Positions 1 to 64,000 of a DNA stretch of 64,000 nt are shown in pieces. The notes under the pieces were generated by a model that did not search any database, had not been told where the DNA came from, and saw only the letters and a program-made list of their open reading frames with translations. The first letter of the stretch is position 1, and each line of letters begins with the position of its first letter. The DNA comes from Cognatitamlana onchidii (GTDB lineage Bacteria > Bacteroidota > Bacteroidia > Flavobacteriales > Flavobacteriaceae), in contig NZ_SRWZ01000001.1 of assembly GCF_004804355.1 (NCBI RefSeq), positions 372,001-436,000 of the forward strand, given 5' to 3'. A program made the position numbers and the translations under genes.

Positions 1-465
1 GATAAGTTATTGGAATTAGAATCAAAGAAGCCTGAGTTACAAATTGAGTTAACCTATTTTGCAGATAAAGAATTGCAGAGGGATGCGTTAGCGAAAGATT
101 ATGCAGGAGCTCTATTTAAACAGGAAACCAATCAAGACTATCTAAAAAAAGACAAGCAGTTTAAAAAATTTGTTTACAAAAAAACAGGTAGTGAAGGTAT
201 CCCTTTTAATGACGCCATAAAACAACTAACTAACACCGTTCGGTTTGATAGTGTTGTAAATCTTCGAAATGAAAAACTTGTTAAAACCACTATAGACTAT
301 TTAAAAGAACAATCGTTTTCAACAAAAATCAAAGTTAAGACTTCAGATAAAGAAGCGCCTGAAAATGTAGGAGCTTATCCAAAATACCTGATTAGCTACG
401 GTATGACTGAAGAAATAAATAATACTGCGAAAACCATTGAAGAAGAAGCTACTATTGAACAATGA
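1..465 (+). CDS. C-terminal end of a large envelope protein, possibly DUF748/AsmA-like (partial)
   Basis: The reading frame is open to the left edge, so only the last ~154 residues are visible and the true start lies outside the window. The visible part opens with a 'KPELQIEL' segment followed by a helix containing 'LQRDALAKDYA'. This resembles the C-terminal part of DUF748 (AsmA-related) proteins, which span the periplasm and are thought to help lipid or outer-membrane homeostasis. The tail is rich in Glu, Lys and Thr and probably disordered. There is no signal or membrane segment in the visible part. The family assignment is from pattern memory only; a different large periplasmic protein is possible. 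Confidence 0.45.
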   Translation, partial: DKLLELESKKPELQIELTYFADKELQRDALAKDYAGALFKQETNQDYLKKDKQFKKFVYKKTGSEGIPFNDAIKQLTNTVRFDSVVNLRNEKLVKTTIDYLKEQSFSTKIKVKTSDKEAPENVGAYPKYLISYGMTEEINNTAKTIEEEATIEQ

Positions 466-486
466 TAGAGAATTAACTAAACAAAC

Positions 487-517
487 TTGTAAAAAAAATA
501 ATAACCTAGTAACTTTA
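487..517 (+). promoter_or_regulatory. Candidate Bacteroidota promoter for the sulfatase gene
   Basis: TTG at 487-489 is followed after 20 bp by TAACTTTA at 510-517. This is close to the TTG / TAnnTTTG (-33/-7) consensus of the phylum, with a final A instead of G. It lies 28 bp before the sulfatase ATG. Confidence 0.35.
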
Positions 518-544
518 ATTTTTTAACTATTAATATTTTAAACT

Positions 545-2086
545 ATGAGGATTTTTAAATCGCTGGGAGTATTTGCTATAATACTCTCAATGTCATTATC
601 TGCTTGGTCCCAGAAAAAACCTAACATTTTGGTACTTTGGGGCGATGATATTGGGCAATCAAACATTAGTGCTTATTCAATGGGCATAACGGGTTACCAA
701 ACCCCTAACATTGATAAAATAGCCAAAGAAGGGACTATTTTCACGGACTATTACGCAGAACAAAGTTGTACTGCAGGACGTTCTTCTTTTATTTTAGGAC
801 AGAGTGTATTTAGAACGGGCTTAAGTAAAGTAGGTATGCCAGGTGCGGCAGAAGGAATCAGTGAAAAAGACCCTACCATTGCAGAATTATTGAAACCCCT
901 TGGGTATACCAGTGGGCAATTTGGAAAAAATCATTTAGGTGATCGCGACGAACATTTACCTACCAATCATGGTTTTGATGAATTTTTTGGAAACCTTTAT
1001 CATTTAAATGCCGAAGAAGAGCCAGAATTACCAGATTATCCAGACCCAGCTAAATATCCAGATTTTAGAAAGAAATTTGGTCCAAGAGGTGTTATTCACT
1101 CTACCGCTGATGGTAAAATAGAAGATACAGGACCACTTACTAAGAAACGTATGGAAACTATTGATGATGAATCTTCAAAGGCGGCAATGGATTGGATTAG
1201 AAAACAACATGCTGCAGGCAAACCTTGGTTCTGTTGGTGGAATGGAACGCGTATGCACTTTAGAACCCATGTAAAAGAAGAACACAAGGGGCTCTCGGGA
1301 CAAAATGAGTACGGAGATGGTATGGTTGAACATGATATGCATATTGGTTTGTTCTTAGATCTATTGGATGAACTTGGCATTGCAGACAATACGATTGTAC
1401 TTTATTCTACAGACAATGGTCCTCATAAAAACACATGGCCAGATGCCGGTATAAACCCATTTAGAGGAGAAAAGAACACCAACTGGGAAGGTGGATGGCG
1501 TGTACCTGCCATGGTAAAATGGCCTGGTAAAATTCCTGCTGGAACCATCTCAAATGAGATTTTTTCCGGGATGGACTGGATGCCAACATTCTTGGCTGCA
1601 GCTGGTGATGACAAGGTAAAAGATAAACTACTAAAAGGGCATTCTGCTAATGGTAAAAACTTTAAGGTACATTTAGATGGTTACAATATGTTACCATACT
1701 TAACAGGGCAAGAAGACAAAGGAAGACGTCATGAAATATTTTATTTCTCTGATGATGGCGATTTAACAGCCTTTCGTTATGATGACTGGAAACTTATTTT
1801 TATGGAACAACGAATGGCAGGTACTTTAGGCGTTTGGGCTAACCCTTTCACCCCATTAAGGTTGCCAATGATATATAATTTAAGACGTGATCCGTATGAG
1901 TTTGCAACAATCACTTCAAACACCTATTACGATTGGTTACTAGACCATGCATTTTTATTGGTTCCTGCCCAGGCCTATGTTGGTAAATTTTTAAGTACCT
2001 TTAAAGATTACCCTCCAAGAATGAAAGCCGCCAGCTTTAGCTTGGACAAAGTCATGGAAAAATTAACTGAACCAGGAAATAACTAA
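545..2086 (+). CDS. Secreted arylsulfatase, S1 family
   Basis: Hydrolyses sulfate esters, probably outside the cytoplasm: residues 1-22 form a signal peptide ending at 'AWSQ'. An Asp pair in 'LWGDDIG' (about residues 34-35) is the usual Ca2+ ligand site. 'SCTAGRS' places Cys75 and Arg79 as the formylglycine motif C-x-x-x-R. The fourth position is Gly where C-x-P/A-S/A-R is more usual; CTAGR variants do occur among arylsulfatases. 'STDNGPHKN' supplies the second Asp-Asn metal pair. Length of 513 residues is normal. No maturase, TonB/SusD pair or glycoside hydrolase lies nearby, so it is not obviously part of a polysaccharide locus and the substrate cannot be told. A terminator follows directly, so it is probably monocistronic. 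Confidence 0.9.
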   Translation: MRIFKSLGVFAIILSMSLSAWSQKKPNILVLWGDDIGQSNISAYSMGITGYQTPNIDKIAKEGTIFTDYYAEQSCTAGRSSFILGQSVFRTGLSKVGMPGAAEGISEKDPTIAELLKPLGYTSGQFGKNHLGDRDEHLPTNHGFDEFFGNLYHLNAEEEPELPDYPDPAKYPDFRKKFGPRGVIHSTADGKIEDTGPLTKKRMETIDDESSKAAMDWIRKQHAAGKPWFCWWNGTRMHFRTHVKEEHKGLSGQNEYGDGMVEHDMHIGLFLDLLDELGIADNTIVLYSTDNGPHKNTWPDAGINPFRGEKNTNWEGGWRVPAMVKWPGKIPAGTISNEIFSGMDWMPTFLAAAGDDKVKDKLLKGHSANGKNFKVHLDGYNMLPYLTGQEDKGRRHEIFYFSDDGDLTAFRYDDWKLIFMEQRMAGTLGVWANPFTPLRLPMIYNLRRDPYEFATITSNTYYDWLLDHAFLLVPAQAYVGKFLSTFKDYPPRMKAASFSLDKVMEKLTEPGNN

Positions 2087-2098
2087 TAACAATAATAT

Positions 2099-2130
2099 AA
2101 ATAAAGGGAGATTATCGCTCCCTTTATTTG
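2099..2130 (+). terminator. Intrinsic terminator after the sulfatase gene
   Basis: An 11-bp stem, AATAAAGGGAG / CTCCCTTTATT, with a 7-nt loop; the right arm ends in T-rich sequence. It starts 13 bp after the stop codon. Confidence 0.8.
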
Positions 2131-2149
2131 TTAACTTAAAACAAACATT

Positions 2150-2536
2150 ATGAAAAAAGTATTATTCTTTGCTATTGCTATAGCATTCTCAACAGTATCT
2201 ACCTTATCGGCTCAAACATTACCTTCTGTTAACACCAAAGATTTAAACAAAGCTGGTAAAGATGTAGTCGCGCAAGCCAGTTCTTCTAATCAAGCAGATC
2301 AGATAAAAGAGGCTTTAATGAAAGATAAAGAGCTACAAGAAAAAACTATAGATCACCTAAAGTCTAATCCAGATACCAAAGACGCCTTAATGGGATTAGC
2401 TACAAAAAACACAGGCGGACTTAAAGGCTTAATGAAATCTGTTTTAGGAGATAAATCATTAACTCAGGCGGCTATAGACTATGTAAGTAGTAACCCTGAT
2501 TTGCTTCAAAAAGCATTAAAACTAGTTGGTATGTAA
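2150..2536 (+). CDS. Small secreted helical protein of unknown function
   Basis: 128 residues with a clear signal peptide (about 1-21, cut after 'STLSA'). The mature part is predicted from composition to be nearly all helix and is rich in Lys, Ala, Asp and Leu. Two similar short segments, 'DHLKSNPDTKDAL' and 'DYVSSNPDLLQKAL', suggest an internal duplication of a helix-SNPD-helix unit. It has its own terminator and no close operon partner. I do not recognise a family. It is probably a small periplasmic protein. Confidence 0.75.
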   Translation: MKKVLFFAIAIAFSTVSTLSAQTLPSVNTKDLNKAGKDVVAQASSSNQADQIKEALMKDKELQEKTIDHLKSNPDTKDALMGLATKNTGGLKGLMKSVLGDKSLTQAAIDYVSSNPDLLQKALKLVGM

Positions 2537-2555
2537 ACCATACCTTAACAACATG

Positions 2556-2585
2556 AAAAGCTCAAGTTTACACTTGAGCTTTTTT
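2556..2585 (+). terminator. Intrinsic terminator
   Basis: AAAAGCTCAAGT / ACTTGAGCTTTTTT hairpin with a 4-nt loop and a T-run, downstream of the small secreted protein gene. Confidence 0.85.
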
Positions 2586-2657
2586 GTTTAACCATTAAAT
2601 TATACTTTGATTATTTTTAATTTAGAATTAAGTTTACTTGCACAACTTATATAAATA

Positions 2658-4067
2658 ATGATCCTAAAGTATTTTCTTGTTCTCTTTTTATGTCTTTATG
2701 CCATAAATGCTTATTCCCAAGAAGGGAACTACAAGTTCAACAATTTTGGTAACCGCTCTATACTGCTGGCAGGAAATGTTACAGGTAGTGTCTCCGATTT
2801 GGGTCTCACCTATTACAACCCGTCATTTTTAGCAAATAGCAAAAATGTAGGGTTCTCGTTAAACGCAAAAGCTTATCAACTCGAGAATATCAAGCTTAAT
2901 AATCCCAATCAAAATGATGCTCAATTAAGTAATACAAGTTTTAATAGTGCCTCAACCATGGCTGGTGGTGTATTTAATCTTTTTAATACACGCTTCGCAT
3001 ATTCTTATTTAACAAAAGCCAATTTTAATACCAATCTGAGTTATGACAGTAATTATCTAGACGAATCCATTTTTGAACAGTTCCCTAATGCCTTTAACCA
3101 AAACACCAAAATTAATTTGAACTCCCGGCTAAACGATCATTGGACAGGAGGTTCTTGGGCATATAAAGTAAACGAATACTTTAACGTTGGTGTTTCCGCA
3201 TTCTTATCTATTTATGATAAAAAGGAAAGTTCTGCCGTAACTCATATCGTTGAATCAACAGGGAATGATATTGCCTTTTATCAAAATATTATTGGTTTTA
3301 GTCAAAAATCTTATGGCTTGTTTTTAAAACTAGGCGCTAATTACAAGTTTCCAAAGTTCGCTCTGGGGGTAAACATTAACCTGCCCTATTTGGAACTGGT
3401 TCAAGACGGCCGTTTTTCCTATTCAAAAATAGTTTCTGGTGTTGGAGCAGATTTCAATCAATATGTCGACTACAATTTTGACGACCTCACATCAAAAAGA
3501 AAAGAACCTCTTGGTGTCTCAGTAGGAGCTGGTATACCAATTACCAATGGAAAGATTCATTTAAATTTAGACTTTGTAGATGGTCTCAACACTTATACCA
3601 GAATAGCGGTTCCAGATATTGATACGGGCAATGGAGAGCTCACCCCGGTTAACTTTGATGAATCTCGAAAAACAGTCATTAACTTCGGGATTGGTGCTGA
3701 ATATAAATTACGAGATAATTTAAAGGCCTTTGGCGGGTTTTCTACAGACTTTAATGCCTATAAAACCGATCCTAATATTCTCGATATTTCATCGCCAGAA
3801 AACGAGCGTTTAGATATTGGAGAAGACTTTTTGCATATTTCCTTGGGGGTGGATTGGAAACTCAAATGGCTAAGTATAATATCTGGATTTACATATTCTA
3901 ATAGCACAAGTAGTTTTGAAAGTCCTTATGCCTTTGATTTTGGCAAATCTTCCGCCGAAAATAATACCGCTCTTAGCGAATTAAAATATACGAGAGTGCA
4001 GTTCGTGATTGGGGTAGATGTTCCCATTTTAAATAAAAAAATCAAAGATTTCGGTGAAAAAATATAG
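2658..4067 (+). CDS. Outer-membrane beta-barrel protein (FadL/PorV-like or DUF5723-like)
   Basis: 469 residues with a signal peptide ending near 'NAYSQ'. The mature N-terminus contains 'GSVSDLGLTYYNPSFLA', resembling the 'YYNPA' start of FadL-type and PorV-type barrels of Bacteroidota. The rest alternates short hydrophobic and polar stretches with many Asn, Tyr and Gly, as expected of transmembrane beta strands, and the last strand is 'YTRVQFVIGVDVPI'. It would sit in the outer membrane, perhaps passing hydrophobic substrates or serving as a secretion-associated barrel. The exact family is uncertain. It converges on secDF through a shared terminator. Confidence 0.6.
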   Translation: MILKYFLVLFLCLYAINAYSQEGNYKFNNFGNRSILLAGNVTGSVSDLGLTYYNPSFLANSKNVGFSLNAKAYQLENIKLNNPNQNDAQLSNTSFNSASTMAGGVFNLFNTRFAYSYLTKANFNTNLSYDSNYLDESIFEQFPNAFNQNTKINLNSRLNDHWTGGSWAYKVNEYFNVGVSAFLSIYDKKESSAVTHIVESTGNDIAFYQNIIGFSQKSYGLFLKLGANYKFPKFALGVNINLPYLELVQDGRFSYSKIVSGVGADFNQYVDYNFDDLTSKRKEPLGVSVGAGIPITNGKIHLNLDFVDGLNTYTRIAVPDIDTGNGELTPVNFDESRKTVINFGIGAEYKLRDNLKAFGGFSTDFNAYKTDPNILDISSPENERLDIGEDFLHISLGVDWKLKWLSIISGFTYSNSTSSFESPYAFDFGKSSAENNTALSELKYTRVQFVIGVDVPILNKKIKDFGEKI

Positions 4068-4100
4068 ATCCTCTCTACTTTAGTATATGCAATATCATTA

Positions 4101-4140
4101 AAAAAGCCTATCTAAATAAATAGACAGGCTTTCATTTTTT
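4101..4140. terminator. Bidirectional terminator between the barrel gene and secDF
   Basis: Stem AAAGCCTATCTA / TAGACAGGCTTT with one wobble pair, flanked by an A-run on the left and a T-run on the right. It can therefore end transcription from both sides. Confidence 0.8.
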
Positions 4141-4155
4141 AAGAAAAGCTAATTA

Positions 4156-7143
4156 TTACTTTTTGTTTTTGTCGTTTAGTTTACTCACCGAATCATACAT
4201 AATAGGTGTCGCTATAAATAGCGATGAATAGGTACCTACAATAACCCCTATAATTAAGGCAAACATAAACCCTCTAATGGAATCACCTCCAAAAATAAAA
4301 ATAGCTAATAATACTACCAAAGTAGTAAGCGATGTATTTAAGGTTCTACTTAAGGTGCTACTTAACGAAGAATTAACCACCTTATCAAATTTCCATGATG
4401 TGTGTTCATTAAAAAACTCTCTAATTCTATCGAACACTACTACTGTATCATTTAATGAGTAACCTATAACAGTTAAGATAGCTGCTATAAACGCCTGATT
4501 GATTTCCATGTTGAAAGGCATAAATTTATAGGTTAAAGAGAATACACCTAAAACAATTAATACGTCATGGAAAACAGCTGCAACAGCCCCCAAAGAATAT
4601 TGCCATTTCTTAAAACGGAATAAAATATATAAGAACACAACAATTAAAGACCCTAAGACCGCCCAAAGGGATGCTTTCTTAATATCATCAGCAATGGTTG
4701 GTGTTACTTTATAAGATTCCAATAACCCGACCTGCTTGTTAACATCATTTAAATCAATAAATTCATCATATGAAATCCCTTCTAAATGCGGCACTAAAGC
4801 TGTATATAGTGATTTTCTAATTTCTTCATCAACAGCAGCACCAGACTCGTTAACTTTATACTTTGTTGTTATTTTCAATTGATTTTCAGACCCAAAAGTT
4901 TTAGCGTCTGCACTACCAAAAACAGCTGGATCAGAAAGCAAATTGGTAATCTCTGAAGCTGAAATATCTTGAGCAAAACGTACTTGATATGTTCTACCTC
5001 CAACAAAATCGACTCCTTGATTTAACCCATTTGTAAATAGCGACCCTAAGCTTAAAGCTAATAACACTCCTGAAACCATGTAGGCTACTTTGCGCTTCTT
5101 CAAGAACTCAATATTTATGTTTCTAAACAAGTTCTTAGTTATAGCCGTAGAGAAATCTAGTTTTCCTCCTTTATTTGCGTACCAATCAATTAACAACCTA
5201 GTTATAAAAATAGCTGTAAATAAAGATGTAGCGATACCTATTAATAGAGTGGTTGCGAAACCTTTAATTGGTCCAGTACCAAAAACAAACAAGATTAATG
5301 CTGTTAATCCAGTTGTAATATTGGCATCTAAGATAGACGATAAGGCATTACTAAATCCATCTTGAATAGACTCCAATTGCCCTTTTCCTTTAGCTAACTC
5401 TTCTCTAATACGTTCAAAAATAAGAACGTTAGCATCAACGGACATACCAATTGTTAATACAATACCAGCAATACCAGGTAAGGTTAATACAGCACCTAAG
5501 CCAGAAAGGATTCCAAATATTAACAAAATATTTAAAAGCATTGCTATATCGGCAAAACCTCCTGCTTTACCATAATAAAAAATCATCCAAACTAAAACCA
5601 ATGCCAATGCTATTAAGAAAGACATGGTACCACTTTCAATAGCTTCTTTACCAAGAGAAGGTCCAACCACCTCACTTTGTATAATATCTGCAGAGGCTGG
5701 TAGTTTACCTGCCCGTAATACATTCGCTAAATCTATCGCTTCATTTAAGGTAAAATCACCAGAGATTGAGGAAGATCCTCCTGCAATTGGCCCTGTAGTT
5801 ACACCAGGAGCAGAATACACAACATCATCTAAAACAATAGCTATTTGGCTTCCTTGAGTATATGCCTTACCTGTCATTTCTTCCCAAATCTTAGCTCCTT
5901 TAGCATTCATTTGCATAGAAACTTCAGACTTTCCTGTAGGACCAAATTGATTTCGTGCATCGGTAACTACGGCACCACTAAGCTGTGGGATATTTTCTCT
6001 ATTTCCTACTAAAGCATATAAATCTACCAACTCACTATTTTTTTCAGGTTTACCAAAAACAAACTTGGCAAAACGTTGTTCGGCAGGTAGTAGCGATCTT
6101 ACTTCAGGTTTATTTAAATAATCAAGTACTTTTGCTTTGTCCTTAATTTCAAACTTAGCGATAATAGGTCCTCCAGGGTAGCCCTGACCTCTTAATAAAT
6201 CGAAAATTGGATTTACTGACTGTACGGCAGTTGAGTCTGTTTCGGCATCTCCCAATAAATCATCTATCTGGGCATCTTGCACATTTTCTTCATCCTGAGA
6301 TTCTACTTCTTCAGTGGCTTCTGTTTCAACAAGCCCCTTAAGCGTTTCATTTGCTTGAGCTAAAAATGGAAAGAACTGCTCCCCTTTATAAGCATCCCAA
6401 AATTCTAACTGAGCTGTGCTTTGAAGTAAACTGGTAGCACGCTCTACATCCTTAACACCTGGTAACTCCACTAAAATACGCCCTGAGTTACCTAAGCGCT
6501 GAATGTTGGGCGATGTTACGCCAAACTCATCAATACGTTTACGTAATACTTCGAAAGCAGAAACAATAGACTCATCAATTTTTGTTTCTATGATACCTTT
6601 AACTTCATCGTCAGACATACTACCATCAATCTCTCCATCGAGTGCTTTGGTATAAAAAATATCTGGCGATGCTAATTTTGTATCTCCTTTTATAGCATCA
6701 AAAGCAATAAAAAAGTCTTCTAAATATGTATTCTGGCTATTCTTTTGGAGCTCTGATGCATCATCTAAGGCTTTATTAAATACCGGATCTGTGGTATTGT
6801 TAGCTAATCCTTTTAAAATATCTTTTACAGATACCTGCAAAATAACATTGATACCTCCTTTTAAATCTAAGCCCAAATTCATGGCTTTTTGCTTCACCTC
6901 ATTATAAGTGAACTTGGCTATGCCAATATTGTATACAGTATCTGTTGCAATTGACTGTAAATAGTTTGCTTCTTCTTGACTGCGTTTAGCGCGGTAATCA
7001 TCTTCGGTTTCAGAAACGGCATTAATAGCGATTTCTGCAGCCTCATTTTCTATTTGACTCGCTTTGAATGTGAATGATAATTGATAAAGACTTACCAATC
7101 CAAACAAAATAGCAAATAGTTTTACTAATCCTTTGTTTTGCAT
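4156..7143 (-). CDS. secDF: Protein translocase subunit SecDF (fused SecD and SecF)
   Basis: 995 residues. SecDF uses the proton gradient to help pull preproteins through SecYEG on the periplasmic side. The N-terminal half is SecD: 'GLDLKGGINVILQV' near the start, the large P1 region, then six membrane helices with the signature 'GMSVDANVLIFERIREE'. The C-terminal half is SecF: 'GVDFVGGRTYQVRF' and a second six-helix block with 'GYSLNDTVVVFDRIREF'. The fused form is usual in Bacteroidota. An acidic insert around residues 265-300 ('EATEEVESQDEENVQDAQ') interrupts P1 and looks like a lineage-specific disordered loop. No yajC is adjacent. Confidence 0.97.
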   Translation of the reverse strand: MQNKGLVKLFAILFGLVSLYQLSFTFKASQIENEAAEIAINAVSETEDDYRAKRSQEEANYLQSIATDTVYNIGIAKFTYNEVKQKAMNLGLDLKGGINVILQVSVKDILKGLANNTTDPVFNKALDDASELQKNSQNTYLEDFFIAFDAIKGDTKLASPDIFYTKALDGEIDGSMSDDEVKGIIETKIDESIVSAFEVLRKRIDEFGVTSPNIQRLGNSGRILVELPGVKDVERATSLLQSTAQLEFWDAYKGEQFFPFLAQANETLKGLVETEATEEVESQDEENVQDAQIDDLLGDAETDSTAVQSVNPIFDLLRGQGYPGGPIIAKFEIKDKAKVLDYLNKPEVRSLLPAEQRFAKFVFGKPEKNSELVDLYALVGNRENIPQLSGAVVTDARNQFGPTGKSEVSMQMNAKGAKIWEEMTGKAYTQGSQIAIVLDDVVYSAPGVTTGPIAGGSSSISGDFTLNEAIDLANVLRAGKLPASADIIQSEVVGPSLGKEAIESGTMSFLIALALVLVWMIFYYGKAGGFADIAMLLNILLIFGILSGLGAVLTLPGIAGIVLTIGMSVDANVLIFERIREELAKGKGQLESIQDGFSNALSSILDANITTGLTALILFVFGTGPIKGFATTLLIGIATSLFTAIFITRLLIDWYANKGGKLDFSTAITKNLFRNINIEFLKKRKVAYMVSGVLLALSLGSLFTNGLNQGVDFVGGRTYQVRFAQDISASEITNLLSDPAVFGSADAKTFGSENQLKITTKYKVNESGAAVDEEIRKSLYTALVPHLEGISYDEFIDLNDVNKQVGLLESYKVTPTIADDIKKASLWAVLGSLIVVFLYILFRFKKWQYSLGAVAAVFHDVLIVLGVFSLTYKFMPFNMEINQAFIAAILTVIGYSLNDTVVVFDRIREFFNEHTSWKFDKVVNSSLSSTLSRTLNTSLTTLVVLLAIFIFGGDSIRGFMFALIIGVIVGTYSSLFIATPIMYDSVSKLNDKNKK

Positions 7144-7338
7144 TTTTTAATGTTTTGTGGTCATTTTTTTTAACGAGCTAGTATATAACAGCTTCGTTGT
7201 CTAATAATAATTTAAGTTTTAAATAGGTTTTGAAGTAACAAATTTTCATTATCAAATTTGAATACCTTCATGGAGAGAATAAGAGCAGTTTTTTAGCTTA
7301 CGTGTTTTAATCCTAAAATAAGAAAGCCTGCTCTTTTT

Positions 7339-7959
7339 TTAGCTTAATGGCCCAGCTCGCACTTCGGGAATGGCATATACGAGCTCACCAGAACTAAATG
7401 TCATTATTTGGCATACCTTATATGCCAGCTTAATAAGTCTTTGTTGATGCTCCTCAGAGTTGACAATGCTATTTAGAATAACATTAGGTTCTAAAAAACG
7501 ATCGCTTTTTACATTAATTGGCAATGTAACTGTACCGTCAACCCCCCAACCAGAACCAAGCTCCGATTGTATCTCATAAATATCAAAATTTACGGCTATA
7601 TTACCTTGTTCTTCACTAGAACGAAGCGGTTTTTCTTTGCTATTCGAATTAGTAGTAAAACCTAATAAAGCAATATCATTGGAAAAATTTTCTTTAACAA
7701 TGGAGATATGGTCATGAGAATAGTAGCTTATTTTTAAATGACCATTTTCAAGGGCTTTAACTTGAATATTCTCAACACCCATCGACATAAGATGAGTTTT
7801 TACCAAGGAAATTGTATGTTTTGCTTCCTGAGATGTTACATCAACATCTTCAAATTGCAATACAATTTCTTGATTGGGTACCACCCGCTGTTCTTGAGAT
7901 AAAATCCCAAAAAGAGCAAATAAAACAACCAATAGACTAAAGCCCCATCTTGCTAACAT
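7339..7959 (-). CDS. Membrane-anchored periplasmic protein of unknown function
   Basis: 206 residues. One N-terminal hydrophobic segment (about 5-21) serves as a signal anchor or uncleaved signal. The body contains a ferredoxin-like pattern: 'EIVLQFEDVDVTSQEAKHTISLVKTHLMSMGVENIQVKAL.NGHLKISYYS' with a gap in the middle, reminiscent of the beta-alpha-beta P1 head of SecD ('V...L...GV..I.V....'). It lies between mdh and secDF on the same strand but is separated from mdh by a terminator. A link to export is only a guess. No catalytic motif is visible. Confidence 0.6.
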   Translation of the reverse strand: MLARWGFSLLVVLFALFGILSQEQRVVPNQEIVLQFEDVDVTSQEAKHTISLVKTHLMSMGVENIQVKALENGHLKISYYSHDHISIVKENFSNDIALLGFTTNSNSKEKPLRSSEEQGNIAVNFDIYEIQSELGSGWGVDGTVTLPINVKSDRFLEPNVILNSIVNSEEHQQRLIKLAYKVCQIMTFSSGELVYAIPEVRAGPLS

Positions 7960-7970
7960 GCGCCAAATAT

Positions 7971-8002
7971 AAAAAAATAAAGACTGTATTACTACAGTCT
8001 TT
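7971..8002 (-). terminator. Intrinsic terminator after mdh
   Basis: A perfect 10-bp stem AAAGACTGTA / TACAGTCTTT with a 4-nt loop. Read on the minus strand it is followed by ATTTTTTT. Confidence 0.85.
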
Positions 8003-8033
8003 ATATTTATTCTACAAACTAAACTTTTAGTTC

Positions 8034-8960
8034 CTACAAGTCTAGTAAGCCATTAGTTTTCTTAACACCTTCTGCACTTGTTTGCATATGTACTTTTTCG
8101 GCATCACTTAAAGGAATATCCACTATTTTTTCAATACCATTTCTTCCTAAAATAACAGGAACACCGATACAAATATCATTTAACCCATACTCGCCTTCTA
8201 AAAGGGTTGAACATGGATACATCTTCTTTTGGTCGCAAGCAATAGCTTGAACTAAACCACTAACAGCAGCTCCTGGCGCATACCATGCAGAAGTTCCTAA
8301 TAACTTTGTAAGCGTAGCTCCTCCTACTTTTGTATCTTCCTTAACCTGATCAAGGCGCTCTTCACTTAAAAATTCAGAAACTTTAATACTATTTCTTGTG
8401 GCATGACTCGTTAATGGCACCATACCTACATCACTATGTCCTCCAATTACCATACCATCGATATCACTTATTGGTGCCTCCAAAGCTTCTGCCAATCTAT
8501 ATTTAAATCTTGCGGAATCTAATGCACCTCCCATACCGATAATTCTATTCTTAGGTAAACCAGTTGATTTATGAGCTAAGTAAGTCATGGTATCCATCGG
8601 ATTACTTACCACTATAAGAATGGTATTCGGAGAGTGCTCAATTAAACTAGATGAAACCGTTTTTACGATACCAGCATTAATTCCTATTAACTCTTCTCTT
8701 GTCATACCAGGTTTACGTGGAATACCAGATGTAATAACACAAATATCACTTCCTGCTGTTGCACTATAGTCGTTTGTGATTCCTGTGATTTTTGTATCAA
8801 AACCATTTAAAGATGCACACTGCATCAAGTCCATAGCCTTTCCCTCAGCATATCCTTCTTTGATATCCAACAATACAACTTCTGAAGCAAAATCTTTAAT
8901 AGCGATATACTCGGCACAACTAGCACCTACCGCTCCTGCTCCTACAACTGTTACTTTCAT
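8034..8960 (-). CDS. mdh: Malate dehydrogenase
   Basis: 308 residues, the usual length for the LDH-like MDH of Bacteroidota. It interconverts malate and oxaloacetate with NAD in the TCA cycle. The Rossmann motif 'GAGAVGASCAEYI' is at residues 7-19, with an acidic residue ending strand 2 ('VVLLDIKEG') as expected for NAD preference. 'RKPGMTREEL' carries the mobile-loop arginines, 'VVSNPMDTMTY' the Asn/Asp active-site segment, and 'IGGHSDVGMVPL' the catalytic His. Citrate synthase, the next TCA step, is elsewhere in the window at 53.2 kb. Confidence 0.96.
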   Translation of the reverse strand: MKVTVVGAGAVGASCAEYIAIKDFASEVVLLDIKEGYAEGKAMDLMQCASLNGFDTKITGITNDYSATAGSDICVITSGIPRKPGMTREELIGINAGIVKTVSSSLIEHSPNTILIVVSNPMDTMTYLAHKSTGLPKNRIIGMGGALDSARFKYRLAEALEAPISDIDGMVIGGHSDVGMVPLTSHATRNSIKVSEFLSEERLDQVKEDTKVGGATLTKLLGTSAWYAPGAAVSGLVQAIACDQKKMYPCSTLLEGEYGLNDICIGVPVILGRNGIEKIVDIPLSDAEKVHMQTSAEGVKKTNGLLDL

Positions 8961-9075
8961 TTTTCTATTAATTTATTGTTAGTAATTTGATTTATCTTTT
9001 GTTGAGTAATACGTGATTTATATTTCCTGATTTTACCGAACGATTAACTCTGTTTCTTTTAAAATCAAAGCGCTG

Positions 9076-9083
9076 CAAAATTA
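9076..9083 (-). promoter_or_regulatory. -7 promoter element upstream of mdh
   Basis: On the minus strand this reads TAATTTTG, an exact TAnnTTTG match, about 115 nt before the mdh start. No good TTG lies at the -33 position. Confidence 0.45.
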
Positions 9084-9102
9084 CAAATTAAAACCCTCTA
9101 AA

Positions 9103-9134
9103 TAAAAAAAGTACAGGACAAATCCTGCACTTTT
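9103..9134 (-). terminator. Intrinsic terminator after the DUF6588-like gene
   Basis: Stem AAAAGTGCAGGA / TCCTGTACTTTT with one mismatch, followed by a T-run on the minus strand. It may also act weakly in the other direction. Confidence 0.75.
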
Positions 9135-9193
9135 ACCAACAACTCAAAAATACACTTGCTAAAACTAAATATTATCTTTTTACCTGTAATATT

Positions 9194-10213
9194 CTACCTA
9201 AAGCCAAAGTTTAGGCCAACAGAAAACACATTAAAGTCTGATATATGATACTCTGCATTTAATCTAAAAAAGCCCAACTTCAATTTAGTTCCTAAAGTTG
9301 CTCTTACATCTGAAACTTTGCTTGATATTGAAAACGGATCGATAATCGGATCTGCCGTAATTGATCCATCTGTGATAATATACGTTCCCTTTAAATCAGA
9401 GTCTGAAGTACCTGAAAGAAATCCGAGCCCACCATAAAAATTAATAATTGGTAGTTTAGTCGAAGCCAAAAGCTGAAATAACCAAGTAGAAGTGGCATTT
9501 TCAACACGCTGATTTTCTCCTTCAATGCCGCTTGAGTTTGTTAAATCATAAGTTGTATTAACTTGAGTATAGGCTATCAAACCAGATATTGAAACTGGCA
9601 TGTAAATATCATGAGACAACCATTTTGTAAATTCTGCTTGTAAGGCACCTCCATACATCCCGAATTCAACATCATCAAAGTTCAATTTGGGAACAAATCG
9701 TGCTTTCACTTCAAAACCATTGCTTACACCCAATGCGCCTTGAATAATTGCTGTTGGAATAAAGTCAATATCCTCACCAATACCATTTGGAAGCGTGACA
9801 GTTACTTCCTGCCCGCCAAAAATGGGGTCGTCGTACTTAACAATAACATCTACATCTGGATTATTTGTTCCTAAAACGGTAGCGACACGTTGTGCTGAAC
9901 CTCCTTGAGAAAAGGTTACATTATTATACAAGTCTGTATCCATAACAAAAGTCTTTTTCTCATCTTTAATTGGACCATAATTACCAATTATAGAAATTTC
10001 GAAGGCTCCCAGTGGTTTGGCTTTGGCTGAATTAAACCAATTGGCATTCATACCATGCATTAAACCATTTGTTCCAGGCTTAAGATAATCGGAGGCAAAA
10101 CGTTGCGCATCTTCTATACCTGCCGATAATAGAACATCTAAACTATTATCTATTTGCCCCCTAGATTGAAACATTACAAAACATACAGCTATTAAGAATG
10201 GTAACTTTTTCAT
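9194..10213 (-). CDS. DUF6588-like putative outer-membrane protein
   Basis: I place the start at the internal ATG at 10213, because the protein then begins 'MKKLPFLIAVCFVMFQSRGQ', a clear signal peptide; the longer frame adds 15 residues in front of it. The mature protein starts 'DVLLSAGIEDAQRFASDYLKPGTNGLMHGM', a pattern I associate with DUF6588 proteins of Bacteroidota. The later part alternates like a beta barrel and ends in an aromatic strand ('FNVFSVGLNFGFR'), suggesting an outer-membrane barrel of about 340 residues. Function unknown. Confidence 0.65.
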   Translation of the reverse strand: MKKLPFLIAVCFVMFQSRGQIDNSLDVLLSAGIEDAQRFASDYLKPGTNGLMHGMNANWFNSAKAKPLGAFEISIIGNYGPIKDEKKTFVMDTDLYNNVTFSQGGSAQRVATVLGTNNPDVDVIVKYDDPIFGGQEVTVTLPNGIGEDIDFIPTAIIQGALGVSNGFEVKARFVPKLNFDDVEFGMYGGALQAEFTKWLSHDIYMPVSISGLIAYTQVNTTYDLTNSSGIEGENQRVENATSTWLFQLLASTKLPIINFYGGLGFLSGTSDSDLKGTYIITDGSITADPIIDPFSISSKVSDVRATLGTKLKLGFFRLNAEYHISDFNVFSVGLNFGFR

Positions 10214-10404
10214 TATGTCATAGATTTGGAAATACAAACATAATAAAAATTTAGCCAAAAATGCATTTCATCGTGTTTTAAATGCTTTTTATCGATCATT
10301 TAACTGAAAAAAGTGGTCTTGACATCCATTTCTATAATTCAGTAAAGATTTATCGCTATAACAATACTACATTTAGCACTGTAACGTTATGATAATAAAA
10401 TAAT

Positions 10405-11166
10405 ATGACAAAGAATATATTAGCGGTTCTACTTTTAGGATTGCTTTTGAATAGCTGTAAAAGTGATGATACTGATGACAGCCTCACCCCTATCAACAAA
10501 GTTGTAAATAGACAAGCTACTGGTAGTTCGGCTAACGATTTATTATCTGATGATACTTTTACCAGTATTGCCATTGAATTAGTCTTTGTAGAAGGCTTCG
10601 AACCAACACAAACTACTATTGACAATTTTGTTTCATTTATTACCGCCAGAACATTTAAACCAGATGGTATCAATATTGAAAAACGAGTCATACCCTCTCC
10701 TGGGCAAACATCATATACCATTGAGGAAATAGCTGATATAGAACGTAAAGAAAGAACCCTATACAACGCTGGAAAACAAATAGCCATTTGGGCTTTATTT
10801 TTAGACGGAGAGGCAGATAAAAATGAAGGAAACCAAGTTGTTTTGGGTAGTGCCTATTGGAATACATCCTTTGTAATTTATGAGAAAACCATCCACGAAC
10901 TAAGCGATAGCCCTTTTGAACCTAAAAGAAGTGTTTTAGAGACTACGGTTATTACGCATGAATTTGCGCATATTTTAGGTTTAACAGATTTAGGTTCGCC
11001 CATGCAAACGGCACACGAAGATGAAGAGAATCCAAAGCATTGTGATGTTGCTTCTTGCTTAATGTATTGGGAATCCGAAATCACTACTGGCCCCTTTAAA
11101 AAAAGTGAAATCCCTGTTTTAGACGATCAATGTCTTGCCGATTTAAGGGCGAATGGTGGTAAATAA
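10405..11166 (+). CDS. Lipoprotein zinc metalloprotease (metzincin-like)
   Basis: 253 residues. The lipoprotein signal peptide ends in the lipobox 'LLNSC', giving an acylated Cys near residue 19 followed by an acidic 'KSDDTDDS'. 'THEFAHILGLTDL' is a zinc site HExxHxxGL with a third ligand position further on, and 'CDVASCLMYWE' carries a Met that could form the Met-turn, with two Cys that may bridge. This is the pattern of metzincins (M10/M12/archaemetzincin-like). It probably acts on the cell surface or in the periplasm as a peptidase. Substrate unknown. It stands alone and converges with gyrB through a shared terminator. Confidence 0.75.
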   Translation: MTKNILAVLLLGLLLNSCKSDDTDDSLTPINKVVNRQATGSSANDLLSDDTFTSIAIELVFVEGFEPTQTTIDNFVSFITARTFKPDGINIEKRVIPSPGQTSYTIEEIADIERKERTLYNAGKQIAIWALFLDGEADKNEGNQVVLGSAYWNTSFVIYEKTIHELSDSPFEPKRSVLETTVITHEFAHILGLTDLGSPMQTAHEDEENPKHCDVASCLMYWESEITTGPFKKSEIPVLDDQCLADLRANGGK

Positions 11167-11177
11167 ATAATAAAAGT

Positions 11178-11214
11178 AAAAAATCCACTTAATGGTTATT
11201 TAAGTGGATTTTTT
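11178..11214. terminator. Bidirectional terminator between the metalloprotease gene and gyrB
   Basis: AAAAAATCCACTTAA / TTTAAGTGGATTTTTT stem with a short loop, with A- and T-runs on the two sides. Confidence 0.85.
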
Positions 11215-11234
11215 AACTATTGCTTTTTTAATGA

Positions 11235-13181
<1,947 letters not shown>

Positions 13182-13212
13182 TTATCTAAATTTTAATTTG
13201 ATTTTATATCAT

Positions 13213-13235
13213 AAAAAAAGATGCTCAGAGCATCC
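13213..13235 (-). promoter_or_regulatory. Terminator-like hairpin in the gyrB leader
   Basis: On the minus strand GATGCTCTGAGCATC folds into a stem of six pairs with a 3-nt loop and is followed by seven T residues. It lies 38 nt before the gyrB start and about 15 nt after the -7 element at 13251-13258. It therefore sits at the very beginning of the predicted mRNA, where no upstream gene needs terminating. It could be an attenuator or could protect the 5' end. Confidence 0.5.
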
Positions 13236-13250
13236 TTGTTGAATACAAAC

Positions 13251-13258
13251 AAATATAC
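13251..13258 (-). promoter_or_regulatory. -7 promoter element for gyrB
   Basis: TATATTTG on the minus strand, an exact TAnnTTTG match, 75 nt before the gyrB start. The nearest TTG is only 13 nt further upstream, so the -33 element is unclear. Confidence 0.5.
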
Positions 13259-13580
13259 AAAATTATCAAGCCAATTATGAGTATTTTAACGACTCTTAAA
13301 TAAAATTATCAACATTTGTTCATTACTTAAAAATGTCTTAAATCGGCTAAAAACAGCCTTAAATTTAATCTTAGTACTTTTTTATTGATTAAAAAACACA
13401 AAAAAAACTAGAGCAGCTCTAAGGCTTTATTTTTAACTTTGGACCTACTTAAAAAACTCGAAAAAATTCAAACGTTATAGTTTGCACCAGTAAAAAAAAC
13501 AAAGCTAAATATGACGCATGTCACTTTTTGAGCTTATACTTAGCAATACTTTTGTTTTGGATTTAAGAACGCACTTTTAA
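13259..13580. other. Intergenic region between gyrB and the porin gene
   Basis: AT-rich divergent spacer with no convincing reading frame. It holds a second small palindrome at 13409-13421 (TAGAGCAGCTCTA on the plus strand; loop CTG on the minus strand), which read on the minus strand is followed by eight T residues and so resembles a terminator with no visible gene in front of it. The interrupted palindrome TGAC-GCAT-GTCA at 13512-13523 has the layout of a Crp/Fnr-type operator and sits just upstream of the porin promoter. Confidence 0.4.
13528..13554 (+). promoter_or_regulatory. Promoter for the porin gene
   Basis: TTG at 13528-13530, 16 bp, then TACTTTTG at 13547-13554, an exact -7 match, 26 bp before the ATG at 13581. 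The TGAC-N4-GTCA palindrome lies just upstream at 13512-13523. Confidence 0.55.
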
Positions 13581-14849
13581 ATGAAAAAAGAAACTAAACA
13601 AAGATTTAATACATTATTTCTTTTACTACTTTTTGCTCCAATTATTTTGACAGGGCAGAATAAAGATGGATTTAAACCAACTTTTAAATGGAATGTCTTT
13701 GGACAGATATGGGCTCGGTATTCCGATTTGAATGAAGGCTCCCTAATTTATGACGAGCCAACTACAGAGTTTTTTGACATTTCTATTAGACGCTTGCGTA
13801 TACCTATATCATCACAAATAACTCCAAGAGTCTTTGCCTATGCTATATTTGGTGGCAATAATTACAATTTTAAACAAAAAACCTTTACACTTGAAGTTTT
13901 AGACCTTTATGTTGAGTATAAATTTGCACGTTTTCTAGAGGCTGGATTTGGTAAATCTGGTTGGCAAGGATTAAACAGATGGAATATTCGCTCTGCCATA
14001 ACTTTAATGGGACTCGATTCCCCTTTATTTACACTAAATACTGTTGAAAAAAACGATGACCTTGGACGTTTATTCGGAGCCTGGGTTAAAGGACAAGTAG
14101 GTAAGTTTGATTATAGACTTGCTTTTAATAGACCTTTTGCAGTAACCAACATTCCAGATGGTGAGGTAAATTTTGCTAATAACAAGCCACGCGTAAAAAC
14201 CTCTACTTATGTCAAATATCAAATGTTTGAGCATGAATCAAATAAGTCTGCATACCAAACAGGGACTTACTTACAAACCAAAAAAGTTTTCAACTTTGGT
14301 GCTGGTTATCAGTTTCAACCAAAGGCTATGAGTGATGGGGATGCCAGTTTACCTGAAACGACGTTTTACGACATGGAACACTGGGCTGTAGATTCATTTT
14401 TAAATCTCCCTTTAGCTAATGACGACGCCATTACAGCGTATTTAGGGTATTATGACTATGGTTTTGGTAAAGATTATATTAGAAATGTAGGCGCTAACAA
14501 CCCAACAACAGGTGGCGGAACAGATTTTAATGGTCCCGGTGTAGCCTTTCCAATGATAGGCACTGGAACATCGTGGTATATGCAATTTGGCTATGCCTTT
14601 AAACAAACTGAGGTTTTAAAAACAGCAATGATCATTCAACCTAATATAGCCATTCAACATTCCAATTGGGATGCCCTTGAGGATAAAATGACCGTATTCG
14701 ATTTTACTACCAATTTTTTAATTAATGGTTCTCATAGCAATAAGATCAGTTTAGGCTACCAATACCGCCCAATTTTTGATGCTGTTACATTAAAACAAAA
14801 AGATTACAAAGGTATGGCTGTATTGCAATATCAAATAGGTTTTAAATAA
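13581..14849 (+). CDS. Porin family outer-membrane protein
   Basis: 422 residues. The signal peptide ends near 'IILTGQ'. The mature protein begins 'KPTFKWNVFGQIWARYSDL', and segments such as 'ISIRRLRIPISSQITPRVFAYAIFG' and 'LEVLDLYVEYKFA' alternate hydrophobic and polar residues as in the OprO/OprP-type porins found in Bacteroidota. It ends in an aromatic strand 'GMAVLQYQIGFK', typical of barrels inserted by BamA. It probably forms a diffusion channel for small anions or other solutes; selectivity cannot be told. It is monocistronic, with its own promoter and terminator. Confidence 0.75.
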   Translation: MKKETKQRFNTLFLLLLFAPIILTGQNKDGFKPTFKWNVFGQIWARYSDLNEGSLIYDEPTTEFFDISIRRLRIPISSQITPRVFAYAIFGGNNYNFKQKTFTLEVLDLYVEYKFARFLEAGFGKSGWQGLNRWNIRSAITLMGLDSPLFTLNTVEKNDDLGRLFGAWVKGQVGKFDYRLAFNRPFAVTNIPDGEVNFANNKPRVKTSTYVKYQMFEHESNKSAYQTGTYLQTKKVFNFGAGYQFQPKAMSDGDASLPETTFYDMEHWAVDSFLNLPLANDDAITAYLGYYDYGFGKDYIRNVGANNPTTGGGTDFNGPGVAFPMIGTGTSWYMQFGYAFKQTEVLKTAMIIQPNIAIQHSNWDALEDKMTVFDFTTNFLINGSHSNKISLGYQYRPIFDAVTLKQKDYKGMAVLQYQIGFK

Positions 14850-14876
14850 CACAAAAGCCCTAGATTAATAGCACTT

Positions 14877-14908
14877 AAAAGCAGTAAAAAATCATTTTAC
14901 TGCTTTTT
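14877..14908 (+). terminator. Intrinsic terminator after the porin gene
   Basis: AAAAGCAGTAAAA / TTTTACTGCTTTT stem, 5-nt loop, T-run. Confidence 0.85.
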
Positions 14909-15103
14909 GTATTAAAAACACTTTCAATATTGTGTGTTATTAATTGTTTTGATATCGAATTTAATTAAAAACAAGACTATCTAATATCTATTTCAAAGCA
15001 ATAAAAAGACCTAAATAACTTTCAAGGTTTCATACTACATACTACATAAAAACTTTCGTAATTTTACGGGCTTAATTTTGAGTAATAAATCAAACAAATA
15101 AAG

Positions 15104-15373
15104 ATGAGTAAAATTATGACAGTCGACGTATTGTCGAGTATTAAAGGAGCACAGCCCTCGGAGACTGTAAGTAAATTATTTGATGTAATAAAAAATGCCA
15201 ATACAGCGAATAATAATTCCTTTAATAATAATCATAATAATGCTGTGTCTTTAAATCACCTAAGAGAGGATATTGTAGTTAATAGCTCTTTAACAGAAAA
15301 ACAAATTATCGTTGAAAACTTCCCTAAAGAAAAGAATGGTTATTTGGTTGTTTCTAAAGTAATCGAAGAATAG
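15104..15373 (+). CDS. gatC: Reduced GatC-like subunit of the tRNA amidotransferase, with an Asn-rich tract
   Basis: 89 residues. The C-terminal third 'LREDIVVNSSLTEKQIIVENFPKEKNGYLVVSKVIEE' (here cited as a region, residues 53-89) follows the GatC pattern LREDxVxxSLxxxxxLxNxPxxxxGYxxVxKVIE. This is the part of GatC that wraps between GatA and GatB. The N-terminal half lacks the usual 'LAxLARLxL' helices and instead has a weak amphipathic stretch and an Asn-rich tract (residues 31-46, ten Asn). Its gene lies 2 bp before gatA, in the position gatC occupies in other operons. It is either a degenerate or lineage-specific GatC, or a non-homologous protein that has taken on the tail; I favour the former. 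ATG at 15104 is used; Met5 is an alternative. Confidence 0.7.
   Translation: MSKIMTVDVLSSIKGAQPSETVSKLFDVIKNANTANNNSFNNNHNNAVSLNHLREDIVVNSSLTEKQIIVENFPKEKNGYLVVSKVIEE
15194..15241 (+). repeat. AAT-rich coding repeat (poly-Asn tract in gatC)
   Basis: Codons 31-46 of the gatC-like gene contain ten Asn codons, every one AAT, in runs of three, three and two. It is both a trinucleotide microsatellite and a possible sensor of charged Asn-tRNA. Confidence 0.8.
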
Positions 15374-15375
15374 TT

Positions 15376-16776
15376 ATGGACTCTCAAATAAGAAAGATTC
15401 ATCAGCAACTGATGAACAAAGAAATATCTTGCGTTGCATTAGTACAATCTAAATTAAACAGCTTAGAACAAAATACGCATAACACAGTAAATTCTTTACT
15501 CAGCGACAAGGCTTTAGAGTTGGCTGCTAAAGTTGACGCCAAGATTGAAAACGGCGAAACCATTGGCTTATTAGAAGGTATACCATTTGGTATTAAAGAC
15601 GTGTATATGGTTCAAGGAACTTATACTACTGCAAGCTCTAATTTATTAAAGAATTATAAGTCACCCTACACAGCAACAGCTATTCAAAAGTTATTGGATG
15701 CGGGTGCTATTCCTGTGGTCAAGGAAAACTGCGACAGTTTTGGCCATGGGTCCTCCAGTGAAAACACCATTTTTGGGGCTGTTAAAAATGCAAAGAACCC
15801 TGAATTAGTTGGTGGTGGATCCAGTGGCGGATCGGCGGTCAATGTCGCAAAAGACTTTACCGTTTTCTCTATTGGTGGCGACACGGGTGGCTCAATTCGA
15901 CAACCAGCAGGATATAATGGGGTTTATGGCTTAAAACCAACATACGGCCGCATTTCTAGATACGGATTAATGGCTTATGCCTCGTCTACCGATTGTGTTG
16001 GTCCAATTGCCAAGTCTATTGAAGACATAAGAATTCTTTTAAACATAATGAGTGGCATTGATACAAAAGACCAAACCACTTATCAATCAGAAAAAATAGA
16101 AGCTGATAGCATCAAAACTTCTGACTCTATTAAAACCGTAGGATACTTTAAAAACTTTGTTGAAAGCGAAGCTATCGATCCTAGAGTAAAATCTGATTTC
16201 TTAACGGTTATTGATAAAATAAAGGCAAAAGGTATTTCTGTTAAGCCCTTAGATTTCTTTGAATCTAACACCTTAGTTTCTACCTATTACACCTTAGCAA
16301 TGGCAGAAACAGCTTCGAACTTATCTCGACTCGATGGTACCAATTACGGTAACCGAATAGAAGCTGAAAATTTAAAAGAAACATATGCTGTTACACGCTC
16401 AGAAAATTTTTCAGAAGAAACAAAACGAAGAATTGTTGGTGGTAATCAAGTATTGTCTCAAGGATTTTCAGATGAAATTTATTTAAAAGGCCTAAACCTT
16501 AGGGATCAAATCTCAGAAAATTTTGAAAAAGACTTTGATCAAGTAGATATCATTCTTTCACCGGTAACACCAAGTTACCCGCCAAAAATAGGAGACAGCT
16601 TAAAAGACCCTCTAGCCATGTACCTGTCTGATGCATATACCGTAGGGTTTAGTTTAGGGCAGTTACCTACCCTTACAGTACCTCAAGGCACACCAACAGG
16701 CGTACAAATTACAGCCTCAAAAAATAATGACGAACTCGTTTTGAAGTTTGCTAACTTCTTAAAAGATACGATATAA
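15376..16776 (+). CDS. gatA: Asp-tRNA(Asn)/Glu-tRNA(Gln) amidotransferase subunit A
   Basis: 466 residues. GatA is the amidase that releases ammonia from glutamine for the GatB transamidation site. The amidase-signature triad is complete: Lys74 in 'FGIKDVY', cis-Ser149 in 'GGGSSGGSA', and the nucleophile Ser173 in 'GGDTGGSIRQPAG'. 'GLKPTYGRISRYGLMAYASS' is standard. Two conserved segments differ from the usual form: 'MDEFAMGSS' is 'CDSFGHGSS', and 'SSxDQxGP' is 'SSTDCVGP'. The protein is slightly short. The stop and the next ATG overlap as TAATG, so translation is coupled to the gatB-aspS gene. It is clearly GatA rather than another amidase because of its neighbours. Confidence 0.95.
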   Translation: MDSQIRKIHQQLMNKEISCVALVQSKLNSLEQNTHNTVNSLLSDKALELAAKVDAKIENGETIGLLEGIPFGIKDVYMVQGTYTTASSNLLKNYKSPYTATAIQKLLDAGAIPVVKENCDSFGHGSSSENTIFGAVKNAKNPELVGGGSSGGSAVNVAKDFTVFSIGGDTGGSIRQPAGYNGVYGLKPTYGRISRYGLMAYASSTDCVGPIAKSIEDIRILLNIMSGIDTKDQTTYQSEKIEADSIKTSDSIKTVGYFKNFVESEAIDPRVKSDFLTVIDKIKAKGISVKPLDFFESNTLVSTYYTLAMAETASNLSRLDGTNYGNRIEAENLKETYAVTRSENFSEETKRRIVGGNQVLSQGFSDEIYLKGLNLRDQISENFEKDFDQVDIILSPVTPSYPPKIGDSLKDPLAMYLSDAYTVGFSLGQLPTLTVPQGTPTGVQITASKNNDELVLKFANFLKDTI

Positions 16777-19700
16777 TGGAACTGGAACAATTAAACGACT
16801 TGCTAAAAAAGCATGAATTAGAGTTAGTAATCGGTCTTGAAACGCACGTTCGATTAAATACGAAATCAAAACTTTTCTGTTCCTGTGCCAATGCAGGAGA
16901 TATTGACATACCAAACCATAACATTTGCCCTGTATGTACTGGACAAATGGGTGTGTTACCAGCTATAAACAAAGAAGCCATAACAAAAGCTATTTACTTT
17001 GGAAAAGCTGTAAAATCAACTTTTGAAAACGATATTATTTCTTGGGATAGAAAACACTATGAATATCCAGACAACCCCAAGAATATTCAGATTACGCAAT
17101 TTCACAACCCTATCATACCAGATGGGCAAGTATCCTGTTTTAGAAATGACGGATCTCAATTTACAGTCAACCTAACTCAAGTTCATATTGAAGAAGATGC
17201 TGCCAAACTTATGCATGAGAAAAAAGTGTCTTTGGTAGATTTTAACAAGGCTGGCGTTCCTTTAATAGAAATTGTAACAGAACCTTGTATTCGACATATT
17301 GAAGATGCATCAACATATGCGCAATATATTCAACGAATTGTTCAAAATTTAGGCATTTCTGAAGCCAATCTCGAAAAGGGTGAGTTCAAGTCGGACGTAT
17401 CTGTTTCACTTCGTAAAAAACGGGATTATAATTTAAATCCAAGAACAGAGATTAAAAATCTTAACTCGTTTAAATTTATGGTAGATGCTTTAAAAGAAGA
17501 AGTTGAAAAACAGCTCAACTACTATTTGGAGCATAAAGAATTTAGACCAGATCAAACTACGGTACTTTTTGATGCTGATTTAAAGCAAACCAAAACCATG
17601 CGTAAAAAGGAATTTGAAGCGGACTACCGTTTTATTTCTGAGCCTGACTTACCTTTTGTTTATATTAAAGACGTCGTTGAATCTATCGATGTAGACTTAA
17701 GCACGCTCCCATATGCGGTAGAGTCTATTTTAATTAAAGGAGGTGTTTTACCTCAAGACGCAAAATTTTTCACTGCAGACTCTTTACGTTCTGAAACCTT
17801 TGTAGCTATTAACAATGAACTAAAAGAACCCTCGTTTGTTGCAAAAACGCTTACCAATAACATAAAGCCAGAAGACTATACAAAAATTGAAAACCTTTCA
17901 AACTTTATTGAAATATTTTCACTGTTTAAAGACAACAAAGTGACTTCTGTTTTAGCGCAAAACGCTATCAAGTCGTTATTAGAAAACCCTAATTTTGATT
18001 ACAACACGTATTTCAGTGAAAATACCATTTCAGAATCTCAAATAGATGACGCTATTGCTAAAGTAATTTCCGAGAATGACGCTATAGCAACTGACATAAA
18101 GAATGGTAACCAAGGGAAAGCAGGGATTTTGGTTGGAAAAGTAATCGGAATTATTGGTAAAGGAGCTTCAGGTAAAGTGATTCGAGAAGGTATTCTTAAA
18201 GCCTTATCAAATAATACTAGCAGACAAAAGCCTGCAAGCCAGAGTGAACAACAAGCGCCAAGTAGCAATCAGCAAATAGCTGCTAAGAAGGAAGAAGAAG
18301 TTTTACCTGAAATTCCTTTAGTTATAAAGGATCAATACAGAACGCATGTAGCCTCTCAGATTTCTGAAGAAAATATTGGTATACAAGTTACCCTATCGGG
18401 ATGGGTATCGAGTGTTAGAGACCACGGAGAACTTATATTTATTGATTTACGCGATTCTAGCACTCAAATTTTCCAAGTTAGATTGAGTAGAGAATCATTC
18501 CCTAATTTAGATGATTTAGTAAAGCTAAAACCCGAATCGGTTATCACCGTTTCAGGGTGTATTGTGCAACGTAAAGAAGACGACTACAACCCTTCCTTAA
18601 GAACAGGGAAAATTGAATTGGAAGCGACTTCTTTAGAAATACTCAACCTTTCTAAAACACTTCCTTTTGAAATAAAACGTGCAACAAAATCGAACGAAAA
18701 CGTACGTTTTCAATTTAAATATTTAGACCATCGTAATGATGCCGTTCGCAAAACCATAGTTAATAGGCACAAGGTTATCAAGCTTATGCGCGATATCCTA
18801 GATGCACAAGATTTTCTTGAAATAGAAACCCCTATTTTAAGTGCTGGAACCGATGAAGGTGCGCGAGAATTTATTGTCCCCACTAGAAAGCAATCTGGCT
18901 CATTTTACACCTTACCTCAAGCACCGCAACAGTTTAAACAAATGTTAATGGTAAGTGGTTATGAAAAATATTTTCAAATAGCACGATGCTTTAGAGATGA
19001 AGACTCTCGTGGTGATCGCCAACCAGAGTTCACTCAATTAGATATAGAAATGGCTTATGCCAGCATGCAGCAAATTATCGATTTGAATACACATATGTTC
19101 AATGAAATAGTTAAAAATATTTACGGTAAAAAGTGGACGCTTCATCCATTCGAAGTGCTAACCTATAAAGAAGCCATGGATGCTTATGGATGTGACAGAC
19201 CAGATTTACGTTTTGGCTTAAAATTAAAAGATATCACAGACATTGTAAAGGATACTACATTCCAAGTATTTAGTAAACCTATTGATGATGGTGGTATAGT
19301 AAAGTGTATTAAGGTTTCTGCCGAAGAGCAAGGGAAAAAGCGACTCTCAAAAGGTCAAATAGAAAAGCTCACTGAATTAGCCCAGCATCATGGACTTGGT
19401 GGCTTAGCATATATTATTGTAAATAAAAACGACTTACAATCTCCTATCATTAAGTTTTTAGGAGAAGATATTGCTGCCCGAATTATAGAAGCTACCAACG
19501 CCCAGGTGGGCGACATAGTTTTCTTTTCTGCTGCAGATTACGCCACTGCCAATAAGGCTCTAGATGCTGTAAGACAGGAGCTAGGTACGATGTTACGCTT
19601 AATAAACCCGAAGGAACTTAGACCTGCTTGGGTTGTTGACTTCCCTATGTTTGAAAAAACAGATGAAGGCAACTGGACGTTTACCCATAACCCATTCTCT

Positions 19701-20117
19701 ATGCCTGCAATATATGATATTGAAAGACATATGAGCGGTAAGGAAGAGGAAATTGGAAGCATTATTGCACAACAGTACGATTTAATCTTAAATGGATATG
19801 AAATTGGAGGAGGCTCTGTTCGTGCCCATAAACCAGAAATACTTGAGGCGACCTATAAAAATATGGGCTACGATAAAGAAAGTATGATGAAAAGTGTAGG
19901 CACTATGTACAAAGCTTTCCATTACGGAGCACCACCTCATGGCGGTATTGCCTGGGGTGTTGATAGACTCATGATGATTTTGGAGAAAAAGACTTCTATT
20001 AGAGAGGTTATGGCATTCCCTAAAACAGGAACTAGTGAAGACTTGTTATTTGGAGCGCCTTCCGTTCTTTCAGATAAAAAGGTAGAAGAAATGAATGTCA
20101 AAGTAATAAAAAATTAG
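16776..20117 (+). CDS. gatB-aspS: GatB fused to aspartyl-tRNA synthetase
   Basis: 1113 residues in one uninterrupted frame. Residues 1-~478 are a complete GatB: 'IGLETHVRLNTKSKLFC', the zinc cysteines 'CSC' and 'CPVC', 'WDRKHYEYPDNPKN', 'EFKSDVSVSLR', 'PRTEIKNLNS', then the helical domain and a full YqeY-like tail ('NQGKAGILVGKVIG'). Residues ~479-515 are a Gln/Ser/Pro/Lys linker. Residues ~520-1113 are a complete bacterial AspRS: OB-fold anticodon domain ('SGWVSSVRDHGELIFIDLRD'), motif 2 ('FRDEDSRGDRQPEFTQLD'), the GAD insertion ('QHHGLGGLAYI') and motif 3 ('GGIAWGVDRLMMIL'). The product would charge Asp onto tRNA and amidate Asp-tRNA(Asn) in one tethered assembly with GatA and the GatC-like protein. 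His replaces the Leu found in E. coli AspRS in the 'RDHG' loop, which hints at a non-discriminating enzyme. A strong terminator ends the operon. Confidence 0.96.
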   Translation: MELEQLNDLLKKHELELVIGLETHVRLNTKSKLFCSCANAGDIDIPNHNICPVCTGQMGVLPAINKEAITKAIYFGKAVKSTFENDIISWDRKHYEYPDNPKNIQITQFHNPIIPDGQVSCFRNDGSQFTVNLTQVHIEEDAAKLMHEKKVSLVDFNKAGVPLIEIVTEPCIRHIEDASTYAQYIQRIVQNLGISEANLEKGEFKSDVSVSLRKKRDYNLNPRTEIKNLNSFKFMVDALKEEVEKQLNYYLEHKEFRPDQTTVLFDADLKQTKTMRKKEFEADYRFISEPDLPFVYIKDVVESIDVDLSTLPYAVESILIKGGVLPQDAKFFTADSLRSETFVAINNELKEPSFVAKTLTNNIKPEDYTKIENLSNFIEIFSLFKDNKVTSVLAQNAIKSLLENPNFDYNTYFSENTISESQIDDAIAKVISENDAIATDIKNGNQGKAGILVGKVIGIIGKGASGKVIREGILKALSNNTSRQKPASQSEQQAPSSNQQIAAKKEEEVLPEIPLVIKDQYRTHVASQISEENIGIQVTLSGWVSSVRDHGELIFIDLRDSSTQIFQVRLSRESFPNLDDLVKLKPESVITVSGCIVQRKEDDYNPSLRTGKIELEATSLEILNLSKTLPFEIKRATKSNENVRFQFKYLDHRNDAVRKTIVNRHKVIKLMRDILDAQDFLEIETPILSAGTDEGAREFIVPTRKQSGSFYTLPQAPQQFKQMLMVSGYEKYFQIARCFRDEDSRGDRQPEFTQLDIEMAYASMQQIIDLNTHMFNEIVKNIYGKKWTLHPFEVLTYKEAMDAYGCDRPDLRFGLKLKDITDIVKDTTFQVFSKPIDDGGIVKCIKVSAEEQGKKRLSKGQIEKLTELAQHHGLGGLAYIIVNKNDLQSPIIKFLGEDIAARIIEATNAQVGDIVFFSAADYATANKALDAVRQELGTMLRLINPKELRPAWVVDFPMFEKTDEGNWTFTHNPFSMPAIYDIERHMSGKEEEIGSIIAQQYDLILNGYEIGGGSVRAHKPEILEATYKNMGYDKESMMKSVGTMYKAFHYGAPPHGGIAWGVDRLMMILEKKTSIREVMAFPKTGTSEDLLFGAPSVLSDKKVEEMNVKVIKN

Positions 20118-20128
20118 AATTCCTTAAT

Positions 20129-20161
20129 AAAAAAGGCTTTTCAGTTTGAAAAGCCTTTTTT
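20129..20161. terminator. Bidirectional terminator between gatB-aspS and the large protease gene
   Basis: AAAAAAGGCTTTTC / GAAAAGCCTTTTTT perfect stem with a 5-nt loop. A-run and T-run serve both convergent genes. Confidence 0.9.
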
Positions 20162-20186
20162 ATTAAACTTAGTATCTCATTTCCAA

Positions 20187-23100
20187 TTATTCTACTAGAA
20201 TTCTTTTTAGATGCTTATTACCATCAATAAGAATCTTAATAAAGTATACACCAGAGGTTACATTTAGCATGCTCACCTCCACTTGTTGCGAAGGCTTTTT
20301 CACCCGTTCCGTTTGAATAAGTCTACCAGACACATCAAATATTTCTATTTGGTCTATTGGTTGGCCATTCAAATTATTAAGTGAAAAATCACCCTTATTA
20401 GGTATTGGGTAAACCAATAACTTATTGGCATTAAAACTTGTACTTGACTTAGAAAGTATCTCGTCCACTAAAAGAGAAACATTATCTAGCATGGCCTTTG
20501 ATGGCCCTGTAGAGGACTCAGGAACAAATGCTTGAAAGTTCAATGAAATAGTTTGACCAGCATAATTACTTAATTCAGTTAATATATCATTACTAAAATT
20601 TCTTTCTATTTCCCCTTCATTCGGGTCTAAACCAAACTTTAACTCATCCACTTGAAACAACTGAACACCATTTAAGTCAGTAAACCTAACTTCAAAAACC
20701 CTTTCTTGAGTTGGGTTATTAAAGGTCATTTTATAATTTACTTTAAAGTCGAATGATAGTATCGCACTTGATGAGCTCGCAATGTTAGAAGGAATTTCAA
20801 TACTTTGACTGAAACTATAGGTGGTGTTAGCAGAACCATCAAAGGATGTATAAGCAGCGTATTGACCATCCTGAGGATTAATATTATTAACAATGCTACA
20901 AACGCTATTAGAGTTTTCTAACACTGAAAAATTGACACTACATCCACTAAATACATTGGGGCCACCTACAGTCCAACCCGCTGTAGAACCACATTCAAAC
21001 CCACCATTTACAATTAATTCACCTTCTTCAGATTGGGACTCACAAAGTGTTGTAAAACTTATTTGACTAGTCCAGTTGCTATAACCTTCATTGTTACAAT
21101 TACTTCTCAAGTAAGCATAATACAATGTACTTCCGTTTAAATTATCCAATAGAATTGAGGGCTCTAAAACTGTTGTACGGGTTCCTCCTCCAGGAGAAAA
21201 TGGTCGCGAACTATATTCAATATCCCAAATAGCAACATTTTCATCTTCGTCCCATGTTAACAATGTAGAATTTTGGGTTGACGTAGCCGCTTTAAAATTG
21301 GTAGGTGTACTACATGCAAGAAGTGTTCTAAAAAGAATATACCCAACCCAATTACTATATCCATCATCACCACAATTACTTCTTAAGTATACATAATAAA
21401 AGGTGTTTGGTTCAAGGCCTTCAAGAGTAATATTATTGACCGAAGCGGTCTGAACAGTACCAATTCCGTTTCCAGGGCTAAAAAAACTGGTGTGGTATTC
21501 TAGCTCCCATTCGTTCGCATCACCATTGTCTTGCCATTCTAGCGTTGCAGAATTTTTTGTCACATCACTAGTTGTAAAACCAAAAGGAATTGTACAAGCT
21601 TCATCGGTTTGAAAGTATAAATAATTGGTCCACCTGCTATACCCATTTTCTTCTCCACAATAACTTCTTAGATAAACATAGTATGCTGTATCTGGAACCA
21701 AACCTTCCAGATTTAAGCTATTTTCTAAAGCGACTTGCGTAGTACCAATTCCATTTCCGGGTGTAAAATAACTTGTATTATATTCCACCTCCCATTCGGA
21801 GGCATTGCTATTATTTTCCCATTCAAATGTTGCCGAATTTTTCGTAACTTCATTAGCCCTAAAACTAGTTGGGACATTGCATGACACTTGTGTTTTAAAG
21901 GATAAATACCCCGTCCAATTACTATACCCATCGTCTTCCCCACAATTACTTCTTAAGTATACGTAATACCAGGTGTCGGATGCTAATCCCTCAAGACTCA
22001 AACTATTTTGTAAAACAGTTTGGGTTGTACCTATTCCATTTCCTGGAATAAAATAATCTGTATGATACTCTATATCCCATTCGGTGACATTTCCACTGTC
22101 TTGCCATTCTAATGAGGCTGTATTCTTTGTTACTTCAGTTGTTCTGAACCCAATTGGAACAGCACAAGCCACCTCTGTTCGAAATATTATATATCGTGTT
22201 GAATTACTTATACCATCTTCTTCTCCACAATTTCTTCTTAAATACGCGTAATAGGTAGTATCCGGTAATAATCCTGTAAGACTTAAAGAATTTGTTGAAG
22301 ACGTTTCTACAGTTCCCAATCCTGGAGAAAAATACCCGACTTTATATTCTACTTCCCATTGCGCGTCCCCTGAAACATCATCCCAGGACAACTCCGCCGA
22401 ATTCTTAGTGGCAGAATCAACTCTGAAGTTAGTTGGCGTGGGGCAAAGCTCGGTTGTTGTAAATGTAATCGGCCCTATAAATTCACTAGAGTCACCAATA
22501 CCACATACAGCTCTAACATAAACATCATAAGACCGTTCAGGTAATAAACTGGTAAGTGTATATGGATTATCTGTGGTAAACACAGTTGTAGCACCAGAAA
22601 CATTAAACCCTGAGAAGCCGTATTGAATTTCCCAATTGGTTTCGTCGTCTGTAGATTCCCATGAAAAATCAGCTGTTCTTCCCGTAATATTTGTAACCAT
22701 TGGATTAATAGGATTACTACAGGACGGCAACTCATCAAAATTAACCTCATCAATTAAAATATCATTATACCTTCTATAAGTACTAGAGTTTAAAGTTACT
22801 TCAAACTCCAACTGCACTATATTAGAGGTTAAGTTATAATCGCTAAGGTCTACAACAAAATCGCGCCAGATGTTAGTACTACTATTCACTGTAATTATAC
22901 CACTAAACACCGTTCCATTAGAATCGTATAAGGTAACTTCTAAGGTATTATATATATCGTTATAAGTATTTTTACTAAACGCTGAAAAAGTGATTGACGG
23001 ACTAGACAAACTTGAGATGTCCACCCACGGAGTTTTTAGTGTATAAGGGCCATTAACAGGATTATACGAACCATCTAACCAAGCATAGTTAGAGTTGTTT

Positions 23101-26100
23101 AGTGTACTCCTATCCCTAACATTAGAAGCTTCGTAACCTGCATACTTATTAAATTTCCATGAGTAACCAATATTATTTTGTTTCCAACAGTCAGGCATCA
23201 CATTAGTAGCTACAAAACTTTCTTTATAAGGCGCCTCTATGACGTTACAATCTGTCTTGAATTCCAAAAGACTGGACCAATTACTATACCCATCAGAGTC
23301 GCAATTCGCACGAACATATACATCATAGAGGGTATTAGCGGTCAAATTCTCTATCAATACAGTATTTGTTGTAGAAGACACCTTAGTTCCCGTACCTAAT
23401 TGAAATCCAGAGCTTCCATACTCTATTTCCCATTCATTTTCATTACCTGTTCCTAGGTCCCATATCAAGCTTACTGAGTTCGTTGAAATTGTACTTACCG
23501 TGACACTTTGAGGCACAAAACAAGCTACAGGAGTTCTAACCCTGAGCGGACCGACACTATCACTATGCCCTCCTTCCGAACAATTGGCTTTAACATAAAT
23601 ATCATAATCTGTTTCAGGACTTAACCCCGTTAATACTGCACTGGCCTCCTCTGAAACCACAACCGTTCCTTCACCTGGAATAAAACCGATTTCTCCATAT
23701 TCAATAGTCCAGCTTGATTCATTATCTACCTGGTTCCATTCTATACCAACCTGTTTGGCTTCTATGTTAGTAAACCTAAAATTCGTTGGCGCCACACAAT
23801 TGGGCTTTTCTTCGCATACTACCGTAGCCTCCCATCCCGAACTTGTTACACTACTATCTGAGGTAAATACAAAAGTAAGAGCACCACTTTCATGGCTGGA
23901 AATAATAGTTCCTGGGTTTGAAGAGTACGCCCCTAAATATGGCGATTGTGTATCCGGACCATCATAGATCCTTAACCTGTCGCAGCAGGATTCTACAAGA
24001 AAACTATTAAATATGACTCTGACACGTTCATCGAGTGTTTTAGGATGAATGGTAGTTGTGGTATTTTCGCTGTTAGAATAATTTCCAGTTGGTCCTCCTG
24101 AATCGTAGAAACGATCTCCATTACAGTAATCTGGAGTTGTTTTAAAAGGTATTGGTCCAGCCCAATTGCTAAATCCATCGCCTTCTGGCTCACAATTTGA
24201 CCGCACGTATAAATCATATTCAGAATTGGAAACTAGCTGATTTATCGTAATATTTTTTTCTGAAGCCTCAACAGAAGTTCCTGAACCTAGGTCAAATCCT
24301 CGACTTCCATACTGAACTTCCCACAAAGCAACATCCCCATTTAAATTATCCCATGTAACTGTTACAGAATCATTTGTAAAACTCGTTATACTTAAATCTG
24401 TTGGGGTCGAGCAAAGTTCAGTGGTAACAAATCTTAAAGGCCCTACAACTTCACTAAACCCACCAGCATCACAAACGGTTTTAATATAAACTTCATATGC
24501 TGTTAGTGGCACTAAATTTTCGATAGTGATAGATGTTGCAGACGCATCAACTAATTCTCCACTTCCTCTTTCAAACCCAGCTAGTCCGTACTCCAGCTCC
24601 CAATTAGAATCATCTCCATTCTCAGTCCATATTAAGCTAACCTCGTCTCCTTTTAAACTAGCTATTTGAAAATCTATAGGTTCAAAACAATTCGGTTTTT
24701 CTTCGCAGGTTACAGTAGCATCCCAACCACTAAAATTTAAAAAACTATTGGATGTAAAAACAAAGGTAAGCGTACCAGTATCGGTAGTCGAAACGAATTC
24801 TTGGCCTCTTAACTCAGTTCCTGTAAAGGTTCCTAGAAGTGTGGCCTCATCATTTTCACCATTGTATATTCTCAGAAAATCATTACCAAAATGGGTTTCG
24901 AAACTGTTGAATCTTACTCGAACACGTTCAGATTCTGTTTCGGGAGCTATTACAGTTGTAATATTTTCATTATCGCCGTAGTTATTATCTGGACCTCCAG
25001 AATCGTAGAAATGATCTCCACTGCAATAATCAGAATCTGTCGAAACCTCAAACGGCCCAATGTATGCACTACTACCACCTATAGAACAGTTTCCTGCAAT
25101 ATAAAAATCATATTCAGTACCCGACTCTAAACCCTCTACTTTTGTTTGTTTATCTTCTAACTCAATACTCGTACCAGTACCTAAAGAAAATCCTGATACT
25201 CCATACTCAACTGTCCAAGAAGATGAATTTGAAACATCATCCCAAGAAAACTCAATACTATTAATTTCTGTACTTAACAATAAAAAGTCTGACGGAGAAC
25301 CACATGCTGTTGAAAAATTATAAACAGTTGAAAAACTTGAAGTTCCACATGGATTTATAAATTGTACTCTCCAATAGTATAACTGATTATTTTCTAAATT
25401 TGATGGTACAAATAATGCATCTTGGACTGTTGCTTCCTCAATAATATTGTCAAAGCTATCGTCTGTCGCTATCTCAATAAGATAGGAAATGGAGTCTTCT
25501 CTGGCATCCCAAGTTAATTCAAGATCCAATGCTTGCGTATCTGAATCGTTTAAAGGTTGCACTAAGTTTGGAACCTCCTCGATAGCATCAAAAACCGTGA
25601 AATCCAACAACACACTCTTCTCTATACCAGATTCGGACAAACCACTAACATTAAAACTATAATCTCCTATTTCTAAATTTTCTAATCCACTAAGTGTAAC
25701 AAAAAAAGAGGTGCCTTCAAGGTCACTACCACTAAAAGACTCTTGAGAAAATGTAGCAGTGGTTCCTTCAGGCAAGTTGGATGCGGACACGTTGACCTCT
25801 TCTTCAAAGGATAAAAAGGTTTTATATTTTAAATTAAGCACAGCAGATTCAGAACTACATACATCAACATGAGGCTCATCAGATAAAATAGCATACTCCG
25901 ATTTTACAATTGTGAATGGATTCTGATTGACGGCAAAGAACACGTTATCATGCCCCTTAATCATTATTCTAGCATTAGCAGTGGCCTCCACATCAGGTAA
26001 GTTAAAAGTTTGGCTACCGTCATTATCTGTAACAATCAGGCTATAAGGGAAATTTTGCCCGCCATCAATTGAGAGTAAAATTTCAACCTGACTTGTATTT

Positions 26101-27845
26101 ATGGGTGCTTCATTTGTACCCGCAACGTCCCAATTTACAGTCACTAATTCACCAACTGTCCATACTTCGGAATTACCATTTTGTGATGTCACTGCAAATG
26201 GTCCTGCATCACCAGAAACATCAATATATACCGCATCTGAAACCACCTGACCTCCATTTACATGATTATCCCTTACGGTCATTACGAAATTTAATCTTCT
26301 TGACACCGAGGGCAATACTTCCCATGTGGGCGTTAAATTATTAGACAAAACATCCCCTAAATCTGGAAAATATCTTTTACTTGTTGCCGCGGGAGGTAAA
26401 GACCTAAACATCGGGCCAACCAAATTCGTTGGCTGAGGAGTTGAAGTACTTACAGGGTCTTGCGGGTCATTCTGTTCCCAACAAAAGCTTAAAGATTCGT
26501 TGCCATCAGAATCTGTAGCGCTTCCTTCCAATACAAAAGCCGTACTCTTTGGGATTACATAGTTGCTTGCTGGTGTGACCACAGGCGCTGTATTATTGGT
26601 TGGAATCAATTCTGCACAACTCGAGTTGTTAATTGTCCAATTTGCCACATCGCGAATACTTGTATAATTGAAATAATCATCTGCCCCAGACTGCACATTA
26701 GGAGGGCAAATACCTGCATAACTCATTATCGTTGTTCCACTACCTGGTTCAACCTCACTATTATTTCCGCTTCTGCAATTACGACTACTCTGTGTGTGAA
26801 ATGCCCCAAATTGATGACCAAACTCATGGGCAGCTAACAAATTCATGTCATCCTGATCAGGATTTCCATGAACACTGTAAGCTTGACCTTTAGCAGTATC
26901 TGTACACACACAGGCAATACATCCCGCATTACCATATTTTCTATTTGCTTCCTGATGAAATAAGTGCCCTACATCATAATCATTATTTGTAATATTATTG
27001 GCTAAAGTATTTACTAATTGACTTCTCAAACTACTTCCTGTAGTGTAGGGATCTGTTGCTGGATTTAAAAAAATTAGTAAATCAGTATTTGGAATAAGCT
27101 GCATTGAAATCCCAAAGTCTCGTTCGAAAATACCATTCAAACGATTTACAGATCCAACCATAGCTTGTAAAACCTTTGTCTTTCTTTCATCATCATCCGC
27201 CTCCGTGCCATCAAGAAATACCTGAGAGTAATCTCCACTAACAGAGAGGGCTAAACGATACCTCCTTAAATTTCCGTCATTAACGTCTCTATCAAACACG
27301 CCTTGTTTTGATAGTCCTTTTTCAAGATAGTCTTCTGTTTCACATAAAAACGCTGTATTCCCCTCTTGAGAGGAAGTTATTCTAAACTCATAAAGAGAAT
27401 TAGTTAACGGTTTCACCTCTGTCTTTTCGTAAGTCTTGCTCTCAAAAACACCTCTAAACCCGACTCTTGGAGAATACGTAAAAGCTATTATTTTATTCGA
27501 TGCACCTACAGACACCCCCCTGTAACTCTTTAATTCAGGGAATTTGGCTTCTAATTCAGGGTGCATCACTTTTGTTTCATACACTTTAAATGCAATGCTT
27601 TCTCCATTCTCTTCTGGAAATAATAGCACCGCTGGATTTGTAGTTGTAACGGCATTCAACTGGAGCCTAAAATCATCAACTCTTAAACTATAAACTGAAG
27701 CATCATTACCAGACTTATTTAGAACGATTTTGCTGGAGTTACTTGCTTTTTCCCATATCGTTTGGGAAAAAGAATTGGAGTATATAAACAATAACAAACA
27801 AAACAAACTAAGTTTTTTGCAACACTTCTTTGTTACGTTCTTCAT
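20187..27845 (-). CDS. Giant secreted metalloprotease/adhesin with Fn3, CUB and MAM-like domains and a T9SS tail
   Basis: 2552 residues. Order: signal peptide (1-28); propeptide-like region to ~190; reprolysin-type catalytic domain with 'HEFGHQFGAFHTQ' (HExxHxxGxxH, near residue 340) and the Met-turn 'MSYAGICPP'; Ig-like modules; a first Fn3 pair; CUB domain ~939-1049; two Fn3; CUB domain ~1239-1349; two Fn3; a MAM-like domain ~1526-1706; six Fn3 (~1707-2266), of which the last five are near copies; a jelly-roll-like region; and a C-terminal type A sorting domain ('YPIPNKGDFSL', 'GVYFIKIL', final 'KRILVE'). Known T9SS substrates with this tail are exported across the outer membrane and anchored or released. 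It probably degrades and binds extracellular protein or matrix. A strong terminator follows the stop; the upstream 590 bp is non-coding. Confidence 0.93.
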   Translation of the reverse strand: MKNVTKKCCKKLSLFCLLLFIYSNSFSQTIWEKASNSSKIVLNKSGNDASVYSLRVDDFRLQLNAVTTTNPAVLLFPEENGESIAFKVYETKVMHPELEAKFPELKSYRGVSVGASNKIIAFTYSPRVGFRGVFESKTYEKTEVKPLTNSLYEFRITSSQEGNTAFLCETEDYLEKGLSKQGVFDRDVNDGNLRRYRLALSVSGDYSQVFLDGTEADDDERKTKVLQAMVGSVNRLNGIFERDFGISMQLIPNTDLLIFLNPATDPYTTGSSLRSQLVNTLANNITNNDYDVGHLFHQEANRKYGNAGCIACVCTDTAKGQAYSVHGNPDQDDMNLLAAHEFGHQFGAFHTQSSRNCRSGNNSEVEPGSGTTIMSYAGICPPNVQSGADDYFNYTSIRDVANWTINNSSCAELIPTNNTAPVVTPASNYVIPKSTAFVLEGSATDSDGNESLSFCWEQNDPQDPVSTSTPQPTNLVGPMFRSLPPAATSKRYFPDLGDVLSNNLTPTWEVLPSVSRRLNFVMTVRDNHVNGGQVVSDAVYIDVSGDAGPFAVTSQNGNSEVWTVGELVTVNWDVAGTNEAPINTSQVEILLSIDGGQNFPYSLIVTDNDGSQTFNLPDVEATANARIMIKGHDNVFFAVNQNPFTIVKSEYAILSDEPHVDVCSSESAVLNLKYKTFLSFEEEVNVSASNLPEGTTATFSQESFSGSDLEGTSFFVTLSGLENLEIGDYSFNVSGLSESGIEKSVLLDFTVFDAIEEVPNLVQPLNDSDTQALDLELTWDAREDSISYLIEIATDDSFDNIIEEATVQDALFVPSNLENNQLYYWRVQFINPCGTSSFSTVYNFSTACGSPSDFLLLSTEINSIEFSWDDVSNSSSWTVEYGVSGFSLGTGTSIELEDKQTKVEGLESGTEYDFYIAGNCSIGGSSAYIGPFEVSTDSDYCSGDHFYDSGGPDNNYGDNENITTVIAPETESERVRVRFNSFETHFGNDFLRIYNGENDEATLLGTFTGTELRGQEFVSTTDTGTLTFVFTSNSFLNFSGWDATVTCEEKPNCFEPIDFQIASLKGDEVSLIWTENGDDSNWELEYGLAGFERGSGELVDASATSITIENLVPLTAYEVYIKTVCDAGGFSEVVGPLRFVTTELCSTPTDLSITSFTNDSVTVTWDNLNGDVALWEVQYGSRGFDLGSGTSVEASEKNITINQLVSNSEYDLYVRSNCEPEGDGFSNWAGPIPFKTTPDYCNGDRFYDSGGPTGNYSNSENTTTTIHPKTLDERVRVIFNSFLVESCCDRLRIYDGPDTQSPYLGAYSSNPGTIISSHESGALTFVFTSDSSVTSSGWEATVVCEEKPNCVAPTNFRFTNIEAKQVGIEWNQVDNESSWTIEYGEIGFIPGEGTVVVSEEASAVLTGLSPETDYDIYVKANCSEGGHSDSVGPLRVRTPVACFVPQSVTVSTISTNSVSLIWDLGTGNENEWEIEYGSSGFQLGTGTKVSSTTNTVLIENLTANTLYDVYVRANCDSDGYSNWSSLLEFKTDCNVIEAPYKESFVATNVMPDCWKQNNIGYSWKFNKYAGYEASNVRDRSTLNNSNYAWLDGSYNPVNGPYTLKTPWVDISSLSSPSITFSAFSKNTYNDIYNTLEVTLYDSNGTVFSGIITVNSSTNIWRDFVVDLSDYNLTSNIVQLEFEVTLNSSTYRRYNDILIDEVNFDELPSCSNPINPMVTNITGRTADFSWESTDDETNWEIQYGFSGFNVSGATTVFTTDNPYTLTSLLPERSYDVYVRAVCGIGDSSEFIGPITFTTTELCPTPTNFRVDSATKNSAELSWDDVSGDAQWEVEYKVGYFSPGLGTVETSSTNSLSLTGLLPDTTYYAYLRRNCGEEDGISNSTRYIIFRTEVACAVPIGFRTTEVTKNTASLEWQDSGNVTEWDIEYHTDYFIPGNGIGTTQTVLQNSLSLEGLASDTWYYVYLRSNCGEDDGYSNWTGYLSFKTQVSCNVPTSFRANEVTKNSATFEWENNSNASEWEVEYNTSYFTPGNGIGTTQVALENSLNLEGLVPDTAYYVYLRSYCGEENGYSRWTNYLYFQTDEACTIPFGFTTSDVTKNSATLEWQDNGDANEWELEYHTSFFSPGNGIGTVQTASVNNITLEGLEPNTFYYVYLRSNCGDDGYSNWVGYILFRTLLACSTPTNFKAATSTQNSTLLTWDEDENVAIWDIEYSSRPFSPGGGTRTTVLEPSILLDNLNGSTLYYAYLRSNCNNEGYSNWTSQISFTTLCESQSEEGELIVNGGFECGSTAGWTVGGPNVFSGCSVNFSVLENSNSVCSIVNNINPQDGQYAAYTSFDGSANTTYSFSQSIEIPSNIASSSSAILSFDFKVNYKMTFNNPTQERVFEVRFTDLNGVQLFQVDELKFGLDPNEGEIERNFSNDILTELSNYAGQTISLNFQAFVPESSTGPSKAMLDNVSLLVDEILSKSSTSFNANKLLVYPIPNKGDFSLNNLNGQPIDQIEIFDVSGRLIQTERVKKPSQQVEVSMLNVTSGVYFIKILIDGNKHLKRILVE
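21050..22455 (-). repeat. Five tandem ~285-bp coding repeats (Fn3 units)
   Basis: Units begin near 22455, 22170, 21886, 21602 and 21320 and each encodes ~95 residues with the shared pattern 'VTKNSATLEW', 'YF.PGNGIGTTQ', 'LEGL.P.T.YYVYLRSNCG' and 'GYSNW'. They are much closer to each other than to the other Fn3 units of the protein, so they arose by recent tandem duplication. Confidence 0.85.
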
Positions 27846-28433
27846 AGGTTAAGTATTAAATTAGTAAAATGATAGTTAGTTCTTAAGTGCATTAAAATAT
27901 GACGACCCTAAAGTAGTATAAAATTAAGTTAATTCTGACTTTTTAAAAATTAAAACGTTTAAGAGCTTATATTTAAGTTATAACACTAACTATGGTAATT
28001 CTTGTAACTAAGAGGGAAACTAAGTGACTCTAATTAGCAAATAAAATGATAGTACTACCAAATCTTAAACAGAAAAGCATCTTTTATATTAGTTTTACTT
28101 TGCGGTGTAACTACACCTAATATTCAATATAAATACCAAAAAATTAGCACATTAGATAAAGCCCTTAGGATGAGCATAATAGTTAACACAAATTGTAATA
28201 CTGGGAGGCATATTTTTATAACAAAAAGAACAAGATAGTAAGACTAAAAAACAGGTTACATCTGGCGAGGAGACTCTCAAAAATCTTTATATAGTTTTTG
28301 GAGGGGAAATAATGGTTAAATTTCCATTGAGTAAGGAAAACTACAAGAATCGTGGTTCCATTTTCGCACTAAAAGAAAAACAACATAGTTTGAAAAATAA
28401 AAGACTAGATTAAACTAATCTCTTCTTTCCTTT
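27846..28433. other. 588-bp intergenic region upstream of the large protease gene and downstream of queE
   Basis: AT-rich and without a gene of normal size. On the plus strand a 33-codon frame with an unusually good Shine-Dalgarno lies at 28312-28413 (separate entry). I saw no tRNA, recognisable riboswitch or repeat, nor a convincing TAnnTTTG promoter close to the protease start. Confidence 0.5.
28312..28413 (+). CDS. Possible small protein, 33 residues
   Basis: ATG at 28312 is preceded by GGAGGGG eight bases upstream, a strong ribosome binding site that is rare in this genome. The product is short and basic ('MVKFPLSKENYKNRGSIFAL' then a Lys-rich tail) with no signal or membrane segment. 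It could be a genuine small ORF, the remnant of a decayed gene, or chance. Confidence 0.25.
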   Translation: MVKFPLSKENYKNRGSIFALKEKQHSLKNKRLD

Positions 28434-29063
28434 TTAAGGGATATTTAAATACTTATGCGTTTGCAGTGACACCTTCCACTTGGGGTTTGCCATAACATAA
28501 TCCACTATTAGGGGAACCACTTTGTCTCTTTTACTCCATTCTGGTTGTAAGTATAAAATACAATCTTTATTCACTTTAGCGGCCTGCTCCTCTGCAAAAC
28601 GAAAATCATCTTTATTGTATATTATCATTTTTAGTTCATTCGCCTTATCGTAAATTTCATTTGTAGGTAACTTCATTTTTTTTGGCGACAAACATATCCA
28701 GTCCCAAACACCAGTTAAATTATAGGCTCCAGAAGTTTCAATATGAACTTGCATACCATTAGATTTTAAACCCTTCGTCAATTGGGTCATATCCCAAGTT
28801 AGAGGCTCTCCACCAGTTACAACAATAGTATCGCTATACTTTTTAGCATTATCTATAATTTTTGATGTCTCGGTAGGCGGATGTATTTCCGCATTCCAAC
28901 TCTCCTTAACATCACACCAATGGCACCCAACATCACACCCACCAATGCGCACAAAATATGCTGCTGTTCCTTTATGATATCCCTCACCTTGAATGGTATA
29001 AAATTCTTCCATTAGAGGCAGCATCTCTCCCTTATCTACTAACGCTTGTACATTATTTTTCAT
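28434..29063 (-). CDS. queE: 7-carboxy-7-deazaguanine synthase
   Basis: 209 residues from the ATG at 29063; a frame starting three codons earlier at TTG would overlap the -7 element, so I prefer the ATG. QueE is a radical SAM enzyme that turns CPH4 into CDG in queuosine biosynthesis. 'GGCDVGCHWCD' carries the Cx3Cx2C cluster ligands near residues 42-49, and 'TVVTGGEPLTWD' is the SAM-binding GGEP motif. 'EEFYTIQGEGYHKGTAAYFVRI' is the typical N-terminus (region, residues 17-38). The other queuosine genes are not in the window. The mRNA appears to be almost leaderless. Confidence 0.93.
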   Translation of the reverse strand: MKNNVQALVDKGEMLPLMEEFYTIQGEGYHKGTAAYFVRIGGCDVGCHWCDVKESWNAEIHPPTETSKIIDNAKKYSDTIVVTGGEPLTWDMTQLTKGLKSNGMQVHIETSGAYNLTGVWDWICLSPKKMKLPTNEIYDKANELKMIIYNKDDFRFAEEQAAKVNKDCILYLQPEWSKRDKVVPLIVDYVMANPKWKVSLQTHKYLNIP

Positions 29064-29069
29064 CGTTGG

Positions 29070-29101
29070 CAAAGATAGTTGTTTGTAAACTAATTGTTCA
29101 A
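29070..29101 (-). promoter_or_regulatory. Promoter for queE
   Basis: On the minus strand TTG (29099-29101), a 21-bp spacer, then TATCTTTG (29077 down to 29070), an exact -7 match. The ATG of queE begins only 6 nt after the element, so transcription should start within a few bases of the start codon. Confidence 0.65.
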
Positions 29102-29166
29102 AGTTTTATTTGCCTTCTTCATTTGAATTAAGCTAGAATAGTTATTTTTATCAAAATTTAATAAGC

Positions 29167-30708
29167 ATGAGCAAAAAGGAAACTTTTTTCAACTACATAA
29201 AAGAAGGAAACCATACAAAAGGAGATTTTATTCCGATTGGGGCAGCCATGTTAGATGGAGAAACAATAACTGGAGCTCATGTAAAAATTCCTTTAAAAAC
29301 CATGAATCGTCATGGCTTAATTGCTGGTGCCACAGGAACAGGAAAAACTAAATCTTTACAGGTCCTCGCCGAAAATTTAAGTGAAAAAGGCATCCCCGTG
29401 CTGCTTATGGATATTAAAGGAGATTTAAGTGGCATTGCCCAGCCAAGTCCAGGACATCCAAAAATTGACGAACGCCATGATAAAATCGGGTTACCTTTTG
29501 AAGCCAAATCATTTCCTGTTGAAATTTTAACTCTTTCTGAACAAAACGGGGCTAGATTGCGAGCTACCATTAGTGAATTTGGACCTGTGCTGCTATCAAG
29601 AATTTTGGACTTAACAGAAACGCAATCAGGCATTGTTGCTGTTATATTTCAATATTGTGATGACAACAAGTTACCGCTGCTGGATTTAAAAGATTTTAAA
29701 AAAATTCTACAGTATACCACCCAAGAAGGCAAGAAAGAGTTTACCGAAGCCTATGGACGTATTTCTACCGCTTCGACAGGCGCCATCCTAAGAAAAATAG
29801 TTGAGCTTGAACAACAAGGGGCCGATTTATTTTTTGGAGAAACTTCTTTCGACACCCAAGATCTACTGAGGATTGACAATAGCGGCCGTGGATACATCAA
29901 CATAATAAGACTTACGGATATTCAAGATAGACCAAAGCTTTTCTCTACGTTTATGTTAAGTTTATTGGCCGAAATATATTCTACATTTCCAGAACAGGGA
30001 GATAGTGATAGACCAGAGCTTATCATGTTTATTGATGAAGCCCATCTAATTTTTGATGAAGCCTCAAAAGCTCTATTAAGTCAGATTGAAAGTATCGTAA
30101 AACTTATAAGAAGCAAAGGTGTTGGACTATATTTTGTGACACAAAACCCAGCAGATGTTCCAGAAGAAGTATTAGGTCAATTGGGTTTAAAAATACAACA
30201 TGCCCTAAGAGCATTTACAGCTAAAGACAGAAAAGCCATTAAATTAACAGCTCAAAACTATCCAGATTCAGATTATTATGACACCGAAGAGGTTTTAACG
30301 TCTTTAGGCATAGGGGAGGCTTTGGTTTCTGCTCTTGACGAAAAAGGCAGACCAACTCCTTTGGCTGCTACCATGATGCGTGCCCCCATGAGTAGAATGG
30401 ATGTGTTAACAGAAACTGAATTAGAAAAACTACTTTCTCAATCGAAATTAGTAAAAAAGTATAATGAAACAATTGACAGAGAAAGTGCCTACGAATTACT
30501 TAACGAAAAAATAAAAGAAGCCGAAGCGGAAGAAGCCCAAGAAAAAGCAAAAAAAGAGCAAGAAGCCCTTAAAAAAGCTGAATCAAAAAGAAAATCTTCG
30601 TCTCGAAGACGATCAAGCACGCGAATGAACCCGATTGTTAAAGTACTTACAAGTGCTACGTTTATTCGAAGCGTATTTGGCATTTTAACGAAGGTAATGA
30701 AGAAGTAA
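29167..30708 (+). CDS. HerA-like ATPase (DUF853 family)
   Basis: 513 residues. FtsK/HerA-type P-loop ATPase: Walker A 'GATGTGKTK' at residues 54-62, Walker B 'LIMFIDEAHLIF' near residue 284, and a conserved 'TQNPADVPEEVLGQLG'. The family (DUF853, 'helicase HerA-like') is thought to act on DNA or in nucleic-acid maintenance, but the cellular role is unclear. The C-terminus carries a Lys/Glu/Ala-rich coiled coil (~435-480) and a basic patch 'SKRKSSSRRRSSTR', which may contact nucleic acid. First gene of a plus-strand run of six closely spaced genes. Confidence 0.9.
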   Translation: MSKKETFFNYIKEGNHTKGDFIPIGAAMLDGETITGAHVKIPLKTMNRHGLIAGATGTGKTKSLQVLAENLSEKGIPVLLMDIKGDLSGIAQPSPGHPKIDERHDKIGLPFEAKSFPVEILTLSEQNGARLRATISEFGPVLLSRILDLTETQSGIVAVIFQYCDDNKLPLLDLKDFKKILQYTTQEGKKEFTEAYGRISTASTGAILRKIVELEQQGADLFFGETSFDTQDLLRIDNSGRGYINIIRLTDIQDRPKLFSTFMLSLLAEIYSTFPEQGDSDRPELIMFIDEAHLIFDEASKALLSQIESIVKLIRSKGVGLYFVTQNPADVPEEVLGQLGLKIQHALRAFTAKDRKAIKLTAQNYPDSDYYDTEEVLTSLGIGEALVSALDEKGRPTPLAATMMRAPMSRMDVLTETELEKLLSQSKLVKKYNETIDRESAYELLNEKIKEAEAEEAQEKAKKEQEALKKAESKRKSSSRRRSSTRMNPIVKVLTSATFIRSVFGILTKVMKK

Positions 30709-30742
30709 CTATATTAAATCTAACCCCAAAAAAACATATTTT

Positions 30743-31300
30743 ATGCATCGATTAATTTTAGGCTCATTAGCCCTAACACTTTTAATATCAAGCTGCAATG
30801 AGACTCAGAATCCGTTTGAAATATCCAAGCAACATATAGGACTATTAACAGATTCTACACAGGTTAAAGACCTTGAAAGCATTTACCCTAATGATTCTAT
30901 AGTAAGGTTTATTGGAGGCGATGAGTTTATTGGTAACATAAATAATATTGAAGTTTTTGAAAAAGGAGGTAAACAACTCCTAACACTAACTCCTAAATAT
31001 GCCTTAGACTCAACATCTGTAATTAGTAGTATTAGAATTTTAGACGACCGTTATAAAACAGATAAAAACATATCTGCCATTAGTACATTCAAAGACATTC
31101 AAAACCAATATAAAATATCAAGAATTAGCAATTTAATTAACTCTGTTGTTGTTGCTGTTGATGATATTAACGCTAGTTTTACCATAGATAAAAAAGAGCT
31201 TCCTGCAAACTTAAGGTTCGATATGGATTTAAAATTTGAGTCAACACATATCCCTGATGACGCCAAAGTGAAGTACTTTTTTGTTAATTGGAACAACTAA
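30743..31300 (+). CDS. Lipoprotein of unknown function
   Basis: 185 residues. The lipoprotein signal ends in 'LLISSC', giving an acylated Cys near residue 18. The mature part is mixed alpha/beta, with 'LTDSTQVKDLESIYPNDSIV' followed by several short beta strands; it weakly recalls DUF1131-type lipoproteins, which I cannot confirm. It sits 34 bp after the HerA-like gene and 13 bp before the YitT gene, so it belongs to the run, and probably to the inner face of the outer membrane. Confidence 0.7.
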   Translation: MHRLILGSLALTLLISSCNETQNPFEISKQHIGLLTDSTQVKDLESIYPNDSIVRFIGGDEFIGNINNIEVFEKGGKQLLTLTPKYALDSTSVISSIRILDDRYKTDKNISAISTFKDIQNQYKISRISNLINSVVVAVDDINASFTIDKKELPANLRFDMDLKFESTHIPDDAKVKYFFVNWNN

Positions 31301-31313
31301 TTATGCTTAAGCC

Positions 31314-32294
31314 ATGAATCCAATCTTATCAAAGCTACTTGTTGACATTGCTAAAAGGAAGTTAGAAAAAAAGCAAGTTAATAAGCCTGTTAGTCAAAAA
31401 CAAATAGTGCCTTTGGTAAGAAACTACCAAGTAGAGTTAGTGCATGCTGTTAAAGAATACATATATATTCTTATAGGTGTGTTTTCTGCAGGTTTCGGAT
31501 TAAAAGGATTCTTACTACCCAATAGCTTTATTGATGGAGGCGCTACTGGAATATCGCTTCTTTTAGAAAATATTACCGCACTAAATCTTGGTGTTTTATT
31601 AGTAATTGTAAACCTACCATTTATCATTTTAGCCTCAAGAACTATTGGAAAAAAATTCGCCATAAAAAGCATTGTAGCCATTTCGTTATTAGCGCTAGTT
31701 GTTCATTTTATCCATTATCCAACCGTAACTGATGACAAATTATTGATTGCTGTTTTTGGCGGCTTTTTTTTAGGCTTAGGTATTGGAATGTCCATGAGAG
31801 GAGGCAGTGTCATTGACGGGACAGAAGTCTTGGCTATTTTCCTCGGGAGAAAACTATCACTTACTATAGGAGATGTCTTGCTACTCATAAATATTCTAAT
31901 ATTTTCTGCAGGCGCTTATATTTTATCAATAGAAACAGCGCTATACGCTATGTTAACTTATTTGGCTGCAGGTAAAACAGTTGATTTTGTGGTAGATGGT
32001 GTTGAGGAGTATGTAGGAGTCACCATTATTTCTAACAAACATGCAGAACTAAAAATAATGCTAACACAAAAGTTAAGAAGGGCATGTACTATTTATGCAG
32101 GAAAAGGCGGATATGGCACCAGTGGAGAAAGTGTAAAAAAAGATATTATATATACCGTTGTTACGCGTTTAGAGCTTGCTAAGCTTCAAACAGAAATAGA
32201 CAAAATAGACCGAAATGCTTTTATAATAATGGGCATCGTTAAGGATTTGAGAGGGGGAATGATTAAGAAAAAACCTTTAAAAGATCAGCATTAA
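31314..32294 (+). CDS. YitT family membrane protein
   Basis: 326 residues. The soluble N-terminus is followed by five or six membrane helices with the YitT/DUF161 signatures 'GLKGFLLPNSFIDGGATGISLLL' (region ~55-77) and 'GMSMRGGSVIDGTEVLAI'. A C-terminal DUF2179 domain follows ('VTIISNKHAELKIMLTQKL', 'GGYG'). The family is widespread; suggested roles include transport, but no substrate is established. The N-terminal ~35 basic residues before the first helix are longer than in many relatives. Confidence 0.88.
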   Translation: MNPILSKLLVDIAKRKLEKKQVNKPVSQKQIVPLVRNYQVELVHAVKEYIYILIGVFSAGFGLKGFLLPNSFIDGGATGISLLLENITALNLGVLLVIVNLPFIILASRTIGKKFAIKSIVAISLLALVVHFIHYPTVTDDKLLIAVFGGFFLGLGIGMSMRGGSVIDGTEVLAIFLGRKLSLTIGDVLLLINILIFSAGAYILSIETALYAMLTYLAAGKTVDFVVDGVEEYVGVTIISNKHAELKIMLTQKLRRACTIYAGKGGYGTSGESVKKDIIYTVVTRLELAKLQTEIDKIDRNAFIIMGIVKDLRGGMIKKKPLKDQH

Positions 32295-32312
32295 AGGCAT
32301 AGAATTTAAAAA

Positions 32313-32678
32313 ATGACTAAAAAGTATACCATTCAAGATAAGCCATTTATAGTTCCGACTAATGATGGCAAAGTAATAAAAGAACATTTTGGAAATGCTA
32401 CCGATGGTAATTCTAACATCAGCATTGCATATATGACAGCCCCTTCTGGCTGGAGTGAACCTTTTCAATCCCCCGAGTTTGATGAGTATACCATTGTTCT
32501 AAAGGGGAAAAAACAGTTTATTATTGAAGGAGAACGTATTGTATTAAGTGCAGGGCAGTCTATTAAAATAGAAAAAAATACTAGAGTACAGTATTCAAAC
32601 CCCTTTACTGAGCCATGCGAATATATAGCCATTTGCATGCCTGCTTTTTCTATAAACCTAGTTAATAGAGAAGATTAA
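32313..32678 (+). CDS. Cupin domain protein
   Basis: 121 residues forming a single small cupin barrel. 'APSGWSEPFQSPEFDEYTIVLKG' (region) corresponds to cupin motif 1, though the metal-binding His pair of classical cupins is replaced by Gln and Pro/Glu residues. Motif 2 'LSAGQSIKIEKNTRVQYSNP' lacks its His too. It may therefore not bind metal in the usual way. The stop codon overlaps the next start (TAATG). Confidence 0.8.
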   Translation: MTKKYTIQDKPFIVPTNDGKVIKEHFGNATDGNSNISIAYMTAPSGWSEPFQSPEFDEYTIVLKGKKQFIIEGERIVLSAGQSIKIEKNTRVQYSNPFTEPCEYIAICMPAFSINLVNRED

Positions 32679-33505
32679 TGAATCCTTTTACCCTTAAACT
32701 TATAGGGCATACGATAAATCTTTTAAGTTATTTATCTCCAGTCAACGCAGCCAAAATCGCTGTTAAAATTTTCTCAACACCTAGGAATGCAAATCTGGAC
32801 GACGAAGCTAAGTGCTTTTTAGACCAAGCGCATCAAGAAAATCTTAGCTACGGCGGTTTTAGTATTATAACCTATCATTGGGCAAATAAAGGGAAAACAG
32901 TCCTTTTAGCACATGGCTGGGATAGTAATTCTTTTAGATGGAAAGACCTCATCAATCTGTTAATTCAAAACAATTTCAATATAATTTCTATTGATGCCCC
33001 TGCGCATGGCGCTTCAGGAAACAAGATATTTAATGCGCCTTTATATGCGGAATGCCTTAATGTGGCCATAAAAAAATATGCACCTTCAGTTCTAATTGGT
33101 CATTCAGTGGGTGGTACTGCAAGTGCCATTGCGCTAACTAATTACAAGGATATACACATTGATAAATTGGTATTATTAGGAGCACCATCTAATCTGGCTA
33201 TTTCGGTTGGAAACTATGTAAAGATGATGAAATACAATAAAAGAGTATCTAAAGCAATTAACCGCTATTACCAAAAGCACTTTGGGCGTTTGCCCGAATT
33301 TTATTGTGTTGAAAACTTTTTTTCTAGTCTTGAACCTAAAGGGCTTATTATTCATGACAGAAGAGACAATATTATTTCTTACAAAGAAGCTCTAGACATT
33401 CATCGCGCCTATAAAAACTCTAAATTGATAAAGACCATCGGTTTGGGGCACCGCCTTAAATCAGACAAAGTTTATCGCCACATATTAGATTTTATAACCA
33501 CTTAA
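32678..33505 (+). CDS. Alpha/beta hydrolase
   Basis: 275 residues. Classic fold: oxyanion loop 'LLAHGWDSNSFRW', nucleophile elbow 'LIGHSVGGTAS' (GxSxG, Ser near residue 147), acid in 'IIHDRRDNIISY', and catalytic His in 'GLGHRLKSD'. No signal peptide; the N-terminal ~20 residues are mildly hydrophobic. It is translated with the cupin gene through a 1-nt overlap. Substrate unknown; an esterase or lipase-like role is the default. Confidence 0.87.
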   Translation: MNPFTLKLIGHTINLLSYLSPVNAAKIAVKIFSTPRNANLDDEAKCFLDQAHQENLSYGGFSIITYHWANKGKTVLLAHGWDSNSFRWKDLINLLIQNNFNIISIDAPAHGASGNKIFNAPLYAECLNVAIKKYAPSVLIGHSVGGTASAIALTNYKDIHIDKLVLLGAPSNLAISVGNYVKMMKYNKRVSKAINRYYQKHFGRLPEFYCVENFFSSLEPKGLIIHDRRDNIISYKEALDIHRAYKNSKLIKTIGLGHRLKSDKVYRHILDFITT

Positions 33506-33511
33506 CTTTTG

Positions 33512-33519
33512 TATTTTTG
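33512..33519 (+). promoter_or_regulatory. -7 element directly before rluF
   Basis: TATTTTTG, an exact TAnnTTTG match, ends 4 nt before the rluF ATG. If used, it would give a leaderless rluF mRNA inside the operon. No good -33 TTG is visible. Confidence 0.35.
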
Positions 33520-33523
33520 ATAG

Positions 33524-34288
33524 ATGGAAGAACCGCAGTTAAAACGCATCAATAAATTTTTAAGCGAGGTTGGGTATTGCTCAAGACGTGAGGCCGATAA
33601 ACTTATTGAAGCAGGCAGAGTCTCTATAAATGGGAATATTCCTGAAAAAGGCACTAAAATAGGGCCTAATGACCTTGTTGCTGTTGATGGAGAAATAATA
33701 AAAAACACTAAAGAGGACTTTGTTTATTTAGCTTTTAACAAACCCGTAGGTATTGTTTGTACCACTGACACTTCAGTAGAAAAGAATAATATTATTGACT
33801 TTATTAACTATTCTAAACGCATTTTTCCTATTGGCCGACTAGACAAGCCTAGCGAAGGCCTTATTCTACTTACAGACGATGGAGATATAGTTAATAAAAT
33901 TCTAAGAGCCAGTAATAATCACGAAAAAGAATACATCGTGACGGTCGATAAACCCATCTCGCAAACCTTTATAGAACGTATGGCTGGAGGCATTTACCTT
34001 GAGGATCTTAGTAAGCGTACCAAAAAATGCAAAGTCGAAAAACTAGGGACTTATAAATTTAAAATTATACTTACCCAGGGTTTAAACCGTCAAATTCGTA
34101 GAATGTGTTCTTACCTTAATTACGAGGTTCAAACGTTAAAACGGGTTAGAATAATGAATATAAAACTGGATATCCCCGAAGGTAAATATCGCGAATTAAC
34201 TCAAGAAGAATTTACAGAACTTCGTCATTTAATTAGCAATTCTACAAAAACGTTCGAAGCTTCAAAACTCAAAAAAGGAAGAAGATAG
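33524..34288 (+). CDS. rluF: 23S rRNA pseudouridine synthase, RluF type
   Basis: 254 residues. The S4 RNA-binding domain comes first ('LKRINKFLSEVGYCSRREAD', residues 4-23), then an RsuA/RluB/E/F catalytic domain with the catalytic Asp in 'GRLDKPSEGLILLTDDGD'. The 'NNHEKEYIVTVD' and 'QGLNRQIRRMC' segments fit RluF, which modifies U2604 in E. coli 23S rRNA. A basic tail 'SKLKKGRR' follows. Last gene of the plus-strand run. The region from 34289 to 34382 holds only a weak AT-rich inverted repeat. Confidence 0.9.
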   Translation: MEEPQLKRINKFLSEVGYCSRREADKLIEAGRVSINGNIPEKGTKIGPNDLVAVDGEIIKNTKEDFVYLAFNKPVGIVCTTDTSVEKNNIIDFINYSKRIFPIGRLDKPSEGLILLTDDGDIVNKILRASNNHEKEYIVTVDKPISQTFIERMAGGIYLEDLSKRTKKCKVEKLGTYKFKIILTQGLNRQIRRMCSYLNYEVQTLKRVRIMNIKLDIPEGKYRELTQEEFTELRHLISNSTKTFEASKLKKGRR

Positions 34289-34382
34289 TTCATAAAAGTA
34301 TCCAGATTAATACCACCTTCTTTTAGAAAAAAATTAGATTCGTGGGAATTAAATTTTTTATTCAATTTTTAGACTATTTCTG

Positions 34383-35258
34383 TTAGCCATGTCTTTCTCT
34401 TGCTAATAGTGTGTTTTTAAGAAGCATAGCAATGGTCATTGGCCCTACTCCACCAGGAACTGGTGTAATATAACTTGCTTTTTTGCTAACGCTTTCAAAC
34501 TCTACATCGCCCGCTAACCTATAACCATTTTTCTTAGTAGCATCGGGTACACGTGTTATGCCCACATCTATAACCACCACATCTTCTTTAACCATATCTC
34601 CTGTTAAAAACTCAGAAATTCCAATAGCCGCAACAATAATATCGGCTTGTTTGGTAATCTCAGGCAGGTTTTTAGTTCGACTATGCACCACAGTCACCGT
34701 GGCATCTCCTGCAGAACGTTTTTGACTCATTAAAATACTCATAGGACGACCAACAATATGGCTTCTCCCCATAACAACAACATTCTTACCAGAGGTTTCT
34801 ACTTGGTATCTTTCTAATAATTCAAGGATACCATATGGCGTAGCAGGCAAAAATGTAGGTAAATCTAAAGCCATTTTACCAACATTTACAGGATGAAACC
34901 CATCAACGTCTTTATCAGGGTCTACAGCCATTAATACCTTTTGCTCATCTATCTGATCAGGCAAGGGTAACTGAACAATAAATCCATCGATATCGTCATC
35001 TGTATTTAAATCGTTAATTTTTTCTAACAGTTCTTCTTCTGTTGTGTATTCAGGAAGTTCAATAAGCGTTGAATTAAACCCAATCCGCTCACATGCTTTT
35101 ACTTTTGCGTTAACATAGGTCATACTTGCGCCATCGGACCCCACCAAGACAGCGGCTAAATGTGGAACTTTTTGGCCTTTCGAAACCATAGATTTTACAT
35201 GATCTGCAATTTCTTCTTTAATATCGTTGCTTACTTTTTTACCGTCTAAAATTGTCAT
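34383..35258 (-). CDS. folD: Methylenetetrahydrofolate dehydrogenase/cyclohydrolase
   Basis: 291 residues. A bifunctional cytosolic enzyme that interconverts 5,10-methylene-THF and 10-formyl-THF for purine and formyl-Met synthesis. '[14 protein letters not shown]' carries the catalytic Lys; '[12 protein letters not shown]' and '[11 protein letters not shown]' form the folate site; '[13 protein letters not shown]' the NADP site; '[11 protein letters not shown]' is the C-terminal signature. It is 73 bp downstream of ffh on the same strand and probably co-transcribed. Confidence 0.97.
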
Positions 35259-35331
35259 ACTATAGTAACTTTCAGCTATTGGTTAACAGCCACCTGTCTT
35301 AAATTTTTAGTTTTAATTCCTATATTATAGA

Positions 35332-36660
35332 TTAACGCATATTTTGCATCATTTGCATCATCTTTTTGCCACCACCACCTTGCATCATTTTCATCATTTT
35401 ACTCATTTGATTAAACTGCTTTAAAAGCTGATTAACTTCTTGAACAGAGGTTCCAGAACCTTTTGCGACACGCTTTTTTCTACTAGCGTTAAGAACTGAT
35501 GGGTTGGCTCGTTCTTTAGGAGTCATAGAGTGTATGATGGCTTCAATACCTTTAAATGCATCGTCATCAATATCAACATCCTTCAGCATCTTACCTGCAC
35601 CAGGAATCATGCCCATGAGGTCTTTCATATTCCCCATCTTTTTGATCTGTTGAATCTGCTTTAAGAAATCGTCAAAACCAAATTGATTTTTCGCTATTTT
35701 TTTCTGAAGCTTTCTAGCCTCTTGTTCATCGAACTGTTCTTGCGCACGCTCCACTAAAGACACCACATCCCCCATACCAAGAATACGATCTGCCATACGA
35801 GATGGATAGAACACATCGATAGCTTCCATTTTTTCGCCAGTACCAATAAACTTGATGGGCTTATTAACAACAGATTTAATTGAAATTGCGGCACCACCAC
35901 GTGTATCACCATCTAATTTTGTAAGGATAACACCATCAAAATTCAAAACATCGTTAAAGGCTTTTGCCGTATTAACGGCATCCTGACCAGTCATGGAGTC
36001 AACTACAAATAATGTTTCCTGTGGTTGAATAGCCTTATGAATATTTGATATCTCTGTCATCATAGCCTCATCAACAGCTAAGCGACCTGCGGTATCTATA
36101 ATAACAACATTATGTCCATTTGCTTTTGCATGTGCTATGGCTGCCTGAGAAATAGCAACTGGGTCGTTATTTCCTTTATCACTAAAAACCTCAACGCCTA
36201 TTTGGTCTCCAACCACATGTAATTGATCGATAGCTGCCGGGCGATACACATCGCAAGCAACCAACAGAGGCTTCTTTGTTTTCTTATTTTTTAAGTAATT
36301 GGCAAGTTTACCAGAAAACGTTGTTTTACCAGATCCTTGTAAACCCGACATTAAAATAACACTTGGTGTTCCTGAAAGATTTATCCCTTCAGCATCGCCT
36401 CCCATTAATTGCGTTAATTCATCTTTAACAATCTTAACCATTAATTGCCCCGGCTGAAGTGTTGTTAGTACATTCTGACCAAGTGCCTTTTCTTTAACAG
36501 TTTGAGTAAATTGTTTTGCGATTTTAAAATTAACGTCGGCATCTAATAGAGCACGTCTAACTTCTTTTAAAGTTTCAGCTACATTTACTTCGGTAATACT
36601 ACCATGTCCTTTTAGAACGTGTAATGCCTTATCTAATTTATCACTTAAATTATTAAACAT
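35332..36660 (-). CDS. ffh: Signal recognition particle protein Ffh
   Basis: 442 residues. N domain helices, then the G domain with 'GLQGSGKTTFSGKLA' (G1), 'DTAGR' (G3) and 'TKLDGD' (G4), then the methionine-rich M domain ('QIQQIKKMGNMKDLMGMIPG', 'MMKMMQGGGGKKMMQMMQ') that binds 4.5S RNA and signal peptides. It targets membrane proteins co-translationally to SecYEG. The 4.5S RNA gene (ffs) was not found in this window. Confidence 0.98.
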   Translation of the reverse strand: MFNNLSDKLDKALHVLKGHGSITEVNVAETLKEVRRALLDADVNFKIAKQFTQTVKEKALGQNVLTTLQPGQLMVKIVKDELTQLMGGDAEGINLSGTPSVILMSGLQGSGKTTFSGKLANYLKNKKTKKPLLVACDVYRPAAIDQLHVVGDQIGVEVFSDKGNNDPVAISQAAIAHAKANGHNVVIIDTAGRLAVDEAMMTEISNIHKAIQPQETLFVVDSMTGQDAVNTAKAFNDVLNFDGVILTKLDGDTRGGAAISIKSVVNKPIKFIGTGEKMEAIDVFYPSRMADRILGMGDVVSLVERAQEQFDEQEARKLQKKIAKNQFGFDDFLKQIQQIKKMGNMKDLMGMIPGAGKMLKDVDIDDDAFKGIEAIIHSMTPKERANPSVLNASRKKRVAKGSGTSVQEVNQLLKQFNQMSKMMKMMQGGGGKKMMQMMQNMR

Positions 36661-36687
36661 AATAAGTTATTCAAAATTTTAGGAATG

Positions 36688-36695
36688 CAAATTTA
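36688..36695 (-). promoter_or_regulatory. -7 promoter element for ffh
   Basis: TAAATTTG on the minus strand, an exact TAnnTTTG match, 27 nt before the ffh start. The -33 element is not obvious. Confidence 0.5.
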
Positions 36696-36742
36696 ATGAT
36701 TTGCTTGCTATTATAGAAGCATCATCAAGTAAAAGTAAACAC

Positions 36743-36777
36743 AAAAAAGGGCTGTCAATTAAAATTGACAGCCCTTA
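36743..36777 (-). terminator. Intrinsic terminator after the repeat lipoprotein gene
   Basis: AAGGGCTGTCAATT / AATTGACAGCCCTT long perfect stem with a 3-nt loop and T-run on the minus strand. Confidence 0.9.
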
Positions 36778-36846
36778 TAAAGGAAAACTAACTATTAACC
36801 TAACCAACCATACAGATTAGCTTTCCTTCTATAAATAAACAACACA

Positions 36847-38592
36847 TTATTTCGCCTTTGTAAGGACTAAAATCCGCTCTATTATTCCGTTAGAATTAAT
36901 ATCTTTTAACTCAACTTTATTAGGTGTAATCTCTTTAATTATCCATCTATGACGCAATTCGCTAAACGGTTCGTTTTGAGTTCTAAAGTTTAACCCTAAA
37001 TAAAGACCTTCATTCCTATAAGAAACCCAAGACCCTAAATAATTATTACCTTCACCTTCTGCAAATACTTTTCCGTTGTGGTTAAACCCAATTACATATC
37101 CGTTGTAATTCTCTGTTTCATCCATATCTTGGTCTATGTATGAAGTAACAATCCATGCTCCATTTACAAGAACTCTTGTAATGTAATCAACATCCTCATC
37201 TGGACACATTCTCTTTAAAACCATTTGATTATTTTCATTCGATAATTTAATTAATCCAGGTTCAAGGAAATTTATTACCCAAGCCAATCTTAAATCTGGT
37301 CTGCCCTCTAAATTAATTTTTAAAATTGCTCCAACAGGGCTTAAGCCTATCTCATAAGTTCCTTCTACTAGCTCTCCATTTACTCTTAGTTTAACAACAT
37401 CGTTTTCATAAAACTTAAAGGGTGTGCCAATATATTCCTTTTCATTATCTACACCATTAATATTTAGCCTTGTTATACGCCATAAGCACTCTTGTAAGTA
37501 ATTTTTAATTCGCTCTTTAGTGATATCAATTACAACATCACAATTCTTCTTCATAATAATACGGTTTCCTCCTACTTCGAATAGTTTGATTTTTCCGTAT
37601 TCAATATCATGAACAATCCACTCTAATGTAAAATCAGCTAAAGTTTCAAATTTCATTTTTAGAAGCGCTCCTCTGTCTGTTACACGTGTATTCCATGTTC
37701 CTGTTAAGACATCACCTCCTCTTGCTCGCATAGTTACAACGCCTTCTTTCATAAAGTTTAAGGCATACTCCTTATATTCTGGCGTATTGTCTTGATTACT
37801 TCTCATAAACTCATGAACAACCCAAGGGCAAATTTTCAAATAATTATCCAGTCGCTCTTTGGTAAAATCGTCGTCACCGTAATCATTATCGTCATCTTCA
37901 TCACAAGCATCTTTAGCAGCTTCAATAGTGCGTTCTAATTGAATGTTATTGTCTACCTCAACAGTAGTTTCGTCTGCATAAACTAGAGTTACAGGAAAAT
38001 TTAAACTAGCAAAAACTTCTCTAGCTCTTACTCTTCTAATAAAGCGGTGCAACTGCCTATCACTTTCTATACTAATTACATTTACAACTTGAAAATCGGC
38101 ATTGTATACAGAAAACGAAATAGGATATTGAAAATCTATACACTCTATGTCGTCATCTTCTTCATTTTCTCCTTTACATTCTGCTGCCAACTCCTCCAAA
38201 GCCAGACGGTTTTCAAGGACCACCTCAGAGTGATCTGCTAATATTACGGTAATCGGAAAAATAATATCTAAGGTATCCTCATCATCATCAAATTCTTTAA
38301 AAATAGCTTCAATCAGAGCAAAGTCTTCCTCAGAATCGATTATAACTTCAAGGCCTTTAACAACAACGGTTACAGGCAATTCTACAGATAAACAACTGGC
38401 TCGATCAATAATATTATCGTTAGACCCATCCATTATTGAGGCAGAACTCATAAGGGAAGTCAAGGTAGATTCGGCAACAAGGGCTTCACTTTCTTGCGGT
38501 TCGGTAACTTCGATCACCTCGTCCTGACAAGACGTAAAGAATAACAGGGCAATAAAAGGCAATAACATTAAGATTCTTAGTTTAGTCTTCAT
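36847..38592 (-). CDS. Acidic repeat-built lipoprotein next to the sigma/anti-sigma locus
   Basis: 581 residues from the ATG at 38592, which puts the lipoprotein signal ('KLRILMLLPFIALLFFTSC') at the N-terminus; the longer frame adds eight residues. After the acylated Cys comes an acidic linker, then two ~80-residue repeats, each with paired 'PVTVvvkG' / 'FPITVilAD' strands and ending at Cys. Three ~110-residue lipocalin-like repeats follow ('FTKERLDNYLKICPWVV', 'ITKERIKNYLQECLWRI', 'DYITRVLVNGAWIVTSY'). Very acidic spacers ('EDDDNDYGDDD') separate them. The gene diverges from the ECF sigma gene with only ~115 bp between, so it may be a target or co-regulated surface protein. No known function. 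Confidence 0.8.
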   Translation of the reverse strand: MKTKLRILMLLPFIALLFFTSCQDEVIEVTEPQESEALVAESTLTSLMSSASIMDGSNDNIIDRASCLSVELPVTVVVKGLEVIIDSEEDFALIEAIFKEFDDDEDTLDIIFPITVILADHSEVVLENRLALEELAAECKGENEEDDDIECIDFQYPISFSVYNADFQVVNVISIESDRQLHRFIRRVRAREVFASLNFPVTLVYADETTVEVDNNIQLERTIEAAKDACDEDDDNDYGDDDFTKERLDNYLKICPWVVHEFMRSNQDNTPEYKEYALNFMKEGVVTMRARGGDVLTGTWNTRVTDRGALLKMKFETLADFTLEWIVHDIEYGKIKLFEVGGNRIIMKKNCDVVIDITKERIKNYLQECLWRITRLNINGVDNEKEYIGTPFKFYENDVVKLRVNGELVEGTYEIGLSPVGAILKINLEGRPDLRLAWVINFLEPGLIKLSNENNQMVLKRMCPDEDVDYITRVLVNGAWIVTSYIDQDMDETENYNGYVIGFNHNGKVFAEGEGNNYLGSWVSYRNEGLYLGLNFRTQNEPFSELRHRWIIKEITPNKVELKDINSNGIIERILVLTKAK

Positions 38593-38706
38593 AGTACTTA
38601 ATTTTGGGTTAAACATAGCTTTTATTAATGAAACAGTTTAACTTTAAAATTTCCTACCCTCTTATTTCATTTTTTTTATTTTAGTGCAGTTAACTACTAT
38701 ACCATA

Positions 38707-39222
38707 ATGCAGAAACAGCTCCATGATAACATTTGCGAGGAACATATATTTTCCTCCATATTTAATAAGCATGCCAAAGATTTGTATAACTTTTTGCACT
38801 ATAAATTTGGCGATTTACTGAATCCAAAAGATAAGGTACAAGAAGCTTTTATAAAACTATGGGAAAACTGCTCTAAAATTCCCCCGAATAAGGCTAAGAG
38901 TTTTGTCTTTACAACTGCTAACAATTTAATGCTAAACGAAGTCGCACATCAAAAAGTAGTTTTAAAACATCAACAAACTAAACAAAAGACTGCTACAAAC
39001 GAAAGCCCTGAGTTTTTAATGCAAGAGTCAGAATACCGTGATAAGCTTCAAAAAGCACTCGAAAATTTAACTGAAGCACAACGTGTAGCTTTTATGATGA
39101 ACAGGGTTGAAGGCAAACGTTTTAAAGAAATAGCCGAATTATTAAATATATCAACTAAAGCTGTTGAAAAACGCATTTATGGAGCCTTAGAAAAACTTAG
39201 AAAAGATATCAAGGAGCTTTAA
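38707..39222 (+). CDS. ECF RNA polymerase sigma factor
   Basis: 171 residues. Sigma region 2 ('IFNKHAKDLYNFLHYKFGD', 'KVQEAFIKLWEN') and region 4 with the helix-turn-helix 'FKEIAELLNISTKAVEKRIYGALEKL'. It is of the Bacteroidota FecI-like ECF type. It begins a cassette with a FecR-type anti-sigma factor and an STN-type TonB receptor, the arrangement of cell-surface signalling systems. Nothing in the sequence reveals the inducer. The promoter is not clear; TATTTTAG just upstream is a weak -7 match. Confidence 0.94.
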   Translation: MQKQLHDNICEEHIFSSIFNKHAKDLYNFLHYKFGDLLNPKDKVQEAFIKLWENCSKIPPNKAKSFVFTTANNLMLNEVAHQKVVLKHQQTKQKTATNESPEFLMQESEYRDKLQKALENLTEAQRVAFMMNRVEGKRFKEIAELLNISTKAVEKRIYGALEKLRKDIKEL

Positions 39223-39301
39223 CCAACAACAATTGAAATTATTTTTAATCTTGAGGTAGGAAAAAATAAAAGTTAACTGTTATATAATTGAATAACGAAT
39301 C

Positions 39302-40201
39302 ATGAAGAGAGAAGAACTCATATCGAAATGGTTGGATAACAACTTAACAAATCAAGAGCTGGAAGCTTTTAAAAAGCTTGAAGACTATAATGATTTAGTT
39401 AGGTTAAACAACAACATGAAAGCTTTTAAAGCAGATAGCTATGATACGCCTAAGGAATTAGAGCATGTTTTAGTTCGTATTAAGCACAAGAACCAGACCC
39501 GCAAAAATTGGATTAAACCATTTTTGCGAGTGGCTGCTTTAATAGCCATATGCTTTGGCTTGTATTATTATACTACCAAAATAGACACCAGTGTTTCAAC
39601 CGAATTTGCTCAAAAAACAACTGTTAAATTACCAGATGCATCAAATGTGTCTTTAAATTCAAAATCTGTTATATCATTTAATGAGAACCAATGGAAACAA
39701 GATAGAATTGTAAAACTTGAAGGAGAAGCCTTCTTTAAAGTTGCTAAGGGTTCATCATTTAAAGTAAAGACACCAGCAGGTACCGTTACAGTTTACGGAA
39801 CCGAGTTTAATGTGAAGCAAAGAGAAAACTACTTTGAAGTTATTTGCTACGAAGGGCTAGTTGGGGTTAGCTACAAAAATCAGGAAACAAAATTAAAACC
39901 TGGAGATGGTTTTTTAATTCTTGATGGGAAACAAATTGCAAAGGAAAAAGAAAACCGCAGCATGCCTTCGTGGTTAAATAACTCAAGTGTATTTAAAAGT
40001 TTACCATTTAAAACGGTTATTGCTGAATTTGAAAGGCAATATAACGTTGAAGTAACTTTAATTGGCATAGATTCTAACCAATTGTTTTCTGGTAGTTTTG
40101 CTCATGATAATATTGAATTGGCGCTAAAATCTATTTCCCTACCATTACATGCTACTTATAGTAAAACCAATCGTACTATTATCTTAAAGCGTGAAGATTA
40201 A
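39302..40201 (+). CDS. FecR-type anti-sigma factor
   Basis: 299 residues. The short cytoplasmic N-terminus binds sigma ('LISKWLDNNLTNQELEAF'); one membrane helix lies at ~80-95 ('FLRVAALIAICFGLYYY'). The periplasmic FecR domain follows ('FAQKTTVKLPDASNVSLNS', 'VKLEGEAFFKVAKG', 'VTVYGTEFNVKQR'), then a DUF4974 domain that would meet the STN domain of the receptor. It holds the sigma factor at the membrane until the receptor signals. Its last 11 bp overlap the start of the receptor gene, so the two are translationally coupled. Confidence 0.95.
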   Translation: MKREELISKWLDNNLTNQELEAFKKLEDYNDLVRLNNNMKAFKADSYDTPKELEHVLVRIKHKNQTRKNWIKPFLRVAALIAICFGLYYYTTKIDTSVSTEFAQKTTVKLPDASNVSLNSKSVISFNENQWKQDRIVKLEGEAFFKVAKGSSFKVKTPAGTVTVYGTEFNVKQRENYFEVICYEGLVGVSYKNQETKLKPGDGFLILDGKQIAKEKENRSMPSWLNNSSVFKSLPFKTVIAEFERQYNVEVTLIGIDSNQLFSGSFAHDNIELALKSISLPLHATYSKTNRTIILKRED

Positions 40202-42506
40202 GGAGATATTTTACTTGATTTTATCTCTTTTTTTACTTAATGTTTCCTTTTTAAAAGCACAAGGCATTAGTAAAGAAAAGCAATCACTTGTTTCAATTTT
40301 AAAGACGGTTGAAGAACGATATAATGTTAGTTTTTCTTTTGCTGACCAAACCATTAAAAATAAATTCTGCACCCCAGTGAGTGAGGATTTTTCTCTTCCA
40401 GAAGCTATAGAATTTCTTGAAACTCAAACAAACTTAGAGTACGAAATATTAAACAATAGCTTTATAATAGTTAGGGCTCCAAAAAAAAAGAAAACCTCAT
40501 TTTCAATACAAAATCTAGAAGAAGTTGTTATTACAAATTATTTAACAACTGGCATTACAAAACTGAACAACGGTTCAATAAAAATAAAGCCACAAACACT
40601 CGGAATTTTACCTGGCCTTATAGAACCAGATGTTTTACAAACTATTCAAGCAATTCCAGGTGTTTTGAGTGCTGATGAAACGGTTTCAAACATCAATGTT
40701 CGAGGAGGCACACACGACCAAAACCTAATACTCTGGGATGGCATAAAGATGTATCAATCAGGACATTTCTTTGGCTTAATATCTGCCTTTAACCCTTATA
40801 CAACCAATGAGGTAAATGTATACAAAAACGGTACCCCTTCAAGATTTGGTGATGGCGTTTCTAGTGTTATTGACATGTACCTACCAAACGAATTAGATAA
40901 CCAGTTTAATGCAGGGCTAGGCTTTAATTTAATTAATATTGATGGGCATGCTAAAGTACCGCTTTCAAAAAAAACAGAATTACAAATTTCTGCACGCCGC
41001 TCAATTACAGACCTGATAAACACCGTTACATTTAAACAATACTCGAAACGCATTTTTCAAGATTCAGATTTAACATCATCAAGAAGCAACAATTCTATAT
41101 CCCAAAACGAAAACTTCTATTTCTATGATATCTCGGCCAAGTTTCTATATGACATTACGAAAAATGATAAAATAAGAATTCATTTCTTCAATGTAGATAA
41201 CAATTTAGATTATGATGAACTATCTACAGTTAACAATCAAGAAGAAGCTTTAAATAGTAAATTATCGCAACGAAGCACTGCTGGAGGAATAACATATCTT
41301 AGAAATTGGAACAGAAAACTAACGAGCTCATTTCAAATGTATATTTCCAATTATGACTTAGATGCTACCAATTTTAACATTAATAACAATCAACGATTAA
41401 TTCAGGAAAATGAAGTTTATGATGGTTCTGCAAAACTAGACTTTAACTATACATTTAATCATCAAATGACAATAAGCGGCGGATATCAATTCTCTGAAAT
41501 TGGTATAAGTAATTTGGCCGATATTAATAATCCGCCTTTTAGAAGTTATATAAAAGAGGTTATTATAAGTCATGCAGGGTATGCAGAAGTTCACTTCTTA
41601 TCCAATAACGCCAAATCGAAGTTAAATTTTGGTACCAGATTAAACGTTTTTCCAAAATTTAGCAAAACCCTTATCGAGCCAAGACTCGGTTTTAGTCAAC
41701 GTTTTTTGAATAATTTTAGGTTTGAAGTTTTAGGTGAATACAAAAATCAAACAACATCACAGATTATAGATCGACAAAATGATTTTCTGGGCATAGAAAA
41801 ACGCAGGTGGGTTTTAGCAAACAATAGTGATATTCCTATAATTAAAAGTAAACAACTAGCAACAGGCATTCATTTTAATAAAAATAATTGGCTTTTGAGT
41901 GCAGAAGGGTACATTAAAAAAGTTGATGGTATTACCACAAGAAGTCAAGGGTTTCAAAACCAATATCAATTTGTAAACCATGTGGGAAGCTATAATATTA
42001 AAGGCATTGACATTCTTATAAACAAACAGTTTAGCAGTATATTTCACAGCTGGTTATCCTATTCTTACAGTGTTAACAATTACATATTTGACGCTTTAAA
42101 CAATAGTAATTCATTTCCCAACAATGTGGATATAAGACATATTCTTACGGCAGCAGGCACTTATACCTATAACCAGTTTAAACTGGCTGCTGGCTTGAAC
42201 TATCATACAGGAAAACCAACTACAACAATAAACGAAAACAATAATTCCTCAAATAATTCCATACTGTTTAATACCCCCAATGGTGAACGCCTTCCCGATT
42301 ACCTGAGGGTTGACTGTTCTGCCACATATAAGTTTAATATATCTAATAAAACGCATGCTATTGTAGGGGCATCTATTTGGAATTTACTCAATAAAAGAAA
42401 TGTATTAAATAGTTATTACACATTAGATCGTGAAAACAACGTAAACAAGGTTGAAAATGAGTCACTTGGCCTCACTCCAAATGTAAGTTTTAGAGTACAA
42501 TTTTAG
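40191..42506 (+). CDS. STN-domain TonB-dependent receptor (signal transducer)
   Basis: 771 residues with a GTG start inside the end of the fecR gene. Signal peptide (1-23, 'SFLKAQ'), then an STN/secretin-like domain (~25-95, 'SILKTVEERYNVSFSFAD'). A TonB plug follows directly ('EEVVITNY', 'VLQTIQAIPGVLSADETVSNINVRGG') and then a barrel ending 'LTPNVSFRVQF'. The carboxypeptidase-regulatory-like domain that usually sits between STN and plug in Bacteroidota receptors is absent. The STN domain is the part that talks to FecR. No SusD partner follows, so polysaccharide uptake is less likely than uptake of a small ligand or sensing alone. Confidence 0.93.
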   Translation: MKIKEIFYLILSLFLLNVSFLKAQGISKEKQSLVSILKTVEERYNVSFSFADQTIKNKFCTPVSEDFSLPEAIEFLETQTNLEYEILNNSFIIVRAPKKKKTSFSIQNLEEVVITNYLTTGITKLNNGSIKIKPQTLGILPGLIEPDVLQTIQAIPGVLSADETVSNINVRGGTHDQNLILWDGIKMYQSGHFFGLISAFNPYTTNEVNVYKNGTPSRFGDGVSSVIDMYLPNELDNQFNAGLGFNLINIDGHAKVPLSKKTELQISARRSITDLINTVTFKQYSKRIFQDSDLTSSRSNNSISQNENFYFYDISAKFLYDITKNDKIRIHFFNVDNNLDYDELSTVNNQEEALNSKLSQRSTAGGITYLRNWNRKLTSSFQMYISNYDLDATNFNINNNQRLIQENEVYDGSAKLDFNYTFNHQMTISGGYQFSEIGISNLADINNPPFRSYIKEVIISHAGYAEVHFLSNNAKSKLNFGTRLNVFPKFSKTLIEPRLGFSQRFLNNFRFEVLGEYKNQTTSQIIDRQNDFLGIEKRRWVLANNSDIPIIKSKQLATGIHFNKNNWLLSAEGYIKKVDGITTRSQGFQNQYQFVNHVGSYNIKGIDILINKQFSSIFHSWLSYSYSVNNYIFDALNNSNSFPNNVDIRHILTAAGTYTYNQFKLAAGLNYHTGKPTTTINENNNSSNNSILFNTPNGERLPDYLRVDCSATYKFNISNKTHAIVGASIWNLLNKRNVLNSYYTLDRENNVNKVENESLGLTPNVSFRVQF

Positions 42507-42610
42507 ATTAAATGTCGTTTTTCATCGTTCATTAACTTGCGATTAGTGAAAAACATGCAAATACAAGCACTCCACCTGTTCTTTTTTATATTTTACTCAA
42601 AAATTACAAT

Positions 42611-44254
42611 ATGGCGTCCCTTAATCCACTTGGTTCAGACTTAGATTTGCGAAAAGCTAAGCATCTACTCAGGCGTGCTAGTTTTCAATTTACAAAAGAA
42701 CAGCTAAATACTTTTGTGGGGATGTCTGCTACCGATGCCGTTAACAGCTTAACAACAGCAGCTCCTAACACCTTATTAGCACCATACGACCCATTACCCA
42801 TTGAATCTCCTGACGGGTTTTGGACGTCTTCACCTGAACTACCAAACTCATTTGAAGGTCAGAATAGAAAACGCGCTCACGTAACTGCTTGGTGGTGGCA
42901 TAACGCTATGCAGCAAACCAGTTTAAAACATAAATTGTCTTTCTTTTTACACACCAGTTTTGTGGTTGGAAAGGATACTGGCGTTGGAGCAGCCACCTAT
43001 TTTTTCGACCATATTAACTTGTTGGACTTTTATGCTTTTGGGAACCTTAAAACTTTAGCGAAAAAGATCACTTTTGATAATGGTATGCTTGATTATTTAG
43101 ATAATACTCAAAACAATAAAAATAACCCGAATGAAAATTATGCACGAGAATATTTAGAATTGTTTACCATTTTAAAAGGAGAACAAATTGGACCAGATAA
43201 TTATACTAATTATACTGAAATAGATATTCAACAAGCAGCAAAAGTATTCTCTGGCATTAAAAAAAGACCTGAGAGAACTGATATTGATCCAGACACCAAT
43301 ATCCCCATGGGGTACATTAATATTGATCAACATAATACAGATGACAAAACATTTAGCAGTGCTTTTGGAAATCAAGTAATTTCAGGAAAAAGTACAGAGC
43401 TTGAAATATTTGAAGAATTGGATGCTTTTGTTGAAATGGTTTTTGCTCAACCAGAAACAGCCAAGGCCTATTGCAGAAAACTATACAGATATTTTGTAAA
43501 GAGTCAATGGAATGAAGAGGTTGAAACAGATATTATTACGCCGCTTGCCGATATACTCATAGCAAATAATTATGAGATATTACCAGTTGTAACCACACTA
43601 CTTTCTAGCGAACACTTTTATGATGCCGACGACAGTAATGCAACCGACAACATAATTGGAAGCATTATTAAAAGCCCTCTACAATTACTTTCGGAAGTTT
43701 GTTCCATGTTTGAAATTGAATATCCCGATCCAAGTACAGAAGCCTTACTCTATTACAGAGATTTTTTCCTTTATTTTCTCCACAACAGATATTTCCCAGC
43801 TTCAGGAATGGGCTTATTTAACCCAGATGAAGTTGCCGGCTACCCAGCATATTATCAGTTACCAGGGTACGACAGAAACTGGTTTTCATCAAACACCATC
43901 ATTGGACGTTACAAATTAATAGAAAGTTTGATTGAAGGGAAAAATACCATAATTGGAGGAAGAAATATTTACGCCCAGTTAGACTCGGCTAAATTTGTAA
44001 AGAATAAGATTACTGATGCGTCCGATCCCAATTTACTCATTACTCAAATAGCGGATCTATTATACCCAGAAAGTATTGACACAGACAGAACAAATTACTT
44101 TAAAAGTTTTTTAATTGATGAAGGGTTTCCTGACTATTATTGGACCAAGGCTTGGGAAAAATATATAAACACAAATGACGACTCCACAGTAAGAACACGT
44201 TTAAATGCTTTGATTATTGCTATGGTTAATGCCGCTGAATTCCAATTAATGTAG
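42611..44254 (+). CDS. DUF1800 family protein
   Basis: 547 residues. 'RKAKHLLRRASFQFTKEQL' is the DUF1800 start, and 'KLSFFLHTSFVV', 'NENYAREYLELFTI' and 'AKAYCRKLYRYFV' are family signatures. DUF1800 proteins have no proven activity and are nearly always paired with DUF1501 proteins, as here 29 bp downstream. No signal peptide is visible. The frame extends 25 codons upstream to a stop without an ATG or GTG start, so a missed leader is unlikely. Export, if any, may need the partner. Confidence 0.9.
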   Translation: MASLNPLGSDLDLRKAKHLLRRASFQFTKEQLNTFVGMSATDAVNSLTTAAPNTLLAPYDPLPIESPDGFWTSSPELPNSFEGQNRKRAHVTAWWWHNAMQQTSLKHKLSFFLHTSFVVGKDTGVGAATYFFDHINLLDFYAFGNLKTLAKKITFDNGMLDYLDNTQNNKNNPNENYAREYLELFTILKGEQIGPDNYTNYTEIDIQQAAKVFSGIKKRPERTDIDPDTNIPMGYINIDQHNTDDKTFSSAFGNQVISGKSTELEIFEELDAFVEMVFAQPETAKAYCRKLYRYFVKSQWNEEVETDIITPLADILIANNYEILPVVTTLLSSEHFYDADDSNATDNIIGSIIKSPLQLLSEVCSMFEIEYPDPSTEALLYYRDFFLYFLHNRYFPASGMGLFNPDEVAGYPAYYQLPGYDRNWFSSNTIIGRYKLIESLIEGKNTIIGGRNIYAQLDSAKFVKNKITDASDPNLLITQIADLLYPESIDTDRTNYFKSFLIDEGFPDYYWTKAWEKYINTNDDSTVRTRLNALIIAMVNAAEFQLM

Positions 44255-44283
44255 GGTTTTAAATTCCTATTAAAATTAAACTC

Positions 44284-45912
44284 ATGAAAAGAAGAGATTT
44301 TATAAAATTATCATCCGCAGCCTCGGCAATTGCCTTAACCCCTTTTGAATTGCAAGCGGCAATAAAATCATTCATGCCATATGCTAATTGCCCTGATATT
44401 TCAAATAGAAAGTTAGTACTTATTAATCTAGCTGGAGCTAACGATGGACTAAATACCATTGTTCCTTTAAACCAGTACGACATTTATAGTAATTTAAGAC
44501 CCACTATTAAGGTACCAATAACGGGGGTCAACAAATACATAAGCTTAGATAGAACTTTACCAGATAACCAACAAATAGGGCTAAACCCTGCTCTTACTGG
44601 GCTTAAATCAATATACGATAAAGGTTGGCTAAGAATCATGCAGTCGGTAGGTTATCCGTCGCAAAATAAAAGTCATTTTAAATCAACTGACTTATACTTA
44701 ACAGGGAACGACGGAAACAGTCTTTTAAATGGATCAGACACAGGATGGTTAGGTCGATTTATGGAATTATACTATGCAGATTTGATTGTTGAAAATTACC
44801 CTCTTGCTGTAGAAATTGGTTCAAACAAAACATCATTAGGGTTTCATGCTGAAGAAGCGCATGGGCTATCATTAAACATTTCTGGGCAGGATCCTGCCGG
44901 TTTCTATTCTGTTTTGAGCGGACTAGGAGGTGTTCCTCCGCTGAACATTCCAGATTCTGATTATGGCAAACAATTGGAGTATTTAACCAATACAGATGCC
45001 TTGTCTAACACCTATGCAGAATCTATTTCCAAAGCTTTCAATTCTGGAAAAAATGACACAAGTTATCCTGATTCGGATTTAGCTAATCAGCTTAAAACTG
45101 TGGCACGCTTGATAAGTGGTGATTTAGGCTCAAAAATATATATGGTTAGAATTTCTGGTTTTGACACACACAATGCCCAGGTTCAGGGTCCAGGGGAAGC
45201 CATAGGAAAGCACCATAGTTTACTTACAGATCTTGCTGAAAGTATGGAGGCATTTATAGATGACATGAATAGCCAGAACTTATCTGATAATGTGGTTGGA
45301 CTTACCTTTTCAGAATTTGGTAGAAAAGCGGCCGAAAATGGCAATTTAGGTACAGATCATGGTGAAATAGCTCCTATGTTTGTTTTTGGAAAACCAGTTG
45401 AAGGTGGGGTTTCTGGCACAAACCCAGATTTAACAGAGGCCACAAGTTCGAACAACTTTCAAATACAAACAGTTCAATATGACTACAGGCAAACATTTAC
45501 TACCTTGCTGCAAAACTATCTTGGTGCCGATGATAGTATTATTGATGCCACGTTTTTTAACCATACTGTAAACGACAGTTTTGTTAATTTAAAAATAGAC
45601 GATTTATTAAAATCTGAGTTTGATATATCTAAAGGTTGTGTTGCAAGCACAAAAAACCCATTAGAAGCACATAAAAACTGGTTAGTATATCCTAATCCTT
45701 TTCAGGATATTGTTAATATTACTGGTATTGCAGCTGTTGAAACCCTCTCATTTAGAGTTTATAATGCTTCAGGGCTTTTATTATTAAACAAAACCGAAGC
45801 CCTAGTTGATGGCAAAGTAACCTTAAATCTATATAACTTTAGTAGCGGTGTTTATTTTTTTGAAATGCTTTCAGGGAGCCATAAAGAAATTCATAAAGTT
45901 GTTAAGATATAG
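44284..45912 (+). CDS. DUF1501 family protein with Tat leader and T9SS sorting domain
   Basis: 542 residues. The N-terminus 'MKRRDFIKLSSAASAIAL' is a twin-arginine leader (R-R-x-F-I-K). The body is DUF1501, an alkaline-phosphatase-like fold of unproven activity: 'LVLINLAGANDGLNTIVPL', 'FDTHNAQVQ', 'GLTFSEFGRKAAEN', 'GTDHGEIAPMFVFG'. The last ~75 residues are a type A T9SS sorting domain ('WLVYPNPFQDIVNI', 'SSGVYFFEML'). It would cross the inner membrane folded through Tat and the outer membrane through T9SS. It is co-transcribed with the DUF1800 gene and probably forms a pair with it. Confidence 0.92.
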   Translation: MKRRDFIKLSSAASAIALTPFELQAAIKSFMPYANCPDISNRKLVLINLAGANDGLNTIVPLNQYDIYSNLRPTIKVPITGVNKYISLDRTLPDNQQIGLNPALTGLKSIYDKGWLRIMQSVGYPSQNKSHFKSTDLYLTGNDGNSLLNGSDTGWLGRFMELYYADLIVENYPLAVEIGSNKTSLGFHAEEAHGLSLNISGQDPAGFYSVLSGLGGVPPLNIPDSDYGKQLEYLTNTDALSNTYAESISKAFNSGKNDTSYPDSDLANQLKTVARLISGDLGSKIYMVRISGFDTHNAQVQGPGEAIGKHHSLLTDLAESMEAFIDDMNSQNLSDNVVGLTFSEFGRKAAENGNLGTDHGEIAPMFVFGKPVEGGVSGTNPDLTEATSSNNFQIQTVQYDYRQTFTTLLQNYLGADDSIIDATFFNHTVNDSFVNLKIDDLLKSEFDISKGCVASTKNPLEAHKNWLVYPNPFQDIVNITGIAAVETLSFRVYNASGLLLLNKTEALVDGKVTLNLYNFSSGVYFFEMLSGSHKEIHKVVKI

Positions 45913-45966
45913 TTTTATGATCTCTTACCAAAACTTTCAAGTTTATTCACAATCGAAATAAAGTTT

Positions 45967-46731
45967 ATGAAGGCAACACAAACAATTTGGACGCTACTTA
46001 TTAGTGCTATTATAGCATCTTCATGTCATTATGATATAGACGATATAACCGAAAACACCGGTTTAATAGATCCTGTTAGCCATGAGAATATTGAAAACAG
46101 ATGGTGGATATTGACTCACAAAAACTACGAAGCGCCAGGGATTTATCTTTATAATGAAACTACCCAAAGCATAGAATTACAGTTAGATCTCCCAGAAAAC
46201 CTTGAATCTCCGCATGCTTTAGCTTATGATGGCGAATATTTATGGGTTGGCGGAGCAGGTGACAACGAATCCATCTATCAACTTGATGCGGAAAATGGTA
46301 GCATAATTTCTGAAATAAAGAATATTACCACAGAAGGCATTACTGCGCAGGATGAATTTCTCTACTATTCAAACGATAAAATAATCCATAAGATAAATAA
46401 GGACGGAACCTTTATTGAAGAAATACCAACCAAAAACTCATCATATAATATTCCAGACATAGCCATTGATGGCAACCATTTATATTACTTACGCTATTCT
46501 GAACAAGATCCTGTTATAAAAATAGGTCTATCAGACAAAAGAGAAAGCAAAATAGCTTTAACAGAAAGCACGGGTACCTATTGCTTGACAATTTATAATA
46601 ACGAAATAATCACCGTAAATGCTTTTAATGAAATAAATCGTTTTAATCTAGAAACTGGTGTGTTTATCTCAACCCAACCTACACTAATTAAAGGATGGAT
46701 AACAGCAATTGAGCCTTACTATACATATTAA
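45967..46731 (+). CDS. Beta-propeller-like lipoprotein
   Basis: 254 residues. Lipoprotein signal ending in 'IIASSC' (acylated Cys near 20). The mature part holds four to five WD/NHL-like blades ('PHALAYDGEYLWVGG', 'EGITAQDEFLYYSN', 'PDIAIDGNHLYYLR', 'YCLTIYNNEIITVN'), suggesting a small propeller used for binding. It is last in the sigma/receptor/DUF1800/DUF1501 run, 54 bp after the DUF1501 gene. I do not recognise a named family. Confidence 0.75.
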   Translation: MKATQTIWTLLISAIIASSCHYDIDDITENTGLIDPVSHENIENRWWILTHKNYEAPGIYLYNETTQSIELQLDLPENLESPHALAYDGEYLWVGGAGDNESIYQLDAENGSIISEIKNITTEGITAQDEFLYYSNDKIIHKINKDGTFIEEIPTKNSSYNIPDIAIDGNHLYYLRYSEQDPVIKIGLSDKRESKIALTESTGTYCLTIYNNEIITVNAFNEINRFNLETGVFISTQPTLIKGWITAIEPYYTY

Positions 46732-46858
46732 AATCTGTAATGCTTGCTCTCAATAAAATTAATGCTAAATAACACTTATTTTACTATTTGTAGCTTACGA
46801 TAATACATTCTATTTAAAAAATTGAACGCTTCAAACAAACAAAATTTTCACGCTCAAC

Positions 46859-48637
46859 TTACATTCGTTCGGGAACTTGGATGCCAAGCAAGTTAAATGC
46901 ACTCTTAATGGTATTGGCTACAATTTTCGATAACTTTACGCGAAACGCTTTTTCAATACCTGTATCTGCCCCCAAGATAGATACATTCTGGTAAAATGAA
47001 TTAAACTCCTTTACCAAATCATAGGTGTAATTGGCAATTAATGCAGGGCTATGATTTTCTGCAGCATTTTGCACTACTTCTGGAAAAAGTTGCAATTGCT
47101 TTAATAGTGCTTTCTCTTTTTGATGTAACTCCAACTCACTAAAACCATCAAATTCACTAATATCCGCTTTTCTTAAAATAGATTGAATCCTGGCGTAGGT
47201 ATATTGAATAAACGGCCCTGTATTTCCTTGGAAATCAATAGACTCTTTAGGATCAAAAAGAATACGCTTTTTAGGATCCACTTTTAAGATATAATACTTT
47301 AAAGCCCCTAAGCCAATAGTTTTATAGAGTTCCTTTTTTTCAGCTTCAGAATAGCCATCAAGCTTTCCTAACTCCTCAGAGATTTCTTCAGCGGTACTTG
47401 CCATATCTTCTATTAAATCATCGGCATCAACAACAGTTCCCTCGCGACTCTTCATTTTACCACTTGGCAAATCTACCATACCATAGCTTAAATGATACAA
47501 ATTTTTAGCCCATTCGAAACCTAGCTTTTTCAGAATCAAAAACAGCACCTGAAAATGATAATCCTGCTCATTCCCAACAGTATATACCATCCCACCTACA
47601 TCTGGATAATCTTTTATTCGTTGGATAGCAGTTCCTATATCTTGAGTCATATAAACTGCGGTTCCATCAGCCCTTTGAACAATCTTTTTATCTAGACCTT
47701 CTTCGGTTAAATCGCACCAAACAGATCCATCATCTTCTTTGTGAAAAACTCCTGTTTTTAAACCCTCTGCAACAAACGCCTTACCCAACAAGTAGGTTTT
47801 ACTTTCATAATACAAAGCATCAAAATCAACTCCTAAATTAGCGTATGTTTCATTAAAACCCTGGTACACCCAATTGTTCATTTTCGTCCAAAGCTCGACA
47901 ACTCCTTTATCTCCAGACTCCCATTTACGAAGCATATCCTGAGCTTCAAGTAATAAAGGCGCATTCTTCTTTGCCTCTTCTTCGCTGCTTCCTTCAGAAA
48001 CAAGGACTTCAATCTGTTTTTTGTATTCTTGATCAAATTTAACATAATAGTTCCCTACCAGTTTATCTCCTTTTAAACCAGTACTTTCGGGAGTTTCTTC
48101 ATTCCCAAACTTTTCCCAAGCCAACATACTTTTACATATATGTATACCCCTATCATTAATAATTTGGGTTTTATACACCTTTTTACCTGAAGCTTTCAAT
48201 ATTTCAGAAACGCTATATCCTAAAAGGTTATTCCTAATATGTCCTAGGTGCAATGGTTTATTTGTATTTGGAGAAGAATATTCAACCATTATAGCTTTAT
48301 TATTTGGGTCTGGCTCTAATATCCCATAAGTAGCACTGTCCTTAATAGCATTAAAAAATTCCAAATAATATACATCACTTATTTCAACGTTTAAAAATCC
48401 TTTAACGACATTAAAGGCTTTTACCTCATCTACGTTTTGCACCAAATAGTCTCCAATAGTTTCTCCAATTTGAACAGGGTTTCCTTTTATAAAACGTAGC
48501 ATTGGGAAAATGACAATAGTAATATCACCATTAAACTCTTTCCTTGTTGCCTGAAATTCTATGGTCTCAATATTAACATTAAATCCTATTTTTACGGCGT
48601 GTTTTAAGTGGTTAGATAGAGTATCCTGGAGGGTCAT
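46859..48637 (-). CDS. argS: Arginyl-tRNA synthetase
   Basis: 592 residues. Class I synthetase charging tRNA-Arg. N-terminal Add-1 domain, then the HIGH motif as 'HLGH' (residues 130-133, in 'NTNKPLHLGHIRNN'), a KMSKS-loop equivalent 'GKMKSREGTVV' and a C-terminal DALR anticodon domain ending 'LLGIQVPERM'. Monocistronic, with a -7 element TATCTTTG just upstream. It converges on the propeller lipoprotein; the 127 bp between them shows no strong hairpin. Confidence 0.97.
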   Translation of the reverse strand: MTLQDTLSNHLKHAVKIGFNVNIETIEFQATRKEFNGDITIVIFPMLRFIKGNPVQIGETIGDYLVQNVDEVKAFNVVKGFLNVEISDVYYLEFFNAIKDSATYGILEPDPNNKAIMVEYSSPNTNKPLHLGHIRNNLLGYSVSEILKASGKKVYKTQIINDRGIHICKSMLAWEKFGNEETPESTGLKGDKLVGNYYVKFDQEYKKQIEVLVSEGSSEEEAKKNAPLLLEAQDMLRKWESGDKGVVELWTKMNNWVYQGFNETYANLGVDFDALYYESKTYLLGKAFVAEGLKTGVFHKEDDGSVWCDLTEEGLDKKIVQRADGTAVYMTQDIGTAIQRIKDYPDVGGMVYTVGNEQDYHFQVLFLILKKLGFEWAKNLYHLSYGMVDLPSGKMKSREGTVVDADDLIEDMASTAEEISEELGKLDGYSEAEKKELYKTIGLGALKYYILKVDPKKRILFDPKESIDFQGNTGPFIQYTYARIQSILRKADISEFDGFSELELHQKEKALLKQLQLFPEVVQNAAENHSPALIANYTYDLVKEFNSFYQNVSILGADTGIEKAFRVKLSKIVANTIKSAFNLLGIQVPERM

Positions 48638-48659
48638 TTTCTAAAAGATTTTAAGGCAG

Positions 48660-48667
48660 CAAAGATA
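48660..48667 (-). promoter_or_regulatory. -7 promoter element for argS
   Basis: TATCTTTG on the minus strand, an exact TAnnTTTG match, 22 nt before the argS start. The -33 region has no TTG at normal spacing. Confidence 0.5.
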
Positions 48668-48772
48668 ATAAGATTTTTAAGTTTTAATAACTTTCCGCAA
48701 AAACTTAAAGTTCTAAAACATTGTATATCTATAGGTTAAAAAACTATACAAAAAACAAATTAAAACCACGTG

Positions 48773-48864
48773 TATTTCGTCGAAAAACATGCTTTTTTTC
48801 TATGATTTTTACCGTTCGTCTATTCGTCGGTTTTTTTGAAATTATACCTAATTCCTTTCGTCTA
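48773..48864 (+). promoter_or_regulatory. Cluster of four TTCGTC motifs upstream of the histidine kinase gene
   Basis: TTCGTC starts at 48776, 48815, 48823 and 48857. The second is embedded in CCGTTCGTC (48812-48820), identical to the consensus bound by the LytTR-type regulator AlgR of Pseudomonas as I remember it. The pair at 48812-48830 forms CCG-TTCGTC-TA-TTCGTC-GG. Such density of a CG-containing hexamer is striking in AT-rich DNA. The rest of the 415-bp gap (48638-49052) holds only the argS promoter and AT-rich spacer. Confidence 0.5.
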
Positions 48865-49052
48865 ATTTATTGGTATTAAAACCCAAAAATTAGATTTTAA
48901 AAGCCCTTTTTTCAACTTTTGTGATGTATTGCTATTACTTCCATTTTTGGAAAAATTAAACCAACTAACAGTTACAGCTAATTAAAGCTGTCTTATTTTC
49001 CCTCAACTTAAGACTCCCAAAGGCTTTGTTACTGCTGTAATGTAGAAGTTAT

Positions 49053-51131
49053 ATGAGGAAAATAATTACTTTGGTAATGCTGTTGTGTATGTCTTTTGGT
49101 TTTACCCAAACCAACGAGATAGATAGTCTTGCATTAGAATTAGCTTTCCAAAATCAGGATTCCATAAAAGTTGACACCTCCTTAAAGCTTATTGAGTCAC
49201 TATATCATATTCATGAGTTTGAAAGAGCGATGAAGTATATTATTGAAATTGAAAAACTTTCAAACACTTTAGGATATAAAAAGGGCATTGCCAAAATAGC
49301 TTACTTCAAATCTTTAATATACGCACAAAAAGGGGATTATATTAATGCAATTAATGGCTACGAGAAATCAAAAAATCTTTTTAATTCATTAAATGACACC
49401 TTACATGTTGCCAAGGTTAATAATAGTATTGGGCTAATTGAGTTAAATCGCGGTAATTTTGAAGCAGGGCTTAGATATTCTTTACGGGCCTTAGATGTTC
49501 TTAAAAACACACATCATAAAGATGAGCTCAATCTTGCATATTCTAACTTAGCGCATGCTTGTTATAATATTAAAGCTTATGATCAGGCTATAGATTTCTA
49601 TGAAAAAGCATTGCTAGTTCAAGAAGCCTTAAATGACTCGAAAGGCATATATGAGTCTAGCAGCAAGTTAGCAGAGCTATATTCAAATAAAAAAGAGCAT
49701 AGAAAAGCTATCGACTTTTACCAAAAAGTATTGGCAAGTACTGAATCGTCTGAAAATGACTCTATCAGAGGTTATACTTACACCAAATTAGGGAGTGAGT
49801 ATCTACAATTTAACGACTATAATAAAGCTACTAAATACCTGATAGACGGCTATAATCTTAATACGAGAATAAAAAACAAGTCTGGTTTATTAATAGCATT
49901 GAATGGGTTGGGGGACTTGAATATGCAACAAGGACGGTATAGAATAGCTGAAAAGCAACTTCTCAATGCTGGAGAGTTAGCTAAAACTCTAAATAACAAA
50001 AAAGAGTTGTTAAGACATTATAAATTGATGAAATCTCTAGATTCCATACGTAAACGTTTTGACAGAGCTTTTGTATGGCAACGCGAATATTATGAATTAA
50101 ATAACAGTCTTAAGAAAAAAGAAAATCCAGTTATTACATCCAAACTAATTACCCCATTTGATCTAAAGCCCACTCCTAATAAGACTGGACTTGGTCAAAT
50201 TCAAAAAATTAAAAAAGAAGCTGATAACAAAAAAGACCTAATTGAAACAAATAAACAGTTTGACAAATTTAAAATTATTTTCTATGGTTTATTGGCTGCC
50301 TTAGCAATTGTGTCTACTTTTCTCGTGCTTATATATTTAAAACGAAACAACAATATTAAATATATGCAAGAACTTGAGGAGAAGAATATTAAAATCGAGC
50401 TTCAGAATGAAGCTTTCCTCGAACAGACCAAGCATTTAGAGAATGTTAACAATGTAAAAGACAAATTGTTTTCTATTGTCTCTCATGACTTAAAAGATTC
50501 TCTTTCCTCCATAAATGGATTTATAGATTTGTTAAAAGACGGTTCATTATCAAGAGAAGAATTTGATAATCTTATTCCTGAGCTAAGTGAAAACGCCAAC
50601 AACGCATCACTATTATTGTTTAACCTGTTAAACTGGTCTAAATCTCAGATGCAATCTCTTGAACCAAAACCAAGTTTATTTGATATTCAGGAAGTTTTTG
50701 AAAGTAAACTAAAACTTGTAGAGCAACGCATGGAAAACAAAGGGATAACCTTAGTTGACCATTCTCTGAGAGATTTTGCCTATGCGGACAGAAGTATGTT
50801 TGAAATTGTTATTCAAAACCTATTAGCCAATGCTTTAAAGTTTTGCAAAGCAGGAGATACTATTACGGTTTCAAATCATATTAGCAATGGAAGTTGTATT
50901 GTTAGTGTTGCAGATACAGGTATCGGTATTTCCAAACAAAATTTAGATAAGTTATTTAAAAGTAGTTCTTTTTCTACCGTTGGAACGAATAACGAAAAAG
51001 GCACAGGTTTAGGTCTTTCCATATGTAAGGAATTGGTCGAGTTAAACAATGGAAAAATCTGGGTTGAAAGCACACAAGGTGTTGGTAGTACCTTCTACGT
51101 ACAGTTACCAAAATCAAGACCTTCAGAATAA
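49053..51131 (+). CDS. Tetratricopeptide-repeat sensor histidine kinase
   Basis: 692 residues. Signal peptide (1-18). About seven TPR units in the periplasm ('AKVNNSIGLIELNRGNFEAG', 'AYSNLAHACYNIKAYDQA', 'ALNGLGDLNMQQGRYRIA'), one membrane helix near residues 410-430 ('IIFYGLLAALAIVSTFLVLIY'), a short coiled coil, HisKA with the H-box 'SIVSHDLKDSLSS', and a HATPase with N-box 'QNLLANALKFC', 'ADTGIGI' and 'GTGLGLSI'. No receiver domain and no response regulator adjacent, so an orphan kinase. The periplasmic TPRs probably sense a protein partner. The stop is 17 bp from the stop of the convergent ctlX gene. Confidence 0.94.
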   Translation: MRKIITLVMLLCMSFGFTQTNEIDSLALELAFQNQDSIKVDTSLKLIESLYHIHEFERAMKYIIEIEKLSNTLGYKKGIAKIAYFKSLIYAQKGDYINAINGYEKSKNLFNSLNDTLHVAKVNNSIGLIELNRGNFEAGLRYSLRALDVLKNTHHKDELNLAYSNLAHACYNIKAYDQAIDFYEKALLVQEALNDSKGIYESSSKLAELYSNKKEHRKAIDFYQKVLASTESSENDSIRGYTYTKLGSEYLQFNDYNKATKYLIDGYNLNTRIKNKSGLLIALNGLGDLNMQQGRYRIAEKQLLNAGELAKTLNNKKELLRHYKLMKSLDSIRKRFDRAFVWQREYYELNNSLKKKENPVITSKLITPFDLKPTPNKTGLGQIQKIKKEADNKKDLIETNKQFDKFKIIFYGLLAALAIVSTFLVLIYLKRNNNIKYMQELEEKNIKIELQNEAFLEQTKHLENVNNVKDKLFSIVSHDLKDSLSSINGFIDLLKDGSLSREEFDNLIPELSENANNASLLLFNLLNWSKSQMQSLEPKPSLFDIQEVFESKLKLVEQRMENKGITLVDHSLRDFAYADRSMFEIVIQNLLANALKFCKAGDTITVSNHISNGSCIVSVADTGIGISKQNLDKLFKSSSFSTVGTNNEKGTGLGLSICKELVELNNGKIWVESTQGVGSTFYVQLPKSRPSE

Positions 51132-51148
51132 TCTAAAAGTTGTTATAG

Positions 51149-52090
51149 TTAATCAACTTTTTTAGGCAAGAAAACTTCTGCCATCATACACCTGGCACTT
51201 CCTCCACCACAAACCTCGATAGTATTTAAAGAGCTTGACAATATTTTTGTGTGCTTCTTTAAAGTATTAATTTGCGATTGTGATAACGAATTATATGCAG
51301 CCTGACTCATTATTAAATAAAGCTCACCATTACCTCCTTTTACCTGCAACATATTACCAGCAAAATTATTGACTTGATTTTCTGTGATATCAATAATTTC
51401 CTTGCCATCTTCCTTTAAGTGCTTAATAACATTTTTTCTTTCTTTCTTATTATCAATACTAGCCAAACAAATAACGGCAAACGTTTCGCCTACACACATC
51501 ATAACATTGGTATGATAAATGGGTTTACGCTTATTATTTACCGTTTGATTTGAAATAAAAACCACTGGCGTAAATTCAAAATCTTCACAAAATTCAATGA
51601 ACAAATCTTCATCTGCCCTTGGAGACAGCGCACAATAAGCTTTCCTGTTAATTCTATCTAATATAAGACTCCCTGTTCCTTCTAAAAAAACACCTTCTGC
51701 CTCGGCACTTGTATAATCTACAATGTTATTAATAACAAAGCCATTTCCCTCAAGGGTTTCTAAAATATCTTCTCTACGCTCCAAACGTCTGTTCTCTGCA
51801 AACATGGGATATAAGCCAACATCTCCATTTTCGTGAAAGGACACCCAATTATTCGGGAAAATAGAATCGGGCGTATCGAACTCTTTACTATCATCAACCA
51901 CTATAACATTTACTCCAATACTGCGCAGTTTAGCAACATAATCATCAAATTCTTGCTGTGCTTTCAAATTAACGGTCTCTGGCATAGTATTATCTAATTG
52001 TTTTTGATAATAATTATTAACAGCCGTTTGTTCATTCATCCTGAAATTTATAGGACGTATCATCAAAATACTATTGGTAGTTTGTTGCAT
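51149..52090 (-). CDS. ctlX: Arginine-deiminase-related hydrolase, CtlX type
   Basis: 313 residues. Guanidino-group-modifying (pentein) fold. 'ILMIRPINFRMNEQTAVNNY' is the typical CtlX start; 'FPNNWVSFHENG' and 'LEGTGSLILDR' form the substrate pocket; 'YHTNVMMCVG' has the catalytic His; 'EVCGGGSARCMMAEVF' has the nucleophilic Cys. CtlX is annotated as a citrulline-utilising hydrolase; the exact substrate here is not certain. It lies 12 bp downstream of a second pentein hydrolase, and the two are probably co-transcribed. Confidence 0.88.
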   Translation of the reverse strand: MQQTTNSILMIRPINFRMNEQTAVNNYYQKQLDNTMPETVNLKAQQEFDDYVAKLRSIGVNVIVVDDSKEFDTPDSIFPNNWVSFHENGDVGLYPMFAENRRLERREDILETLEGNGFVINNIVDYTSAEAEGVFLEGTGSLILDRINRKAYCALSPRADEDLFIEFCEDFEFTPVVFISNQTVNNKRKPIYHTNVMMCVGETFAVICLASIDNKKERKNVIKHLKEDGKEIIDITENQVNNFAGNMLQVKGGNGELYLIMSQAAYNSLSQSQINTLKKHTKILSSSLNTIEVCGGGSARCMMAEVFLPKKVD

Positions 52091-52102
52091 TTTTGTAAAA
52101 AA

Positions 52103-53017
52103 TTAATCTCTTATTAAAGGCAAGGTTGAACATCGTAGTAATCCTTCCTGTTTAGCTATTTCTGAATAAGTTACTTCCTCAACAGTAAACCCTTGCGCTC
52201 TCAACCATTTATTTAATCTAATAAAATTTCTTTCAGAAATAACGACATCTTCAGAAATGGAAAAAATGTTACTATTCATGTCGTACATTTCATCCTTAGT
52301 AATTTCAAAAATGTTTTCCTTACCAAAGAAATTAACTAGCCATTCATACTCACTTTCAATTAGAAAACCATTTTTATGAATAATTGCCTTTCCTCTCCCT
52401 ATAGGTTGAAAACAACAATCTAAATGTAACGCATTATTTTTAGGATCTGTATTTGATTTTCTAAGCTCGAATGATTTTACCGTTTTATTTGGAAACAACT
52501 TCTGAATAGCAATTACGGCATTTATATTTGTCCTTGCCGTAATTAAACTGGCATAATCCTCTCCTGTATAGGTCCCAATAAAAACATAGTCGTTCCAAGG
52601 CATTACATCGCCTCCTTCTACATGGCAGTCTTCCGGTAAAATAATGCGCTTATCTTCAGCTACCTGATTCCATATATAGTCTATAGCATGGACTTCTTCT
52701 TCGCGGTGCGGCAAAATATTGGCTTCAATCATGATATCATCAATAACAAAAGCGATATCTCTTGAAAATATTTGGTTACAATTTTTTATAACCTCAGGTC
52801 TGTAAACCTTAACGTCATACCTCTCAAAAACTTTAGCAACCGCTTCCATTTCGGCAACCATATCTTTCTCTTTGGGGTAAGTGCCCGCTAAAATATGTTC
52901 TATACTCTTAGGGTCATAGCATTCTTCAACTTTAGGAGTCGGACCATTACTTATAGCAGTGCCTAAAACAACTGCTCTTAATCTAGAAGTTTCGTTCTTA
53001 ACATGTACCTTCAACAT
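52103..53017 (-). CDS. Dimethylarginine dimethylaminohydrolase family protein
   Basis: 304 residues. Pentein fold: 'RLRAVVLGTA' start, 'IFSRDIAFVID' substrate Asp segment, 'CHVEGGDVMPWND', the His motif 'NNALHLDCCF', and the C-terminal nucleophile in 'GLLRCSTLPL'. Members remove dimethylamine or ammonia from arginine derivatives or act as amidinotransferases. Citrulline made here could feed the adjacent CtlX. No other arginine catabolic gene is next to it, though argS is 3.5 kb away. Confidence 0.88.
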   Translation of the reverse strand: MLKVHVKNETSRLRAVVLGTAISNGPTPKVEECYDPKSIEHILAGTYPKEKDMVAEMEAVAKVFERYDVKVYRPEVIKNCNQIFSRDIAFVIDDIMIEANILPHREEEVHAIDYIWNQVAEDKRIILPEDCHVEGGDVMPWNDYVFIGTYTGEDYASLITARTNINAVIAIQKLFPNKTVKSFELRKSNTDPKNNALHLDCCFQPIGRGKAIIHKNGFLIESEYEWLVNFFGKENIFEITKDEMYDMNSNIFSISEDVVISERNFIRLNKWLRAQGFTVEEVTYSEIAKQEGLLRCSTLPLIRD

Positions 53018-53111
53018 ATATAAATGATAAAAATTACAATCAATAAAGGTGCTAAACTACGTATAAAAAGAGTTAAGCATTGTATTATTCTTAAAAAAAC
53101 GAAAATAAAAC

Positions 53112-53143
53112 AAAAAAGCTTCATGAAAAACACATGAAGCTTA
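53112..53143 (-). terminator. Intrinsic terminator after the citrate synthase gene
   Basis: AAGCTTCATG / CATGAAGCTT stem with a 7-nt loop, followed by T-run on the minus strand. Confidence 0.85.
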
Positions 53144-53167
53144 ATAATTATTTAAAATAAGATGGTA

Positions 53168-54454
53168 TTATCTTTCTTCGACTGGTACAAACTTTCGCTC
53201 TGTAGCGCCAATATATATTTGTCTAGGTCTGCCTATTGGCTCCTTACGTAAACGCATTTCTCTCCATTGTGCAATCCATCCTGGCAAACGACCTATAGCA
53301 AACATAACCGTAAACATCTCGGTTGGTATTCCCATAGCTCTGTAAATAATACCCGAATAAAAATCTACATTTGGATATAATTTTCTATCTACGAAATAAG
53401 AATCCTCCAAAGCTTCTTTTTCTAAACCTTTGGCTATTTCCAAAATAGGATCATCTATTCCTAAGTCGTGCAACACCTGATCGGCAGCTTTTTTAATAAT
53501 TTTTGCGCGTGGATCGAAGTTTTTATAAACACGGTGACCAAAGCCCATTAATCTAAATGGGTCATTTTTATCTTTTGCCTTAGCCATATACTTTTTAGTA
53601 TCTCCTCCATCTGCTTGAATGGCTTCAAGCATTTCTAGTACGGCTTGGTTTGCCCCTCCGTGAAGGGGTCCCCATAAAGCTGAAATTCCTGCAGAAAGGG
53701 ATGCAAATAAACCAGCATGAGATGAACCTACAATTCTAACAGTAGAAGTAGAACAGTTTTGCTCATGATCTGCATGTAAAATTAATAATTTGTCTAAAGC
53801 ATCTACTAACACTGGGTTTTGAACATAACAGCTGTTTGGTCTTGAAAACATCATTTTTAAAATATTTTCAACATAACCAAGAGAATTATCCCCATAATCT
53901 AAGGGTTGCCCTTGCTTCTTGCGCATAGTCCAAGCTACTAGCACAGGCATTTTTCCTAGTATTCTTACTACAGACTTATACATATCTTCCTCAGAATCTA
54001 CATTTACTGAAGATGGATTAAAGGCTGTTAGTGCACTGGTTAACGACGAAATAACTCCCATAGGGTGCGCAGCCTTTGGAAAGGCATCTAAAATCTTTTT
54101 GATATCCTCATCTACCGCAGATTCTGCTTTGATATCATCATGAAACTTATCATTCTGTTCTTTGGTAGGTAACTCACCAAAAATTAACAAATACGCCACT
54201 TCTAAAAAATCAACTTTTTCAGCTAATTCTGCAATATCATAACCTCTATATCTTAAAATACCTTTTTCACCATCTAAGAAGGTTATTGCACTCTCACAAG
54301 AACCTGTGTTTTTGTAACCAGAATCTAAAGTGATTACGCCTCCAGTACTTGCTCTAAGTTTAGAAATGTCAATTGCAATTTCATTCTCTGTTCCTTCAAT
54401 TAATGGAAACTCATATTTTTTATCATCAATCTCGATAGTAGCTGTATTTGCCAT
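53168..54454 (-). CDS. gltA: Citrate synthase
   Basis: 428 residues from the ATG at 54454 ('MANTATIEIDDKKYEFPLIEG'); the frame is open for 31 codons upstream but that extension is Lys/Phe/Asn-rich and does not look like protein. Type II hexameric citrate synthase: 'CESAITFLDGEKGILRYRGY', the His in 'GSSHAGLFASLSAGISALWG' (cited as region), 'GPLHGGANQAVLEML', and the catalytic 'MGFGHRVYKNFDPRA'. It condenses acetyl-CoA and oxaloacetate, taking the product of Mdh. Monocistronic with its own terminator. Confidence 0.97.
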   Translation of the reverse strand: MANTATIEIDDKKYEFPLIEGTENEIAIDISKLRASTGGVITLDSGYKNTGSCESAITFLDGEKGILRYRGYDIAELAEKVDFLEVAYLLIFGELPTKEQNDKFHDDIKAESAVDEDIKKILDAFPKAAHPMGVISSLTSALTAFNPSSVNVDSEEDMYKSVVRILGKMPVLVAWTMRKKQGQPLDYGDNSLGYVENILKMMFSRPNSCYVQNPVLVDALDKLLILHADHEQNCSTSTVRIVGSSHAGLFASLSAGISALWGPLHGGANQAVLEMLEAIQADGGDTKKYMAKAKDKNDPFRLMGFGHRVYKNFDPRAKIIKKAADQVLHDLGIDDPILEIAKGLEKEALEDSYFVDRKLYPNVDFYSGIIYRAMGIPTEMFTVMFAIGRLPGWIAQWREMRLRKEPIGRPRQIYIGATERKFVPVEER

Positions 54455-54576
54455 ATGCTTATTTAGTGAATTTATGTTTTTTTTGCGGAACGCTAAATTA
54501 CGAAATATCACCTTATTTTTAAAGATTATTCCGAATGATTTAATCAATTAACAAATTGTTATAATTGATAGCAAAT

Positions 54577-54612
54577 AAAAAAGCGATTATTAAAAAATAA
54601 TCGCTTTTTCTA
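54577..54612 (-). terminator. Intrinsic terminator after eno
   Basis: AAAAAGCGATTATT / AATAATCGCTTTTT stem with a 5-nt loop and T-run on the minus strand. Confidence 0.85.
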
Positions 54613-54631
54613 TTAAAATCTAATTGACTCT

Positions 54632-55930
<1,299 letters not shown>

Positions 55931-55956
55931 TTATTTTTAAATCTTATAAATTACTT

Positions 55957-55964
55957 CAAATTTA
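55957..55964 (-). promoter_or_regulatory. -7 promoter element for eno
   Basis: TAAATTTG on the minus strand, an exact TAnnTTTG match, 32 nt before the eno start. No TTG at the -33 spacing. Confidence 0.45.
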
Positions 55965-56037
55965 CGGCTAAATCTTCTTTATTCTTAGATGTTTTAATAG
56001 AAATTAACAAAATAACATCTATAACGTTTTAGTGAAA

Positions 56038-56072
56038 GAAAACCCCAATTATAGCCGATTATAATTGAGGTT
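56038..56072 (-). terminator. Intrinsic terminator after carA
   Basis: AACCTCAATTATAATC / ATAATTGGGGTT imperfect stem with a TTTTC tail on the minus strand. Confidence 0.7.
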
Positions 56073-56083
56073 AGCGTTATATT

Positions 56084-57187
56084 TTATTTTTTGATATTCT
56101 CAATAAATTGATCAAAAAGATATGACGAATCATGTGGTCCAGGACTTGCCTCTGGATGGTATTGTACAGAGAATACATTTTTATTTTTCATAGCTAATCC
56201 TGCTACGGTATTATCGTTTAAATGCACATGGGTTATTTCTAATTCAGGATTGGCTTCAGCCTCTTCTCTGTTAACAGCAAAACCGTGATTTTGAGACGTT
56301 ATTTCTCCCTTACCGGTAATCATATTTTTTACCGGATGATTAATACCCCTGTGTCCGTTATGCATTTTATATGTTGAAATACCATTAGCTCTGGCTATCA
56401 CTTGGTGTCCAAGACAAATACCGAACAATGGTAAATCTCTTTTAATTATTTCTTTAGCGACTTCTTGCGCCTCTACTAACGGTTCTGGGTCTCCAGGGCC
56501 ATTAGATAAAAAGTAGCCATCTGGTTTAAATGCCTCTAAATCTTCAAACTTAGAATTGTATGGAAATACTTTTATGTAAGCATCTCTACTAGCAATATTT
56601 CTTAAAATATTCTTTTTAATACCAATATCCAACGCTGCCACTTTATAGGTAGCCTTTTCATCACCAAAATAGTATGGTTCTTTTGTAGACACCTTAGAAG
56701 CCAATTCCAACCCTTCCATATTAGGCACTTCTGCTAGTTGTTTTTTTAAGCCTTCAATATTATCTACATCCGTAGAAATAACAGCATTCATGGCGCCGTT
56801 ATCTCTAATATAACTTACTAAAGCTCTAGTATCAACATCGGAAATAGCTAAAAGATTATTCTTATCTAAAAAGTTTTCTAGCGAATCATCTGCAGCATCT
56901 CTAGAATACTCATAACTAAAATTCTTTACAATAAGACCAGCAATCTTAATAGAATCTGACTCTACCTCATTCTCATTAGTTCCATAATTCCCAATATGTG
57001 CATTGGTAGCCACCATAAGCTGTCCATAATATGATGGGTCTGTAAAAATCTCTTGGTAACCAGTCATTCCTGTATTAAAACAAACCTCTCCAAAAGAAGT
57101 TCCTTGTTTGTTACCAACTGCCTTACCCCAGAAAATAGTACCATCTGCAAGAAGAACGATGGCTTTTTGTCTTTTTTGATATTTCAT
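56084..57187 (-). CDS. carA: Carbamoyl-phosphate synthase small subunit
   Basis: 367 residues. Glutaminase subunit feeding ammonia to CarB for pyrimidine and arginine synthesis. 'FWGKAVGNKQGTSFGEVCFNTGMTGYQE' (region) and 'DPSYYGQL' form the N-terminal domain; the class I amidotransferase domain has the nucleophile in 'LFGICLGHQVIA' and the His/Glu pair in 'QYHPEASPGP'. carB is not in the window. It lies between rplQ and eno, each separated by a terminator. Confidence 0.97.
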   Translation of the reverse strand: MKYQKRQKAIVLLADGTIFWGKAVGNKQGTSFGEVCFNTGMTGYQEIFTDPSYYGQLMVATNAHIGNYGTNENEVESDSIKIAGLIVKNFSYEYSRDAADDSLENFLDKNNLLAISDVDTRALVSYIRDNGAMNAVISTDVDNIEGLKKQLAEVPNMEGLELASKVSTKEPYYFGDEKATYKVAALDIGIKKNILRNIASRDAYIKVFPYNSKFEDLEAFKPDGYFLSNGPGDPEPLVEAQEVAKEIIKRDLPLFGICLGHQVIARANGISTYKMHNGHRGINHPVKNMITGKGEITSQNHGFAVNREEAEANPELEITHVHLNDNTVAGLAMKNKNVFSVQYHPEASPGPHDSSYLFDQFIENIKK

Positions 57188-57214
57188 TCTAAAAAAAAGT
57201 TTTACAAAATTGCA

Positions 57215-57251
57215 TAAAAAAAAGGATAAACTAAAATAGTTTATCCTTTAT
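57215..57251 (-). terminator. Intrinsic terminator after rplQ
   Basis: AAAGGATAAACTA / TAGTTTATCCTTT stem, short loop, long T-run on the minus strand. It marks the end of the ribosomal protein cluster. Confidence 0.9.
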
Positions 57252-57272
57252 ATGTTAAATGCTTATTAACAT

Positions 57273-57746
57273 TTATTCCTCTTCGTTTGAAGCTTGAGTT
57301 TCAACAGGAGCAGCAGCCACAGATTTAGCACCACCTCTTCTACTTCTTCTTGTTGTTTTCTTCTTCGCTTTACCAGCATTGTAGATTTCGTTGTAATCAA
57401 CCAACTCTATCATTGCCATATCAGCATTATCACCTAAACGATTTCCTAATTTAATAATTCTAGTATAACCACCTGGTCTGTCACCTACTTTTACAGCCAC
57501 ATCTCTAAACAATTCAGTAACAGCATCTTTCTGTCTTAGATTAGCCATCACAATTCTTCTATTGTGCGTCGTATCAGTTTTTGATTTAGTAATCATTGGC
57601 TCAACAAATTGCTTCAATGCCTTTGCTTTTGCAACTGTTGTATTAATACGCTTATGCTCAATTAATGAACATGCCATATTAGCTAACATTGCTTTTCTGT
57701 GAGCTGTTTTTCTACCTAAATGGTTTACTTTTTTTCCGTGTCTCAT
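57273..57746 (-). CDS. rplQ: 50S ribosomal protein L17
   Basis: 157 residues. '[20 protein letters not shown]' is the invariant L17 start, and '[14 protein letters not shown]' and '[21 protein letters not shown]' follow. The C-terminal ~40 residues (basic '[12 protein letters not shown]', then Ala/Glu-rich) extend beyond the bacterial core, as is common in Bacteroidota. Last gene of the cluster, 59 bp after rpoA. Confidence 0.98.
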
Positions 57747-57805
57747 GACCTTTGTTTTATCATCTTGCTACCAAACTCGACTTGCGAGGAGCAAAATATG
57801 ATTAA

Positions 57806-58798
57806 TTAATCTTTATCTAATTTATATTTACTTAAGTCCATCCCGAAATTTAAACCTTTAACATTAACAAGCTCTTCAAGCTCTGTTAAAGATTTTTTAC
57901 CAAAGTTTCTGAATTTCATTAAATCATTTTTATTGAATGATACTAAGTCTCCTAAAGTATCAACCTCTGCAGCTTTTAAACAGTTAAGCGCACGAACGGA
58001 TAAGTCCATATCAATTAACTTAGTTTTTAGCAACTGACGCATATGAAGAGATTCTTCATCATAAGTTTCAGTTTGAGCAATTTCATCAGCTTCTAATGTA
58101 ATACGCTCATCAGAGAATAACATGAAGTGATGAATTAACGTTTTCGCCCCTTCTGTTAAAGCATCTTGAGGTGTAATAGAACCATCTGTGATAATTTCAA
58201 AAACTAATTTTTCATAATCAGTTTTTTGCTCAACACGGTAATTCTCAATACTGTACTTTACATTCTTTATTGGTGTATACACAGAATCCGTAAAGATAGT
58301 ACCTATAGGTGCTGAAGCTTTTTTATTTTCTTCGGCAGGCACGTAACCTCTACCTTTTTCAATAGTGATTTCCATGTTTAAATTTACTTTTGGATCTAAG
58401 TTACAGATTACTAATTCTGTATTTAACACTTGGAATCCTGAGATAAATTTTTGGAAATCGCCAGCTGTAATTCTGTCTTGCCCTGAGATAGATATAGATA
58501 CTGACTCATTATCAATGTCTTCAATCTGTCTTTTAAAACGAACTTGTTTAAGATTTAAGATAATTTCTGTTACATCTTCAACAACTCCTGCGATAGACGA
58601 AAACTCATGATCTACACCTTCAATTCTAACAGAAGTGATTGCAAATCCTTCTAAAGAAGATAGTAAAACTCTTCTAAGTGCATTACCAACTGTTAGTCCG
58701 TAACCTGGTTCCAACGGTCTGAATTCGAATTTACCTTCGAAATCAGTCGAATCTATCATGATTACCTTGTCGGGCTTTTGAAAATTAAATACTGCCAT
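57806..58798 (-). CDS. rpoA: RNA polymerase alpha subunit
   Basis: 330 residues. N-terminal assembly domain ('[20 protein letters not shown]', '[19 protein letters not shown]') and C-terminal domain that contacts promoter DNA and activators ('[20 protein letters not shown]', '[14 protein letters not shown]'). Lies between rpsD and rplQ in the standard order. Confidence 0.99.
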
Positions 58799-58895
58799 AT
58801 TGTGTTCTTCGTTTTAATTGTTATTTAGTTGCGCGATTTAAAAGTTTGAAGAAGACTAATAAATCCTTTGGCTAAATACCAATGTGATTAATATA

Positions 58896-59501
58896 TTATT
58901 TAGAGTATAATTCGACGATGAATTGTTCGTTTATGTTCTCTGGAATTTGAATTCTTTGAGGAACAGAAACATACGTTCCTTGTTTTGTATCATCATTCCA
59001 TGTAATCCACTCATAAACGTTACTAGAGTTAGAAAGTGATCTTTCAATAGCTTCTAGAGATTTTGACTTTTCTCTTACAGCTACAACATCTCCAGCTTTT
59101 AACTGGTATGAAGGTATATTTACCAACTCACCATTTACTGTAATGTGTCTGTGAGATACTAATTGTCTTGCACCACTTCTAGTAGGCGCTATCCCCATTC
59201 TGAATACTACATTATCTAATCTAGATTCACATAATTGTAAAAGCACTTCACCAGTAATTCCTTGTGCAGCTCTAGCTTTTTTAAACAAGCCTCTAAACTG
59301 ACGCTCTAAAATACCATACGTATATTTAGCTTTTTGCTTTTCTTGTAATTGGATTGCGTACTCAGACTTTTTACCACGTCTTCTGTTGTTTCCGTGTTGC
59401 CCTGGAGGGTAATTTCTTTTTTCGAAAGATTTATCATCTCCGAAGATAGCTTCGCCAAACTTACGAGCTATTTTAGTTTTAGGACCAGTATATCTTGCCA
59501 T
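58896..59501 (-). CDS. rpsD: 30S ribosomal protein S4
   Basis: 201 residues. '[21 protein letters not shown]' start, 'RESDYA'-like '[21 protein letters not shown]', S4 domain '[24 protein letters not shown]' (region) and C-terminal '[11 protein letters not shown]'. It is a primary 16S rRNA binder and, in several bacteria, an autoregulator of its operon. A terminator-like hairpin and a -7 element in the ~195-bp gap upstream suggest that rpsD-rpoA-rplQ form a separate transcription unit. The leader has complementary GAGAG and CTCTC arms. Confidence 0.98.
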
Positions 59502-59605
59502 TTTAAAATTTGTTTTGAGAGTGATTATGAATTAAGGTCTTAATCTTATCCTTCGATAATCATGAATCTCTCGTTAATACTTGTTAATAAAAATTTTTCA
59601 GTTTG

Positions 59606-59613
59606 CAAATTTA
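59606..59613 (-). promoter_or_regulatory. -7 promoter element for rpsD-rpoA-rplQ
   Basis: TAAATTTG on the minus strand, an exact TAnnTTTG match, ~105 nt before the rpsD start and immediately after a terminator-like hairpin. No clear -33 element. Confidence 0.45.
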
Positions 59614-59658
59614 TACAAAAAATTAATACCATCTACAGATAAGATGATATTAATTTTT
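59613..59658 (-). terminator. Terminator-like hairpin between rpsK and rpsD
   Basis: Stem AAAATTAATATCATCT / AGATGGTATTAATTTT with one G-T wobble, 7-nt loop and a T-run on the minus strand. It could stop or reduce transcription coming from the upstream ribosomal genes. Confidence 0.6.
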
Positions 59659-59696
59659 GTATCGAATTTATGTAAATCGCGTTGCTTAAAACGTGA

Positions 59697-60080
59697 TTAA
59701 ACTCTTCTTCTTTTAGGAGGGCGACATCCATTATGTGGTAATGGTGTAACATCGATAATTTCTGTTACTTCAATACCTGCATTGTGGATAGAACGAATCG
59801 CAGATTCTCTACCATTACCAGGCCCTTTAACATAAACCTTAACCTTCTTTAATCCAGCTTCTGATGCCACTGCTGCAGCATCTTCCGCAGCTAATTGCGC
59901 CGCGTAAGGAGTGTTTTTCTTAGACCCTCTAAATCCCATTTTACCAGCAGAAGACCATGAAATTACATCGCCTTTTTTGTTGGTAAGTGAAATAATGATA
60001 TTGTTAAAAGATGCTGTAACGTGTGCTTCTCCAACAGAATCAACTATAACTTTACGTTTTTTTGTACTTGTCTTTGCCAT
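59697..60080 (-). CDS. rpsK: 30S ribosomal protein S11
   Basis: 127 residues. '[20 protein letters not shown]' , '[20 protein letters not shown]' and the C-terminal '[17 protein letters not shown]' are canonical. S11 forms part of the platform near the decoding site. Standard position after rpsM, but the gap to rpsM (117 bp) holds a copy of the intergenic repeat. Confidence 0.98.
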
Positions 60081-60084
60081 ATTC

Positions 60085-60180
60085 TTTTAGTTTTTAGTTG
60101 CTAGTTTTTAGTTATTGGAATCCTAAACTTTTACATTTCAAACAGATTCTTCTAACGTCCAAATACTAATTACTAATGAC
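60085..60180 (-). repeat. Intergenic repeat, copy A (rpsM-rpsK gap)
   Basis: A 96-bp element related to copy B at 60571-60659. By hand alignment roughly 77 of 88 shared positions agree, plus one 7-8 bp indel. On the transcribed strand it runs from AGTCATTAGTAATTAGTA to CTAAAAACTAAAA. Its inner GAATC and GATTC arms can pair. Confidence 0.75.
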
Positions 60181-60197
60181 TATTTTTTAATTATTAA

Positions 60198-60566
60198 TTA
60201 TGCTTTCTTCTTGTTAGCAACCGTTTTTCTTCTACCTTTTCTGGTTCTAGAGTTGTTCTTAGTACGTTGCCCTCTTAATGGTAACCCAGCTCTGTGACGA
60301 ATTCCTCTGAAACACCCTATATCCATTAAACGTTTAATGTTTAATTGTGTTTCAGAACGTAACTCACCTTCAATAGTGTAAGTTCCCACTGCTTCACGAA
60401 TTCCACTGATTTCATCATCAGTCCAATCCTGAACTTTCGTACTTTCATCAACCTTTGCTGCTGCTAAGATTTCTTTTGCTCTACTTCTACCAATTCCGTA
60501 GATGTATGTTAAAGAGATTACTCCTCTTTTGTTTTTTGGTATATCTACCCCTGCAATTCTTGCCAT
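60198..60566 (-). CDS. rpsM: 30S ribosomal protein S13
   Basis: 122 residues. '[20 protein letters not shown]' start, helix-two-turn-helix '[14 protein letters not shown]', '[20 protein letters not shown]' and basic tail. S13 contacts the P-site tRNA and the 50S subunit. The spacer to rpmJ contains copy B of the intergenic repeat. Confidence 0.98.
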
Positions 60567-60570
60567 ATTT

Positions 60571-60659
60571 TTTTAGTTTTTAGCTGTTAGCTTTTAGTTG
60601 TTAGAATCCTAAACATTGCTATTTCAGACAGATTCATCTAACTACTAATTACTAATGAC
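60571..60659 (-). repeat. Intergenic repeat, copy B (rpmJ-rpsM gap)
   Basis: An 89-bp element matching copy A. On the transcribed strand GTTAGATGAATC pairs with GATTCTAAC around a ~22-nt loop, and the 3' part is a run of CTAAAAACTAA-like units reaching to within 5 bp of the rpsM start codon. Confidence 0.75.
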
Positions 60660-60670
60660 TTTCTTTACTT

Positions 60671-60787
60671 TTATCCTTGTCTTTGTTTAAATCTAGGATT
60701 CTTTTTGTTAATCACGTAAAGTCTTCCTTTTCTGCGCACAATTTTACAATCTGCACTTCTCTTTTTAACTGATGCTCTTACTTTCAT
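60671..60787 (-). CDS. rpmJ: 50S ribosomal protein L36
   Basis: 38 residues read directly from the sequence: '[20 protein letters not shown]' then '[18 protein letters not shown]'. This matches the short L36. Only one Cys (Cys14) remains where zinc-binding L36 has three Cys and a His, so this is the zinc-independent form. It lies between infA and rpsM as in other bacteria. Confidence 0.95.
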
Positions 60788-60842
60788 CTTATATTAGTTA
60801 TTCTATATTACTTATAAAGTGCCCTCTTCCGATTTCACCTTG

Positions 60843-61058
60843 TTAGTATCTATAAGTTATTCGAGCCTTCGTTAAATCGTAAGGACTCATTTCTAATTTT
60901 ACTTTATCTCCAGGCAACAACTTAATGTAATGCATACGCATTTTACCTGAAATGTGAGCAGTCACAATGTGACCATTTTCTAATTCTACACGAAACATAG
61001 CATTTGATAATGCTTCGATAATTGTTCCGTCTTGCTCTATTGCTGCTTGTTTTGCCAT
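60843..61058 (-). CDS. infA: Translation initiation factor IF-1
   Basis: 71 residues. S1/OB-fold: '[20 protein letters not shown]', '[20 protein letters not shown]', '[19 protein letters not shown]', 'ARITYRY'. It blocks the A site during initiation. It starts 10 bp after the secY stop, so the two are co-transcribed. Confidence 0.98.
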
Positions 61059-61068
61059 AGTATAATAA

Positions 61069-62424
61069 TTAAGCTACTGCTTTTCTATTTTTACCTGTCT
61101 TCATCAAACCATCATAGTGTCTATTCAACAAATAAGAGTTTATCTGCTGCATTGTGTCAATTGCAACTCCAACCATAATTAACAATGAAGTTCCTCCAAA
61201 AAATAACGCCCAACCTTGCTGAACTCCCATAAGTTTAACAATAAAAGCAGGGAACACTGCTACTAGTGCTAAAAATATAGAACCTGGTAAGGTTATTTGA
61301 GACATGATTTTATCAAGATATTCGGATGTTTCTGACCCTGGACGAATCCCTGGGATAAATCCTCCGCTGCGCTTTAAATCATCAGCCATTTTATTGGTAG
61401 GTACCGTAATTGCCGTATAGAAATATGTAAAGACAATAATTAATAAAGCAAAAGTAAGGTTGTACCAAAATCCGAACATGTCAGAATAATTAGTTTGCAT
61501 CCAAGCCCCTACTGTAGTTTCTTTTAAAAACGAAGAGCCTCCTATTAAACTAGGTACAAACATAATGGCTTGAGCAAATATAATTGGCATTACCCCAGAT
61601 GCATTAAGCTTAAGAGGTATATACTGTCTTGATCCAGCCATGGCACTTTTTTCATAGCCTCCTGAAGCTGTTCTTCTAGCGTATTGCACTGCAATTTTTC
61701 TTACTCCCATTACCAACATAATAGAAGCCAAAATAATTACAAACCAAATTACAAACTCAATTAATACCATCATCAATCCTCCATTTCCACCACCTTCTAA
61801 TCTAGTAGCTGCATTTTGTAAAAATGCTTGCGGTAAGGTTGCAATAATACCAACCATAATTAATAATGAAATACCATTACCAATACCCTTATCTGTAATT
61901 TTTTCTCCTAACCACATTGCGAAAATACATCCTGTTACAAGAATAGTTACTGATGAAAAGTAGAAAAGGAAACCTGTTCCTAATAAAAAGGCACTTGGAG
62001 GAATTCCTAATGCAGGTAAACTAGCTAAATAACCTGGTGCTTGTAATAAACAAATAGCGATGGTTAACCAACGTGTTATTTGGTTTATTTTCTTTTGTCC
62101 ACTAGCACCTTCCTTTTGTAATTTCTGCAAATAAGGAATAGCTATTCCCATTAACTGTACAACAATAGAAGCAGAAATGTAAGGCATAATACCCAATGCA
62201 AAAACCGAAGCATTAGCAAAAGCTCCACCAGTAAAAGCATTAAGCAAACCTAACAAACCTCCGTCTGTTTTATCAGCTAAACCTCCTAGTTGAGCAGCAT
62301 CAATACCTGGCAATACCACCTGAGCACCGAAACGATAAACTAACAACAAACTCAATGTAACTATGATTCTGTTTCTTAGTTCCTCTATTTTCCAAACATT
62401 CTTAATTGATTCTATAAATTTCAT
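61069..62424 (-). CDS. secY: Protein translocase subunit SecY
   Basis: 451 residues with ten membrane helices. It is the channel subunit of SecYEG. '[22 protein letters not shown]' (region) is helix 1, the plug region contains '[27 protein letters not shown]', and the cytosolic loop '[10 protein letters not shown]' docks SecA and the ribosome. Works with SecDF (4.2 kb) and Ffh (35.3 kb), both in this window. Translation follows rplO by a 14-bp gap. Confidence 0.98.
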
Positions 62425-62438
62425 ACTTGTAATGAGTC

Positions 62439-62891
62439 TTATATAGTTACAGCTTCTCCTCCAGCAGCTTCAATAGCAGCTTTTGCTGATGCCGTAAATT
62501 TATGTGCAGATACTTTTAATTTTGCTTTTAATTCACCTCTCCCTAAAATCTTAACTAGATCATTCTTTCCAGCCAAGCGGTTAGCAAACAACGTTTCAAA
62601 ATCTACCGTATCTTTTATCTTCTTATCATCAACCAATTGTTGTAACGTATCTAAATTGACACCTTGGTACTCCACACGGTTAATGTTTGTAAAACCAAAT
62701 TTAGGAACACGTCTTTGAAGTGGCATTTGCCCTCCTTCAAATCCTAGTTTCTTAGAATAACCAGAACGAGATTTAGCTCCTTTGTGACCACGTGTAGCAG
62801 TACCACCTTTACCAGAACCTTGTCCTCTACCTACTCTTTTTCCTTGGCTTTTTACTGAACCTTCTGCAGGTTTTAAATTACTTAAATCCAT
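62439..62891 (-). CDS. rplO: 50S ribosomal protein L15
   Basis: 150 residues. Gly/Lys-rich N-terminal extension 'GKRVGRGQGSGKGGTATRGH' that reaches into 23S rRNA, then 'GFEGGQMPLQRRVPKFGF' and a globular C-terminus. Standard place between rpmD and secY. Confidence 0.98.
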   Translation of the reverse strand: MDLSNLKPAEGSVKSQGKRVGRGQGSGKGGTATRGHKGAKSRSGYSKKLGFEGGQMPLQRRVPKFGFTNINRVEYQGVNLDTLQQLVDDKKIKDTVDFETLFANRLAGKNDLVKILGRGELKAKLKVSAHKFTASAKAAIEAAGGEAVTI

Positions 62892-62907
62892 TTTTCAGTT
62901 TATATTT

Positions 62908-63087
62908 TTAAGCTTCTTCAACAGAAACTAAATGTGAAACTTTAGCAACCATACCAAGAATATTTGGCGTAGCCTCATGCTCTTTTACTTGACCAATCTT
63001 TTTAAGACCAAGAGCTTCTAAAGTTCTTTTCTGTCTTTGCGTACGATTGATTGCGCTTTTAACTTTTTTTACTTTAATCTTTGCCAT
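62908..63087 (-). CDS. rpmD: 50S ribosomal protein L30
   Basis: 59 residues read directly: 'MAKIKVKKVKSAINRTQRQK', 'RTLEALGLKKIGQVKEHEAT', 'PNILGMVAKVSHLVSVEEA'. The L30 pattern IxxxxKxxxxTLxALGLxKxxxxxxhxxxPxxxGMxxxVxHLVxVEE is clear. It lies between rpsE and rplO, 11 bp after rpsE. Confidence 0.97.
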   Translation of the reverse strand: MAKIKVKKVKSAINRTQRQKRTLEALGLKKIGQVKEHEATPNILGMVAKVSHLVSVEEA

Positions 63088-63098
63088 TTCTGTCTATA

Positions 63099-63623
63099 TT
63101 AAGCGTTAAAAACTTGTTCAAGTGTAATACCTCTATCTCTAGCAATAGCATTCGCATCTCTTAATTGCAATAAAGCATCAAACGTTGCTTTTACGACATT
63201 ATGAGGATTTGAAGATCCCTGAGATTTTGATAATACATCATGTACACCAACGGCTTCCAGTACTGTTCTTACAGCACCACCAGCAATTACACCAGTACCA
63301 GGGGCAGCAGGAATAATATTAACTCTTGCTCCTCCATATTTACCTTTTTGTTCGTGAGGTAAAGTTCCCTTAATAATAGGGATACGTACAAGGTTCTTTT
63401 TTGCATCTTCAACAGCTTTTGCAATTGCGCTAGCTACATCTTTAGATTTTCCTAAACCTTGACCTACAACACCGTTTTCATCACCAACTACAACAATTGC
63501 TGAGAAACCAAATGCTCTACCACCTTTCGTTACTTTTGTAACTCTTTGTACACCAACTAAACGATCTTTAAGATCTAATCCACCTGGTTTTACTAACTCT
63601 GCACTTTTATATTTTTGAAACAT
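63099..63623 (-). CDS. rpsE: 30S ribosomal protein S5
   Basis: 174 residues. '[20 protein letters not shown]' is the dsRBD-like S5 N-terminal domain; '[20 protein letters not shown]' and '[21 protein letters not shown]' (region) are canonical. S5 shapes the mRNA entry channel and decoding accuracy. Confidence 0.98.
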
Positions 63624-63629
63624 AATATC

Positions 63630-63986
63630 TTAGAATTTTAGTCCTGCTTCTCTAGCTCCTTCAGCTAATTGTTTAACTCTACCGTGGTATAAATATCCGC
63701 CTCTATCAAATGAAACAGTTTCTACACCAACTTTTAAAGCTTTTTCAGCAAGTGCTTTACCTACTAATTTAGCTACTTCAGATTTAGTTGCTTTTGCAGC
63801 ACTAATGTCTTTATCTCTTGAAGATGCCGCACTGATAGTTTTACCAGTAACATCATCAACTAACTGAGCATAAATTTCTTTATTACTTCTATAAACAGCT
63901 AATCTAGGTCTTGCCTCTGTTCCAGAAACAACCTTACGAATTCTGTTCTTTATTCTTAGTCTTCTATCGTTCTTTGTCAATGCCAT
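63630..63986 (-). CDS. rplR: 50S ribosomal protein L18
   Basis: 118 residues. '[20 protein letters not shown]', '[19 protein letters not shown]' and '[20 protein letters not shown]' are the 5S-rRNA-binding L18 signatures. It is 6 bp upstream of rpsE. The rest of the operon (rplF and beyond) lies past the right edge. Confidence 0.98.
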
Positions 63987-64000
63987 AACCTAATTATTAA

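Follow-up and report, generated by a model that had tools for sequence, protein, structure and literature searches.

The window analyzed is a 64,000-nt stretch of Cognatitamlana onchidii contig NZ_SRWZ01000001.1 (positions 372,001–436,000, forward strand), and the coordinates below count within it. Six ORFs lie on the + strand separated by 79, −11, 104, 29 and 54 nt, in that order. Their positions, as given by the initial annotation, were confirmed by an ORF list and Pfam. The first ORF (38707–39222) encodes an ECF sigma factor with Pfam sigma-70 regions 2 and 4, which scored 109.5 bits against TIGR02985, below the cut-off of 126.4. It is followed by a FecR anti-sigma factor (39302–40201; Pfam FecR and FecR_C) and a TonB-dependent transducer with a GTG start (40191–42506; Pfam Plug). 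The N-terminal domain of the transducer is FecR_C/STN-like; FecR_C passes at 33.8 bits and STN, at 22.8 bits, is below its cut-off of 28.4. Next are a DUF1800 protein (42611–44254), a DUF1501 protein (44284–45912) and a propeller lipoprotein (45967–46731) with a DUF5050 match of 28.2 bits (cut-off 27) and a partial beta-propeller match. A second lipoprotein of 589 amino acids (36847–38616, − strand) is divergent from the sigma gene, an arrangement seen across the loci of this type. It matched no Pfam family above cut-off, and a search for a solved relative found none (best E 0.21). The label lipoprotein denotes a lipobox-like N-terminus judged by eye. NCBIfam gave no matches at E≤0.01 for the receptor, DUF1800 or either lipoprotein, and PADLOC assigned no defence family to DUF1800, DUF1501 or these lipoproteins.

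For comparison among genomes the genes were divided into two modules. The S-module consists of the divergent lipoprotein, ECF sigma factor, FecR and STN receptor. The D-module consists of DUF1800 and DUF1501, joined in only part of the loci by the propeller lipoprotein as an accessory gene. The S-module contains an ECF sigma factor, FecR and a receptor with an N-terminal signalling domain, the gene content of TonB-dependent cell-surface signalling. By the FecI/FecR/FecA paradigm, a ligand at the receptor would signal through the N-terminal domain to FecR, freeing the sigma factor.

GTAGGA-N16-TGTTnTAT is a new candidate sigma-dependent promoter. With ≤1 mismatch to the 30-nt pattern it precedes fecR in 28/28 S-module loci and the divergent lipoprotein in 25/27; the same scan found it before the sigma gene in 0/28 and the receptor in 1/28, with 0.05% in shuffles. 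The fecR copy lies at −43 to −47 in 17/28 loci, −36 in 1 and −32 in 10, as measured from mechanically called starts. In the window the fecR-receptor copy (39256–39286, +) is an exact match to a 31-nt pattern, and the copy for the divergent lipoprotein (38627–38657, −) has 2 mismatches. Scanning the 64-kb window with up to 3 mismatches found 8 sites against 6.5 expected, which is not above chance, so the case for the motif relies on the relatives together with the exact match at fecR. Outside the locus 14 sites were inspected, and 8/14 are 16–82 nt upstream of genes for lipoprotein-like or secreted proteins. These results suggest that the sigma factor probably controls FecR, the receptor and surface proteins including the divergent lipoprotein. 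Once freed, it would drive the fecR-receptor promoter, that of the divergent lipoprotein and those of a few other surface-protein genes. Sequence evidence, from domain content and the candidate promoter motif, supports the cell-surface signalling cassette of the initial annotation, here read as TonB-dependent.

DUF1501 was identified by a PF07394 match of 65.1 bits (cut-off 27). It ends in a T9SS type A sorting domain over cut-off for both PF18962 (Por_Secre_tail, 44.7 vs 27 bits) and TIGR04183 (38.5 vs 23). Among 50 sequences R3, R4, F6, D54, H131, D294, H296, D358 and H359 are invariant, the six D and H residues being candidates for the metal ligands and nucleophile. The Pfam TAT_signal match is 14.6 bits, below the cut-off of 22.7, with the twin-arginine motif itself invariant, and TatC was found in the host genome. 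The structural model has a pLDDT of 73.7, with low confidence in the nucleophile region. Foldseek returned 107 matches at E≤0.001, topped by the alkaline-phosphatase superfamily with low TM-scores, and VIA aligned 255 residues to a member of that superfamily (Z 17.8, rmsd 3.8). DUF1501 is therefore probably a hydrolase of the alkaline-phosphatase superfamily, as judged from the predicted fold. Its motifs suggest that it would cross the inner membrane via Tat and then reach the surface via T9SS.

DUF1800 matches PF08811 at 231 bits (cut-off 26.1) and is the only DUF1800 match in the host genome. DUF1800 matches occur on plasmids too. The model is all-alpha with a pLDDT of 92.1. A solved relative was sought by sequence and none was found, and comparison of the model with the PDB gave a best Foldseek E of 0.78 and a best VIA Z of 4.1 (a phycobilisome-core chain), treated as no match. 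This absence does not establish a new fold. Export signals were called with simple rules. None was seen in this DUF1800 or in any of 99 close-type sequences, while a looser rule called a few N-termini hydrophobic (L112, L124 and L173). DUF1501 adjoins 96/99 of these genes, 95 with RR and 1 with KR/RK. Among 77 other Bacteroidota DUF1800 sequences, 7 have a Sec-like signal and 24 have an N-terminal RRx[FLM], of which 4 also have some hydrophobic core. In one comparison all 7/7 signal-bearing DUF1800 seemed to lack DUF1501, and 40/42 signal-less ones to have it (7 more loci unclassified). This division was withdrawn because it arose from 1.5-kb flanks and a narrow regular expression. In longer stretches signal-bearing DUF1800 is likewise followed by a twin-arginine DUF1501.

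The S- and D-modules lie within a single ffh–argS interval, and relatives have both modules, S only or D only at the same ffh/argS place. Among 397 genomes, close DUF1800 was found in 23, the S-type receptor in 106 and both in 14. The initial annotation had suggested that all these genes form a single inducible surface system, with the sigma factor perhaps controlling exported DUF1800, DUF1501 and propeller proteins that would capture or process the ligand of the receptor, and had named separation of the two halves in relatives as evidence against it. The shared strand, the 104-nt receptor–DUF1800 gap, for which a simple scan listed no terminator on that strand, and the preservation of this gap at 92–118 nt in 10/12 joined relatives all favor such a system. 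So does co-occurrence of S and D above expectation (14/23 vs 92/374, Fisher p 4e-4, uncorrected for kinship). Yet relatives often have one module alone: 92/106 S-type genomes lack close DUF1800, and 9/23 close-DUF1800 genomes lack the S-type receptor, all 9 of them also lacking any motif site. Genome G017 has the two halves on separate contigs (L036 and L070). On the DUF1800 tree the joined and D-only states switch at least 5 times, pointing to repeated gain or loss; the halves are thus separated in relatives just as the annotation had said would count against its proposal. Sigma control of DUF1800/DUF1501, also suggested there, is not supported by the motif, which was found upstream of DUF1800 in 0/12 joined relatives (≤1 mismatch). 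A single system is improbable. Because the motif precedes fecR and the lipoprotein, not DUF1800, sigma control of the DUF pair would probably occur at most by read-through from the receptor operon, which is possible. The co-occurrence excess and the kept gap suggest that coupling by read-through may be selected. As a second alternative, the motif could be bound by some other regulator or used by different ECF sigma factors. It is present in 49/291 genomes without the S-type receptor, with 9 sites in G142 and 6 in G336, but also in 101/106 genomes with the receptor, an association that is partly circular because two of the sites sit inside the S-module. Two promoter-like boxes at fixed spacing before both divergent targets also argue against another regulator, as does TGTT near −10, which is reported for ECF-linked promoters of B. 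thetaiotaomicron (PMC12596196). This alternative is unlikely. We give about an even chance to a two-module arrangement, in which a TonB-dependent sigma signalling unit adjoins a DUF1800–DUF1501 export pair with DUF1800 as passenger, and the D-module would not be a dedicated sigma target.

A leaderless gene beside that of a Tat-motif protein is the pattern expected of a Tat hitchhiker, and 96/99 close-type DUF1800 genes show it. The gene arrangement suggests that DUF1501 may carry DUF1800 out of the cell; DUF1800 would most likely bind DUF1501 and cross with it as a passenger. In its fullest form, which we regard as doubtful, folded DUF1800 rides the Tat substrate DUF1501 and then T9SS to the surface, and the core-less RR motifs of DUF1800 in other Bacteroidota would be the remnant of a Tat signal that once worked independently. 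Tat-exported redox enzymes have dedicated maturation proteins that proofread them before export. DUF1800 could similarly stay in the cytoplasm and proofread DUF1501, either as a dedicated chaperone or as a metal-loading factor, a possible but somewhat unlikely role. The complete lack of export signals among close-type DUF1800, although DUF1501 adjoins nearly all of them, fits this role, but the Sec-like and RRx[FLM] N-termini of other Bacteroidota DUF1800 suggest an extracytoplasmic workplace.

These results correct a tempting operon reading: they do not establish the DUF pair as the sensor's output. They also give a surface-signalling sigma factor of a flavobacterium a concrete candidate promoter and a short list of candidate targets. 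The DUF1800/DUF1501 pair, which had no assigned function, gains the hypothesis that DUF1800, lacking a leader, is carried by an alkaline-phosphatase-like DUF1501 targeted to Tat and T9SS. If this is true, a folded two-protein cargo would move first through Tat and then through T9SS, crossing both membranes. A literature search, mostly outside subscription journals, found neither a DUF1800/DUF1501 pair tied to an ECF sigma factor nor a description of DUF1800 co-export.

The S-module resembles FecI/FecR/FecA in that the genes for an ECF sigma factor and FecR are contiguous with that of a receptor, which has a plug and, at its N-terminus, an STN/FecR_C-like domain. Unlike that system, fecR has its own candidate promoter between sigma and fecR, and this promoter is common to the divergent lipoprotein and other surface-protein genes. 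The predicted fold of DUF1501 (VIA Z 17.8 and 16.5) and its conserved D/H residues resemble the alkaline-phosphatase superfamily (NPP phosphodiesterases, PafA), whereas identity to known members is only about 9–13%. Adjacent DUF1800–DUF1501 pairs with a twin-arginine motif on DUF1501 are already described in PMC5122149. The present pairs share both features and differ from that account in that chitin synthase is absent from the loci examined, DUF1501 has a T9SS tail and DUF1800 has no export signal. In gene layout the pair also resembles PaoABC-type Tat hitchhikers (PMC4273604), in that a leaderless protein is encoded beside a Tat-motif partner. Unlike those hitchhikers, the Tat partner here, DUF1501, also has a T9SS tail.

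ORF calling placed the initial annotation's six co-oriented genes, and the lipoprotein gene divergent from them, at its coordinates in the window, and Pfam search confirmed the families that it named. They form a signalling module (S-module: divergent lipoprotein at 36847-38616 on the minus strand, ECF sigma factor, FecR and STN-type receptor) and a second module on the plus strand (D-module: DUF1800 at 42611-44254, DUF1501 at 44284-45912 and sometimes a propeller lipoprotein, here at 45967-46731). The flanking minus-strand genes, left at 35332-36660 and right at 46859-48637, we take to be ffh-like and argS-like, respectively, judging by their sequences. DUF1800 has a single match in the whole C. 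onchidii genome. Farther along the window lies an S4-Flavobacteria ribosomal-protein leader (59523-59561, minus strand; Rfam RF03141, 51.5 bits).

Sixty stretches of relatives were examined by ORFs and BLASTP. The two halves occur apart in relatives, which the initial annotation had named as a refutation of its proposal: the ffh/argS place holds both modules (e.g. L055, L056, L060), D without S (e.g. L063, L065-L067, L069) or S without D (e.g. L073, L076). In G017 the modules are split between two contigs, S next to ffh (L070) and D, propeller gene included, next to argS (L036). Where the modules are joined, the gap between receptor and DUF1800 is 92-118 nt in 10/12 relatives; the other two, L053 and L057, have an extra gene there, which in L053 is a Na+/H+ exchanger. 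Genes of 716-721 aa adjoin the D-module at L053:7816-9981, L057:8910-11060 and L068:10509-12659, the latter two resembling the exchanger by start and length only. DUF1800 is broken by a stop or frameshift beside an intact DUF1501 in joined loci L055:7643-9283 (G191) and L056:6628-8284 (G419), reflecting either decay or assembly error. An argS-like fragment of 186 aa directly precedes the D-module at L061:7410-7970 (G268), with a full argS after the module too; it is possibly a scar of S-module loss or D-module arrival.

DUF1800 and the receptor were each searched against the family's 397 genomes, giving a DUF1800 match at E<=1e-30 in 126 and a receptor match in 283 (scoring of the receptor was limited to two candidates per genome). 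A close DUF1800 (about 64% identity or more) occurs in 23, the window's own counted, and an S-type receptor (full-length match including the N-terminal domain, among the matches listed) in at least 106. Among the matches listed, 14 genomes have both, above expectation (14/23 vs 92/374; Fisher p 4e-4, ignoring kinship). Sigma, FecR and receptor lie within the stretch for 10/80 named loci with related DUF1800, some stretches ending at contig ends. A quick DUF1800 tree was built with 37 rows, of which these 80 loci supplied 11. On it the joined/D-only label changes nine times, at least five via strongly supported branches, and is still clustered (equally low in 8 and 19 of 500 shuffles). The sister row of the window's DUF1800 is D-only G268 (support 91, not starred); the nearest by path is joined L109.

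The pattern GTAGGA-N16-TGTTnTAT is common to the upstream regions of fecR and the divergent lipoprotein, in each case oriented with the gene. The window has an exact match at fecR (39256-39286) and a lipoprotein site with two mismatches to the 31-nt pattern. With at most one mismatch, the motif lies upstream of fecR in 28/28 S-module loci of relatives, the divergent lipoprotein in 25/27, the receptor in 1/28 and the sigma gene in 0/28; it precedes DUF1800 in 0/12 joined relatives. Shuffled fecR upstream regions contain it in 0.05%. The 30-nt form occurs in 150/397 genomes, namely 101/106 with an S-type receptor and 49/291 without, among the matches listed. The association is partly circular, two of the sites being part of the S-module, and the genomes are related rather than independent samples. 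The motif was found in 0/9 genomes with close DUF1800 but no S-type receptor among those listed.

Fourteen of 25 further sites were read, namely every site with 30-nt spacing (13) and a single 29-nt one (the remaining 11 have 29 or 31 nt). Eight lie 16-82 nt upstream of genes for lipoprotein-like or secreted proteins, four with T9SS tails; three fall within ORFs and another three lack a gene start in the nearest 380 nt. The C. onchidii genome has two further sites, one inside an ORF and one 31 nt before LP2, a lipoprotein-like 288-aa gene whose relative in G156 (56% identity) is also preceded by the motif. Similar secreted proteins of ~400 aa with T9SS tails, L098:2843-4027 (G036) and L102:4083-5297 (G419), have the motif 16 and 36 nt upstream and are likely a shared target. 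G142 and G336, of one genus, have nine and six sites and no S-type receptor among the matches listed; perhaps another sigma factor uses the same promoter for a larger regulon.

Adjacency, a degree of co-occurrence and possibly read-through link the sigma factor to DUF1800 and DUF1501; otherwise the proposal of one system, with the former controlling the latter, is unsupported. The DUF1800 upstream regions have a different element in common, whether the locus is joined or D-only (EM score 333 in 23 sequences, against 224-238 for six shuffles). The window and several D-only loci show it weakly, and its signal may partly reflect kinship.

We regard the DUF1800-DUF1501 pair, as a hypothesis, as the more interesting part of the locus. 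In 50 close-type DUF1501 sequences, R3, R4 and F6 of the N-terminus (MKRRDFIKL) are invariant, as are D54, H131, D294, H296, D358 and H359. The Pfam Tat model scores under cut-off for the window DUF1501 despite the invariant R3 and R4; TatC is encoded in the genome, and DUF1501 ends in a T9SS sorting domain. The AlphaFold model (pLDDT 73.7, first 32 residues unreliable) matches the alkaline-phosphatase superfamily, with 107 Foldseek matches at E<=0.001, the best including arylsulfatases, LtaS, YejM and MCR-1 but at low TM-score, and VIA Z of 17.8 to a phosphodiesterase and 16.5 to PafA. DUF1800 is modelled as nearly all-alpha (pLDDT 92.1, pTM 0.91) with no clear PDB match by Foldseek or VIA, which is not proof that the fold is new.

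Under simple rules for hydrophobicity and motifs, with start codons picked mechanically so that single cases may be wrong, an export signal is absent in 99/99 close-type DUF1800; a looser rule scored a few as hydrophobic (L112, L124, L173). DUF1501 adjoins 96 of the 99 (95 RR, 1 KR/RK) and is absent from the stretch for three. Among 77 other DUF1800 of the phylum, 46 have no export signal, 7 a Sec-like signal, 20 RRx[FLM] without a hydrophobic core and 4 RR with some core (1.37-1.86 vs DUF1501 median 1.65); DUF1501 adjoins 71 (68 RR, 3 KR/RK). RRx[FLM] falls in the first 14 residues of 20/183 DUF1800 vs 8/1052 control ORFs under the same naive rule. These counts fit a leaderless DUF1800 that would be exported with DUF1501; that it stays in the cytoplasm as a chaperone seems to us less likely but plausible. 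A sharper split, signal-bearing DUF1800 without DUF1501 and signal-less with it, was an artefact and is withdrawn.

Judged from its genes, the signalling unit is of a known kind, and its motif is a new candidate promoter. In Bacteroides thetaiotaomicron, ECF-linked promoters have TGTT near -10, although the motif of one such ECF sigma factor was not significant there (PMC12596196). An earlier survey (PMC5122149) noted that shared operons are predicted for DUF1800 and DUF1501, and that DUF1501 has a twin-arginine motif; the present analysis adds the sigma motif, the T9SS tail of DUF1501, the lack of an export signal on DUF1800 and putative twin-arginine relics on other DUF1800 of the phylum.
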